Part shown: in pieces, positions 1-39,153 of the stretch
How positions within the stretch are numbered: position 1 is the stretch's first letter
How the letters are laid out: each line of letters begins with the position of its first letter
IMG/VR virus record: IMGVR_UViG_3300044714_000085
Span: 1 to 39,153 of that record
DNA length: 39,153 nucleotides
Source of the DNA: a virus
Reading direction: 5' to 3' (one strand)
Translations under genes and position numbers: made by a program
Notes under the pieces: model-generated
The model's input: the letters and a program-made list of their open reading frames with translations, nothing else
The model's database searches: none
Told to the model about the DNA's origin: nothing

Positions 1-285
1 GATCAGCTTGGACTTGCTCTCGGCCTCGCTCTCTTCGGGTGGTGCCGGGTGGGGATCGACCAGCCGCATCACGTTCGCCATAGGCTGCCCAGGCTGGCCG
101 TGGGCCGTGAAGCTCGCTATGATCTCGACGGCGGCAGGGCGCATCCCCTGACCGCCTTGCTTGCGGCCTGTGATGATTCCACCCTCCGCGATTGCCTGAA
201 TGCGGCCCCGCACGGTCATCCCGTTGGCCATTGTCATCACAACGAGGTCGCCTTGCTTCAGCTCGTTGCCCAGTTCGTCTCTCAT
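1..285 (-). CDS. Hypothetical phage protein, C-terminus beyond window edge
   Basis: An open frame starts at ATG 285-283 and runs leftward off the window, giving 95 residues without a stop. It begins MRDELGNELKQGDLVV and continues through a small beta-rich segment (VVMTMANGMTVRGRIQAI) that looks like an SH3-like barrel. The visible end is acidic and charged (EESEAESKSK). A purine-rich stretch with AGGGA and AGGA lies just upstream of the start. It is the most downstream gene seen in the leftward replication operon, 61 nt after the initiator. I do not recognise the family. The beta-barrel reading is inference from the hydrophobic pattern only. Confidence 0.6.
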   Translation of the reverse strand, partial: MRDELGNELKQGDLVVMTMANGMTVRGRIQAIAEGGIITGRKQGGQGMRPAAVEIIASFTAHGQPGQPMANVMRLVDPHPAPPEESEAESKSKLI

Positions 286-323
286 TCCTGTGTCCCTTCC
301 CCCGGATCGCCAGGGCGGTTGTC

Positions 324-347
324 ATGCTTGATGGATGCTCCAAGCAT
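324..347. repeat. Inverted repeat between initiator and downstream gene
   Basis: The heptamers ATGCTTG (324-330) and CAAGCAT (341-347) pair with a 10-nt loop. The structure sits right at the stop codon of the replication initiator and before the next leftward gene. No T-run follows on the minus strand, so it looks like an intercistronic hairpin for mRNA processing or stability rather than a terminator. Function is inferred. Confidence 0.4.
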
Positions 348-1477
348 CAAAATTGCCTAGGAGCTGCAAGGGGCTTCCCATATCTATCGATAGGGAATTC
401 CAGAAAACTGCTCAACTTTTCGATCCAAAGGCGCGGCCTGTCGGTCCACACTACGGCACCTTCTTGGGCAGACATGCTGCGATGCTTCAAGCATTCCTTG
501 AGCATCTCCAAAGTGAAGTCTGGAGTGGCTTTCAGAAAAGCATCTAGTTTCTTCGCTTCCGATCCGTCCCACGGACACCTTCCGGCCTGGGGATTAACAG
601 CTCCCCACCACGCCTCTATCTCGCTCCTGAAAGCAGCATGGCGAGTATCTACAAGCTTATCGGGTTTTGATGGATGCAACCCGTTTGTGACTCCATGAGC
701 AATCTTTTTCTTAGTGGTCATAGACGAATCGATAGGGATTAGAAGGCCCGTAGCCTCACCTGACTCTTCCGAACGCACTGGTGAGGCGTTTTTGGCTGTT
801 TCGCCTTTTGTTTTCTTTTGGATATCGGGCGCTGTTGGCCGGATGTTCGGGACCGGATCGCCGAAAGGGGGAGGGGGGATTAAATCCCCTTCGACCGAAC
901 GTAGTGAGGGAGAAGAAGAAATACCCGAAGGTGAAGGGGTTGGATTTTGGTTGGAGGTTTGGTTGGAGGTTTGGTTGGAGGTTTGGTTAAGCAAAATTGG
1001 CAAAACAGGCATGTCTTTGCTTTTTATTCGCTTATTTTGATGTTCATCTGGCTCTTGTGAGCCATTGCCGATTGCGGAGGTTGAATCAATGGTTATAGCT
1101 TTGGTTCGATTTTGCTTAAGCAAAAGTGGATTGCCGCCTTTTTTGCCTGCTTCGACTCTGATTTTGCGGATTTTCTCGTCCTTGACCATGCGCCTGGAGT
1201 AGATCGCGCCGGTTTCGGGATCGCGGCTGGCCACACCAAAATCGAGCAGCGTGGTTAGGGTTTTGCTGAAGGTTTGGTTATCCAAACCCAAAAGCCTAGC
1301 AATGGTCTCGTCTGACATGGCGCGACCGTTAAGTATAAGAACGCCACGGACTTCCGAGTCGTGCATGAAGTCCAGCATCTCGCGCCAAACACCTCTGTCG
1401 TGATAGCTGAGGGATTGCACACCGACATCCTTGCGCCAGTCCCCGGTGTACCACTGGAACGCCGGCATCTTTGCCAT
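347..1477 (-). CDS. Phage replication initiation protein (DUF1376/lambda O-like architecture)
   Basis: This is probably the initiator that binds the phage origin and recruits the helicase loader. Residues 8-110 (FQWYTGDWRKDVGVQSLSY onward) match the N-terminal pattern of phage replication proteins of the DUF1376/winged-helix type. Residues about 112-265 are a low-complexity linker rich in Asn, Gln, Pro and Ser that contains four NQTS-type units near 164-177. The C-terminal domain (about 275-370, with WWGAVNP and CPWDGSEAKKLDAFL) is the likely helicase-loader contact. The ATG follows the RHH stop by 2 nt, so the two genes are co-transcribed and likely coupled. The linker DNA carries the candidate origin repeats, as the lambda O gene carries its origin. 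A DnaC/IstB-type loader at 33584-34327 is the natural partner. The replication role is from family resemblance; the exact family is less certain. Confidence 0.75.
   Translation of the reverse strand: MAKMPAFQWYTGDWRKDVGVQSLSYHDRGVWREMLDFMHDSEVRGVLILNGRAMSDETIARLLGLDNQTFSKTLTTLLDFGVASRDPETGAIYSRRMVKDEKIRKIRVEAGKKGGNPLLLKQNRTKAITIDSTSAIGNGSQEPDEHQNKRIKSKDMPVLPILLNQTSNQTSNQTSNQNPTPSPSGISSSPSLRSVEGDLIPPPPFGDPVPNIRPTAPDIQKKTKGETAKNASPVRSEESGEATGLLIPIDSSMTTKKKIAHGVTNGLHPSKPDKLVDTRHAAFRSEIEAWWGAVNPQAGRCPWDGSEAKKLDAFLKATPDFTLEMLKECLKHRSMSAQEGAVVWTDRPRLWIEKLSSFLEFPIDRYGKPLAAPRQF
946..995. repeat. 12-bp iteron array inside the initiator gene (candidate origin)
   Basis: Three perfect tandem copies of TTTGGTTGGAGG lie at 946-957, 958-969 and 970-981. 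They are followed by a fourth half copy that merges into TTTGGTTAAGCAAAA (982-996). On the coding strand they give the NQTS repeats of the initiator linker. A T-rich stretch (about 787-830) lies about 120 bp away and could be the unwinding element. By analogy with lambda O this is a candidate replication origin. The repeats are seen; the origin role is inference. Confidence 0.6.
1110..1125. repeat. 16-bp perfect palindrome, copy 1 (initiator gene)
   Basis: TTTTGCTTAAGCAAAA is a perfect palindrome lying in the linker-coding part of the initiator, encoding LLKQN on the minus strand. The same 16 bp recur at 1499-1514 and imperfectly at 982-996 and 1577-1591. A related inverted repeat, GGTTTGG-4-CCAAACC, is at 1271-1288. 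It is a likely protein-binding site that belongs to the origin cluster. Confidence 0.6.
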
Positions 1478-1479
1478 GG

Positions 1480-1758
1480 CTACTCACCTACGGATGGATT
1501 TTGCTTAAGCAAAATTGAGGCATTGTTGGGAGGAGTGCTTGACGGAATGCTCGGAGCATTGCTCGGAGGATTGCCATTTTGGTTAAGCAAATCCAACCAA
1601 CCAGGCGTATCCAGGACCTTCTGAGCGACTTGCTGAGCTGCCTCGCGCACGAAGGTGTTGAAGGGAATCAGGCGATGATCTGCCGCGCGCTTTATCAACT
1701 CGATCTGTTCCCGGTCTCTAAAGCGGATGCTGATTTGTGGTTTTTTTGTGGTTGACAC
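1480..1758 (-). CDS. Ribbon-helix-helix DNA-binding protein
   Basis: This 92-residue protein is probably a small DNA-binding regulator or replication accessory. The N-terminal 50 residues (ISIRFRDREQIELIKRAADH, then LIPFNTFVREAAQQVAQKV) show the strand plus two helices of Arc/CopG/MobC-type RHH proteins. The C-terminal 40 residues are a Pro/Ser/Asn-rich tail whose DNA holds a 16-bp palindrome. The start is GTG at 1758-1756, because there is no in-frame ATG. The best leftward -10 ends only 8 nt before this GTG, so the message would be leaderless. It is followed 2 nt later by the initiator. A role binding the adjacent promoter or the palindromes is inference. Confidence 0.7.
   Translation of the reverse strand: MSTTKKPQISIRFRDREQIELIKRAADHRLIPFNTFVREAAQQVAQKVLDTPGWLDLLNQNGNPPSNAPSIPSSTPPNNASILLKQNPSVGE
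1499..1514. repeat. 16-bp perfect palindrome, copy 2 (RHH gene)
   Basis: This is an exact second copy of TTTTGCTTAAGCAAAA, lying in the 3' end of the RHH gene and again read as LLKQN. An imperfect copy, TTTTGGTTAAGCAAA, lies at 1577-1591. Repeating the same DNA in the same frame in two unrelated proteins points to selection on DNA. Confidence 0.6.
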
Positions 1759-1795
1759 GGAATCAATCTATACCTTAATGTAGATACAGTGTCAA
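1752..1795. promoter_or_regulatory. Divergent promoter/operator between replication genes and nuclease operon
   Basis: TTGACAC (1752-1758) and its inverted copy GTGTCAA (1789-1795) face each other. The leftward promoter is good: TTGACA (1795-1790), a 17-nt spacer and TATAGA (1772-1767). The rightward one is TTGACA (1752-1757) with only a weak -10 (TTAATG at 1775-1780). ATCTA/TAGAT half-sites lie inside (1766-1770 and 1781-1785). The symmetry suggests an operator where one bound regulator controls both directions. The RHH protein encoded next door is the obvious candidate, by inference. Confidence 0.6.
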
Positions 1796-1804
1796 GGGGG
1801 ATAT

Positions 1805-2305
1805 ATGACCGAGCGCCGGAGAATGAGCCAAAGCGCTGAAAGGGAGGCATGGACGAAATTTGTGGAAGGTGAAAAATCTTGCACCGACAAATCGGAGATG
1901 TCAAGTTACGGAAGTGCATTAACCTTCCAGCCAGTTCGCACTATGGCGCTGGGGCGGCTCAAGGTGGGCGAGCGCAACAAGACGGAAGCGGCCTATGAAG
2001 CCCATCTCAACCTACGCAAAATAATCGGCGAGGTCGCGTGGTTCGAGTTCGAGGGGATGACTTTTCGGCTCGCGGACAACACGCGATACACGCCTGACTT
2101 CAACGTCATGCTGACCAACGGAGTGCTCGAATGCCATGAGGTCAAAGGCACTACGAAGCGTGAAAAATCGAACGGTGAGATAGCTTACGATCCGTTCTTT
2201 CTCGACGACGCCAAAGTCAAGATCAAAGTGGCTGCGGCACAGTACCCAATCGTGTTCAAAATCGTTCACAAAGTCCAGGGGAACTGGGCTGAAAAGGAGG
2301 TTTGA
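1805..2305 (+). CDS. DUF1064-type PD-(D/E)XK endonuclease (Holliday-junction-resolvase-like)
   Basis: This probable DNA endonuclease would process branched or replicating phage DNA before packaging. The core from residue 57 (RNKTEAAYEAHLNL) through YTPDF (95-99) and ECHEVKG (109-115) matches the DUF1064/VRR-type phage nuclease pattern. Candidate catalytic residues are D98, E112 and K114. The segment DDAKVKIKVAAAQYP near 140-154 is also typical of the family. The first 45 residues are an unconserved-looking extension. MALGRL at residue 47 is an alternative start, but AGGGGG lies 4 nt before the chosen ATG. It is the first gene rightward of the divergent promoter. Confidence 0.8.
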   Translation: MTERRRMSQSAEREAWTKFVEGEKSCTDKSEMSSYGSALTFQPVRTMALGRLKVGERNKTEAAYEAHLNLRKIIGEVAWFEFEGMTFRLADNTRYTPDFNVMLTNGVLECHEVKGTTKREKSNGEIAYDPFFLDDAKVKIKVAAAQYPIVFKIVHKVQGNWAEKEV

Positions 2306-2306
2306 G

Positions 2307-2378
2307 ATGCACATTCTATTTGTAATCGTGGTGGTAGCTTTTTGGGCTGCCGCCATGCGACTGGAGAACAAACGATGA
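2307..2378 (+). CDS. 23-residue single-pass membrane peptide
   Basis: This tiny gene encodes MHILFVIVVVAFWAAAMRLE plus a short basic tail. It is a hydrophobic helix followed by Arg, Asn and Lys, so it should sit in the inner membrane with the C-terminus inside. An ideal AAGGAGG lies 6 nt before the ATG. The stop overlaps the next start (ATGA), so translation is coupled. The excellent SD supports it as a real gene. Function is unknown; small phage membrane peptides often act in exclusion or lysis control, but nothing here decides that. Confidence 0.6.
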   Translation: MHILFVIVVVAFWAAAMRLENKR

Positions 2379-2704
2379 CCGCTATTGATCCAAGAATTGA
2401 AGCTGGCCATCGGCTCGCTGAAGGTGGCCTGCGCTGTGTACTCGCAGATTGCGGAAATATTATCCCGGAAAAGCGGGTAATACGTAAAGCTGTCACATGC
2501 TGCGATGATCACGCTCGAATTCTAAAAAACATAAGGCGTGGCAGGCGGGAAATGACAAAATGCCGACTATGCGGCAGACCTTGCACTCCACGAGAGCGTG
2601 CTGACAACCTCGCATGGAGGCGCGAGCGCGAGGGCGAAAAGCGCGGGCGACCGAAGGCGAAGAAGGAAGAGACGGTTGGCGAGACAGGGGCGCAGCCGGA
2701 TTAA
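2375..2704 (+). CDS. Small zinc-cluster phage protein
   Basis: The 109-residue protein starts MTAIDPRIEAGHRLAEGG and contains two Cys clusters. One is CVLADC with TCCDDH (residues about 19-50) and the other is CRLCGRPC (about 65-72). These could hold one or two zinc ions. The C-terminus is strongly charged with Arg, Lys and Glu. The start was chosen because ATG 2375 overlaps the stop of the preceding peptide; an upstream in-frame ATG at 2342 would overlap that gene and lacks support. Zinc binding is inferred from Cys spacing. No specific function can be assigned. Confidence 0.65.
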   Translation: MTAIDPRIEAGHRLAEGGLRCVLADCGNIIPEKRVIRKAVTCCDDHARILKNIRRGRREMTKCRLCGRPCTPRERADNLAWRREREGEKRGRPKAKKEETVGETGAQPD

Positions 2705-2813
2705 CCACTTGCGCGTCAGAGGGATATGCGCGATGATTCCAAAAGTCATCACTCGCATCTCACGGTCCGATTGAGAGCGCGGGTACGCCCACGCACAAAT
2801 CGAAAGGAGCTTC

Positions 2814-3386
2814 ATGGCAAGCAACGCTAACAGCCGGGCATTGCCCGCGAACCCTGTCAGCGCAGCCGTCACGACTGCGCAAGTTTTCAACCTCGTTTCC
2901 AACTCCGCAGTCCCCGCAACGTGTGTGGCGCGCGGCAAAAGCATTCTTGAAGGCAAGACATTTCTTGTCCAAGCCCAGGGGAATGCAGTTACCGCTGGCA
3001 ACTACACACTGAAGGCTTCGCTGCTGGCGGCTCTGGTGATCCCAGGCATTCCGCTGACGGCCACCAACTGGACGCTGCTAGGATCGGGCACGGCGCGCGC
3101 GGTGAACACGGCATACACGCCGTGGAACATCCAGGCCGAGCTGCAATTCGACTCCAACGGCGGCATCATGCACGGCGTCTTCTCGCAGGAGGTCAACAAC
3201 CTCTTCGACGCATGGGCAGCTCTCACCAACACCCTCACCGGCATCAACGGCACCAACGCAGTGACCGCCCAGGGCGCTACTGTGCCGCCTGCCGATCCCT
3301 GCGTCTACTTCGCCGCCGCGCTCACCTTCGGCACCGCAAACGTGGCGAACATCGGAAACCTCATCAGCTTGGAGCTGGATTACTAA
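2814..3386 (+). CDS. Beta-rich virion-type protein (decoration/spike candidate)
   Basis: The 190-residue protein is rich in Ala, Thr, Asn and Gly and shows alternating hydrophobic strands with few charges, typical of virion decoration or spike proteins. Its pattern parallels the gene at 11273-11974. A VTTAQ opening is followed by GKTFLVQAQG (compare GRTLRLCGYG), a central TPWNIQAEL (compare MPFQFCFDL) and a C-terminal IGNLISLEL (compare LRQMTIEL). AAAGGAG precedes the ATG by 5 nt. It lies upstream of the terminase, away from the other structural genes. The structural role is inferred from composition and the similarity. Confidence 0.5.
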   Translation: MASNANSRALPANPVSAAVTTAQVFNLVSNSAVPATCVARGKSILEGKTFLVQAQGNAVTAGNYTLKASLLAALVIPGIPLTATNWTLLGSGTARAVNTAYTPWNIQAELQFDSNGGIMHGVFSQEVNNLFDAWAALTNTLTGINGTNAVTAQGATVPPADPCVYFAAALTFGTANVANIGNLISLELDY

Positions 3387-3485
3387 GCCGATCTAACAGC
3401 CCAGGCTGGCCGCAAAGTCGCGAGGGCATAGGGCAGACGATACCAGCGTGAAGCTGCCCCCCACTTCCAGAGCGAGGACACCACG

Positions 3486-3824
3486 ATGAAGGGACGCGAA
3501 AAAGAGATTCACCGGGCGTTGGACGGCCACGGTGAAAAGCGCGAGCACCACGAAGAGAAGAAAGAGCACACCCACTCCGTCAAGTACGAGCGCGCGGACA
3601 ATGGTGGCTTTCACGCCCACGTCGAGCGCAAGCACGAAGACGGGAGCACCCATCACGAGCATCACGTACTGATGTCAGCCGAAGACGCAGGCGACCACTT
3701 GCAAGAGCACATGGGCGACCATCCGGACGCTGGCGATATGCCCGAAGAGCAACCAGACCCCGAGCAGGGCAGCCCGCAGGCCGCGCAGCAGTCCGCCGCT
3801 GGTATGCCGCCCGCAGCGGGTTAG
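3486..3824 (+). CDS. Histidine- and glutamate-rich hydrophilic protein
   Basis: The 112-residue protein is very hydrophilic, with His runs such as HGEKREHHEEKKEHTHSV, HAHVERKHED and HHEHHV in the first 65 residues. An acidic Pro/Gln/Ala tail follows. There is no membrane segment or recognised fold. GAGGA lies 7 nt before the ATG. It is the last gene before a strong intrinsic terminator. The His content could bind divalent metal, by inference. It resembles small pre-terminase genes in some soil-phage genomes only in its position and composition. Confidence 0.55.
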   Translation: MKGREKEIHRALDGHGEKREHHEEKKEHTHSVKYERADNGGFHAHVERKHEDGSTHHEHHVLMSAEDAGDHLQEHMGDHPDAGDMPEEQPDPEQGSPQAAQQSAAGMPPAAG

Positions 3825-3856
3825 ACGTTCGAGTAGCCGGCCTCCCTACTCGACAC

Positions 3857-3911
3857 GCGAAGCGGGCGCTGATCCCCAGATCAAACGCGAACGCGCCCGC
3901 TTCGCCTTTTT
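3857..3911 (+). terminator. Strong intrinsic terminator before the packaging operon
   Basis: A perfect 13-bp stem is formed by 3857-3869 (GCGAAGCGGGCGC) and 3893-3905, followed by C and TTTTT (3907-3911). The loop itself can form a small TGATC/GATCA hairpin. It lies between two rightward genes, and the SD (TGGAGAAG) of the next gene begins right after the T-run. Transcription must therefore read through, or restart, for packaging genes to be expressed, which suggests late-gene control at this point. Confidence 0.8.
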
Positions 3912-3923
3912 GGAGAAGAGCAC

Positions 3924-4148
3924 ATGGCAAAGGAAAAAGCGAAGCGATACCCTTCGAAGCTCCACAAAGCCCTTACGCACCTGCGCAAGGGCGGTCTGCA
4001 TGATGCGCTGGGCATTCCCCGCGACCAGCCGATCCCCAAGGCCCGGCTGGTGAAGGCGATGCACTCGAAGGATGAGCACGTCATGCACATGGCTCACATG
4101 GCCCACATGATGGAAGGCTGGGACCACTCAGGCAAAGAGAGCAAATGA
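3924..4148 (+). CDS. Small basic, Met/His-rich protein upstream of terminase
   Basis: The 74-residue protein starts MAKEKAKRYPSKLHKALTHL and ends with a Met/His stretch (MHMAHMAHMME). Residues about 10-50 (LHKALTHLRKGGLHDALGIP, then LVKAMHSKDEHV) look like two or three amphipathic helices. Its place just before the large terminase, with a 4-nt overlap (ATGA), is where a small terminase subunit usually sits, but it is short for one and shows no clear HTH. GGAGAAG lies 6 nt before the start. I call it a hypothetical protein, possibly packaging-related. Confidence 0.6.
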   Translation: MAKEKAKRYPSKLHKALTHLRKGGLHDALGIPRDQPIPKARLVKAMHSKDEHVMHMAHMAHMMEGWDHSGKESK

Positions 4149-5803
4149 AGCCAGATTTCAAGCGCGCCGCCGAGAACGAGGCATACCGCAACGAGTTGCG
4201 GTGGCGCGCGCAAACCGAGCTGTTCTGGCTCGCCAAATTCGTGCTTGGCTACGTGAAGTTAACCGAGCAGGATCACAAAGAAGTCGCCGATAAATTCGTA
4301 AAGAAAGACCCCACCAAGCCTTTCGAGCAGCAGGACAAGAAAAAGAAGCGGCGCATCTTCCTGATGCCGCGAAAGACTTACAAAACCACCCTCAACATCG
4401 CCGACTCCGTGCAGTGGGTAGTGGGTTTTCCAGACATCGCAATCATGGCGATGACGGCCTCTAACTCACCGGACAGTCCCCTGGCCGATGCGTTTGTGGC
4501 CGAGATAGCCAGCCACTTCCTCACGACGAACGGCGAGCGCAGCAACCTCTGCATCCTCTTCCCCGAGCACGAAATCGTGAAGATGCCGAAGGACGGCCTG
4601 TTCACCACGCCAGCGCGGACCAAGTTCCGCCGCGACCCCACGGTGAAGGGCGTATCCATCGAGCAGAGCTTGTCCGGCTGGCACCCGGACATCATCAAGA
4701 GCGAGGACGTGCAGGACAACCGCAACAGCCAGACGGCCTTCGCACTACGCAAGGTGCGCACCAACTTCTATATCAATCTCAAGATGCTGGGCGAGGATGG
4801 GCACCTCGACATCACCGGCACCCGCTATGGCCCCGCGGACCTCTACGGCGACATGATCCAGAAGCAAGACGAGCGGACCATCCTGCTGTGGAAGCCCGCG
4901 TATGTGCGCAAGCCTCACGCGATGAAGCTGAAAGACGACGAGCTGACCGAAGACGATGTGATTCTCAACTTCCCGCGCCAGCTCAGTTGGGACTTCCTGC
5001 GCAGCGAGAAGGCTATCGACGAAAACAGCTTCTGGACGCAGTACATGAACATCGCCGAAGGCAACTTCAAGCCCACCTTCCCGCTCGAAAAACTCCACGC
5101 GGCGAAGATCCCCGAAGATGCCGTGCCGCTCCACGGAACCATTCACATCGCATGGAGGTTTCAGTATGCCGAGCAGAAGAACGATGCCGCTGCCGTTGGG
5201 GTTCAGGAGGCCGGAAGAATGGCCATCGTTGAAGTCTTGCGGGGGAGCTTTAGCCCGTCTGTTCTGGCGCGTGAAGTGGTGGCTTTGGCTAAGAAATGGC
5301 AGACGCACCGGACAGAGATCGAAGACACGCCGGGCGCGAGGCTCATGGAGCAGCACATCCAGAACGAGGCGCTGGAGCAGAACTGGCACATCGGCATCTC
5401 GTGGAGCGAGTTCTACCAAGAGGACACAGCCAGGCGCACCGCGATTAAGAGCGCCGAGCCACACCTACAGGCTGGACGGCTGCTATTTAGCGAGGGAATG
5501 GACAACTTCCAGCTCGTCTCGCTTCAGCTCTATCAGTTCGGTCTTATCGAAGAAACCGAGATCGCGTCCGTAGTCAGCCGCGTGGCGGCGCAGCTCCCTG
5601 TGTCGATTGCAGCCGAACACTTCGACCGCACCGACGAGGAAGCATGGGAGCGCGTGTTCCAGAACGATGCGTATTACCGCGTGTTCGGGAACGACGAGCC
5701 AGCGCCCAGCTACCAGCCGGAAGAGTACGCAGACAAAGAGAGCATCACCCCCAGCTACGCAGTGGCTGGGCTTGAAGACATCATGCCGGGGCTAACTGGA
5801 TGA
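4145..5803 (+). CDS. terL: Terminase large subunit
   Basis: This is the packaging motor ATPase and headful or site-specific nuclease that pumps DNA through the portal. It has 552 residues, a normal length. A deviant Walker A motif, MPRKTYKTT (74-82, invariant K80), follows the hydrophobic strand IFL. The Walker B-like segment is PDIIKSEDV (181-189), with the acidic pair supplying the catalytic carboxylate. A C-terminal RNase H-like nuclease half is suggested by alternating hydrophobic strands (AVGVQEAGRMAIVEVLRG, about 350-367) and the acidic EIEDTPGA near 395. It overlaps both neighbours by 4 nt. The assignment rests on motifs, length and position ahead of the portal. Confidence 0.85.
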   Translation: MKPDFKRAAENEAYRNELRWRAQTELFWLAKFVLGYVKLTEQDHKEVADKFVKKDPTKPFEQQDKKKKRRIFLMPRKTYKTTLNIADSVQWVVGFPDIAIMAMTASNSPDSPLADAFVAEIASHFLTTNGERSNLCILFPEHEIVKMPKDGLFTTPARTKFRRDPTVKGVSIEQSLSGWHPDIIKSEDVQDNRNSQTAFALRKVRTNFYINLKMLGEDGHLDITGTRYGPADLYGDMIQKQDERTILLWKPAYVRKPHAMKLKDDELTEDDVILNFPRQLSWDFLRSEKAIDENSFWTQYMNIAEGNFKPTFPLEKLHAAKIPEDAVPLHGTIHIAWRFQYAEQKNDAAAVGVQEAGRMAIVEVLRGSFSPSVLAREVVALAKKWQTHRTEIEDTPGARLMEQHIQNEALEQNWHIGISWSEFYQEDTARRTAIKSAEPHLQAGRLLFSEGMDNFQLVSLQLYQFGLIEETEIASVVSRVAAQLPVSIAAEHFDRTDEEAWERVFQNDAYYRVFGNDEPAPSYQPEEYADKESITPSYAVAGLEDIMPGLTG

Positions 5804-7938
5804 CAATCCTTGCGGACGCAGTAACAGGCTCACGACAGATCGAGCGGGACGACGTTGAAGTCATTGGGCCGCTGCTCGACCCGCGCTACACCGATGACGG
5901 CGCGGTGCAGCTCACCATTCAGGATGCGCAGCGCGCCAAGACGTATCTCGATTTGAAGCAGTGGAACCTGCACTGGAGAGAAGCGGACATCCTGTACCAG
6001 GCGCCGCGCACGATGGCCAGCTTCGAGGGCAGCACGGTGGCCCGCGCGAATGTGAGCCGCTTCACGGTGGCCACCCATGTGAACTCGCTGGTGCCGGGGA
6101 TGGTGTCGGGCATCTTCTACGAGACGCCGCCGTTTGTGATCCGGCCCAGGCCGAACGCAAGCCAGAACACGGCCCGCGCAAAGTCTGCGCTGTATGGCAC
6201 GCTCATGGACGATTGCAGCTTCCAGGCCGAAGCCGAGCTGGCGATGGAAGATCAGGTGAACTTCGGCACCGTGATATGCAAGGCGGGCTGGTGCAAGGAA
6301 ACGAAGGTCGAGCGGGTGCGGAGGCCGAAGGGCGAACCGATTACGGTAGACATGCCTTTCACCGGGGAAGACACGATTTACACCGTCGAGAGCGATGAGC
6401 TGGAGACCATCGAAGTCGAAGTAACCACCGAGGGGATGTTCTTCGAGAAGAAAGAGCTGGGCAACATCTTCGTCGATCCGACATGGCGCAAACCCAACAA
6501 CCTGCACAAGGGCGCGAAGTTCGTCATCGAAGTTTCGTACCCGACTTTCAACGATCTCGACAGGCTGCGCGAAGAGGTGGTCTACGACGCGGACGGCAAC
6601 GTGGTGGGCGGCTACGACATTCCCAGCGAAGAGGAGCTGAAGGATTACTTCTTCACGCACCCGGAGGATGCCGGTTTTGCCAGCCAGGTGCAGCAGAATC
6701 TCGGCGATCAGAACTGGACGCTGCATCATGCTCAGAACGAGAACACGGCGGCCAGCGCCGATCCGCTGGAGCGGCCCATCAAGATGCTGGAGCGGTGGGA
6801 CCACACTTACGTGTACGCCGTGCTGGTGCCGGACGGCAGCGACCGGGGCGTGTTGATCCGCAAGGAAGAGCATGGCCTGCCCTTCCTTCCCTACTTCGCC
6901 GCGAACTTCTGGAACATCCCCAACGCGGGGTATGGCCTGGGCGTGGGCAGGCTGGCCGGAAACGACCAGCGCATCGACAAAGGCCTTACGGACGCGATGC
7001 TGGATATTTTGAGCTTCGCCTGCAATCCCCAGTACATGCGCGACATCGGCGCGAACGTGCCGACGCAGCAGATCCGCCAGCGGCTGGGCGGCATCCTCGA
7101 CGTGCAGAGCGGGCCACGGGGAATCCGCGAAGCCTTCGCACTGGTGGAGCAGCCGCGCGTCCCTGCCGAAGTGTTCCCGATCCTCGCGGACAGCAGACAG
7201 AGCGCCAACAACGCCACGGGAGCCAGCGAGCCGTTTACGCAGGGCAACGTGCCGCAGAAGGGCTCCACGGCGCTGCGCACGGCCACGGGAGCGGGCGGCG
7301 TCATGGCGGCCAACGCAGGCCGTATCCAGGGTCCGGTGGGCCACTTTGTGAATGGCATTCTTTTGCCGTTCATCGAGCTGATGGACTTCCTGGTGAAGGA
7401 CCGGATGAGTCTCGGCAAGATACGCGAGATTCTGGGCGACAAGCTGGGCGCGGCGTTCAAGCTGGACATCCGCAACTTCTACGCGCAGAAAGACCAGTTC
7501 GAGGTTCTGGCCGGAGCGCGGCTGGCGGCGAAGAAGGCAATGGCCCAGGCGCTGCCGCTCATGGTTCAAATCTTCGAGAATCAGCCGCTGGTGCAGCAGC
7601 TCAACGCCACCGGCTACATCGTGGACGTGAAAGAGCTGCTGGCCATGTTCATGGAAGTGAGCGAATGGAAGAACAGCCGCGAGCTGATACGGCCCATGAC
7701 GCCGCAGGAGCTGCAACGGTATGGCCAGAACAATCCCGGCCTGCAACGAGTGCAGGGGCAGATAGCCGGGATTCAGGCGCGGCATCAGGCGAAGTCTGCC
7801 GAGATCGACCAGAAGGCCGAGGCCGATCTTGCCAAAGAGATGCTGGGGCGCGCAAACGACGAGGCCGCAGGGTGGGACGAAAGACGATGGGACCGGCAAG
7901 CGATCAACGAAAGCGAGTTCGCACCAACGGGAGGGTAA
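5800..7938 (+). CDS. Portal protein
   Basis: The 712-residue protein would form the dodecameric portal ring at the capsid vertex, the DNA channel that docks the terminase. Length and features fit large podovirus portals of the P22/N4-like type. There is a helical N-terminal part, a middle region rich in aromatic and charged strands (about 210-330) and a clip/stem region (FANFWNIPNAGYGLGVGRLAG, split near 366-386). A long Gln/Ala-rich C-terminal helix (about 600-700, QGQIAGIQARHQAKSAEIDQ) could form the barrel that projects into the head. ATGA overlap with the terminase indicates coupled translation. The call rests on synteny, size and pattern. Confidence 0.8.
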   Translation: MTILADAVTGSRQIERDDVEVIGPLLDPRYTDDGAVQLTIQDAQRAKTYLDLKQWNLHWREADILYQAPRTMASFEGSTVARANVSRFTVATHVNSLVPGMVSGIFYETPPFVIRPRPNASQNTARAKSALYGTLMDDCSFQAEAELAMEDQVNFGTVICKAGWCKETKVERVRRPKGEPITVDMPFTGEDTIYTVESDELETIEVEVTTEGMFFEKKELGNIFVDPTWRKPNNLHKGAKFVIEVSYPTFNDLDRLREEVVYDADGNVVGGYDIPSEEELKDYFFTHPEDAGFASQVQQNLGDQNWTLHHAQNENTAASADPLERPIKMLERWDHTYVYAVLVPDGSDRGVLIRKEEHGLPFLPYFAANFWNIPNAGYGLGVGRLAGNDQRIDKGLTDAMLDILSFACNPQYMRDIGANVPTQQIRQRLGGILDVQSGPRGIREAFALVEQPRVPAEVFPILADSRQSANNATGASEPFTQGNVPQKGSTALRTATGAGGVMAANAGRIQGPVGHFVNGILLPFIELMDFLVKDRMSLGKIREILGDKLGAAFKLDIRNFYAQKDQFEVLAGARLAAKKAMAQALPLMVQIFENQPLVQQLNATGYIVDVKELLAMFMEVSEWKNSRELIRPMTPQELQRYGQNNPGLQRVQGQIAGIQARHQAKSAEIDQKAEADLAKEMLGRANDEAAGWDERRWDRQAINESEFAPTGG

Positions 7939-8208
7939 ATGGAAAGCATCATAGAAAAAACAGACAGAATTGTGGATCGGCACATACCGCGTGGGCCGAA
8001 GATCGACGATGCGACGATCGACAACTGGTTTACTTATCACCCGCCGAGCGAAGAGCAGCAGAAGAAGTACCTGCTGGTGCGCGAGACGGCGCGGGACTTT
8101 GCAAAGATACTCAACGCCCTGGTGCCAGACAGCGCGGACAAGACGACTGCTCTCAGGCATCTGCGCGAAACCGTTCTGATGGCCAACCAGGCCATTGCCT
8201 GCAACTGA
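7939..8208 (+). CDS. Acb2/Tad1-type hairpin-domain protein (anti-CBASS sponge candidate)
   Basis: This 89-residue protein resembles the phage family now named Acb2/Tad1 hairpin domain (formerly DUF7681). Characterised members bind CBASS cyclic-oligonucleotide signals as oligomers and stop host effector activation. Matching features are FTYHPPSEEQ (31-40), an aromatic-basic helix with Y44, R48 and F54, the turn VPDSADKTTA (62-71) and the helix LRHLRETVLMANQAIA (72-87). This ending, ending in ANxAIA, is characteristic of the family. Y33 in the YHPP motif is a plausible ligand contact, by inference. The first 30 residues are an extra N-terminal segment. It starts directly after the portal stop, inside a late structural operon. 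Family membership is from recalled pattern; the anti-defence activity is untested. Confidence 0.75.
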   Translation: MESIIEKTDRIVDRHIPRGPKIDDATIDNWFTYHPPSEEQQKKYLLVRETARDFAKILNALVPDSADKTTALRHLRETVLMANQAIACN

Positions 8209-8215
8209 GGAAACG

Positions 8216-8563
8216 ATGCTGACTCGCACACACAGAACGCTTTCGGTCCGCGACCACACGTTCTCTCCGGAGAAGCTGCAGCGCATTGCGCGCCTAGCCT
8301 TGGACCCCGGTTACGAAGACCTGCTGGATGTCATGGAAATGGCGTGCATCGAGCAGGAAACCGCGCTTATCAACACGCCCGTCGAGCAGGCGGACCGTGT
8401 ACTGGGCGAGCACTGCCTAGCGAAGGCCGCGTGGCAGTTCTTTACTTATGTCCAAAAACAGGTGCAAAATGCTTACAACCAACGTACCGCAAACGCAACC
8501 GCCGCAAACGACCCCGACGACCTAGTAGAGGACGATTCGGATCGTATGCAGAGCGTCTTCTGA
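8216..8563 (+). CDS. Hypothetical helical protein between portal and capsid genes
   Basis: The 115-residue protein starts MLTRTHRTLSVRDHTF and is mostly helical. It has an amphipathic core (EKLQRIARLALDPGYEDLLD, then VMEMACIEQETALI) and an acidic C-terminus (DPDDLVEDDSD). AGGA lies 5 nt before ATG 8216; an upstream in-frame ATG at 8195 has no SD and overlaps the previous gene. It sits in the head-assembly cluster. No family is recognised. A virion or assembly role is inferred from position only. Confidence 0.6.
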   Translation: MLTRTHRTLSVRDHTFSPEKLQRIARLALDPGYEDLLDVMEMACIEQETALINTPVEQADRVLGEHCLAKAAWQFFTYVQKQVQNAYNQRTANATAANDPDDLVEDDSDRMQSVF

Positions 8564-8574
8564 GGGGAGAGAAG

Positions 8575-9441
8575 ATGGCACAAAAGTGGGAAGACCAGGG
8601 AGCCGGGAAGTGGAAATGCACAGTGGATGCCGAGGACGGCGTTACGCCAGTCCAGGTTTTCTACGGCACAGAGGGCGAAATCGCCCGCAAGATGGCGCAG
8701 AGCGTCGAGCATGGCAGCCGACGCATAACCGAGTTGAAGAAAGGCAAGCCCGTGAACTTCGGACCCGTAGGCGGCGATCCGCCGCCACCGCCCAGGCCGG
8801 TGAAACAGCGTCCGATGACCGACACGGAGCGCTTCCAGGTGGCAGCCGAGATGAACAACCCCAACACCGTGGAGCGGGCCGTAACCCGCGTCCTTGAGAG
8901 CGTGGTGGGGCCGGTGGAAGCCATCCGCGAGTCCGCTGTACGCTCGCGCGAGGAAGAAGAGACGCAGACGGCCGTGGAGGCCGCTGCACAGTTTGCGGAC
9001 GAGACGCCGGATTGGTATCCGTCCGACCACAACAAGCGGACCCTCACGCGCTTCATGATTACTCAGAATTTGAGTCCTACGCGCGTCGAGAGCTACCGCT
9101 CCGCCTTCGGGCAGCTTAGCAATGCAGGACTGCTGCAAGCGAAACCCGAAGATTCCGATCAACCTCAGGCAGACCATCGCAGCACGGCGCGCATTGCTCC
9201 CGTTCCCGCTGCGTCGCGTCCAGCCCCAGCCCGAATGTCTACCGGCGTTCGGCAGAGCGATGTAAGCGGAGGCGCGGTCACTCCCCGCACCCGACCGAAG
9301 TACACGCCGCAGTTCATCATTACGCGCACCAAGGAAGAGCACAAACACCTGATGCTGACCGACCCGGAATACGTGAAGGCCAACGAAGGCGTGGTGCTTG
9401 GAGCCGGAGCGCGGAAACCGCAGCAGCGGCGAGCAGGCTAA
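8575..9441 (+). CDS. Putative scaffolding or head-assembly protein
   Basis: The 288-residue protein lies between the portal and the major capsid gene, where podoviruses encode the scaffold. It has a small N-terminal beta region (MAQKWEDQGAGKWKCTVD, residues 1-45) and a Pro-rich hinge (DPPPPPRPVK, about 65-75). Next come a long charged helical section (about 80-190, with RESAVRSREEEE) and a disordered Ser/Ala/Pro tail ending in basic residues. That layout, with charged helices and flexible ends, fits a scaffold, but there is no diagnostic motif. GAGGGGAGA precedes the ATG. The alternative is a minor structural protein. Confidence 0.5.
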   Translation: MAQKWEDQGAGKWKCTVDAEDGVTPVQVFYGTEGEIARKMAQSVEHGSRRITELKKGKPVNFGPVGGDPPPPPRPVKQRPMTDTERFQVAAEMNNPNTVERAVTRVLESVVGPVEAIRESAVRSREEEETQTAVEAAAQFADETPDWYPSDHNKRTLTRFMITQNLSPTRVESYRSAFGQLSNAGLLQAKPEDSDQPQADHRSTARIAPVPAASRPAPARMSTGVRQSDVSGGAVTPRTRPKYTPQFIITRTKEEHKHLMLTDPEYVKANEGVVLGAGARKPQQRRAG

Positions 9442-9462
9442 ATCCATCTGGGAGCAGATGCT

Positions 9463-10620
9463 ATGAACCCCGAGAGCTTCATTCGTCACCGCAACATGGT
9501 TGTGAAGTACGTCTTCCAACCCATCACCTATGTCATCTCCGTGCTGTGGGCGGCTTTCGCTCTGTTCACGGCACTGGAAGCGGCAGCGCTGAGCGGCAAC
9601 GCTCAGTTCTGCACTGGCTACAGCCCGGCCAGCAACCTCACCAACAACCTCATCCAGGCGGATGTCAACTACTACGATAAGAACTTCGTAGAGAACCTGA
9701 AGGCCGAGACGCCACACTATCGCTGTGTGTCGCGCCGCCCTCTGCCTGAGAACAGCGGTAACACCCTCAACCTGTTCGAGTACGTGGCCTTTGGTCCGAA
9801 CATCTCGCAAGCGCCTGAAGGCACTGTGGAGACTGGCGAGACCATCTCTGTCCTCACCGACAAGATCACCATAGGCAACTACGCGGACTACATGAACTAC
9901 AGCCGTTTCAGCCTTCAGCTCGCCATTGACCCGGCGCTGGAGAATGGCGGCACCGAGCTGGCGTATCAGGCGGGGCAGACCATCGCTTACATCCTGAAGA
10001 ACACCTTCGACGGGCTGAGCACGATCGACAGCAGCGTGGCCATCGAGAACGCCTACAACCAGCCTTTCGCCAAGAACAACATCACGTCCGCCGTGGCCAG
10101 CCTGCGGCAGCGCAATGTGAAGCCGATGGAGGAAGGCTACTTCTGCGGCATCATCACGCCTCTGGCGTGGGGCGATGCCCTGAACGACAACACCAACAAC
10201 TCTTTCACGGACGTGCTCAAGCGCGAGCGTGAGGGCGTCGAGGCGCTTCAGGAGCTGCCGAGCGGCGAAGGCGGCATGGTCGAAGTCATCAAGTGGGCGG
10301 GCGTCCGTTTCTATGAATCCACCATCGTGACGACTACGGCCAACTATCAGGGCCAGGGCGTGACCGCCTACCGAACCTACATTCTGGGCAAGGACGGCAC
10401 AATCGCCATCAGCATGGGCGCGAAAGAAAACACCGCCATCGGCGATGGAGACTGGCGCAACATGCAGGTGTGGACCAAGCGGTACGACGGTCCCAGCCCT
10501 TCCGATCCCGCTGGCATGATCGGCGGATCGGTCGCCTACAACTACAACTTCGCTGCCGGTGTCGTGCCGGATACCACGGGCCGCGCGCGCTACATTGACG
10601 CGCCCAGCCTCATCAGCTAA
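9463..10620 (+). CDS. Major capsid protein, N4-gp56 family (HK97 fold)
   Basis: This 385-residue protein should form the icosahedral shell. From residue 68 it follows the N4-gp56-type pattern. NYYDKNFVENLKAETPHY is followed by RRPLPENSGNTLNLFEYV, a glycine/threonine loop (EGTVETGETISVLTDKITIG), NYADYMNYSRFSL, then AIDPALENGG and the long spine-type helix LAYQAGQTIAYILKNTFDG. The first 45 residues are odd: a basic start (FIRHRNMVVK) followed by a long hydrophobic segment (VISVLWAAFALFTALEAAAL) that looks like a membrane or signal-anchor helix. GGGAG lies 8 nt before the ATG and no better start is present, so the extension appears genuine. Family assignment is from pattern and position. Confidence 0.85.
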   Translation: MNPESFIRHRNMVVKYVFQPITYVISVLWAAFALFTALEAAALSGNAQFCTGYSPASNLTNNLIQADVNYYDKNFVENLKAETPHYRCVSRRPLPENSGNTLNLFEYVAFGPNISQAPEGTVETGETISVLTDKITIGNYADYMNYSRFSLQLAIDPALENGGTELAYQAGQTIAYILKNTFDGLSTIDSSVAIENAYNQPFAKNNITSAVASLRQRNVKPMEEGYFCGIITPLAWGDALNDNTNNSFTDVLKREREGVEALQELPSGEGGMVEVIKWAGVRFYESTIVTTTANYQGQGVTAYRTYILGKDGTIAISMGAKENTAIGDGDWRNMQVWTKRYDGPSPSDPAGMIGGSVAYNYNFAAGVVPDTTGRARYIDAPSLIS

Positions 10621-10709
10621 ACCCTCGCGCACCAACCAGGCGTGATGTGGCACGGGCGGGGCCACAACCACAAAACGCCGCCCAAACCAATCGAGAGGGG
10701 GCCAAAGCG

Positions 10710-11192
10710 ATGGCCGACGAAAAAATTGTCAAGCCGGAAAGCGCGAGACCGCTAACCGAGTTCGAGCAGGTGGAGCTGGAATACAAGCGCGAACTTGTGG
10801 AAGACATGCGCGAGCAGCGCCGCCAGCGTGAGGAAAAGCAAATCCGGATGCGGCTGGAGCAGAAGCGCCGCGCCGCCGACGCCGCCGCCGAGCTGGAGCA
10901 GCGCGAACGCCGCAAGCGCGTTTGCAAGCACCGCAAGGGTGGGAAGAACAACAATTTCGCGAAGGGCAACGGATCGGACCGCAGCATCATCGTCAACACG
11001 TACCCGATGGGCACCGTGGTGATTATGTGTACGCGCTGCGCAACGGAGTGGATGGCTCCGGACCCGAAACTGAGAAAGACCGCGCCAGCGCAGTACCGGC
11101 AGCAGCTCGCCGAGTGGCAGGAAGTCTCTCAGTGGCCCACGGACAATATGCCGAGCGGGGGTCAGATTTTCCTGAAGACCGCAGCGGCTTAA
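10710..11192 (+). CDS. Coiled-coil plus zinc-ribbon-like protein
   Basis: The 160-residue protein starts MADEKIVKPESARPLTEFEQ. Residues about 10-72 are a charged heptad-like helix (many Arg, Glu and Gln) likely to form a coiled coil. A basic stretch with CKH (74-76) follows, then a strand with MCTRC (about 109-113). The CxH and CxxC pairs could bind zinc. A GAGAGGGGG tract precedes the ATG; an in-frame ATG at 10647 lacks an SD. It lies just after the major capsid gene, a spot often used by decoration, head-completion or small DNA-binding proteins. Function not recognised. Confidence 0.6.
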   Translation: MADEKIVKPESARPLTEFEQVELEYKRELVEDMREQRRQREEKQIRMRLEQKRRAADAAAELEQRERRKRVCKHRKGGKNNNFAKGNGSDRSIIVNTYPMGTVVIMCTRCATEWMAPDPKLRKTAPAQYRQQLAEWQEVSQWPTDNMPSGGQIFLKTAAA

Positions 11193-11228
11193 TAAGCTCT
11201 CGCAACACGAGAGAACCAAGGCAACTTG

Positions 11229-11256
11229 GGGCCGGTCGATACCGACCCCGATTTTT
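11229..11256 (+). terminator. Weak terminator-like hairpin after the capsid-proximal gene
   Basis: GGTCG (11234-11238) pairs with CGACC (11243-11247) around a 4-nt loop. Flanking GG/CC can extend the stem past a CC bulge, and TTTTT follows at 11252-11256. The stem is short. It may cause partial termination or act as a leader hairpin, since the GAGAGGAG SD of the next gene follows directly. Confidence 0.45.
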
Positions 11257-11272
11257 GAGAGGAGACAAACTC

Positions 11273-11974
11273 ATGAAGACAGCACTTCGCAACGTCCTGT
11301 TTGCAGCGCTGGCCTTGGTATCTCTGGCCAGCCCCGCATTCGCGCAGTTCGCAGGCATCACCAACGGTCCTCCCCCCACTCCCGCAAACAGCGGCCCAGC
11401 TCTCTACACCGATCAGCAGAACGGTGTGCTGTACCTGGCGAGCCAGTCCCATGTGCTCACTAGCCAGCAGACTGCTCTGGGCGTCTTCAGCGCGCAGACC
11501 GCAGTTACCAGCGTGACGACGGCGCAGAACCTCGCCACGCTCTCGCTCAACAAGAACGTGCAGAATGTCGCAGGCCGGACGCTGCGACTGTGCGGCTATG
11601 GCATCTACACCAGCCCAGGCTCCACCGCGCCGACACTGACGCTGGCTGTGACTGAAGGCGGCATCACTCCGGTGACGATCACCACGGCTGCTCTGAGCAC
11701 CACGGCGAGCACTAACATGCCTTTCCAGTTTTGCTTCGACCTTACGACCGTTGCTACGGGAGCATCAGGCACCCTCGAAGCGCATGGGCAGGTCAGCGCC
11801 AACATCAGCGCCAATACGCCCGCAGCAGCGATGACGACGTATGACGACACCAACACCGCCGTCAGCAGCGCCGTGAGCCTCATTGGTGCGAACACACTGG
11901 CGTTGACAGTTGCCGCATCAAGCACGATCACCAGCGTGCAGTTGCGGCAGATGACCATCGAACTGGTGAAGTAA
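11273..11974 (+). CDS. Secreted-type beta-rich virion protein with Sec signal peptide
   Basis: The 233-residue protein begins with a textbook Sec signal peptide: a basic n-region (MKTALRNV), a hydrophobic core (LFAALALVSLAS) and an AFA cleavage motif before Gln25. The mature part is Thr/Ala/Ser-rich beta structure with very few charges. It parallels the protein at 2814-3386 in length and in the order of its motifs (VTTAQ, GRTLRLCGYG, MPFQFCFDL and a final MTIELVK). GAGGAG lies 8 nt before the ATG. It sits between capsid and connector genes, so a decoration or spike protein is likely, yet an export signal on such a protein is unusual. It could instead be displayed on the host surface. Confidence 0.65.
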   Translation: MKTALRNVLFAALALVSLASPAFAQFAGITNGPPPTPANSGPALYTDQQNGVLYLASQSHVLTSQQTALGVFSAQTAVTSVTTAQNLATLSLNKNVQNVAGRTLRLCGYGIYTSPGSTAPTLTLAVTEGGITPVTITTAALSTTASTNMPFQFCFDLTTVATGASGTLEAHGQVSANISANTPAAAMTTYDDTNTAVSSAVSLIGANTLALTVAASSTITSVQLRQMTIELVK

Positions 11975-12011
11975 GAAAAGGAATATCCCATAAGGAAGGA
12001 GGTAGATCACA

Positions 12012-12173
12012 ATGGCAGACGAAAACAATGAGCATCAGGCACCCATAGCACCAACCATCGAAGACAGATTGGCGAAGCTGGAAGAAGCTCACAAGGGCTT
12101 GCTTACCAACCATGCGGCAATTGTCGCGAAACTTAAACAGCACGGCATCGAAGTGCCGGACGCAACGGAGTAG
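12012..12173 (+). CDS. Small 53-residue helical protein
   Basis: The gene encodes a 53-residue protein starting MADENNEHQAPIAPTIEDRL, followed by an amphipathic helix (AKLEEAHKGLLTNHAAIVAK) that could form a short coiled coil. A very strong, extended SD (GGAAGGAGG about 9 nt before the ATG) argues that it is highly translated. It ends 2 nt before the next structural gene. Function unknown; strong translation suggests a virion or assembly component made in many copies. Confidence 0.6.
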   Translation: MADENNEHQAPIAPTIEDRLAKLEEAHKGLLTNHAAIVAKLKQHGIEVPDATE

Positions 12174-12175
12174 AT

Positions 12176-13174
12176 ATGGCGACATCGAGCACCACATCGG
12201 TACAAGCGATTTTCGATTACATCAACTCGCTGGGAGAGCTGACGCCCATATTGCCTGTAGGCGGCTTCGCCACGCGAACGTGTCTGACAATTGCCACCGA
12301 TGTGATGCTCGACATCATCAGCGAGCGGTTCAACTGGAAGTGGAACCGCATGAAGATTGCGCCGTGGTACACGATCAGTTGGCAGCAGGACTATGCGCAG
12401 ATCGGGCTGACGAACATCGGCTGGCTGGAATCCGGATGGTGGGTGGACATCAACAACACCGCTCTGCCGAAGCCCGAGTACCGCTTCGAGTGTGTGCGCG
12501 ACCTTGTACCCACATCGAACAGCGCGAACCCACCCTCGAAGGTGAGCTGGGACTATAACTCGAATCTGAATTTCGGCGTGTGGCCAGGCGCAGACCAGAC
12601 GTACACGAACCCGCTGGGGCAAGTCATCACGCCCACGAACCCGCCCACCTGCATCATCGACGGCAACGGCAACATCCTTGTGCTGACGACATGGGGAACC
12701 ACGGGAGACACTGCACCCGAGGCCGAGGCGAACGCGCCAGAAGGCACCCAGGTGCCGGACGGCAGCGTGGTTTGGACCGTGGCCAGCCCGAACAGCCAGG
12801 GCTTCCGCCTGGTGCCCCTGCCGCCGCAGCAGGGCATCGTCTACCAGATGAACGTGGTGGCGCAGATGAAAGCGCCCGCCGCGTTCACGAAGATGAGCCA
12901 GTTCATCAACCCGGTGCCGGACGATTACGCGCATTGGTTCCGAACCGGCTGCATCGTCTACTGCTACCGGATGAGTCCAAACCCAGCAGCAAGCACGGCC
13001 TTCGATAAGAAGCGCGAGCAGTGGCTTGCGGCGATGGCCGGAGCTGCGAAGCAAGGCGACCGGGAGCTGAATTCAGCAGGCTTTGTGCCGGACCGTGGCG
13101 TGGTCTCGCCGCAGGGCGGCTGGGATGTGGGACCGGCCAACCCATATCTCTGGAATCTCTGGCCGGGGAGGTAG
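12176..13174 (+). CDS. Head-tail connector/tube-type structural protein with inserted DG-W module
   Basis: The 332-residue protein is placed where T7-like phages encode the gatekeeper or tube protein gp11. Residues 51-90 (RFNWKWNRM, WQQDYAQIG, GWLESGWWV) and 209-255 (FRLVPLPPQQGIVYQ, then NPVPDDYAHWFRTG) align with the shorter protein at 13564-14268, so the two are paralogs. Between those blocks, residues 159-204 hold a module (IIDGNGN, GTTGDTAP, PDGSVVWTVA) that the paralog lacks and that recurs in the 1081-residue nozzle-like protein. The start follows the previous stop by 2 nt, so translation is coupled. The structural role is inferred from position and paralogy. Confidence 0.6.
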   Translation: MATSSTTSVQAIFDYINSLGELTPILPVGGFATRTCLTIATDVMLDIISERFNWKWNRMKIAPWYTISWQQDYAQIGLTNIGWLESGWWVDINNTALPKPEYRFECVRDLVPTSNSANPPSKVSWDYNSNLNFGVWPGADQTYTNPLGQVITPTNPPTCIIDGNGNILVLTTWGTTGDTAPEAEANAPEGTQVPDGSVVWTVASPNSQGFRLVPLPPQQGIVYQMNVVAQMKAPAAFTKMSQFINPVPDDYAHWFRTGCIVYCYRMSPNPAASTAFDKKREQWLAAMAGAAKQGDRELNSAGFVPDRGVVSPQGGWDVGPANPYLWNLWPGR

Positions 13175-13177
13175 TAA

Positions 13178-13462
13178 GTGCGCCAAGTGTGTGAAGACTG
13201 CAATCGACGGTACAACGATGAGTTTCATTCAACAGTGTGCCCTCACAAGGGAATCGGTTTCTGCGCAGTATGTGACTGTGTAATTTGCGTGTGCAGCAAA
13301 GCGACCGCAGGCGACTGGGAACGCAGTTCAAACAACAGGGAGACGAGTCATGCCGTGGAGTGCGAAGGACGCATCGAGCAAGACGAAAAAGGCGAAGTCA
13401 CCGAAGCGCAAGCGCCAGTGGAAAGAAGTGGCCAACAGCGTATTGCGCAAGACGGGCAATGA
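13178..13462 (+). CDS. Zinc-ribbon phage protein overlapping the next gene
   Basis: The GTG start follows the previous stop by 3 nt, with GGGGAGG just upstream. Residues 1-40 carry a zinc-ribbon pattern: CEDCNRRYNDEFHSTVCPHK, then FCAVCDCVICVC. The CxxC, CPH and later Cys pairs resemble small Cys-rich proteins common in phage structural operons. The last 38 codons overlap the downstream Lys-rich gene in another frame by 113 nt, which is long for this genome, and that tail looks like unconserved sequence. Zinc binding is inferred. An undetected frameshift could shorten the real product. Confidence 0.55.
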   Translation: MRQVCEDCNRRYNDEFHSTVCPHKGIGFCAVCDCVICVCSKATAGDWERSSNNRETSHAVECEGRIEQDEKGEVTEAQAPVERSGQQRIAQDGQ

Positions 13463-13559
13463 GGGCCGCGCGATCCGCGAGGCCAACGCAGTGGTGAAGA
13501 AGAGCACGAAGAAAAAAGCCGCAAAGAAGGCCAGCAAAAAATCCGCGAAGAAGAGGTAA
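13350..13559 (+). CDS. Small Lys-rich basic phage protein
   Basis: The 69-residue protein starts MPWSAKDASSKTKKAKSPKR, followed by RQWKEVANSVL and EGRAIREANAVVKK. This is a recurrent small phage protein pattern (MPW-x-AKDA then KKA-x-SP then QWxxVAN). The C-terminus is a histone-like Lys/Ala tail (KKAAKKASKKSAKKR). GGGAG lies 8 nt before the ATG. The basic tail suggests DNA binding or packing within the head. Family recognition is by recalled pattern; the function is not established. Confidence 0.65.
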   Translation: MPWSAKDASSKTKKAKSPKRKRQWKEVANSVLRKTGNEGRAIREANAVVKKSTKKKAAKKASKKSAKKR

Positions 13560-13563
13560 CCCA

Positions 13564-14268
13564 GTGGCCTGCACCATCACGATCCGGCAGACGGACAACT
13601 GGAGCAAGAGCTTTATCGAGCAGCAGCCAACCAGCATCAACGGGATGGAACCTGCCCTCAGCTCTGCGAACCTTGTCAAGCAAACCATCCTGGGCGCGCC
13701 GTTCACATGGCCGTGGAACCGCAACGTGGCCAGCTTCACCACGAGCCAGCAGGACAACATCGTGGGCGTGGCAGATTTCGGCTTTCTGGAGGGCGGCTCG
13801 ATTCAGCCGGCCGAGGACGTGCCTTACGCTTTCACCGTGAAGCTGATGATGGAGCTTGACAGCTCACAGGCGCGGCCCCAGTACATCTCGCCGTTTCTGG
13901 ATGACAACCAGGGCAACATCACCTTCCGCCTGATGCCCGCGCCCGATCCCGACATCGTGTACAACGCCACGGTGATCTATCAGAAGAAGGCCGCGCTTAT
14001 CACTTCGCTGGGCAGCCTATGGGCACCGATCCCCGACGAGAAGAACTATGTGTGCCAGTGGGGGTATCTGGCGCTGATGAGTCTCATTGGCAACGATGCC
14101 CGCTTCAACGAGTACAACCAGAAGTTCATCACGTCTCTGCTGGCCGCGCACGGCGGCCTGAATGACACGGAGCGCAACGTGTTCGTGTCGAACTGGCTGC
14201 GCGTCATCAGCCAGGTGCAGGCCATGCAGCGCAGCACCGATGAGCGGTACAAAGCGAGGGAAGCCTGA
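13564..14268 (+). CDS. Connector/tube-type structural protein, paralog of 12176-13174
   Basis: The 234-residue protein starts at GTG 13564. It shares with the upstream paralog the blocks FTWPWNRN (47-54), SQQDNIVGVADFGFLEGG (61-78), FRLMPAPDPDIVYNATV (121-137) and APIPDEKNYVCQWGYL (154-169). It lacks the inserted DG-W module. A helical C-terminal half follows (about 170-234). It ends in a 1-nt overlap with the large nozzle-like gene. The position, directly before a gp12-like gene, fits a tube or gatekeeper ring protein, by analogy with T7 gp11. Confidence 0.6.
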   Translation: MACTITIRQTDNWSKSFIEQQPTSINGMEPALSSANLVKQTILGAPFTWPWNRNVASFTTSQQDNIVGVADFGFLEGGSIQPAEDVPYAFTVKLMMELDSSQARPQYISPFLDDNQGNITFRLMPAPDPDIVYNATVIYQKKAALITSLGSLWAPIPDEKNYVCQWGYLALMSLIGNDARFNEYNQKFITSLLAAHGGLNDTERNVFVSNWLRVISQVQAMQRSTDERYKAREA

Positions 14269-17200
14269 TGCCAGACAGTTCTCTAGTCGCCCGCGGAGCG
14301 CAAGTGCAGCCGGTGCCGGCAGCGCCGCTCTACAGCAATCGATTTTTTAGCGGATTATGGACACAATCATCTCCTCTACGAGATGCTGCGACACCGTATC
14401 TATATGAGATGTTCTACTCCGCCTCGCGCTTCGAGCGGATGATCGGGGGCCAGAATATCGAGATTTCGACACGCCTCACACCTATACGAAGACCTGGAAA
14501 TTCTGTATACAATTCAAACCCGTTCCCAATCATCAATCGCTTTTATGAATTCAGAGGATTTAGCGCTAACGGCGAAAATATCAAAGTCATGGCCAGCATC
14601 AATGGCAGCGATGGTCCCGGCGGCGGAACCGTTCGAGACGTCACTGGCCCGGCCAATGACATAACGATTTGGAACAAGAATGCCACAGCGGGCAAGACTT
14701 GTTTTTTGAGCGTTGGAAATGAATTGTTTTTCGCGGATGGCATCGACGCCAAAAAATATCTCCAAAGCGGAAAAAGTTGGATGGAGAACACCGTATATAC
14801 GTTGGGCGATTTCATCATCGACACCAATGGCAACATTCAAAGTTTTCAAGCACAAGCGATCGATTTGACGATCACGGAACTGGAAGTTGTGCAGATCACG
14901 CTTGGATCAGGAGTCACGCAAAGTTTTCTAATTGTTACGCTGAGCCAACTTATAACGATTCCACCTTTGCAATCTGTCACGTTTTCCGGCGTAACCGGAG
15001 CCGGATTCACCTCTCTGAACGGCCAAATCTTTCCATATCAAAATATTGCGTCAGGCTGGGGGTTGAATCTTTCTACAAGCCAGATCGCATTCGTGACGGC
15101 GCTGCCGGTAACCGCGACGACGGCTTCAGCCGGCACCGCAGCAACCAGGATCCAGCAAGATCAAAACGGAAACCCTATCACCGGCACGTCGGGAGCTACC
15201 GAACCCACATGGAACTCCGCACAGCAAGCCCTAACCCAGGACGGCACAACAGGCACCGGCGTTACATGGACATGCTTTACATCGCCAGTGCAAGACTGGA
15301 GCCCAGCAGCTCCGACGGTTGAGCCGGTCATTACTCCAGGCCTTTCTATCGGATATTGGTCTGCCTCGCGGAATCTCGCGACGGCAGGATACTCGAACAA
15401 TGGTTACTGCATCATCGATGCTAACGGCCAATATCAGGTCGCGCAAACATGCGGAACAACTGGCACCAATGAACCGATCTGGAATACGGTGCTCGGGGGG
15501 ACCACCAAAGATGGATCGACCGTATGGATCAACGTGGGAACGCCATCGAACTGGATAGCCGGATTCCAGTACACGACGTCTGTAGTATGTTTGATCGATC
15601 CCAATGGAAACTTGCAATTTACCACGGATTACTTTCAGACACAAACTGTCTGGACTGCCGGAGTTGCCAACACGAATGGAGCCACCAATTTGACAGGCAC
15701 CATCCAACCCACCTGGACGACCGCACCGGGCGAAACTACGACGGATGGCGTGTATACGTGGACCAACGCAGGGCCAGCACAGCAACTTAGCGCGGGAACT
15801 TATCAATATGCGTATAGCTACCACTCCATTGACGGCAGCGTTTCAACAGCAAGCCCGGTTGGAACGATTCTGAATGCGATGGTGGGTTACTCTGGACTCT
15901 ATGACGCTTTTATCGTGGTGCCTTACTCCGATGATCCGCAGATCGATCAAATCTGGATATGGAGGACGGCCGGAGGACAATCGCAATTGGTGTATCTAGA
16001 TCAGATCCCCAACTTAACCGAGATTGGGAGCATTGGCTATCACGACACGATTCCAGACACCACAACTTCCGGACAGCAGGCACTCGACGCGTTTATAAGC
16101 GCTCCAATCAACGATTCCAATGATCCACCGCCAGTAGGATTCGTGCCTCAGGCATATCATCTGGGTAGAATTTTCGGATATTCTGTGCAATCGCCCAACG
16201 TGCTACAGTGGAGCGGCGGACCCGATACGGTGACGGGCAACGGGAATACGGCTTTCCCTCCCGATAACACAGACACGCTTCCATCGAGCATCGCCGGATG
16301 CTGGAGCACAGCACTGGGATTGATCGTTTTTCGAACAGATGGAATTACCATAGTTCTCGGAAACGGAACGAGCAGCTCGCCGATCTATTCGGTGGACATC
16401 TTCGACAATTTGGGGGTGCCGAGCCAGGACGCTTTCGATACTTATGGCAATAACGTTTTTTTGATGACAACCACGGGAAAGGTAGTCACGCTTACGACCT
16501 CACAATTTATTGCGGCTGTCCAGGGAGAGGTGAGCCAGCAACTCGGAAACAATGAAATCGGCTTTCCGATCGGCGACACGTTTTATTCGGAATACACGCC
16601 GAGCGAAGCCTTTGTGGTATGGCATGAGGGTCCCAGCGAAGACAGCGGTCTCTTTGTAGCGGACGGCACAATAGGCTGGTACAACTTGAAACAATTGACG
16701 CAACCAGAGGTGTGTGCTCCGTGGAGCCCGCGCGCTACAATCGTAGGCGGATGCGGGGCCATTGCATCTATCGAAATCGTGCAGGGAGTGAAAGCGCTAC
16801 TGATTTCTCCCGGAAGCTCTACAGGAGTAACTGCGCCAATCATGGCAGTCCAGGTCGTATCCGCGAGGTTAAATGGAATTGGCGCATCAACTTATGTGGC
16901 GATCATTACGTTGGACAATATGCCGCCAAGCGCTGCGCAGTTCACATTTGCAGGCTTGACAGGCTATACGGCATTAAACGGACAAACTATAGATGTCGTC
17001 AGCGCGTTCGCTTACCAGATAGATATAAATGAGTTCCAATTCTGTATCTTGTTTGGAGCGGCCATTTATCCAAACACCGCCGATACGGGAACGGCCACCG
17101 GCGTTAATGGACCGATATTGATGCGCGACCTCACGACCAACCTCGATAATAGGCAACCCTATGAGACATCCTTGATATTCGGATCTGTAGTGCTGGCGCA

Positions 17201-17513
17201 ACCGGGCACTCAGGCCGCGGTGGAATACATCGTGACTGAGACTACCGCTCAGGGATCGCAACCCACTGTCGGGATTCTGGTGGATGAAATCACCGGCAAT
17301 TTCACTACGCTGGAAAAGTTGACTAAAAAAGACCCGCCGAATCTTCCAGCGTCACTCACGGCACCATCCCAAAGAGCCTGGGCCATGCAGAGCGGCAAGC
17401 CAATCGGATGCCGTCACATCCAAGTACAACTCAGTTGGCCGGCAGAAAACTTTGCAAACGAACTGCTGACCTATACGATTTACGGCAGACTCCCAGAGAA
17501 GGCACGAAGGTGA
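14268..17513 (+). CDS. Large tail nozzle-type protein (T7 gp12-like position) with repeated modules
   Basis: The 1081-residue protein likely forms the tail nozzle or stopper. The N-terminal block (FFSGLWTQSSPLRDAATPYL, 26-45, then RFERMIGGQ) matches an opening I associate with podovirus nozzle proteins. Inside are copies of a beta module with the pattern IDxNGxxQ, a glycine/threonine turn, EPxW, xxDGxxxW. One is split (176-191 and 298-336), and others lie at 380-423 and 440-502. A second duplicated element, FTFAGLTGYTALNGQ-like, occurs at 237-253 and about 893-907. Base composition is visibly more AT-rich than in the neighbours, suggesting separate ancestry. The start overlaps the previous stop by 1 nt. 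Confidence 0.7.
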   Translation: MPDSSLVARGAQVQPVPAAPLYSNRFFSGLWTQSSPLRDAATPYLYEMFYSASRFERMIGGQNIEISTRLTPIRRPGNSVYNSNPFPIINRFYEFRGFSANGENIKVMASINGSDGPGGGTVRDVTGPANDITIWNKNATAGKTCFLSVGNELFFADGIDAKKYLQSGKSWMENTVYTLGDFIIDTNGNIQSFQAQAIDLTITELEVVQITLGSGVTQSFLIVTLSQLITIPPLQSVTFSGVTGAGFTSLNGQIFPYQNIASGWGLNLSTSQIAFVTALPVTATTASAGTAATRIQQDQNGNPITGTSGATEPTWNSAQQALTQDGTTGTGVTWTCFTSPVQDWSPAAPTVEPVITPGLSIGYWSASRNLATAGYSNNGYCIIDANGQYQVAQTCGTTGTNEPIWNTVLGGTTKDGSTVWINVGTPSNWIAGFQYTTSVVCLIDPNGNLQFTTDYFQTQTVWTAGVANTNGATNLTGTIQPTWTTAPGETTTDGVYTWTNAGPAQQLSAGTYQYAYSYHSIDGSVSTASPVGTILNAMVGYSGLYDAFIVVPYSDDPQIDQIWIWRTAGGQSQLVYLDQIPNLTEIGSIGYHDTIPDTTTSGQQALDAFISAPINDSNDPPPVGFVPQAYHLGRIFGYSVQSPNVLQWSGGPDTVTGNGNTAFPPDNTDTLPSSIAGCWSTALGLIVFRTDGITIVLGNGTSSSPIYSVDIFDNLGVPSQDAFDTYGNNVFLMTTTGKVVTLTTSQFIAAVQGEVSQQLGNNEIGFPIGDTFYSEYTPSEAFVVWHEGPSEDSGLFVADGTIGWYNLKQLTQPEVCAPWSPRATIVGGCGAIASIEIVQGVKALLISPGSSTGVTAPIMAVQVVSARLNGIGASTYVAIITLDNMPPSAAQFTFAGLTGYTALNGQTIDVVSAFAYQIDINEFQFCILFGAAIYPNTADTGTATGVNGPILMRDLTTNLDNRQPYETSLIFGSVVLAQPGTQAAVEYIVTETTAQGSQPTVGILVDEITGNFTTLEKLTKKDPPNLPASLTAPSQRAWAMQSGKPIGCRHIQVQLSWPAENFANELLTYTIYGRLPEKARR

Positions 17514-17517
17514 CGAC

Positions 17518-18033
17518 ATGGCGATCCTTGCCAAGTTCGATGGACTGACCCTGCGCGAAGTGGAAGCACGCGACCGGGCGGCGCTGGATGCGTGGATTGA
17601 AGCGGACCCGTATCACCAGGCGCTGCTGGACGCCAGCTACTTTCTGGGGCAGACGCCCGAGGGGGACGCCGATCCGCGCGGGAGCTGCTACGTGCTGGAG
17701 GACGCGGAAGGCGAAGTGATGTTCATCCGGCTGAGCCGGATTTCGCGCGTCAACATCCAGTTCAAGCCAGGCCGGAAGAAGGCCGACAAGGAACGGACGC
17801 GCCACGCCCTGATGTGCGGAATGGCCTTCCTCGAAACCCACCTTTCCCGAGCCGGGGCGGAAGAGTGGATGTTCGAGACTTCCAGCCCAGAATTAAAAAA
17901 ACTGGCCACGAGGCGCATGGGCTTCCAGGCGAGTCCGTTTGAGCTGAAACGATACATTCCCCTACCTGATGAGCAGCAAGGGCAGGACGGGTCGGTGCTC
18001 CACGAGCAACACATTTCCCCGGAGGTGCTGTAA
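17518..18033 (+). CDS. GNAT-like protein at the internal virion protein A position
   Basis: The 171-residue protein has the layout of a GNAT N-acyltransferase. There is an N-terminal strand-helix (LREVEARDRAALDAWIEADP), a central strand (CYVLEDAEGEVMFIRLSR) and a basic turn (KPGRKKADKERTRHAL) where acetyl-CoA usually binds. A helix (MCGMAFLETHLSRAG) and a final MGFQASPFELKRY strand complete it. It lacks a clean Q/RxxGxG/A motif, so catalysis is doubtful. In T7-like order (gp12, then gp13, gp14) it occupies the gp13 slot, so it may be a virion assembly protein using a GNAT scaffold. The fold and role are both inferred. Confidence 0.5.
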   Translation: MAILAKFDGLTLREVEARDRAALDAWIEADPYHQALLDASYFLGQTPEGDADPRGSCYVLEDAEGEVMFIRLSRISRVNIQFKPGRKKADKERTRHALMCGMAFLETHLSRAGAEEWMFETSSPELKKLATRRMGFQASPFELKRYIPLPDEQQGQDGSVLHEQHISPEVL

Positions 18034-18647
18034 TGTGCGGCGGACCGACAAGCGCGCAGGAGAACCTGCAAAACGAAGAATCGCAGTTTTACCAGACGCA
18101 AATCAACGCCTACAACCAGGCGTACTCGCAGTTCAGCCAGATCAGCACCCAGCTCCAGAATATGTACGCGCCGATCCTCGCGAAGGGGCCGAGCCAGCAG
18201 GGATTCAGCGCGGGCGAAACCGAGGAGCTGAATGCGCAGGCCGTGCAGGGAACGGCGGCGAACTATGCGGCGGCGTCCAAGGCGCTCAACGAGGGCATCG
18301 CGTCCGAAGGCGGCGGCAACAGCAACGCGAACATCACCGGGGCCGGGGCCAACGAGCTGCGCGAACAGCTCGCCTCGACCGGCGCGGCGGCGGAATCAGC
18401 GGAAGAGGAGCAGATTCAGCAGGCCAGCTACGCGCAGGGCTATCAGGAGTACGAAGGCGCGGTGGGCGGCGAAGAACAACTGGCGCAGGGCTGGAATCCG
18501 AACAGCTTTGCAGGCAGCGCTAACAATGCGGCGAGCACGGTCAACAGCGAGGCCAACGCGATTGCCCAGGAGCAGAACTCCATCTGGACGAGCGTGTTTG
18601 GCGCACTGGGCGGAATCGCCGGGCAAGCGGTTGGCGCGGCAATCTAA
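18033..18647 (+). CDS. Internal virion (ejection) protein, T7 gp14-like
   Basis: The 204-residue protein starts MCGGPTSAQENLQNEESQFY. It is Gln/Ala/Ser-rich and helical, and ends in a glycine-zipper hydrophobic segment (SVFGALGGIAGQAVGAAI). Length matches T7 gp14 (196 residues), which is ejected into the outer membrane at infection. GGAGG lies 8 nt before the ATG, and TAATG couples it to the GNAT-like gene. The Gly-rich C-terminus fits membrane insertion. The call rests on order, length and the membrane-seeking end. Confidence 0.6.
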   Translation: MCGGPTSAQENLQNEESQFYQTQINAYNQAYSQFSQISTQLQNMYAPILAKGPSQQGFSAGETEELNAQAVQGTAANYAAASKALNEGIASEGGGNSNANITGAGANELREQLASTGAAAESAEEEQIQQASYAQGYQEYEGAVGGEEQLAQGWNPNSFAGSANNAASTVNSEANAIAQEQNSIWTSVFGALGGIAGQAVGAAI

Positions 18648-18668
18648 GCGTGGGGATAAGGAGCAGAC

Positions 18669-20414
18669 ATGCCATTCGATGAAGAAGAAGACGTCTCTGG
18701 TACAAATGGCTCCAGCGCGGGTGCGGACCCTTCCCCCTCACCCGACGCTGGCGGCGGCGCGGGGGCGTCCACCCCGACACCCGCGCCGCAGAATGCCAAC
18801 GCTGGCCAGATGCAATCGGTGGGCGCAACGCCCCCCGGAGAGCAGCCGGACTCCGCACAGCCACAGCAGCCGCAGGCGGAGAAGCCTTGGTATCAGCGCG
18901 TGTACAGCGGAGTGCTGGACGCGCTGGGCGGCAGCAACCAGGTGATGCTGGAGCGCGATCCGCAGACGGGCAAGATGGTGGCGACCGCGACGAAGAGCGG
19001 GCCGGGCCAGCAGTGGAAGCGCATCATCGCAGGCGCAATCTCCGGAGCTGGCAGCGCGATGGCCCACGCGGGCACCGGGCCGGGCGCTTCGATTCGCGGA
19101 GCCGGGCTGGGCGTGGAAGCGGGCATGAAGATGCGCACCGACCAGGCGCAGCAGGCCCGCACCGACGCCAACGAGGACTTCGAGCAGCAGCAGACCGCCG
19201 CGCTCAACAAGGCGCGCACCGCCGAGCTTTCGCAGCAGGGCGCGAAGGCCGCATGGGAGCTGGGCTGGGAAAAGCAGAAGGCGCTGCAAGGGCAGCTCGA
19301 CTTGGAGAACCAATGGAACGACCGTATAGCCCAGGCGGGCGAAGGCAGCGGCGATCTTGGAGTCTTTCCGACATTCAAGGACTACATCGCGGCGACCAAA
19401 GAGAACCCGGAGCTGCACGACGCACAGGCCCACGGCCAGCTCTACGCGATCACGCATGTGAACGCCGATGGAGTGCAGGACGGCATACATGTTTACCGCG
19501 TGACGCCGGGCTGGAAGGACCAGAAGACTACCGAGGCCACGCCTTTCCCGGTGGTGAAGCCGGGAGACAAGCTGGGCGACCCGCCGCGCTTCGAGACGCA
19601 GACTATCCCGGCTGGAGCCATGACCAACGGCCAGGCGATGGACTATGTGCAGGCGCAGAACAACAAGGCGCTGGATATGCAGCTCAAGACGCTGGACACG
19701 CAGGCGCAGATCAAGCAGAGGAATGCGGCGGCAGACAAGAGCGAGCGGCCCGCGGAGCCCAGGGGCGGGGCAGCGGCGGCGGGAACGCCGGAAGATGCGC
19801 ATATCGCCACGCTGGGAGAGGCCATCGCGCGCGGAGCACTGACGGAGGACCAGATTCCGGGATTCAGCAAGCTGAAGCCGCAGATCGAAGCATATCTTTC
19901 CGACCATCATCCGAATTTGGATCAAAGCTCGGTGCTGCTGACAGGATCGGAAAGAAAGCAAGCTGATCTAGCCCGCAACGCCCTACATAACCTTGAGGAC
20001 ATTGGGCAGCGGATTGCGCGACGTCCGGATCTGGTTGGGGTGATTCAAGGCCGGGTGAGCCAGGGAAAGAATCTGGCGGGAACCAACGATCCCGATCTGG
20101 CAGCAATCGATACCGCGCTGGACAACTATGCGCTGGCCGCGACCGGCGCACATGGGGTGCGAGCGGTGGAAGCGCGCAAGGATGCCAAGCAAGCGATTCT
20201 CAACGGCTTCAAGAATGGGCCGCAGGGAGTGCAATCGGCAGTGCAGACGGCGCGGGGAAGCCTGAGCAACCTGGCCAGCGTGGGAAAACCGCGCGGCATA
20301 GATGGATCGCCCTACGTGTACAAGACGCAGCCGCAGGGCAATCCCGGACCGCAACAGCCGCAAGCCCAGCCGCAGGGTGGTTTTGACCCCAGCAAATTCG
20401 CGGTGGCCAACTGA
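18669..20414 (+). CDS. Internal virion (ejection) protein, second of three
   Basis: The 581-residue protein has a disordered acidic Pro/Ala/Gly N-terminus (1-75). A segment WYQRVYSGVLDALGG (about 76-90) follows, then a Gly/Ala stretch (IIAGAISGAGSAMAHAGTGP) and a long helical, Gln-rich body. A second region near 415-500 (LTGSERKQADLARNALHNL, then LDNYALAATG) is also helical. Size and order suggest the T7 gp15-like core protein. It overlaps the next gene by 1 nt (TGATG). No enzymatic motif is visible. Role inferred from synteny. Confidence 0.55.
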   Translation: MPFDEEEDVSGTNGSSAGADPSPSPDAGGGAGASTPTPAPQNANAGQMQSVGATPPGEQPDSAQPQQPQAEKPWYQRVYSGVLDALGGSNQVMLERDPQTGKMVATATKSGPGQQWKRIIAGAISGAGSAMAHAGTGPGASIRGAGLGVEAGMKMRTDQAQQARTDANEDFEQQQTAALNKARTAELSQQGAKAAWELGWEKQKALQGQLDLENQWNDRIAQAGEGSGDLGVFPTFKDYIAATKENPELHDAQAHGQLYAITHVNADGVQDGIHVYRVTPGWKDQKTTEATPFPVVKPGDKLGDPPRFETQTIPAGAMTNGQAMDYVQAQNNKALDMQLKTLDTQAQIKQRNAAADKSERPAEPRGGAAAAGTPEDAHIATLGEAIARGALTEDQIPGFSKLKPQIEAYLSDHHPNLDQSSVLLTGSERKQADLARNALHNLEDIGQRIARRPDLVGVIQGRVSQGKNLAGTNDPDLAAIDTALDNYALAATGAHGVRAVEARKDAKQAILNGFKNGPQGVQSAVQTARGSLSNLASVGKPRGIDGSPYVYKTQPQGNPGPQQPQAQPQGGFDPSKFAVAN

Positions 20415-22909
20415 TGAGTACACAGCCTGTAATGCCCAACCCGGAAACCTCGAACTCTGATCCGAGTTCCTTTGCGAATGTGCCGTTTCCGCAAGGACAG
20501 CAGGGACAATCAGCTACGGATCAGTTTGAAACCTGGTCACCGATGGTGTTCGGCGACGGCCAACCGGCGCGCTGGATTCCCGGATCGCAAGCCAACGCCG
20601 CTTTGCAGCACGGCGGTGAATTCGCAACCAAAATGACATTTCAGGATGGGGTGAACCGCTGGATACCCGACTCGCAAAAGCAGGCGGCGATCCAGCATGG
20701 CGGAAAAATAGCGCCCGGTTTTGTGGCGTCTACGACGCAAGACCCATCGAAGACCCCGCCGCCGCCCCCTGAAAAGGGATGGTTTCAGCGTACCGGAGAC
20801 GCCATCGGAAACAACGATGTGGTGCGCGAGATCGGCGGCGACGTGCATAACATGCTGGACATCCTCACCGGGGAGCATCCTGTCCAGGACTTACTGGGTG
20901 GAGTGCAGGGCGACCCGAGCGGCATCAAGAACCCGAATGCCGGATGGGGATCGAAGATAGTCGCCAACTTAGCCGAGTTACTAACTGGCGAGGGCGAGGC
21001 GAAGGCGGTTATGAGCGCGCCCGTATTCGCGCAGCGCCTGGCCGAAGTCAGCAAGGCGGCGCAGACGCTGGGCAAGTATCCCAAGCTGATGATGGCGATT
21101 AAAGCCGGAGGCGAGGCCGGGACGCAGAGCCTGCTACAAGGCAAGGGCGCACAGCAGGCCGCCGAGGATGCCGCCACCGGCGCAGTGGCAGCGCCAGCCG
21201 TAGGCGCAACGCTGGAGGGCGCAGGCAACCTTGTGCGCAAGGCTGTGCAGAAGGTTGCGCCGCGCACCGTAGACGTGGCGGGCGAGACCATCCCCGTGCT
21301 GGCCAACCAGGTGGACCGCGAAGGAACGCTGACGGGAGCCACAGCCCGCGAGACCGGCGCGCCCGAGATCGAACAGGCGCAGCAGGCCGGAGCGCAGCAG
21401 GCCGTGGAGAATCTTGCGCAGAAGGCAACGCGCAACTCGCTGGACCGGTTGAATCTGAGCAGGCCGCAGAACGCTGCCGCGCCCGGTGTGCCGCAGCTCC
21501 CAGCTCCGGAGGGCGCAGAGCCGTTCCAGTTCACGCTGGAGGGCACACCAACGAGCGAAGAAGATACCGGAGACCTGTTGCATCCAGCGCGCAAAAAACA
21601 GATTGGAACGGCCTATGAAGAGCGCTCCAATCCGCAGCAGTTCAATCGAGCGCAAGCGCTAGAGCCGTATGGCATAACCGCGGAAAGCGAAGGCGTACCG
21701 ATCTCGGACGGATTGGAGGATATTCCAGGACGCGAGCCCAAGCCGTCAGGAGAAACAAACAGCCGAGGCGTGAGAAAGGTGCCCGTCTTCCAAAGTCTCA
21801 CAGAGTCAAAGCCGGGATCGACGCCGAGGCAAACTACTGTGAGCGGTGGCGGCAACCTCACCACCACCAACCCCACCGAGGCGGCCACATGGCTCCAGCA
21901 GCTTGACGACATTCGCAACTCGAGCGAGTACCGCAAGCTGCCGGACGCGCAGCGCAGCCAGATCGACGCGGCGCATAAGGCGCTCGAAGATCAACTGGGC
22001 ATGTACTACAGCTCGCCCTATGCCCAGCGCTTCGCGCCCGTGGACGTGGAAGGAGCGCTCCAGCATGTGCAGACCTTCGGGGACGCGGCGGCGCAGCTCC
22101 GTGCGGCCACCGAGCCGGTTTACCAGACGCTGGACCGCGTGAGCGGCGGCGACTTCGGCAAATGGCGCGATGCTTCACAGGCGGCGCTGCGCGTGATCCG
22201 CAACGGCACCACCATCGAAGGCATCGAGAACGCGGAGACGCGCTACGCCGAAGCCAACGCCCGCATGAACGACATCATCGACCACAACCGTGGAGCGGTG
22301 AGCCAGGGCGACTATCAGGCGATCAAGGCCGCGTACCGTGACAGCTACCCGCTCCAGCAGCTCCACGCGGTGATGGAACGGATGATGGGCGGCGTGACCA
22401 CGGAAGAGACGGCCAGCGGGCTGCCGCGCGTCTTCACCGGCAACGTGGAAGCGCTGGAGAGCTTCCTGTCCAAAGACAGCAACCGCGCGGACGTGCAGCG
22501 CGTCATCGGCCAGGACGGAATCGTGAACCTGAAGAAGCTGGCCGTGCTGATGGGAGACGCGAACAGCGTGCGCTCCACCAACACCGTGCTGCGCGAGACA
22601 GCAAAGCAGCTCGCCATGCGCATGGGACATGCGGGCACCGGCGCTTTGATCGGCGGCGTGGTAGGCCACGCGCTGGGGATCGGCACCGAGCAAGGCGCGC
22701 TGGGGGGCGCACTCACCGCCGATGGAATGCGGGCCGTGCTGCGCTACGCGGCCACCAACCCGCGCATCGGCAACATGGTGGAGTTCGCAGCCACGCACAA
22801 GGTTGACCCGAACGTCTATGGACCAGCCATTGCTTCGGCGATTGCAGCGGTGCGAGGCGGCGGGCAGCAACAACAACAAGAGGAGGAACCGCAAGATGCA
22901 AATCGATGA
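20414..22909 (+). CDS. Internal virion (ejection) protein, third of three, with duplicated motif
   Basis: The 831-residue protein has an N-terminal duplicated unit: RWIPGSQANAALQHGG (residues about 54-69) and RWIPDSQKQAAIQHGG (about 83-98). A glycine/alanine-rich membrane-prone segment follows (TGAVAAPAVGATLEGAGNLV, about 256-275). A long helical, disordered linker leads to a C-terminal helical domain with a second glycine zipper (GTGALIGGVVGHALGIG, about 741-757). The end is Gln/Glu-rich (QQQQQEEE). The order and size suggest a gp16-like ejection protein, but no lytic transglycosylase motif is seen. It overlaps the lysozyme gene by 14 nt. Confidence 0.55.
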   Translation: MSTQPVMPNPETSNSDPSSFANVPFPQGQQGQSATDQFETWSPMVFGDGQPARWIPGSQANAALQHGGEFATKMTFQDGVNRWIPDSQKQAAIQHGGKIAPGFVASTTQDPSKTPPPPPEKGWFQRTGDAIGNNDVVREIGGDVHNMLDILTGEHPVQDLLGGVQGDPSGIKNPNAGWGSKIVANLAELLTGEGEAKAVMSAPVFAQRLAEVSKAAQTLGKYPKLMMAIKAGGEAGTQSLLQGKGAQQAAEDAATGAVAAPAVGATLEGAGNLVRKAVQKVAPRTVDVAGETIPVLANQVDREGTLTGATARETGAPEIEQAQQAGAQQAVENLAQKATRNSLDRLNLSRPQNAAAPGVPQLPAPEGAEPFQFTLEGTPTSEEDTGDLLHPARKKQIGTAYEERSNPQQFNRAQALEPYGITAESEGVPISDGLEDIPGREPKPSGETNSRGVRKVPVFQSLTESKPGSTPRQTTVSGGGNLTTTNPTEAATWLQQLDDIRNSSEYRKLPDAQRSQIDAAHKALEDQLGMYYSSPYAQRFAPVDVEGALQHVQTFGDAAAQLRAATEPVYQTLDRVSGGDFGKWRDASQAALRVIRNGTTIEGIENAETRYAEANARMNDIIDHNRGAVSQGDYQAIKAAYRDSYPLQQLHAVMERMMGGVTTEETASGLPRVFTGNVEALESFLSKDSNRADVQRVIGQDGIVNLKKLAVLMGDANSVRSTNTVLRETAKQLAMRMGHAGTGALIGGVVGHALGIGTEQGALGGALTADGMRAVLRYAATNPRIGNMVEFAATHKVDPNVYGPAIASAIAAVRGGGQQQQQEEEPQDANR

Positions 22910-23333
22910 GGAAGGCATCGAGAGCACAGAGACGTTCGAGGGGCTGCGCCTCACGAGCTATCAGGACGGCGGCGGTGTCTGGACGGTTGGCTACGGCCAC
23001 ACCGGGCCGGATGTGAAGCCGGGCATGACCATCAGCCAGGGGCAGGCAGAGAGCTATCTGCGCACTGACCTTGTAACCGCAGTCAACGCCGTGGAAAAGG
23101 AAGTGAAGGTGCCGCTGACGCAAGGCGAGTTCGATGCGCTGGTGGACTTCACTTTCAATCTGGGAGCCGGAGCGTTGCAGAAGTCCACGCTGCTGCGCTT
23201 GCTGAATGAAGGCAAGTACGAGCTGGCCGCCGCACAGTTCGCGCGCTGGGACCACATCGGAGCGCAGGCCGTGGCCGGGCTGCTACGGCGGCGCGTGGCC
23301 GAAGCGAAAGAGTTCAGCGGGGTGACAGCATGA
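22896..23333 (+). CDS. Endolysin, T4/P22-type lysozyme (GH24)
   Basis: This muramidase cleaves the beta-1,4 bond between MurNAc and GlcNAc in peptidoglycan. The 145-residue protein shows the GH24 catalytic triad in correct spacing: E15 (FEG), D24 (YQDGGG) and T30 in WTVGYGHT (29-36). FTFNLGAGALQKSTLLRLLN and LLRRRVAEAKEF are also typical of the family. AAGAGGAGG-type purines precede ATG 22896, and the gene overlaps the ejection-protein gene. No signal peptide is present, so release needs a holin-like step. Its place after ejection proteins means it could also act at entry. Confidence 0.9.
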   Translation: MQIDEEGIESTETFEGLRLTSYQDGGGVWTVGYGHTGPDVKPGMTISQGQAESYLRTDLVTAVNAVEKEVKVPLTQGEFDALVDFTFNLGAGALQKSTLLRLLNEGKYELAAAQFARWDHIGAQAVAGLLRRRVAEAKEFSGVTA

Positions 23334-24163
23334 GCAACATCCACATCGCCATCGAGCACCAGGCCGCGCCCACGCTGAAGTACGATGCAGTGCTGGCGCG
23401 CGAAAACGCTTTGATCCGAGACCCGAACGACCGGCGCGACTGGGACGCCTTCGATTGGGAGATGCACGCTCCCGGCCACGATGACCCGAACATCGCGCTG
23501 TTGCGGCGCGACACGAAGAGCGACCCGTGGAGCGAGGAAAACTGCGAGCTGTTCGAGATGAACTGCGCGCGATCCGCGTGGATGCGCTGGCAGGGACAAG
23601 AGCGCTGGCAGGGCCGCAAGAACGAGGAAGAGCGGCTTGTCAACATCCTGCACCCGCTGGCGGTGATGCGGAAGCTGCGCAACGCTGGCGTGGACGCGCG
23701 CGGCGAGGAGCACCCCAACGCCACCATCTGGCTCAATGAGCAGATCGGGCTGGGGCGCATCGGCGTGAATGCGTGGGTTAACCCCGTCGAGACAGACGAG
23801 GAAGGCTACCTCGAAGAGCTGCGGCAGGCGCGGGACGAAGGATTCGGCCAGCACAAAATCGACCGGATCACGGAGAACTATTACGCCTGCCGAGACCGGC
23901 GCAAGATCAAGCGGACGCTGACCACGCTCCAGTATCCCTATGGGCCGGAGTTCAGCATCATGCGCTTCGACAAGCACAACGTGCCGACGAAGGAAAAGTA
24001 TCGCGGCTGGCGCACGGCAATGCTGGTGCTGATCTATGCGGGCATCCTCACGGAAGCCCAGGTGGATGCAGCTTTCGGGCCGCCCATCGGAGCGGCCAGC
24101 GAGTTCTACCGGCAGCAGCTCTACACGCTGCGGCAGGTGCGAGCGAACGGGGGTGTGTCGTGA
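23330..24163 (+). CDS. Hypothetical 277-residue protein
   Basis: The protein begins MSNIHIAIEHQAAPTLKYDA and is soluble and rich in Trp, Arg and Glu. Distinct stretches are RRDWDAFDWEMHAPGHDD (35-52), NCARSAWMRWQGQERWQG (about 78-95) and a C-terminal helical part (YRGWRTAMLVLIYAGILTEA). It starts in the stop of the lysozyme (ATGA) and ends in the GTG of the next gene. I do not recognise it. Position in the lysis/tail cluster suggests a late function. Confidence 0.6.
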   Translation: MSNIHIAIEHQAAPTLKYDAVLARENALIRDPNDRRDWDAFDWEMHAPGHDDPNIALLRRDTKSDPWSEENCELFEMNCARSAWMRWQGQERWQGRKNEEERLVNILHPLAVMRKLRNAGVDARGEEHPNATIWLNEQIGLGRIGVNAWVNPVETDEEGYLEELRQARDEGFGQHKIDRITENYYACRDRRKIKRTLTTLQYPYGPEFSIMRFDKHNVPTKEKYRGWRTAMLVLIYAGILTEAQVDAAFGPPIGAASEFYRQQLYTLRQVRANGGVS

Positions 24164-24444
24164 TTGTCATCCTCAACGGCAAAGACCGCGCGGCAGTGCA
24201 GAATACGGACCTCTGCAAAGACTGCCGCTACTTCCACGAGCACGTCTACGCGCACAACAACCGCGTGGAGAAGACGTGCCACGTAGCCTCTGAAATCATG
24301 CGCCTCAAAGGGCCGGTGGCGCAATGCAATGACTACTTCACCAGGACTCAGCCGTATCTGAGCGAGATGAAGGATATTGCATGGACCATCGAGCGCCGAG
24401 GCACAACCGGCTTCAAGGCCGAGGCACCGGAGAGGAAGCTGTGA
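24160..24444 (+). CDS. Small Cys-containing phage protein
   Basis: The 94-residue protein starts at a GTG that overlaps the previous stop (GTGA). It has a CKDCRYFHEH motif (about 19-28) and later TCHVA and QCNDYF, making a possible CxxC-x(17)-C-x(15)-C zinc site. This spacing resembles small phage proteins with a CRYF motif. It ends in a GTGA overlap with the SleB-like gene. No function known. The chain of 4-nt overlaps means these genes are translationally coupled. Confidence 0.6.
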   Translation: MIVILNGKDRAAVQNTDLCKDCRYFHEHVYAHNNRVEKTCHVASEIMRLKGPVAQCNDYFTRTQPYLSEMKDIAWTIERRGTTGFKAEAPERKL

Positions 24445-24854
24445 AGGCTGAAACCTTTGTGCGGGCGCATGTGGCTGGCTACTGCATCACGGAAGCCGCG
24501 CACCATGGCGGCGTGAAGAACATGCTGGCCGTGGCGCATGTGCTGCGCAATCGCGTGATGGATGGCTGGGGCGACTGGTACGAAGTATGGCTCACCGCTC
24601 CGGCCAAACGCGGCGCGATCTACGAGGCCAAATCGCCGGACCTGCGCAACAGCCAGGTGCGGCTTTTCCTGCAACGGGTGGATGGCATCTTCGACGGCAC
24701 CGAGGAAGAAGACCCAACCAACGGCGCACTGTACTACACTGAGGCGCATCTGCCCCAGACCCTCTGGTTTCAAGAAAGCATACTGGCCAACAAAGAGGAC
24801 TTCCGCAAGGTGGCCCAGGTTGGTTCGGTGTGGTTTTTCAAAGGAGTTGAATAG
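24441..24854 (+). CDS. SleB-like cell wall hydrolase
   Basis: The 137-residue protein starts at GTG 24441, with AGAGGAAG upstream. Residues about 8-40 (RAHVAGYCITEAAHHGGVKN, then AVAHVLRNRV) match the SleB-type pattern of an E-A stretch, G, AVAxVxxNRV. E18 is the candidate catalytic residue. The C-terminal GALYYTEAHLPQTLWF and VGSVWFF parallel the ALYFxNP...HVFY end of SleB hydrolases, which cut peptidoglycan glycan strands. With the GH24 lysozyme it would be a second wall enzyme, perhaps virion-associated given the fibre genes that follow. Assignment is from motif pattern, moderate. Confidence 0.6.
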   Translation: MKAETFVRAHVAGYCITEAAHHGGVKNMLAVAHVLRNRVMDGWGDWYEVWLTAPAKRGAIYEAKSPDLRNSQVRLFLQRVDGIFDGTEEEDPTNGALYYTEAHLPQTLWFQESILANKEDFRKVAQVGSVWFFKGVE

Positions 24855-25655
24855 ATGGCTGTTTCTCCGTTTGTCACACTCACGGCCAACCTTCAAAGCA
24901 TCCTTGGAGATGCGGAGCTGGGCGGCGCGGCGATCATGATAACGCTGTGCGGCTACGGCCAGACCATCCCAGTGGTGCCGGGCCAAGGTGTGCTGGCGGA
25001 TGCCGGTGTGCCGCAGGTGATTGTGCAGAGCGGGTCGACGCCCATCAGCGTGGAGCTGTTCAGCAATGCGCAGATTACGCCGGCTACAACTTTTTACGAA
25101 ATTGCGGTGATCGACGAGAACGAAAATGTGATTCAAAGCGCCAACTATCAGTTCAATCAAACCAGCGCAGGGAGTGTCGATTTAAGCGATTTGATTCCAA
25201 TCGTAGGTCCGGTAGGACAGTTGGTGATGGAAGCGACTGCGGGAAGCTATCCAGGCAAAGATTTTACCCTAACTTATAACCCGTTCAATGAAATATTGAT
25301 AGGGCTGTTTTACCGGGGAGTACTCCAGCGACCGGGAATCGACTACGATATTTCGGGAAATGGAGTCACTCTGACTTTTCCAGCCACCTTGGACGCGGAG
25401 GGGAATCCCACGCTGTGGGCTGTCTACCAAACGAGCGGCACAGCAATGTTGCCGTTCCCTCTGGTGATCATCCCCAGCGGAGCAATGCCGGGCACGGTCT
25501 ACACGCTGCCGTCAACGGGCACCGTGCTGGCGCTCTATTACAACGGTATTTTCCAGCGGCCGGGAATCGACTACACTGTGAGCGGCGCAACTCTCAATCT
25601 CAACTTTTCAACCAGATCAGGAGCGAGCTTATATGCGATTTTGCTTCCGAATTAG
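24855..25655 (+). CDS. Tail fibre/appendage-type protein with two NGxxQRPGxDY repeats
   Basis: The 266-residue protein is beta-rich. The C-terminal half has two copies of a fibre motif: IGLFYRGVLQRPGIDYDISG (about 152-171) and LALYYNGIFQRPGIDYTVSG (about 224-243). Such NGxxQxPGxDYxxxG units occur in many phage fibres and baseplate appendages. The N-terminal part (FVTLTANLQSILGDAELGG) looks like an attachment domain. It follows the hydrolase stop at once and overlaps the tailspike gene by 23 nt, which suggests joint expression as a receptor-binding complex. The role is inferred. Confidence 0.65.
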   Translation: MAVSPFVTLTANLQSILGDAELGGAAIMITLCGYGQTIPVVPGQGVLADAGVPQVIVQSGSTPISVELFSNAQITPATTFYEIAVIDENENVIQSANYQFNQTSAGSVDLSDLIPIVGPVGQLVMEATAGSYPGKDFTLTYNPFNEILIGLFYRGVLQRPGIDYDISGNGVTLTFPATLDAEGNPTLWAVYQTSGTAMLPFPLVIIPSGAMPGTVYTLPSTGTVLALYYNGIFQRPGIDYTVSGATLNLNFSTRSGASLYAILLPN

Positions 25656-28600
25656 CGCGGCGTTTGCCTTATTGTTCGCGGTGGCCACGGCTGGGGCGCA
25701 GCAAGTGATCGACCCGACGACTCAAATTCAATGGCCGCTGATCGCGGGAGCGGGAACGCCGACGAGTTTAAGCATCGCCTGCTCTAGCGTCAACTACGGA
25801 CAACCTTTCTTGGATACCGCCACCACGCTGAATACCAACTACACCTGCGGGACTACAGGTTGGCAAACCTCGCCGGGAACCGGCACAATCACAGCAGTGT
25901 CGCCAGGGAACGGGCTGAGCGGCGGCGGCAGCGCGGGCGCGGTGACGCTCAGTTGCGCGCAGGCGAGCAGCAGCGTGGCCGGTTGCGTGGAAGTGGACGG
26001 CACAACCATCATGGCGGCGAGCGGGGTAATCAGCGCGGTCGGCGGCGCGACCTTTACTCCATCTGCAATTCAGTTTGCTACGAGTACGACGTTGTCTCGC
26101 GCGGCAACGTCTGCGGACTTGGTGGCACTATTTACGGGATGTTCCACTGGCGCGCCTTTACTGTCTTTCACGGGGGGTTGTGCTACGGCAACGGGAATTT
26201 CGGGCTTGGCATCGGACGGCAACAGCGGCAATCCGGGCATCACGGTGCAAGGCAGCTCGGAAGTTGGCGGCTATCACACCACATTTAAATGCACGGGTGC
26301 GGACCCTGCGGACGGCAATGGCATCAATGCCAAGCTGGCTGCTACTGGGGCTGGCACGGTCGTCGAATTGACCGGAGGCACTTGCCTGGACGAGACGGTG
26401 ACCATCGTGGGCCACTCGGGCCAAGTGCTCGATGGGGACCGGGCAACGACGCTGATCTTGCAGCCTTCCGCCGTGCCGAGTCCCGCTTATACCGGGTTGC
26501 TGACCAATGCCGCGGCAAACGAGACTGCCAGCCGGACGTGCTCGGATATTGCTACGACGCTCGGATCGAACATCATCACTTCGGCTAGCGGATGTCAGTT
26601 CGCGGCAACGGATGTGGGATCGACAATCAACTTGGCCGGGGTGCTTCCGGCGCTTACCGAGCAGGGCGTGTCGATTCCCACGGCGCAGGCTTTTACCATC
26701 CGTTCGCAAGTAAGCGCAACCGAGGCTGTTCTCACGCAGCCGGTGCCTACGACCAATACGGGGATCACCGGCAGCTTTTATCCGCGGGACGATAGCTTCA
26801 CGCTGCGCGGACTAACTATTGTGAACAATGGTCCTGGATGTGGATCGGGAGTCAACGACAATTGGTGGGCTACGGTCTTCGGCAACATCAACCACTTGCT
26901 TATTCAGGACGTGAAATTTCAGAACGGCACCACCGGCCAGACGACGGGCAATGGATGCAAGCAGGTGCTCTTTTACAACACGGCAGAAACGCGGCTCATC
27001 GACAACACATGCCTGACGTGGAGCATCTATGAGGATTGCTATGATGTCTTTGCCAACAACGAAGATGGCCAGATCAAGGGCCAGATGGGGGCCTCCGGCG
27101 ACGATGGCGTAGCGATGCAATCGACCACCAACGGTTTCTACAGCGCGTTCCCCTTTCAGGGCGCAAACGTAGGCTGGACTATCGACGGCAATACGATGGC
27201 GTCTGCTACGGCTATCGTAAAGATGTACGGCGCGGACCAGTATGGGTACTTGCCCAACAACAACATCACCGTTTCGCACACCAAGTGCCTTCAGGCCGTG
27301 CCGGGAACCACGTCTGCGACCAATCCTTTTACGCAAACGGGAGTGCTGATCGCCAGCGGGACCGAGAACAATGTCACCGTGGACGACATGAGCGGCGCTT
27401 GCGCCGTCGATTTGAAGATGTCCGGCGCGTTTGTCACTCATCTCATCGCTAATAACTTGCAGCAAGATCCTACGACCGAGGCCAATCATCTCGTTTACAT
27501 CTTCGGCTCAAGCTACGCGACTTCGCCGGTCTATTCCGATCTGGCGTTCACCAATATCAAGTATGACGGGACAGCGCAGGCGACGCTCATTTACGGCACC
27601 GATGCAGGAGCGACTATCAACGGACTGCGGGTGGATGGCTTCAGCATTCCTAATATGATTTACACGACGGCATCTGCTCCCCCGATAAACATCAATGCCA
27701 CGGCGATCAACGGGCCGATTCTCTTTTCTCGCTTCGCTATTCCGGTAGCCTCGGCTACGGCCAACGTGCCGACAGTCTATCTTGGACCTGCGACGGGAAT
27801 TTCGACGACCATCGCTTTGGGCAATATCACGGTATCGGATTCTATTTTCAACACGACGGCGGGAACGGATGGCCAGTTTCCTGTAATCCATCCAGAAAAT
27901 ATGTCCACGTCACCCCTTGTCACCTTCCGCAACAACATCTTGACAAGTGCAACAAGTAGCACGAACGCGGCTTTCTTTGGTTCGTACACTACCGGCAGTC
28001 CGGGGACGTTGGGCGTTTCGAGTTTCATCTTTGAGGGCAACGTACTCAGCAACGTGACCGGCTGTATCAACGAAATCAATGGCAGCACGGCCTATCTTAC
28101 CGGATGGTCGACGGCTACCAGCTTCAACAATTCCTACACATCGCTGGGAAATTCGGCGACCTGCCCGCCAGCGACGCAGGTCGGGCCGGAGACCGTGGCT
28201 GGGGCAGTGACGAGGATTGGCGCGGAAGCAGGGTACGACAAAATATCGCTGAATGGCACGACGGCACCTACGGTGGGAACCCTGACTACGGCATCTGGAG
28301 TGACCGGAGGAAGTCTCTCGGATTCGACGGCTTACTACTACGTGGTGTGCTCGACCAATAGCGTAGGCACCCATTGCAGCTCGGAAAAGACCATCACGAC
28401 GGGCAGCGGCACTCCGGCCAATCAGAGCACCATCACCATCCCAATCTCGACGCAAGGGTTGGGCGCTACCAGCTATACATTCGGGCGCGGGACGACGAGC
28501 GGTGGGGAGTTGACTTGCTCCTCTCCTTTGGTTGGAGTAGCGCCGTACATCAGCACGATTACCGATGTGGGGGCTACCTGCTCCGGAGCGGCCCTGGCAC

Positions 28601-28944
28601 CATCGTCGAATACCAGCTACCCCACCATCACGCTTCCCAATCCAACGGGAACGGCGGTTACGGTAAGCGGTCCGGCGGCTTCTGGTCAGCTCACAACCAC
28701 CGCTCAGTTATCATCCATACGTGCTGGCACGTGGACGATTAGCTCAGCCACCAGCGTGATCGTAACTTTCGCTACCGCAATGTCCGCTACCCCCACCACT
28801 TGCACACCTACCCCGACTAGCAGTTCAGCTACCACGGGGCAACCCTTTCCCTCGTCGACTTCAACGACCGGGTTTACCGTAAATGTACCTGTTAGCGGTA
28901 CGATTTCCGGAACCTATCTATGCGCTGTCAACGGGAGCAATTAA
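25633..28944 (+). CDS. Tailspike/fibre with beta-helix region and Sec-type signal peptide
   Basis: The 1103-residue protein begins MRFCFRISAAFALLFAVATA followed by GAQQ, a clear Sec signal peptide with the likely cut after AGA. The chosen ATG has GGAG 9 nt upstream, so the leader appears real. The middle (about 390-700) is a right-handed beta-helix candidate: FTLRGLTIVNNG, NHLLIQDVKFQNG and GWTIDGNTMAS, with regular short strands and Asn turns as in pectate-lyase-like tailspikes. The C-terminus is Thr/Ser-rich (about 920-1103) with fibronectin-like or carbohydrate-binding-like segments. It probably binds or degrades host surface glycan. An export signal on a tailspike is unusual. Confidence 0.7.
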   Translation: MRFCFRISAAFALLFAVATAGAQQVIDPTTQIQWPLIAGAGTPTSLSIACSSVNYGQPFLDTATTLNTNYTCGTTGWQTSPGTGTITAVSPGNGLSGGGSAGAVTLSCAQASSSVAGCVEVDGTTIMAASGVISAVGGATFTPSAIQFATSTTLSRAATSADLVALFTGCSTGAPLLSFTGGCATATGISGLASDGNSGNPGITVQGSSEVGGYHTTFKCTGADPADGNGINAKLAATGAGTVVELTGGTCLDETVTIVGHSGQVLDGDRATTLILQPSAVPSPAYTGLLTNAAANETASRTCSDIATTLGSNIITSASGCQFAATDVGSTINLAGVLPALTEQGVSIPTAQAFTIRSQVSATEAVLTQPVPTTNTGITGSFYPRDDSFTLRGLTIVNNGPGCGSGVNDNWWATVFGNINHLLIQDVKFQNGTTGQTTGNGCKQVLFYNTAETRLIDNTCLTWSIYEDCYDVFANNEDGQIKGQMGASGDDGVAMQSTTNGFYSAFPFQGANVGWTIDGNTMASATAIVKMYGADQYGYLPNNNITVSHTKCLQAVPGTTSATNPFTQTGVLIASGTENNVTVDDMSGACAVDLKMSGAFVTHLIANNLQQDPTTEANHLVYIFGSSYATSPVYSDLAFTNIKYDGTAQATLIYGTDAGATINGLRVDGFSIPNMIYTTASAPPININATAINGPILFSRFAIPVASATANVPTVYLGPATGISTTIALGNITVSDSIFNTTAGTDGQFPVIHPENMSTSPLVTFRNNILTSATSSTNAAFFGSYTTGSPGTLGVSSFIFEGNVLSNVTGCINEINGSTAYLTGWSTATSFNNSYTSLGNSATCPPATQVGPETVAGAVTRIGAEAGYDKISLNGTTAPTVGTLTTASGVTGGSLSDSTAYYYVVCSTNSVGTHCSSEKTITTGSGTPANQSTITIPISTQGLGATSYTFGRGTTSGGELTCSSPLVGVAPYISTITDVGATCSGAALAPSSNTSYPTITLPNPTGTAVTVSGPAASGQLTTTAQLSSIRAGTWTISSATSVIVTFATAMSATPTTCTPTPTSSSATTGQPFPSSTSTTGFTVNVPVSGTISGTYLCAVNGSN

Positions 28945-28946
28945 TC

Positions 28947-29249
28947 ATGAAGAAAGCTCTTACCGTGCTTGCAATTATCGGGATGCTGGCGATTATCGCC
29001 TGGTGCAACGGTTGCGCGAAGCCAAAGCAGGTTGCGGCCACTGCTCCGGCTTTCGAGTGTCCGGCGCGTAGCTTGGTGCTGGACGCATCGGTGACCGGTA
29101 AGCGGACGTGCTCGCCGCCATGCCCGGAAGGGTATGAACCGCAATCGTTCGTTGCGCGTTATCTACCTGGCAGCCAGCATGGGCTGAGTTCGCAAGGGAC
29201 GCTGTTGATTCAGTATGCGCATGGGATGCTGGAGTGCAAAGCCAAATAG
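28947..29249 (+). CDS. Small membrane protein or lipoprotein in lysis cluster
   Basis: The 100-residue protein starts MKKALTVLAIIGMLAIIAWC followed by NGCAKPK. The N-terminus is a signal-anchor or lipoprotein-type segment. C23 (NGC) could be lipidated, but the -3 to -1 residues are not a standard lipobox, so a simple membrane anchor is as likely. The rest is a Cys-containing periplasmic-type domain (CPARSL, CSPPCPEGYEP). Purine-rich GGGAGC lies upstream of the ATG, just after the tailspike stop. It could be an outer-membrane-facing spanin-like component, by position only. Confidence 0.55.
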   Translation: MKKALTVLAIIGMLAIIAWCNGCAKPKQVAATAPAFECPARSLVLDASVTGKRTCSPPCPEGYEPQSFVARYLPGSQHGLSSQGTLLIQYAHGMLECKAK

Positions 29250-29263
29250 AAAAGGGGAGTATT

Positions 29264-29578
29264 ATGTCTTCAACCTTCCAATTGAACCCAAGGGAGCTAA
29301 CGGGCATGGACCAAACAGCGTTCCTCCATCTCGATAACAAGATCGCTACTGTGCAGCAGGAAGCCGCGCAGCGCATGGACGGAGCCGAAACGAGGATGAC
29401 GGTACAGGTCAGTTCCGTGCGCAGCGAGATGTCCGGGTTCATGCAGGAGATAAGAGGAGAGCTGAAGGCCCTGAACGCCAGCAACAGTAAGGAAGCCGGC
29501 ACGAGAGACTATCGTATGTGGCTCATCCCGATTCTGATTTCGCTGGCCGAGCTCGGCCGCGATTTGTTTCACCACTAA
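29264..29578 (+). CDS. Coiled-coil protein with C-terminal membrane helix (XhlA-type holin candidate)
   Basis: The 104-residue protein has a long N-terminal helix with heptad-like spacing (about 20-78, with LDNKIATVQQEAAQRMDGAE). It ends with a hydrophobic segment (MWLIPILISLAELG) followed by RDLFHH. A cytosolic coiled coil plus one C-terminal membrane helix is the layout of XhlA-type lysis proteins, which help release endolysin. AGGGGAG lies 6 nt before ATG 29264. This is inference from architecture and gene neighbourhood; a tape or anchor role is possible. Confidence 0.5.
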   Translation: MSSTFQLNPRELTGMDQTAFLHLDNKIATVQQEAAQRMDGAETRMTVQVSSVRSEMSGFMQEIRGELKALNASNSKEAGTRDYRMWLIPILISLAELGRDLFHH

Positions 29579-29582
29579 CCGG

Positions 29583-29596
29583 CGCGGCGATCCGCG
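29583..29596 (+). promoter_or_regulatory. Stem-loop directly before a ribosome binding site
   Basis: CGCGG (29583-29587) pairs with CCGCG (29592-29596) around the tetraloop CGAT. The SD (GAGGAAGGA) of the next gene begins three bases later. This is one of several short hairpins placed just 5' of an SD in this genome, and it may affect translation or mRNA stability. Confidence 0.4.
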
Positions 29597-29615
29597 AAGA
29601 GGAAGGAATTCCATC

Positions 29616-29819
29616 ATGGGACTGAATCTTACAGCTCTGCCTGGCGACATCTCTACCGAAGTCGCCGCCATCGAAAAGATCGTTGCGGGTGTGACGAAGC
29701 TGGTAGCCGACGCCAAGGCCCAGGGCTTGACCAGCGTAACCATCGCCGACCTCGAAGCGCTGCTGCCCGACGCGGAAGCCGCTGTTACGGGCGCTGAGAA
29801 AGTCGCAGCCGACCTGTAA
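29616..29819 (+). CDS. Small Ala/Val-rich helical protein
   Basis: The 67-residue protein starts MGLNLTALPGDISTEVAAIE and forms two predicted amphipathic helices (VAAIEKIVAGVTKLVADAKA, then IADLEALLPDAEAAV). GAGGAAGGA precedes the ATG. Four nt separate it from the next gene, which is also Ala-rich. It has no full membrane segment. It lies in the lysis-type cluster; function unknown. Confidence 0.55.
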   Translation: MGLNLTALPGDISTEVAAIEKIVAGVTKLVADAKAQGLTSVTIADLEALLPDAEAAVTGAEKVAADL

Positions 29820-29822
29820 GCC

Positions 29823-30209
29823 ATGCCGACCGCAACCTACAGCCGTAACCCGATCCTCGACGGTATCGAACATCTCGGCCACTGGATTCATGTGGGCGAG
29901 CGCGATACCGTTGGGGTCGCGCTCCACATCGTGAGGGACGGCCTTGTGGTCAGCGCGGAGTTCAAACAGCAGTTCCCCACGCTGGCGCAAGAGACCGGCG
30001 CGGTGGCCGCAGACATCCTGCAATGCAAGGCGCTGGGCGTAGCGATTGCGGCAGTGGTGGCGGCGGGAGGGGCGAATCTCGCGGCGGATGCCGCCGTGCT
30101 GGCCGCGCTGGTGACAGACGGCCCGGCCATCATCAAGGCTTTTGCTGACGCGGGACAGCTTGCGGCGACCGTAGGGGCCGACGTAAAGCAGGACGTGGCC
30201 AGCTTATAG
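29823..30209 (+). CDS. Ala-rich protein with hydrophobic central segment
   Basis: The 128-residue protein starts MPTATYSRNPILDGIEHLGH. It has an N-terminal soluble part (1-65) and then an Ala/Gly/Val-rich stretch (ALGVAIAAVVAAGGANLAAD, about 70-89) that could insert in a membrane. More amphipathic Ala helices follow. It is the last gene of the large rightward late operon, followed by a stem-loop and a terminator. A holin-like role is possible but not supported by a specific motif. Confidence 0.5.
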   Translation: MPTATYSRNPILDGIEHLGHWIHVGERDTVGVALHIVRDGLVVSAEFKQQFPTLAQETGAVAADILQCKALGVAIAAVVAAGGANLAADAAVLAALVTDGPAIIKAFADAGQLAATVGADVKQDVASL

Positions 30210-30214
30210 AGCTT

Positions 30215-30256
30215 GGGACGCACCCGCCGAGCCAGGCTGTGCGGCGGGGCCATCCC
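30215..30256 (+). other. Two-tier stem-loop in the 3' region of the late operon
   Basis: CCCGCCG (30223-30229) pairs with CGGCGGG (30242-30248), and GGGA (30215-30218) pairs with TCCC (30253-30256) across small internal loops. No T-run follows. It lies just after the last late gene and 50 nt before the terminator, so it may protect the mRNA 3' end or be a processing site. Seen as sequence symmetry only. Confidence 0.4.
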
Positions 30257-30304
30257 GAGGTACGGAGAAGAGAGGAAGGTCGCGGAGAATCGCCAGAGCC
30301 AGAG

Positions 30305-30334
30305 GGCCGCCCAGATCGGGTGGCCTTTCTGTTT
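30305..30334 (+). terminator. Intrinsic terminator of the late operon
   Basis: GGCCGCCC (30305-30312) pairs with GGGTGGCC (30318-30325), including one G-T pair, with a 5-nt loop. TTTCTGTTT follows. It sits between the last lysis-cluster gene and the promoter of the LRV-repeat gene, isolating that gene as its own transcription unit. Confidence 0.8.
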
Positions 30335-30350
30335 CTCGCACAGTTTTGTG

Positions 30351-30379
30351 TTGACACGGAATTGTGCGCACGATACAGT
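30351..30379 (+). promoter_or_regulatory. Sigma-70-type promoter of the LRV-repeat gene
   Basis: TTGACA (30351-30356), a 17-nt spacer and TACAGT (30374-30379) make a good sigma-70 promoter 27 nt before the gene start. The first 12 bases (TTGACACGGAAT) are identical to the divergent promoter at 1752, and ATACAGTGT also recurs. A palindrome GTGCGCAC lies inside the spacer. These suggest control by the same phage regulator. Confidence 0.7.
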
Positions 30380-30405
30380 GTTGGGTAGTAGTTCGGAGCC
30401 ACCTT

Positions 30406-31257
30406 ATGAAAGATGAACCGATATGCGAATTCAGCCCGGCCTACGGCATGGGCTTGACCTCAATCCTCGCAGCCGAGCAGCAGGCGCAGATGGGCATCAC
30501 CAACGCGGCGCTCGACATCCTCACCGGCACGAAGACGAATTTTCTTGAAGAAATCATCGATGAAAAGGTGATTGAAGATTGCGAGATCAACAACGCCTGC
30601 CATGCAGGATTGAATTGGCTTAAAGCGACACCGCGAACCTATACCGCTCTGCGCGAAAAAAGTATTGACTGGTATCAATGGCTCGCTCGCCAGTCAACTC
30701 TTGCAGCGGTGCTGGAGAAGCTGGCGCTGGACTCGGATGCCGACGTTCGGATGTGCGTGGCGCAGAACGCCCAGGTGCCCGCAGCGGTGCTGGAGAAGCT
30801 GGCGCTGGACTCGGATGCCTACGTTCGGAGGGGAGTCGCGCAGAACGCCCAGGTGCCCGCAGCGGTGCTGGAGAAGCTGGCGCTGGACTCGGATGCCTAC
30901 GTTCGGAGGTTCGTCGCGCAGAACGCCCAGATGCCCGCAGCGGTGCTGGAGAAGCTGGCGCTGGACTCGGATGCCTCCGTTCGGATGTGCGTGGCGCAGA
31001 ACGCCCAGGTGCCCGCAGCGGTGCTGGAGAAGCTGGCGCTGGACTCGGATGCCTACGTTCGGAGGGGAGTCGCGCAGAACGCCCAGGTGCCCGCAGCGGT
31101 GCTGGAGAAGCTGGCGCTGGACTCGGATGCCGACGTTCGGAGGTTCGTCGCGCAGAACGCCCAGGTGCCCGCAGCGGTGCTGGAGAAGCTGGCGCTGGAC
31201 TCGGATGCCGACGTTCGGAGGAAAGCGAAAAAAGCGCTGAAGGCGCTCGGGCAGTAA
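30406..31257 (+). CDS. LRV-type repeat protein (seven 26-residue repeats)
   Basis: The 283-residue protein has a unique N-terminus (1-100, MKDEPICEFSPAYGMGLTSI onward). Seven tandem units of the form PAAVLEKLALDSDA-x-VR-xx-VAQNAQV follow and end in a basic cap (KAKKALKALGQ). The units match the leucine-rich-repeat-variant (LRV) consensus and should stack into a curved helical solenoid, a protein-binding surface. Only three positions per unit vary freely: Y, D or S before VR, and the two residues after it. The gene has its own promoter and is preceded by a terminator, the layout of a moron. It is possibly a host-interaction or anti-defence protein. No partner can be named. Confidence 0.7.
   Translation: MKDEPICEFSPAYGMGLTSILAAEQQAQMGITNAALDILTGTKTNFLEEIIDEKVIEDCEINNACHAGLNWLKATPRTYTALREKSIDWYQWLARQSTLAAVLEKLALDSDADVRMCVAQNAQVPAAVLEKLALDSDAYVRRGVAQNAQVPAAVLEKLALDSDAYVRRFVAQNAQMPAAVLEKLALDSDASVRMCVAQNAQVPAAVLEKLALDSDAYVRRGVAQNAQVPAAVLEKLALDSDADVRRFVAQNAQVPAAVLEKLALDSDADVRRKAKKALKALGQ
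30703..31248 (+). repeat. Seven tandem 78-bp direct repeats
   Basis: Units begin with GCAGCGGTGCTGGAG at 30703, 30781, 30859, 30937, 31015, 31093 and 31171, exactly 78 bp apart. They are nearly identical at DNA level. The variable codons run MC, RG, RF, MC, RG, RF, RK, so three units (234 bp) were duplicated as a block. Such identity implies recent amplification or ongoing gene conversion. Confidence 0.95.
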
Positions 31258-31261
31258 TCGT

Positions 31262-31285
31262 CCGCTGCGCCTTCAGCGCAAGCGG
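31262..31285 (+). promoter_or_regulatory. Stem-loop between LRV and ASCH genes
   Basis: CCGC-T-GCGC (31262-31270) pairs with GCGC-AA-GCGG (31276-31285) around CTTCA. There is no T-run. It precedes the SD (AAAGGAAAG) of the ASCH gene and again shows the hairpin-before-SD layout. Confidence 0.35.
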
Positions 31286-31308
31286 CCACAACCGTAAAGG
31301 AAAGAATT

Positions 31309-31758
31309 ATGAACATACCTTGCCTGAGTCTCTGGCAGCCATGGGCCAGCGTCATCTTCGCCATTGACCCCGAGACGAAGACACCGGCCAAGATCGACGA
31401 GACGCGCGGGTGGCCCACCCACCTGCGCGGCCTGATAGCGATCCACGCGAGCAAGCATCCCGTGGGAGCCGATGACCAGCGTTACTACGGGCGCGAGGTT
31501 CACCGGCTGGGCTTGCAGTTCAGCTCCATGCCCTTCGGCAAAATCATCGGCACCGTGGAGCTGGTGAACTGCCGCCGCACGGTGGCCGTGGTACCCACCC
31601 GCAGCGATGCCCAGCTCTTCTGGGGCAATTACGAAGAGATCGAGGACGGCAAGCGGCGCTACGCCTTCGAGCTGCGCAACCCCGTGCTGCTCCCCGAGCC
31701 GATTCCGTTTGTGGGACGGCAGGGATTCTTCAACGTGGAGCTGTCAGACGCCCACTAA
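31309..31758 (+). CDS. ASCH-domain protein
   Basis: The 149-residue protein shows the ASCH fold pattern. LSLWQPWASVIF (6-17) is followed by an ETRGWPTHLRGLIAIHASKH segment (31-50), FGKIIGTVELVNC and a C-terminal GxxAFELRNP with GRQGFFNVEL. ASCH domains are PUA-like RNA- or nucleotide-binding barrels, and some are amidohydrolases or RNases. Phages often carry them. AAAGGAAAG lies just upstream of the ATG. It follows the LRV gene and starts a run of small early-type genes. The specific substrate is unknown. Confidence 0.8.
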   Translation: MNIPCLSLWQPWASVIFAIDPETKTPAKIDETRGWPTHLRGLIAIHASKHPVGADDQRYYGREVHRLGLQFSSMPFGKIIGTVELVNCRRTVAVVPTRSDAQLFWGNYEEIEDGKRRYAFELRNPVLLPEPIPFVGRQGFFNVELSDAH

Positions 31759-31760
31759 AC

Positions 31761-31796
31761 CGCAACCATCAACCCCGACTTCGGGAAGGGAGACGG
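31761..31796 (+). repeat. 36-bp leader cassette, copy 1
   Basis: A 36-bp sequence running from the end of the ASCH gene to the next gene's SD is repeated perfectly at 32187-32222. It contains a CCCG-ACTT-CGGG hairpin immediately followed by the SD AAGGGAGA. The repeat is intergenic and bears the translation signals, so it behaves as a portable 5' leader. Confidence 0.8.
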
Positions 31797-31798
31797 CA

Positions 31799-32179
31799 AT
31801 GATTTTAGGATTCGGAAGCACCGAAACAGAAGTGGAGCAACGCGAAGGTCAATGGGTGACCGAGCTGCTGAAGGAAGAGCTATCGACGGCACCGGCGCTG
31901 CGCGAGTTTTTCCATAACCAAACGATTGATCTGCTACGAGGAAAGTTGAAAGACCGAAGCGAATCCCTCAAAGCCGAGGCAGAAACCTACCGCACCGCAA
32001 CGAGCTTTCCAGACCGTTACTCCACCTACTGGTTTTCGATTCTGCATGACGCCTGCAATGTGGTGGTCATCTTCCGTTTTTCTCACTACAACCGCCGCCA
32101 CCCGTTTTCGCCAGATGGCTGGGCAATGTGGCAGCACGTCTATCTGCACTACGTAGACCTTGACGACGTGAAGGAATAG
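31799..32179 (+). CDS. Hypothetical 126-residue protein
   Basis: The protein starts MILGFGSTETEVEQREGQWV. It has an N-terminal helical, charged region (to about 65). A more hydrophobic, aromatic C-terminus follows (TYWFSILHDACNVVVIFRFS, about 80-99, then WAMWQHVYLHYVDL). The latter could be strands of a compact domain rather than a membrane helix. The start at 31799 follows the 36-bp leader cassette with its SD. No family recognised. Confidence 0.6.
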   Translation: MILGFGSTETEVEQREGQWVTELLKEELSTAPALREFFHNQTIDLLRGKLKDRSESLKAEAETYRTATSFPDRYSTYWFSILHDACNVVVIFRFSHYNRRHPFSPDGWAMWQHVYLHYVDLDDVKE

Positions 32180-32186
32180 GCGCAAC

Positions 32187-32222
32187 CGCAACCATCAACC
32201 CCGACTTCGGGAAGGGAGACGG
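32187..32222 (+). repeat. 36-bp leader cassette, copy 2
   Basis: This is a perfect second copy of the 31761-31796 sequence, again carrying the CCCG-ACTT-CGGG hairpin and AAGGGAGA. It lies directly before the gene starting at 32229. The preceding bases also contain an extra CGCAACC unit. Confidence 0.8.
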
Positions 32223-32228
32223 ATCGAC

Positions 32229-32771
32229 ATGGACACACGGCTTTTCAATCACTTTGTAGAGACCGAGGCTTGCTCAGACCAGAGCGAGGGCACCGAAAGG
32301 ATGCTCTCACTGATTCCCCAGGTGCCCGGCCTGATGCACACGCTACAGACGCGCTGGAGGCGCGTTCACGGGTCGCAGCTCCGGCTGCCGGCCGAAACGC
32401 TCGAAGAAGGCACAGCGGCCTACGCCGCCGCGCTTGCCGAGTTCTACGCCGCAATGGGCCACGCGCTCAGCATCGGCTACGCGGCAGGCTACAGCTACGC
32501 CCAGACCGAGGCCGCAGGCAACATCAGCGGCGCTTCGCTGGACGAGCTGGACAATGTGCCCATCAGCACCATCCCGCTGCGCTCAGAAACATGGGTGCAG
32601 AACACGGCGGACGGATGGGTGGCCCGGTGCCCGCACTGCACATGGTTCCAACTGGTGGCGTACCGCAGGGGTGTGCCAGCGACCGAACCCAAACCGCTGG
32701 AGCTGGCCCGTGCAGCAGCCCGCGAGCACGTCTGCGCAGCCGAGAGGCCGTCCCAGCGTACTGCGGCTTGA
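32229..32771 (+). CDS. Hypothetical 180-residue protein with Cys-pair domain
   Basis: The protein starts MDTRLFNHFVETEACSDQSE. A long Ala-rich helical region (about 58-95, EEGTAAYAAALAEFYAAMGH) precedes a C-terminal segment with WVARCPHCTWFQLVAY (about 128-143), a zinc-ribbon-like CxxC knuckle. A further Cys lies in AREHVCAAE. Its leader is the duplicated 36-bp cassette. Function unknown; the CPHC motif suggests a metal-bound structural knuckle. Confidence 0.6.
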   Translation: MDTRLFNHFVETEACSDQSEGTERMLSLIPQVPGLMHTLQTRWRRVHGSQLRLPAETLEEGTAAYAAALAEFYAAMGHALSIGYAAGYSYAQTEAAGNISGASLDELDNVPISTIPLRSETWVQNTADGWVARCPHCTWFQLVAYRRGVPATEPKPLELARAAAREHVCAAERPSQRTAA

Positions 32772-32826
32772 CATGCGGGCTGTGCTCCACGAGCAACGAA
32801 TATCCAGAGAGAGAGGGGAAAGGCTT

Positions 32827-33081
32827 ATGCGGAAATTTACGGTGCGCGTGGAGACGTACATCGACGTTGAAGTTGACGAGACCAAGTTCACGCCCGAGTT
32901 CATGGAGAAATTTCGGGAATACTTTTTCCCGTTCCAGTCCATTGAGGAGCACGTCGGCCATCTGGGGGCGTGTTTCGCCAACAAGATGATTTCGGGCGAT
33001 GGCTTCATTGAAGGGTACGGAGAGGCAAAGGACTTTGGACTGAAATTCACCGATGAAGGCACAGAAGCCGACATCCTTTGA
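32827..33081 (+). CDS. Hypothetical 84-residue acidic protein
   Basis: The protein starts MRKFTVRVETYIDVEVDETK. The opening beta hairpin is a pattern often seen in small phage proteins. An acidic helical middle (PEFMEKFREYFFPFQSIEEH) and a C-terminal DGFIEGYGEAKDFGLKFTD follow. GGGGAAAGG precedes the ATG. Nine nt separate it from the HTH gene. No function can be given. Confidence 0.6.
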   Translation: MRKFTVRVETYIDVEVDETKFTPEFMEKFREYFFPFQSIEEHVGHLGACFANKMISGDGFIEGYGEAKDFGLKFTDEGTEADIL

Positions 33082-33089
33082 GGAGACAC

Positions 33090-33335
33090 ATGGCCCGTAG
33101 CAAGCCAAAAGCAATCGTGGTGCCGGAGGGCGCGCTTTCCGCGAAAGACTTCGTGGAATCCAAGCTGCGCCCCGCCGTTGCCGAAGAGGGAGCCGCCGCC
33201 GTCGCAGCCAGGGCAGAGATCAGCGTTTCGCTGCTGCACATGGTGCTGCGAGGCGAGCGGCTGCCCAATCACCAGCTCGCGGGATCACTGGGGTGTGACG
33301 TGCGCGAGCTGCGGTTCTACATCCCGAGGAAGTGA
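33090..33335 (+). CDS. Small helix-turn-helix protein (Cro-like)
   Basis: The 81-residue protein contains an HTH: AAAVAARAEISVSLLHMVLR (about 40-59), then GERLPNHQLAGSLGC, as in XRE/Cro-type regulators. GAGGAG lies 5 nt before ATG 33090. An in-frame ATG at 33078 is less well placed. It may regulate the early genes or bind DNA in replication. Autoregulation cannot be seen because there is no promoter directly upstream. Confidence is moderate because the domain is short. Confidence 0.6.
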   Translation: MARSKPKAIVVPEGALSAKDFVESKLRPAVAEEGAAAVAARAEISVSLLHMVLRGERLPNHQLAGSLGCDVRELRFYIPRK

Positions 33336-33341
33336 GGAGCC

Positions 33342-33587
33342 ATGAGCTTTAACAGCAAGTGTCTGGAGTTAGCGAGGTACTTCCTTGACGGCGTGGACAA
33401 GGAATTACCGGAAGATTCGCCGGTAGTCGTCTACACCGCCGAAAACATAGACCGGCTGGCCCAAGTGATTCAGGATGCAATCGAAGATGAGATTGACAAC
33501 CTGAAAAATCCCAAGCCAAGCGGCCCACCAATGCCTGAGCCATCGCCGACCGGGACGCGCCAGTTTGTAAGGGAGCCGGAGCCATGA
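33342..33587 (+). CDS. Hypothetical 81-residue protein
   Basis: The protein starts MSFNSKCLELARYFLDGVDK. It has a helical, acidic N-terminal half (with TAENIDRLAQVIQDAIEDEI) and a Pro-rich C-terminus (SGPPMPEPSPTG). GAGGAG precedes the ATG. It overlaps the helicase loader gene by 4 nt (ATGA), so it is coupled to it. Function unknown. Confidence 0.6.
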   Translation: MSFNSKCLELARYFLDGVDKELPEDSPVVVYTAENIDRLAQVIQDAIEDEIDNLKNPKPSGPPMPEPSPTGTRQFVREPEP

Positions 33588-34327
33588 CCGAGGCCGTGTC
33601 ATGCACCATCTGCAACGATCAGGGCTTTTTGCGAACTGAAACAAAAAGCATTAGAAAATGTATCTGCATTCAGGAGCGAGAAGTTCGCTGGCGGGTGGCG
33701 CGCAGCGGGATTCCCGTAGGCTATGAGGGCGCGAGCTTCGAGCGCTTCCAAGCACAATCCTTTACCCAGCGCGCGCTGCTGATGGCGCGCCGCTTCACTG
33801 AGAGCTACCTGCCTACCAATGCTCTGGGATCGGAGCCACGGGGCATTCTCTTCACCGGCAGCGTGGGCACCGGCAAGACACACCTTGCCGTAAGCATCCT
33901 GCGTGCCGTCATCATCGAGCGCGGGGCCGATGGCATCTTCGTGGACACACGAGACATGCTGGCCAGGCTGCGGGCGAGCTACGGCCAGGACGCCACCGAG
34001 AGCGAGTTCAGCATCTTGCAGCCGTTGTTCAAGGCAGACATCGTGGTGCTGGATGAGCTGGGCGCGGTGAGGCCGAGCGACTGGGCTTTCGAGATGACCG
34101 AGCTGGTGATTGGAAAGCTGTACAGCGCGAACAAGGCGGCCATCGTGACCTCAAACTTTCCGAACGCCGCACCGGGCGGCACCAGCTCACAAACAGGCTA
34201 CGAACGCGCCGCGCGGCAGGAGACGCTGGGAGACCGGATCGGCGCGCGCATGTGGAGCCGACTACAGCAGATGTGTGTGCCCGTCGAAATGATCGGACCG
34301 GACTTCAGAGTGGGGGGAAGAAAATGA
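33584..34327 (+). CDS. DnaC/IstB-like helicase loader ATPase
   Basis: This AAA+ protein should load the replicative helicase at the origin. The 247 residues carry an N-terminal zinc motif (CTICNDQGF, then KCIC, about 7-29) as in DnaC-type loaders. Walker A is GSVGTGKTH (92-100), Walker B is IVVLDELGAV (about 151-160), and a sensor 1 region is AAIVTSNFPN. The protein ends DFRVGGRK. It is coupled to both neighbours by ATGA overlaps. The initiator at 347-1477 is its likely partner. The host helicase is the expected client since none is seen here. Confidence 0.85.
   Translation: MTEAVSCTICNDQGFLRTETKSIRKCICIQEREVRWRVARSGIPVGYEGASFERFQAQSFTQRALLMARRFTESYLPTNALGSEPRGILFTGSVGTGKTHLAVSILRAVIIERGADGIFVDTRDMLARLRASYGQDATESEFSILQPLFKADIVVLDELGAVRPSDWAFEMTELVIGKLYSANKAAIVTSNFPNAAPGGTSSQTGYERAARQETLGDRIGARMWSRLQQMCVPVEMIGPDFRVGGRK
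34302..34320 (+). repeat. 19-bp SD-bearing repeat, copy 1
   Basis: ACTTCAGAGTGGGGGGAAG covers the end of the helicase loader and the SD of the next gene. It recurs exactly at 34682-34700, covering the end of that gene and the SD of the one after. As a result both proteins end in FRVGGR plus K or R. Confidence 0.75.
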
Positions 34328-34707
34328 TGACACCTGATGAGCTTCAAGAAGCCATCGGCAAACATGTCGCACCAAGTGACGAAAGATATGGCTGGATATA
34401 CCATCGCGGATGGTTGTTCATATCTCCTTTCATCTGCATGGGATGCGGTATAGAAGTCAGCGCTAGACAATACGCATTTTCGCGCTCTTGCGGGCCGTGC
34501 GACATTTCATCCTCGAAAACACGGAGATTATTGAGAGGTAAATGCTTCGCCGGAAAGCGGATTCTTATCGATCCAGATCACTTCCACTTCATTCCAGAAG
34601 ATGATTTTGTAGACGCTGAAAAGCGCTTGGACTATCCGTTGCTGTGGACACCGCCGAGCCCGCCGAGATCGCCGAGATTGCACTTCAGAGTGGGGGGAAG
34701 GCGATGA
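34324..34707 (+). CDS. Hypothetical 127-residue zinc-ribbon protein
   Basis: The protein starts MMTPDELQEAIGKHVAPSDE. Residues about 33-65 contain ICMGCGIEVS and RSCGPCDIS, two CxxC knuckles typical of a zinc ribbon. The C-terminus is basic and Pro-rich and ends HFRVGGRR, a copy of the helicase loader's ending caused by the 19-bp repeat. The start lies within the loader's stop codon (ATGA). The GC content of the first half is lower than its neighbours. Function unknown; DNA or RNA binding is possible. Confidence 0.6.
   Translation: MMTPDELQEAIGKHVAPSDERYGWIYHRGWLFISPFICMGCGIEVSARQYAFSRSCGPCDISSSKTRRLLRGKCFAGKRILIDPDHFHFIPEDDFVDAEKRLDYPLLWTPPSPPRSPRLHFRVGGRR
34682..34700 (+). repeat. 19-bp SD-bearing repeat, copy 2
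   Basis: This is an exact copy of the 34302-34320 repeat, placed at the same position relative to the following ATG (3 nt after the repeat). The block behaves as a portable gene-junction unit that supplies the SD and the last six codons of the upstream gene. Confidence 0.75.
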
Positions 34708-34946
34708 GTTGCGAACCACAGTTTGAAGTGGAGCTGCGACGGCTGCGGCTGGTGCCCAGCTATGAGGCCACACAGAGCGCGGCGCTGCGGCGCTGGGTGG
34801 ATGCGCACTGGCGCACTCACTATGTTCCCGAAGAACTGCTGGTGATTTGGGGATACAACCAAAGTCTGATGCCTGAGCCTGGCTATGCCGACTTGAAGCA
34901 GATACGCACGGCCGCGCCGAAAAACTCAGCCGCGTGGCGGCGGTAG
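34704..34946 (+). CDS. Hypothetical 80-residue protein
   Basis: The protein starts MSCEPQFEVELRRLRLVPSY. It is helical, basic and aromatic (ALRRWVDAHWRTHYVPEELL), with a short C-terminal tail. ATGA overlap couples it to the previous gene. No motif or family recognised. It is the last gene before a 95-nt gap that holds two inverted repeats. Confidence 0.6.
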   Translation: MSCEPQFEVELRRLRLVPSYEATQSAALRRWVDAHWRTHYVPEELLVIWGYNQSLMPEPGYADLKQIRTAAPKNSAAWRR

Positions 34947-34980
34947 AAGAAGAAGCTGCCGCAGAGTGTGAAACCGACCC

Positions 34981-34999
34981 ATAACAACATGATTGTTAT
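34981..34999. promoter_or_regulatory. Operator-like inverted repeat
   Basis: ATAACAA (34981-34987) and TTGTTAT (34993-34999) form a 7-bp inverted repeat around CATGA. No T-run follows. AT-rich symmetric half-sites of this kind suit an HTH-protein operator. A second hairpin, GCGGC-GCGAG-GCCGC at 35014-35028, lies just before the SD of the next gene. Confidence 0.4.
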
Positions 35000-35041
35000 C
35001 GGGGCATAACCCAGCGGCGCGAGGCCGCACCGGAGACCAAC

Positions 35042-35731
35042 ATGCGAGTGAATATCTACGCCGAAGAGATGACCGGCAACGTCGAGCTGGTGACGAAGAC
35101 GGTAGAAGGGCAGGAGTTTGCAGCCGTGCGATTCTGGCTGTATCTGCCTGCGACGATGCGAACCCAACTGCGCACCGAGAGCGGCGTCACCCTGCCGAGG
35201 GATAAGCACGGCAACACACAGGTGCGCGGGCCGTTCCTGCACCGGCCAGGAGACGACGACAGCAGCGCGGTGACGTTCTGGGGCAAGCGAGAGCTGCGCA
35301 GCGTTCTGGCGCGCGCCCTGGGGCTGCTGGATGCGTACTATGGCGTGACTGACACCGAGCTGGTGACGCCTGAAGACGAAGCCGAGGCCGCGCGGTACGT
35401 CGAAGCCTTCGCGCCCACGGAAAACAACCTGCGAGTCATCGCAGCGGAGAGCATGAGCTACAAGCGCCAGCTCGCCCAGAGCACGGTGAAGCTGGAAGGC
35501 ATCATCGACCAGTTTGTGAACGTGTATGGCGAAGTGGCCGTGCCCAGCATCCTGATGAAAGAGGCCGCGCAGCTCTGGCGCGAATACTACGAGTGGAGCG
35601 GCAATCACATGATCCTGACCGAGGAAGGCTGGGAGCCAGGGGACGCGAAAGAAAGCTATACCGCGCTGGCGCTGGAAGAGGACCGGGACATCAGCAACTA
35701 CATCACGGACGAAGTGAACGCGCCCGCGTAA
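35042..35731 (+). CDS. Hypothetical 229-residue protein
   Basis: The protein starts MRVNIYAEEMTGNVELVTKT. The N-terminal 115 residues look like a small alpha/beta domain (FAAVRFWLYLPATM, GPFLHRPGDDDSSAVTFWG) of a type seen in other phage genomes. The C-terminal half is helical and acidic. GGAGA lies a few bases before the ATG. It is the last rightward gene before the convergent terminator. I do not know its function; a DNA-metabolism accessory role is possible from its position. Confidence 0.6.
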   Translation: MRVNIYAEEMTGNVELVTKTVEGQEFAAVRFWLYLPATMRTQLRTESGVTLPRDKHGNTQVRGPFLHRPGDDDSSAVTFWGKRELRSVLARALGLLDAYYGVTDTELVTPEDEAEAARYVEAFAPTENNLRVIAAESMSYKRQLAQSTVKLEGIIDQFVNVYGEVAVPSILMKEAAQLWREYYEWSGNHMILTEEGWEPGDAKESYTALALEEDRDISNYITDEVNAPA

Positions 35732-35746
35732 GAGGCCGGACGCGAG

Positions 35747-35780
35747 AACGCCCGCTGGTGAGCTGCCAGCGGGCGTTTCT
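35747..35780. terminator. Bidirectional intrinsic terminator
   Basis: A perfect 12-bp stem is formed by AACGCCCGCTGG (35747-35758) and CCAGCGGGCGTT (35766-35777), with a 7-nt loop. On the plus strand TTTCTGTTT continues from the stem. The minus-strand side has fewer Ts but the stem ends in TT. It separates convergent operons (rightward gene ending 35731, leftward gene ending 35802), so it likely serves both. Confidence 0.85.
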
Positions 35781-35801
35781 GTTTGTGTAGCGGGATCTCG
35801 C

Positions 35802-36083
35802 TCAGGCCGGTTTGCGGCAGCGGTCTAGCAGCTCCGCAGCGTGATTGAGCTGGTACAGCGGCACCTTCTCTTTCAGCAGGAGATGCAGCGCGGTGGTGCC
35901 GGTGCCGTGTAGGACTTCGGCGCAGCGATCGAGCCACCATTCGGCTTGCCCAGGGGTGAAGTTGGGCACGGTGGTGGACTCGAATCCAAGCCGATAGAGG
36001 ATGTTGTAAGCGGCGTTGCGATAGGTCAAATCGTTGAGCAAATCGCCAGAGTGCATCGAGACATGAACGGTGTTTTCAGACAT
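35802..36083 (-). CDS. Hypothetical 93-residue protein, last gene of the leftward operon
   Basis: The protein starts MSENTVHVSMHSGDLLNDLT at 36083, preceded by AGGAAGGGG. It is helical (YRNAAYNILYRLGFESTTVP, then WWLDRCAEVLHG, LLLKEKVPLYQLNHAAELLD), with an overall compact soluble look. No motif is recognised. It is the most downstream gene of the leftward clamp-loader operon and stops 22 nt from the terminator stem. Confidence 0.6.
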   Translation of the reverse strand: MSENTVHVSMHSGDLLNDLTYRNAAYNILYRLGFESTTVPNFTPGQAEWWLDRCAEVLHGTGTTALHLLLKEKVPLYQLNHAAELLDRCRKPA

Positions 36084-36085
36084 TG

Positions 36086-36247
36086 TTAGACCCCTTCCTT
36101 TGTTGGCTTCACGATGTTGAGGGCGTGAGCTATGCGCTTCGCCAGTGTCTTGGATACGGCGGTGGCCACACACACGCCGCCTTGCATCACGTTGCAGCCC
36201 ACGTTTACGAACCGGAGCTGCGCGGCTTTGGCGGTCGATTCGCTCAC
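36086..36247 (-). CDS. Small 53-residue protein
   Basis: The start chosen is GTG 36247 because AGGAGG lies 7 nt upstream; an in-frame ATG at 36274 has no SD. The protein reads MSESTAKAAQLRFVNVGCNV, then MQGGVCVATAVSKTLAKRIA, with two Cys in a hydrophobic beta-like middle and a basic helix at the end. Two nt separate it from the next gene. Function unknown. Confidence 0.55.
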   Translation of the reverse strand: MSESTAKAAQLRFVNVGCNVMQGGVCVATAVSKTLAKRIAHALNIVKPTKEGV

Positions 36248-36267
36248 TGCTGTGCCTCCTGTAGCCA

Positions 36268-36420
36268 TTACCAATCGGCGTTCTCTGGGCCGTGCTCACC
36301 CGTGGTGGGCCAGTTGCCGGTGTCGAGGCAGTCTACGAACCATGCAGCTCCGCAGCCTGCCAGATAGAGCGCCACGCCCAGCACGAACGCGGCGCAGAGA
36401 GTGGAGAGCGCGCGCTGCAT
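36268..36420 (-). CDS. Small 50-residue lipoprotein
   Basis: The protein starts MQRALSTLCAAFVLGVALYL and continues AGCGAAWF, giving a lipoprotein signal with the lipobox LAGC; C23 would be acylated. The mature part is only 28 residues (ending PTTGEHGPENADW) and acidic. The ATG overlaps the stop of the upstream gene by 1 nt. A small phage lipoprotein anchored in the host envelope suits superinfection exclusion or lysis (Rz1-like), but nothing decides between these. Lipidation is a prediction. Confidence 0.55.
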   Translation of the reverse strand: MQRALSTLCAAFVLGVALYLAGCGAAWFVDCLDTGNWPTTGEHGPENADW

Positions 36421-36674
36421 CAGTTGCCCTCAACAGCCTTGCTCTTTGCATGGCCGCACAGAATCTCATCCCACATGCCCACGCCTTTATCGTGCAGCAG
36501 CTCATGCAGGCCGTCACTGGTGAGATTCTTCGAGGCATGTTGCAGCGCCCACATCAACGTGTCGAGACGTTGCCAGTTGGGGCCAGTTGCGTTCTCTGCG
36601 AAGTCTTTGGCGGCGCGCTCGAAGCTGCCGCGCAGCATAGATACAACCAAGGTTTTGTCAATTGCGATTGCCAT
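36420..36674 (-). CDS. Hypothetical 84-residue protein
   Basis: The protein starts MAIAIDKTLVVSMLRGSFER at 36674, with GAGAGG 6 nt upstream. It is helical (RLDTLMWALQHASKNL) and ends with HDKGVGMWDEILCGHAKSKA. A longer in-frame ATG at 36785 lacks an SD and would overlap the peptide gene upstream. No family recognised. It overlaps the lipoprotein start by 1 nt. Confidence 0.55.
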   Translation of the reverse strand: MAIAIDKTLVVSMLRGSFERAAKDFAENATGPNWQRLDTLMWALQHASKNLTSDGLHELLHDKGVGMWDEILCGHAKSKAVEGN

Positions 36675-36717
36675 GTTGCCTCTCCATGCCCGGCCATCGC
36701 GCCGAGCTGCGGTTGGA

Positions 36718-36795
36718 CTACTTCGGAAGTTTGTGCATCGTGTACAGCCAAGTGAGCAGGACGCCTGCGAAGAAAGAGAGCACACAGCAGCGCAT
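36718..36795 (-). CDS. 25-residue membrane peptide
   Basis: The gene encodes MRCCVLSFFAGVLLTWLYTM followed by HKLPK, one hydrophobic helix with a basic end. The ATG lies 2 nt after the stop of the upstream gene, so it would be translated by coupling; there is no separate strong SD. It parallels the membrane peptide at 2307-2378. Real expression is uncertain. Confidence 0.4.
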   Translation of the reverse strand: MRCCVLSFFAGVLLTWLYTMHKLPK

Positions 36796-36797
36796 AG

Positions 36798-37214
36798 CTA
36801 TGACACGATCCGAGGCCAGGTCTGCTTGCCTCCGCTGTAGATGGCCAGCGAAAGGCGATAATCGCGCGCTTCGTCTGGGCAAGCCTTGCGTACCATCTGC
36901 TCCGCTTCGTCGCGTGTATCGGCCCCTACGCAGCCGGAGCGTATATCTGTGCGAGAGCTGCCGGAGCCAAAGTAAAAATCGAAGCCCCATTTTTGAGCGG
37001 TGGGCACAGCGCCAGCTTGCGGGAGCTGGAAACGTACCAGCCATGACGGGCCGAAGGTGTTGCGAACCTGCTGGAGCGAGGCGGAATCGCAATCGCTGGG
37101 ATAGTCGCCAGTTTCCCATGCGTGGCGCAGCTCTGACTTCCAGCGCCTGCCTTGAGCGGCTGCGAACTGTTGAAGGGCGGCGAACTGTTCGGTGGTGAGT
37201 GTCGATGTTTGCAT
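36798..37214 (-). CDS. Conserved phage protein of unknown function
   Basis: The chosen start is ATG 37214 (MQTSTLTTEQFAALQQFAAA), with GGAG 6 nt upstream. The motif FAALQQFAAAQGRRWKSELR, then HAWETGD and LQQVRNTFGPSWLVRFQL, is a pattern I associate with small phage proteins near replication genes. The C-terminus (GADTRDEAEQMVRKACPDEA) is helical and acidic. It lies next to the left copy of the 85-bp duplication, whose leader box precedes its start. Function unknown. Confidence 0.65.
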   Translation of the reverse strand: MQTSTLTTEQFAALQQFAAAQGRRWKSELRHAWETGDYPSDCDSASLQQVRNTFGPSWLVRFQLPQAGAVPTAQKWGFDFYFGSGSSRTDIRSGCVGADTRDEAEQMVRKACPDEARDYRLSLAIYSGGKQTWPRIVS

Positions 37215-37272
37215 TTCGGTCTCCATGCCTGCTACCAGCGCGGCAGGCGCGCGGTTGGTACAGCGCCTCATG

Positions 37273-37357
37273 GGTACGGGCGAACCCGCGTGGAACTGTT
37301 GCTCCCGGTGCAACAGCTATGCTATCAGCAGCTCTGTTTCCAGCTTCATCAGGGATT
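37273..37357. repeat. 85-bp direct repeat, left copy (3' end of clamp-loader gene plus leader)
   Basis: This 85-bp block matches 38237-38321 with only two mismatches. Read leftward it contains the last codons of the clamp-loader gene (after RE: SLMKLETELLIA and stop). An AGCTGTTGC/GCAACAG hairpin and the GCGGGTTCGCCCG leader box follow. Here the codons are not attached to the rest of the gene, so this copy is a duplicated fragment. Confidence 0.9.
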
Positions 37358-37479
37358 TACGTACTTGACTCCCGTTTCTTTGATTCCGCATCGCTTAGCC
37401 TCTCCAGGTAGAGTCGCGCTGTCTCTTCATCAGGGAACATCTGGAAGAGTTGGAAGGTGCTGATTGTCGATCTACTCAT
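37357..37479 (-). pseudogene. N-terminal fragment of IS1595-type transposase
   Basis: The 40-codon frame reads STISTFQLFQMFPDEETARL, then YLERL, matching the first 30 residues of IS1595-family transposases (FxxFPDEExARxYLExxLW, normally followed by CPxCG zinc ribbon and a DDE domain). It stops right where the zinc ribbon should begin: the last residues (SDAESKKRESST) are unrelated and run into the inverted repeat. AAAGGA lies 7 nt before the ATG, overlapping the end of the winged-helix gene, so a short peptide may still be made. The family call is from recalled pattern. Confidence 0.6.
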
Positions 37480-37482
37480 GAT

Positions 37483-37680
37483 TCAATCCTTTGGCCAATA
37501 AGTGATGAGGCGCTTGTAGTTGACATATTGCTTCTTTTGTTGGATAACGCCTTCCGTGGTGAGGCGTTTCAGACATCCAAATACAACCTCTTTTGCGATC
37601 CCGAGGCTTCGCTCTATCTCAGTGAGAGAGCATCCCGGATGAGCCAACAACCATTCGTACACAACGTCTCGCGTATTCAT
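37483..37680 (-). CDS. Winged-helix transcription regulator, small
   Basis: The 65-residue protein (MNTRDVVYEWLLAHPGCSLT onward) is a compact winged helix: helix 1 (VVYEWLLAHPG), helix 2 (TEIERSLGI) and recognition helix (KEVVFGCLKRLTTEG). A wing follows with VIQQKKQYVNYKRLITY. It resembles MarR/ArsR-like single-domain DNA-binding proteins. A 15-bp palindrome lies 35 nt before its start, a likely site for autoregulation. It sits inside the inverted-repeat cassette, so it may be cargo. Its target genes are not known. Confidence 0.65.
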   Translation of the reverse strand: MNTRDVVYEWLLAHPGCSLTEIERSLGIAKEVVFGCLKRLTTEGVIQQKKQYVNYKRLITYWPKD

Positions 37681-37714
37681 TTGGACGGGCTTTCTGGCGG
37701 GTTACGTACGGCCC

Positions 37715-37729
37715 GAGGTTACCAACCTC
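37715..37729. promoter_or_regulatory. Palindromic operator candidate upstream of winged-helix gene
   Basis: GAGGTT (37715-37720) and AACCTC (37724-37729) are inverted around ACC. The site is 35 nt before the winged-helix start, between it and the 113-residue gene. It could bind the winged-helix dimer or form a small hairpin in the mRNA. Confidence 0.4.
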
Positions 37730-37764
37730 ACGCTCCACTTGCCGTGGATGCGGCGCGGCGGAGG

Positions 37765-38106
37765 TTACGCGATCTCTTCAATTTCCAAACGGTAGTCGCC
37801 AATGGTGATTGCACCGTACTTGAAAAGCTCCTGCATGGCGCGGTCGCAAGCTGGGTCGCCGTCTTCTACATTTTCATCGCCGCTCTCGTACCACTCGGTC
37901 GCGCTCCAATCAACATCTGCTGTCATGTTCACCGCTGCTGCTATCGCGGTAGACAGGTCGGGGCGGCTCTGATAGTGGCTCTTGCCAACTGCGTTGGTGC
38001 AGCATTCTGCATACAGCTGAGCAACGAGAAACTTGTGCCCGTCGAGCTTCGCCTCTTCGATTGCTTCGTTGCGGAGGGACTTCATGCCTGATTCGTAAAA
38101 GCTCAT
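37765..38106 (-). CDS. Hypothetical 113-residue protein
   Basis: The protein starts MSFYESGMKSLRNEAIEEAK, with GGAG about 9 nt upstream. It has a Cys pair (LYAECCTNAVGK) and an acidic middle (ATEWYESGDENVEDGDPACD). A C-terminal helix-strand follows (RAMQELFKYGAITIGDYRLE). No family recognised. It lies inside the inverted-repeat cassette downstream of the clamp-loader gene and the right copy of the leader box. Confidence 0.6.
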   Translation of the reverse strand: MSFYESGMKSLRNEAIEEAKLDGHKFLVAQLYAECCTNAVGKSHYQSRPDLSTAIAAAVNMTADVDWSATEWYESGDENVEDGDPACDRAMQELFKYGAITIGDYRLEIEEIA

Positions 38107-38154
38107 TTTTGATCTCCATGAGGCTGGTTGCCTCTGATGTATTTAAGGCAGTTG

Positions 38155-38190
38155 ATTCCCTCACGTTTGCCAAGAAGAAAATGAGGGAAT
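38155..38190. promoter_or_regulatory. 9-bp inverted repeat in the 5' region of the 113-residue gene
   Basis: ATTCCCTCA (38155-38163) and TGAGGGAAT (38182-38190) are perfect inverted copies 18 nt apart. The site is 49 nt upstream of the leftward start at 38106. Its spacing suits an operator for a dimeric regulator or a stem-loop in the leader RNA. No clear sigma-70 promoter was found beside it. Confidence 0.45.
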
Positions 38191-38236
38191 TTTGTGGATA
38201 AGGGAGTCAAGTACGTAAATCCCCATCCTTTCGGGT

Positions 38237-38321
38237 GGTACGGGCGAACCCGCTTGGAGCTGTTGCTCCCGGTGCAACAGCTATGCTATCAGCAGCTCTG
38301 TTTCCAGCTTCATCAGGGATT
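38237..38321. repeat. 85-bp direct repeat, right copy (native clamp-loader 3' end)
   Basis: This copy is in its native context: it holds the last codons and stop of the clamp-loader gene (38281-38321). An AGCTGTTGC/GCAACAGCT hairpin (9-bp stem, loop ACCGGGA) and the GCGGGTTCGCCCGTACC leader box follow. The second copy at 37273-37357 carries the same three parts. Confidence 0.9.
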
Positions 38322-38943
38322 CGCGCACGTTGTTGTTGGACTCTTTCACCAGCCGGGCGAAGTTGGGCGCTGGGGCATCCGCAGGCGCTTCCGTCCGCCA
38401 GATGCGCTCCAGCAGCTCCGCAGCTTCCTTTGCGATGCCATAGCTGGAGAATTCGACCGTGCGCAGGCGTGAGAGAAAGCGCGGTTCCAAGCGGTCACTG
38501 GAGTTGCACGTAAAGATGAAGATGGTGTTGGGTGGGAAGTTTGTACTGTCCAACTTGGAGAGCAGCGCCACTTGCGCGGCATCGGTCATGCGGTCCGCTT
38601 CATCCACCAGCACCAGATGGAAGCCACCGCGCAAGGGTATGTACTGGCAGGTTTCGCGTACCTGTTCGATGTTGGCAAGGTTGCACTCCTGCGAGGGGAT
38701 GTGATGCAACTCCGCGTTCATCAGCTCTGTGAGCGCAAGGGCCATCGTTGTTTTACCCGTGCCAGACGGCCCGATGAACAACCACGCGGACTCAAAGGGC
38801 CGGGCGGCAAGGCGAGAGCAGATGCGTTTGGGTTTGTCCAGCCCCACGAAGGCGTCAATCGTGTGCGGCCTGTAGCGTTCGGTGAGAGCGGCGGGGAACG
38901 CGAAGCCGGACTGCTGGGTGGGAGCTGCAAAGAGAGTGGACAT
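38281..38943 (-). CDS. Clamp-loader-like AAA+ ATPase (RFC-small/gp44-type)
   Basis: This 220-residue AAA+ protein resembles sliding-clamp loader ATPases. TERYRPHTIDAFVGLD (21-36) is the RFC box-like start. Walker A is GPSGTGKT (58-65), Walker B is HLVLVDEAD (109-117), sensor 1 is FTCNSSDRLEP (144-154), and an SRC-like LSRLRTVEF follows. The start MSTLFAAPTQ at 38943 has AAAGG about 10 nt upstream; an in-frame ATG at 39018 would put the promoter inside the gene. The usual C-terminal collar domain is short or absent. No phage clamp or polymerase is seen here, so it may serve host or distant phage factors. It heads the leftward operon. Confidence 0.8.
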   Translation of the reverse strand: MSTLFAAPTQQSGFAFPAALTERYRPHTIDAFVGLDKPKRICSRLAARPFESAWLFIGPSGTGKTTMALALTELMNAELHHIPSQECNLANIEQVRETCQYIPLRGGFHLVLVDEADRMTDAAQVALLSKLDSTNFPPNTIFIFTCNSSDRLEPRFLSRLRTVEFSSYGIAKEAAELLERIWRTEAPADAPAPNFARLVKESNNNVRESLMKLETELLIA

Positions 38944-38948
38944 TGGAA

Positions 38949-38987
38949 TCACCTTTCGAGTGGTACGGGCGAACCCGCGTTGAACAT
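38949..38987 (-). other. Leader with UUCG hairpin and 12-codon uORF before the clamp-loader gene
   Basis: The leader contains GCGGGTTCGCCCGTACC, which folds into a CGGG-UUCG-CCCG hairpin, a very stable tetraloop type. A short frame, MFNAGSPVPLER and stop, spans it and ends 5 nt before the real start. The box recurs at 38237-38254 and 37273-37290, before other leftward genes. Translation of the uORF is not shown; no SD is obvious for it. Confidence 0.45.
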
Positions 38988-38996
38988 CTGAGAGCG

Positions 38997-39026
38997 AGTA
39001 TGCGCCGCGCGTGGCCAACGTGTCAA
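38997..39026 (-). promoter_or_regulatory. Sigma-70-type promoter of the leftward clamp-loader operon
   Basis: On the minus strand TTGACA (39026-39021), an 18-nt spacer and CATACT (39002-38997) form a fair sigma-70 promoter, 54 nt before the clamp-loader start. The TTGACAC start is shared with the promoters at 1752/1795 and 30351. Transcription would begin just before the uORF. Confidence 0.6.
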
Positions 39027-39078
39027 GAATAAAAAAACTCGGGGAGCAACGCCTTCGGAAAATATCCGCGAAACGTCT

Positions 39079-39144
39079 GCGGATCGTGTGCGAGTGCCCC
39101 GCGAATCGGCTGCAAATTGAGAGCGAATCGTGAGCAAATAGGGC
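39079..39144. repeat. Three degenerate 22-bp tandem repeats upstream of the clamp-loader promoter
   Basis: Units starting GCGGATCG (39079), GCGAATCG (39101) and GCGAATCG (39123) are exactly 22 bp apart and share a second block, GC(A/G)A(A/G)T, 11 bp into each unit. Two helical turns of spacing would place sites on one DNA face. An inverted repeat ATCCGC/GCGGAT (39064-39069, 39079-39084) overlaps the first unit. It is a likely regulator-binding array or iteron set, perhaps continuing beyond the edge. Confidence 0.5.
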
Positions 39145-39153
39145 GCAGCTCCC

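Follow-up and report, generated by a model that had tools for sequence, protein, structure and literature searches.

A cluster of short palindromes and direct repeats lies within two coding genes at the left end of the window (the whole 39,153-base IMG/VR virus record analysed here). Going by sequence comparison and analogy, this segment is very probably the phage origin of replication, bound by the initiator encoded in gene A, with a layout like that of lambda O and especially that of pSK41. The sites, their selection as DNA, their tie to this initiator family and their exchange in sister clades are apparent from the sequences compared. We infer an in-gene origin because the initiator has a RepA-like predicted fold and because pSK41 and lambda have in-gene origin layouts.

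The two genes, A and B, abut on the minus strand. In a profile search the gene A protein matched the replisome organizers of PHROG 13246 (E 2.8e-9, residues 30–126). Its AlphaFold model comprises a confident winged-helix domain (residues 11–112), a disordered linker (residues 113–254) and a C-terminal helical end that is poorly modelled and of low confidence. The gene B protein scored 20.3 bits against Pfam TacA1, just under the 21.0 cut-off. Elsewhere in the window, a DnaC/IstB-like ATPase is a candidate helicase loader that may act with the gene A initiator, and an AAA clamp-loader-like protein is encoded at 38281–39018. No terminal repeats, which could have indicated circularity, were found in the 39,153-base window. 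A sigma-70 promoter scan of positions 300–2000 gave no match. Beside the candidate origin region, a divergent gene (1805–2305) encodes a Holliday-junction-resolvase-like protein (PHROG 190, E 2.5e-25). An inverted repeat, TTGACAC...GTGTCAA, occupies 1753–1795 between the divergent genes (1758 / 1805) and is a possible operator of the ribbon-helix-helix protein. A 78-bp tandem repeat at 30703–31221 (6.7 copies, 94% identity) is contained in an open frame (30678–31367) without a Pfam match.

Table 1. Genes, sites and neighbouring elements in the window.
Feature	Position	Strand	Basis
Gene A, initiator (replisome organizer): winged helix, disordered linker, helical end	347–1477	-	PHROG 13246, model, RepA structure matches
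Gene B, ribbon-helix-helix protein (TacA1-like), tail with two sites	1480–1758	-	Pfam TacA1, E 5.4e-4
DnaC/IstB-like ATPase, candidate helicase loader	33584–34327	+	Pfam IstB_IS21, E 1e-12
Perfect 16-bp palindrome TTTTGCTTAAGCAAAA, gene A, directly after GGNP (position conserved in relatives)	1110–1125		Exact match
Perfect 16-bp palindrome TTTTGCTTAAGCAAAA, tail of gene B	1499–1514		Exact match, simulations
Inverted site TTTGGTTAAGCAAA, gene A linker	982–995		Inside two-mismatch palindrome copy 981–996
Inverted site TTTTGGTTAAGCAAAT, gene B	1577–1592		Two-mismatch palindrome copy
Inverted site TTTGGTTATCCAAA, gene A winged-helix coding region (LGLDNQ)	1273–1286		TTTG-N6-CAAA scan, codons fixed in relatives
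12-bp direct repeats, coded as NQTS repeats	938–988	-	4.3 copies, 95% matches
Element adjoining repeats: CCAACCCCTTCACCTTC (927–943) and pyrimidine tract (911–921)	911–943	-	Codons fixed in relatives
A+T-rich stretch between sites	1016–1047		A+T of 30-mers

When up to three mismatches to the palindrome were allowed, four matches were found against 0.05 expected, a number reached in 0 of 100 shuffles. Inverted sites of the form TTTG-N6-CAAA number five in the whole 39-kb window, all of them in a 610-bp stretch at 982–1591. The 7-bp half-site AA[G/C]CAAA (AASCAAA) occurs 23 times in the 39,153 bases, and 14 of these 23 copies fall at 946–1591. The tandem array, with three perfect 12-bp copies of GGTTGGAGGTTT at 949–984, amounts to four AACCAAA half-sites spaced by 12 bp (946, 958, 970 and 982), which is also the commonest half-site spacing in relatives. 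The three tandem repeats, the two perfect palindromes and the degenerate copies described in the first-pass annotation were thus all recovered. Its placing of the sites in low-complexity linkers does not hold for the site at 1273, which lies in DNA-binding-domain coding sequence; gene A carries sites both there and in the disordered linker. A 12-bp tandem unit, TGCTCGGAGCAT, and a palindrome, AATGCTCGGAGCATT, were also seen at 1547–1574, between the two gene B sites.

The element adjoining the repeats is a candidate opening site. Relatives write PTPSS almost invariably as CCA-ACC-CCT-TCA-TCT, so that codon constraint reaches this neighbouring element, and the serine tract uses TCA or TCT at 412 of 447 positions, versus 34% elsewhere. 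The T-rich stretch noted earlier as lying nearby corresponds to the A+T-rich stretch between the sites; the 30-mers at 1017–1021 are 73% A+T and form a candidate unwinding tract. In relatives of sets 1 and 3, codon fixation runs past LGLD[N/K]Q into LTTTLTT (about 1240–1290 in the window), where threonine is almost always ACC; this hints at a further constraint at the DNA level.

The proposal that the DNA and not the peptide is selected was borne out by comparison with related phages, in which the sites are kept as a word with fixed codons, in other reading frames, and as other palindromes in sister clades. Set 1 relatives were retrieved by a peptide pattern outside the motif. Set 2, the MALRDQPYLPLY-type proteins, came in part from a search with the pattern LKQK[DYF]KQ; this skews the peptide and not the codons. 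The peptide L[L/V][K/N]Q is present in 88 of 142 non-redundant related initiators and is spelled TTG-[C/G]TT-AA[G/C]-CAA in 85 of the 88, relatives sharing ancestry so that such counts are not independent events. Where this peptide follows GGNP in set 1, the codons are TTG (43/43), CTT (29/29), GTT (14/14), AAG (16/16), AAC (25/26) and CAA (41/41); elsewhere in the same genes TTG is used at 19%, CTT at 19%, GTT at 32%, AAG at 51%, AAC at 61% and CAA at 60%. At the LGLDNQ site, relatives have GAT in 58 of 59 cases and CAA in 59 of 59. Across the 142 initiators the lowest-entropy codon columns are nearly all in or beside the sites, whose background is a median share of 0.55 for the most frequent codon of a conserved column.

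Synonymous shuffling, in which the peptide and each gene's codons were kept, gave 1.7 expected cores in set 1 against 51 observed, and 0.9 in set 2 against 33 observed. Genes A and B of the window have four cores, with 0.17 expected on synonymous shuffling. When the peptide was kept and codons followed genome usage, two cores were reached in 0 of 5,000 simulations for gene A and in 0 of 20,000 for gene B. The three frames of the palindrome read LLKQ, FCLSK and a third with a TAA stop. In the window the palindromes lie in-frame in two unrelated genes and both read LLKQN; this common frame, pointed out in the first-pass annotation, is real but is weak evidence alone because one frame holds TAA. 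The half-sites of set 2 occur in every one of the three frames (158, 146 and 19 cases), both in the winged-helix coding region (YGxILLKQKDKQ) and in the linker. The set 2 linker uses the TAA-frame with TTTTGCTCAAGCAAAA or TTTGCTAAAGCAAA, so that translation gives FAQAK or FAKAK and avoids the stop. This three-frame reading is decisive between DNA and peptide. Judged from the codons and frames compared, the conclusion holds that the repeats are kept by evolution as DNA and not for the peptide.

The exact word falls mostly in initiator genes. Among 2.9 million viral contigs scanned, the exact palindrome was found at 59 loci; at most of these an initiator-like gene reads it in-frame as LLKQ[K/N], with 26–62% G+C in the surrounding stretches. 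A scan allowing any base at two symmetric core positions served as a built-in control: the CG core, which is the exact word, lies in initiators at 7 of 8 loci, whereas other cores, including palindromic ones, lie in unrelated genes. Relatives with the same word were found in contigs of Hymenobacter, Verrucomicrobiota, Acidobacteria, Nitrospiraceae and Burkholderiales genomes (43–64% G+C around the locus). Sites in relatives are confined to the initiator gene, at a density of 5–7 per kb versus 0.1–0.9 in the flanks. Half-sites upstream of the initiator gene in four set-2 loci and in contig L398 are scattered and look like background. Among named phages and plasmids, a 63-nt element from a relative had no DNA match, the set-2 protein had no match, and distant protein matches to the window initiator came from only two phage records.

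Other palindromes stand in for the word in sister clades. The AAGGTT clade (20 loci) has changed both places in the gene: its linker carries AAGGTTAACCTT, read as KVNL, and its winged-helix region carries AAGGTTATCCTT, read as KVIL. The density of AAGGTTAACCTT-type palindromes in their clade is 5.46 per kb in the gene versus 0.107 in the flanks; members include the initiator genes of L415, L430, L439 and L457. Comamonas/Cupriavidus-type relatives carry AAGGGGGG...CCCCCC (7.3 per kb versus 0.2), and in L378, L381, L384, L388, L389 and L395 these inverted repeats stand in the linker in place of AASCAAA. In some set 2 phages both clusters carry AAACAAA or NGGCAAA, which leaves the peptide unchanged in one frame but not in the other. 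A concerted AAG-to-AAA switch in set 2 went in the expected direction and was not significant on the tree, which has too few supported branches. The arms covary over all sets: 26 of the 41 distinct cores have a complementary outer pair, where 16.0 were expected, and 0 of 2000 shuffles reached this number. Taken by themselves, sets 1 and 3 gave no significant covariation, since the variable arm position accepts both G and C.

The earlier claim that the array extends into a second gene stands for this phage species only. The two palindromes of gene B are beyond chance, and they are kept in contig L053 (98% identical here) despite a 12-bp indel between them; L053 has one TGCTCGGAGCAT unit fewer than the window. 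Among the relative loci compared by tblastn, gene B was detected in no phage species but this one, represented by the window and L053; the other relatives retrieved have the sites without a recognisable gene B. No comparable cluster was found upstream of the initiator in other relatives of sets 1–3, and the extension is therefore peculiar to this phage species.

Among solved structures, the predicted winged-helix domain best matched RepA initiators (PDB 4pql, 4pt7, 5kbj and 4pta), with moderate Z-scores of 8.7–7.5 over 83 residues at 12% identity; the matches include a Rep-DNA complex. In pSK41, four Rep boxes in the central part of rep are bound by the N-terminal domain of Rep; the C-terminal domain binds primase, and the linker that the Rep-box region encodes is not required (PMC5703833). 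Like such RepA_N plasmid initiators, gene A has predicted binding sites in mid-gene and a linker coded by candidate origin DNA; its modelled N-terminal winged-helix domain may be of the RepA type, and a separate C-terminal part is modelled with low confidence. Unlike them, gene A comes from a phage and not a plasmid, and further sites of this phage lie in the winged-helix coding region and the neighbouring gene. Neither the window protein nor 12 relatives had the RepA_N profile among their Pfam matches up to E 1.

In lambda, the middle of O contains the iterons and an A+T-rich tract (PMC7466680). The candidate origin is similar in having iterons inside the initiator gene, inverted symmetry and a candidate opening tract nearby. 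Lambda has four 19-bp iterons, whereas here 7-bp half-sites are arranged in 14–16-bp palindromes and 12-bp direct repeats, the sites reach beyond one cluster and one gene, and the A+T-rich tract does not adjoin the repeats. The O-like PHROG match was weak for the window protein (0.0022) and reached 3.5e-24 for the relative L238, and Phage_rep_O was absent among the Pfam matches of the window protein. The comparison with lambda O made in the first-pass annotation was fair, but pSK41 is closer. By PHROG assignment gene A belongs with the replisome organizers of PHROG 13246 and the DUF1376-like phage proteins, which have a similar N-terminal domain, and its protein scored 16 bits against DUF1376 (PF07120), where the cut-off is 30.1. 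A search of the open literature, with few subscription journals and preprints, turned up no report of an origin, or of a conserved palindrome, embedded in genes of this family. No earlier description of the motif itself was found there either; in-gene origins are already known from pSK41 and lambda.

We infer initiator binding, dimer geometry, DNA opening, helicase loading and origin activity as follows. The gene A protein would use its winged-helix domain to bind the half-site AA[G/C]CAAA; a dimer would probably occupy the inverted pairs TTTG[C/G]TTAA[G/C]CAAA, with further subunits on the direct half-sites at 12-bp spacing. The complex may then strain the pyrimidine or A+T-rich DNA beside it, and the helicase could be brought to the opened strand by the initiator's C-terminal part together with the phage DnaC-like loader. 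The site array appears to have spread also into the tail of the upstream gene B in this phage.

Many initiators repress their own genes, and the sites lie inside the operon. They could thus be operators through which the initiator or the ribbon-helix-helix protein represses the replication operon, with replication starting elsewhere; this is improbable, as the sites are hundreds of bases into the coding region and not at the operon start, and the 12-bp-spaced arrays and the conserved pyrimidine element look origin-like. The sites may also have a double role, as operator and origin. With their direct and inverted arrangement, the 7-bp half-sites are reminiscent of the heptads of ribbon-helix-helix proteins, and gene B is adjacent; a partition or plasmid-maintenance site bound by its product is nevertheless very unlikely, since the other relatives compared have the same sites without a recognisable gene B, and no ParA was seen among the window genes checked.

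The recurrence of the peptide in many relatives could suggest that LLKQN/NQTS is selected as a functional protein motif and that the DNA repeat is a by-product. The codons are fixed, however, the same DNA word appears in other frames and as other peptides, and the unrelated gene B protein carries it too; codon fixation and frame changes led us to reject this explanation, which has hardly any probability left. A mobile or recombinogenic palindromic element spread through coding regions would fit copies in two unrelated genes, and gene conversion could give concerted change of copies. Its chance is just as slight: the units are only 7 bp and in different frames, and it was rejected because all five inverted sites fall in the one 610-bp stretch and the sites of relatives stay in initiators.

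The origin reading can be extended, tentatively, to a large, host-diverse group of initiators that would carry their own binding site in the coding sequence of the DNA-binding domain and a second time in the linker, so that protein and site would pass on as one unit and shift specificity together; in this phage the array would have colonised a second gene, whose ribbon-helix-helix product might compete for the sites or regulate them. A clean test is possible because synonymous recoding separates the origin from the protein. The strong purifying selection that acts here on the DNA of coding regions distorts codon- and peptide-based inference for these genes, and if the origin reading is true, the apparently conserved GGNP-LLNQNPTT-VKQNPTPSSSS linker is largely a disguised origin. 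The origins of many uncultured phages would then be readable directly from sequence, and the family would be a natural experiment in which a protein and its binding site change together, with the site inside the protein's own gene.

Follow-up and report, generated by a model that had tools for sequence, protein, structure and literature searches.

The window analyzed in this study is the whole record (39,153 bp) of a soil phage virus contig. The initial annotation had described a block of small genes enclosed by inverted repeats, which in turn lie between direct repeats, and this nested architecture was confirmed. The inner repeats at positions 37352-37373 (plus strand) and 38202-38223 (minus strand) are identical across 22 bp (GGGATTTACGTACTTGACTCCC). 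The outer repeats at 37273-37357 and 38237-38321, both on the minus strand, agree at 83 of 85 positions, the mismatches residing at 37290 and 37295. Since mononucleotide shuffles of the window yielded almost no repeats, even at a length of 16 bp, a chance origin of these structures can be excluded. On the left, the inverted and the direct repeat have 6 bp in common (37352-37357), and the right direct repeat begins 13 bp beyond the right inverted repeat.

Each direct repeat is composed of the last codons of a clamp-loader gene, a hairpin (GCTGTTGC...GCAACAGC) and a leader with a further hairpin (GCGGGTTCGCCCGTACC). The right copy represents the original 3′-end and leader and belongs to the complete clamp-loader ORF (38281-38943, minus strand; PHROG 168, 2.5e-27), of which the left copy is a duplicate. 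Past the hairpin the two copies diverge, reading CATGAGGCG on the left and ACCCGAAAGGATG on the right. The hairpin leader GCGGGTTCGCCCGTACC was found at 37273-37289, at 38237-38253 and, as a third copy upstream of the clamp loader, at 38962-38978. Variants of it reside downstream of the clamp loader in the related phages L004, L007, L009 and L012. The remaining ORFs of the record look like ORFs of tailed phages, and neither RNA families nor tRNA genes were detected in the window. No DNA relatives of the locus were found among annotated phages, and a scan of viral contigs with the repeat core did not disclose a close relative. Elsewhere in the window (30364-31257), a protein consisting of near-identical tandem repeats (VLEKLALDSDADVRRxVAQNAQVPAA), which resemble leucine-rich-variant repeats, probably accounts for most of the exact repeats.

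The DNA bounded by the inverted repeats comprises 872 bp (37352-38223). The suggestion that it is a cargo-bearing mobile element was borne out, as the 22-bp repeats are the terminal inverted repeats (TIRs) of IS1595-family elements, which reside on numerous virus contigs and are flanked there by target duplications of 8 bp. The exact 22-mer was present in 24 virus-contig stretches, while a search of 84,980 bacterial and archaeal genomes gave only two stretches, both from Acidobacteria. In many cases the 22-mer bounds an element, with the partner TIR located 0.3-1.8 kb away and the bases outside often forming an exact 8-bp target duplication. Full-length elements encode a transposase of 305 aa containing the IS1595 zinc ribbon (PF12760) and the DDE_Tnp_IS1595 domain (PF12762, 2e-45). 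In the intact elements L025 and L040, the E-value of the zinc ribbon is 1.5e-8 and that of the DDE domain 2e-45.

Comparison of the insert with full-length elements revealed four matching blocks. The first 52 bp are up to 98% identical to them, and the following approximately 80 bp correspond to the first 26 transposase codons. The third block, an internal leader (37684-37770, minus strand), is 95% identical over 87 bp to positions 2415-2501 of L035, next to the start of the transposase gene; in relatives, the counterpart of this leader adjoins the transposase gene directly upstream. The last 120 bp of the insert are about 82% identical to full-length elements; they include a right-end segment (38103-38201, minus strand) with a hairpin and the ribosome-binding-like leader of the second cargo gene, which matched the right end of L024/L030 with 82% over 122 bp. 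From codon 27 to past the stop codon the transposase gene is deleted, and the ends are joined over a 2-bp overlap (CT). The scar at 37402-37403 was located by two-sided comparison with L025, L024 and L033. As the gene is lost from codon 27 on, the ORF at 37357-37479 (minus strand) is a transposase remnant: its first 26 codons gave tblastn identities of 92-100% to the N-terminus of most intact relatives, and its last 15 codons, the fused tail, matched the left end of these elements. It is the only transposase match in the record, which contains one copy of the element. Partly deleted transposase genes were also seen in L031, L033 and L035.

Two cargo genes are located on the minus strand of the insert. 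The first (37483-37680) encodes a 65-aa winged-HTH protein, MarR-like (PHROG 1687, 9.5e-8), with a weak match to MarR_2 (6.3e-5) that is below the Pfam cut-off. The second (37765-38106) encodes an acidic protein of 113 aa with about 22 acidic and 9 basic residues, as counted by eye. For this orphan, no match was obtained in annotated phages or to Pfam and PHROG families, and its AlphaFold model (pLDDT 39) was unusable. Relatives of either protein were absent from the viral contigs. The cargo may have a regulatory or a counter-defence role, the latter being only a guess. The gene adjoining the cassette (36798-37226) has homologues with a QQVRNTFGPSWL motif that serve as IS1595 cargo in L025/L044, L090 and L111.

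To place the insert, elements were gathered from fetched loci with a transposase pattern and two TIR patterns. This set includes 85 distinct elements that are bounded by TIRs and flanked by a perfect duplication of 8 bp, a number that depends on exact-match TIR and peptide patterns and does not represent a census. All reside on virus contigs except L040, which is on a bacterial contig. A full transposase gene was present in 68 elements, a partial one in three and none in 14. At least seven of the eight positions of the target duplication were A or T in 58 of the 85 elements. Genes in their neighborhood belong to portal, head protease, terminase, integrase, DnaB and primase families. Full elements possess a cargo slot upstream or downstream of the transposase gene, filled by very different small genes. 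Among 62 cargo ORFs from full elements scanned against Pfam, most gave no match; the matches obtained include C5 and N6/N4 DNA methyltransferases, Dam, Mom, PAPS reductase and ASCH.

The transposase-less elements usually consist of a TIR, 10-21 nt, one gene and the second TIR. Ten out of 14 carry a DNA-modification gene, seven of which belong to N6_N4_Mtase, two to MethyltransfD12 (nine methyltransferases in total) and one to the Mom family. A common backbone in front of the ATG (ACAGCGGAATCAGCGGGTT, with small changes) is followed by different modification genes, encoding N6/N4 methyltransferases, a D12 methyltransferase or Mom, in cassettes with target duplications at L169 1658-2462 and 11961-12588 (two on one contig), L200 690-1446, L191 2259-3327, L193 732-1800 and L217 9945-11102. 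Since transposase-less relatives have perfect target duplications, mobilization of such cassettes in trans by the transposase of a cognate IS is likely. There is a bias toward predicted counter-defence cargo among the phage-borne relatives; elements of this kind (mobile insertion cassettes, MIC, and transporter IS, tIS) are already known.

A phylogenetic tree placed 16 of 17 bacterial transposases outside the clade of the virus-contig sequences, the exception being L131. Furthermore, only one of 396 Acidobacteriota genomes revealed the TIR pattern together with a close transposase, the next-best transposase being 58% identical. These data suggest that the IS1595 group is enriched on phages but do not prove it, because the virus sequences in the tree were picked for their resemblance to the query, while all bacterial ones originated from one phylum.

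Judged by sequence, the window copy belongs to this IS1595 group. It has the short perfect TIRs of its relatives but retains no more than codons 1-26 of their transposase. It lacks the 8-bp target duplication present in the 85 relatives, its flanks reading CTTCATCA on the left and CATCCTTT on the right. Because we explain the missing duplication by loss in a later recombination, we term the window copy a derivative rather than a full IS1595 member. It does fall under the definition of a MIC, as it contains passenger genes between TIRs without a functional transposase. A tIS carries its own transposase in addition to passenger genes, as observed in the relatives L025, L053 and L056 but not in the window copy, whose transposase gene is deleted. 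Thus, the nested locus is real and largely explained by a transposase-less IS1595-type cargo cassette and a separate duplication of its neighborhood. With a probability of roughly 85%, the element derives from a transporter IS of the IS1595 family, carries cargo and is not autonomous, and the outer repeats arose separately. Its mobility would require an IS1595 transposase in trans. The insert was missing from 11 related clamp-loader phages (L004-L014), as would be predicted for an insertion, none of them being close enough to provide the exact empty site. Joined-flank empty sites for target-duplicated elements were likewise absent among the loci examined. As a target duplication, an exact empty site and a close relative were not found for the window copy, we base its transposition on the resemblance to its family.

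The 85-bp direct repeats do not belong to the element; they duplicate the 3′-end and leader of the clamp-loader gene. The sequence CATCCTTT (38224-38231, plus strand) adjoining the right TIR is presumably the surviving copy of the target site; it is located in an AAAGGAT leader resembling that of relatives, and the leader that holds the right flank is of the type (hairpin, AAAGG, start codon) that follows the clamp loader in L007 and L009. At the left junction, the element tip and the clamp-loader copy share the 6-bp sequence AATCCC, which would be met at a random site with a frequency of 1 in 4096. We slightly favor off-register recombination between two related phages as the best explanation for the outer repeats. 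The element, which has lost nearly all of its transposase gene by an internal deletion and retains the TIRs and two cargo genes, would have entered the leader that directly follows the clamp-loader gene. One parent would then have been a genome with the element after its clamp loader, the other a related genome without the element and with a different next gene. Recombination at AATCCC could have connected the left tip with the 3′-end of the clamp loader from the second genome. The same event would have produced the second copy of the 3′-end and leader and eliminated one side of the target duplication. It counts against this account that the copies differ at two positions and in the sequences downstream of them, so that two parental genomes or later changes are needed. 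We infer the order of these events; the TIR identity, the remnant, the scar, the cargo, the missing duplication and the microhomology can be read directly from the locus. Further points against the explanation are that a microhomology of 6 bp could be due to chance and that the second cargo gene lacks known relatives.

The initial annotation had also considered a recombination module built on conserved leaders. This idea is correct in part, and for the outer repeats only: they resemble a side effect of off-register recombination around the clamp loader and its leader rather than a designed module. Two further origins of the repeats were rejected. A target duplication of 85 bp generated by transposition does not agree with the 8 bp made by this family or with the right repeat lying 13 bp from the element, and a tandem duplication followed by insertion would have left an 8-bp duplication, which is absent.

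The main rival to the off-register route, which we deem rather unlikely, is homologous recombination between two copies of the element from two phage genomes, whose insertion sites, the leader in one case and the clamp-loader 3′-end in the other, would be separated by about 100 bp. Such an event would account for the two different 8-bp flanks CATCCTTT and CTTCATCA, and according to the sequence an insertion at CTTCATCA would alter only the last eight residues of the clamp loader. Perfect direct repeats of 36 bp, in place of a duplication of 8 bp, abut both tips of a related element with a truncated transposase gene (L033 5351-6445), a structure which this model predicts. However, the model needs two insertions, each at a site with A or T at five of eight positions (only 11 of the 85 duplications are that AT-poor or poorer), and it leaves the AATCCC identity at the junction as a coincidence. 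Still less probable is an assembly chimera, in which either the repeated element or the 3′-end of the clamp loader led to the fusion of two strain variants. The locus is located near the end of a metagenome contig, and the differences between the repeat copies (2 of 85 positions) and in the sequences following them would fit such an artefact, but the element is complete with both ends and unique cargo and exists in a single copy. A site-specific inversion switch, considered initially and compatible with perfect inverted repeats that enclose a gene block, can practically be dismissed, because no ORF of the insert matched a recombinase and the putative crossover sites are transposon ends found with 8-bp duplications in many unrelated contexts.

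Returning to the derivative of a transporter IS, we compared it with described elements. ISsaga covers transporter ISs and MICs and states that transposase-less elements can be activated by a cognate transposase (PMC3129680). IS1595-family tIS (Siguier et al. 2009, as cited in PMC3129680) are similar in the IS1595-family transposase of the relatives, the short TIRs, the 8-bp target duplication and the passengers beside the transposase gene. They differ in that the window copy is devoid of a transposase and that the present elements lie amid phage genes and carry small phage-type genes. MIC231 (De Palmenaer 2004), according to its citation in the same article, also has passengers between IS TIRs without a transposase and presumably depends on a related IS acting in trans for its movement. 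However, the elements described here have ends of the IS1595 rather than the IS231 type, reside on virus contigs and, in the relatives, commonly carry DNA-modification cargo, and the window copy retains a transposase remnant and has no target duplication. Elements of the tIS66 type, e.g. ISPa75 with fosZ (PMC12888890), are alike in combining an IS with a passenger gene of selectable benefit, but represent another IS family in a bacterial plasmid or chromosome setting. A description of IS1595 on phages or of methyltransferase-carrying ISs in phages was not found in the open-access literature.

IS elements are generally held to be poor tenants of compact phage genomes. The present data disclose a defined IS1595 group with perfect target duplications amid structural and replication genes of phages that carries small phage-type genes, and accessory genes seem to pass from phage to phage on jumping elements. 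In the transposase-less subset, reduced to one gene between two TIRs, DNA-modification genes predominate. If confirmed, phages would thereby possess a concrete and testable means of exchanging anti-restriction genes singly and independently of homologous recombination. Whether an IS1595 lineage living mainly on phage genomes serves as an exchangeable gene carrier is, in our estimation, evenly balanced. Such a carrier would consist of a TIR, a ribosome-binding site, one gene and the second TIR; genes for DNA modification and other counter-defence functions would be exchanged within a constant backbone, and many cassettes would be moved in trans. The two-gene cassette of the window would be one load, placed behind the clamp loader in a variable slot that holds ArdC-type genes in some relatives. 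The gene following the clamp loader varies among the related phages, and the slot is possibly a variable counter-defence slot. ArdC-type anti-restriction genes occupy it in L007 (765-1649), L011 (972-1853) and L012 (834-1673), other relatives having other genes in this place.

Some further features of the elements were noticed. Many of them possess, downstream of the transposase gene, a short basic ORF (MKTPPELDRIADKVLSYRPKPKTKAAKRRKRR...; e.g. L090 4424-4561) that is conserved and ends in the TIR; it possibly encodes an accessory transposition protein. The TIR consensus of the virus-contig elements (GGGAATTATATACTTGACTCCC) exhibits a TATAAT-like box directed outward and a TATACT box directed inward, so that hybrid promoters driving cargo or neighboring genes might arise upon insertion. 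In L061, an element at 1124-3284, which has a perfect 8-bp duplication, apparently lies within another one (227-4570).
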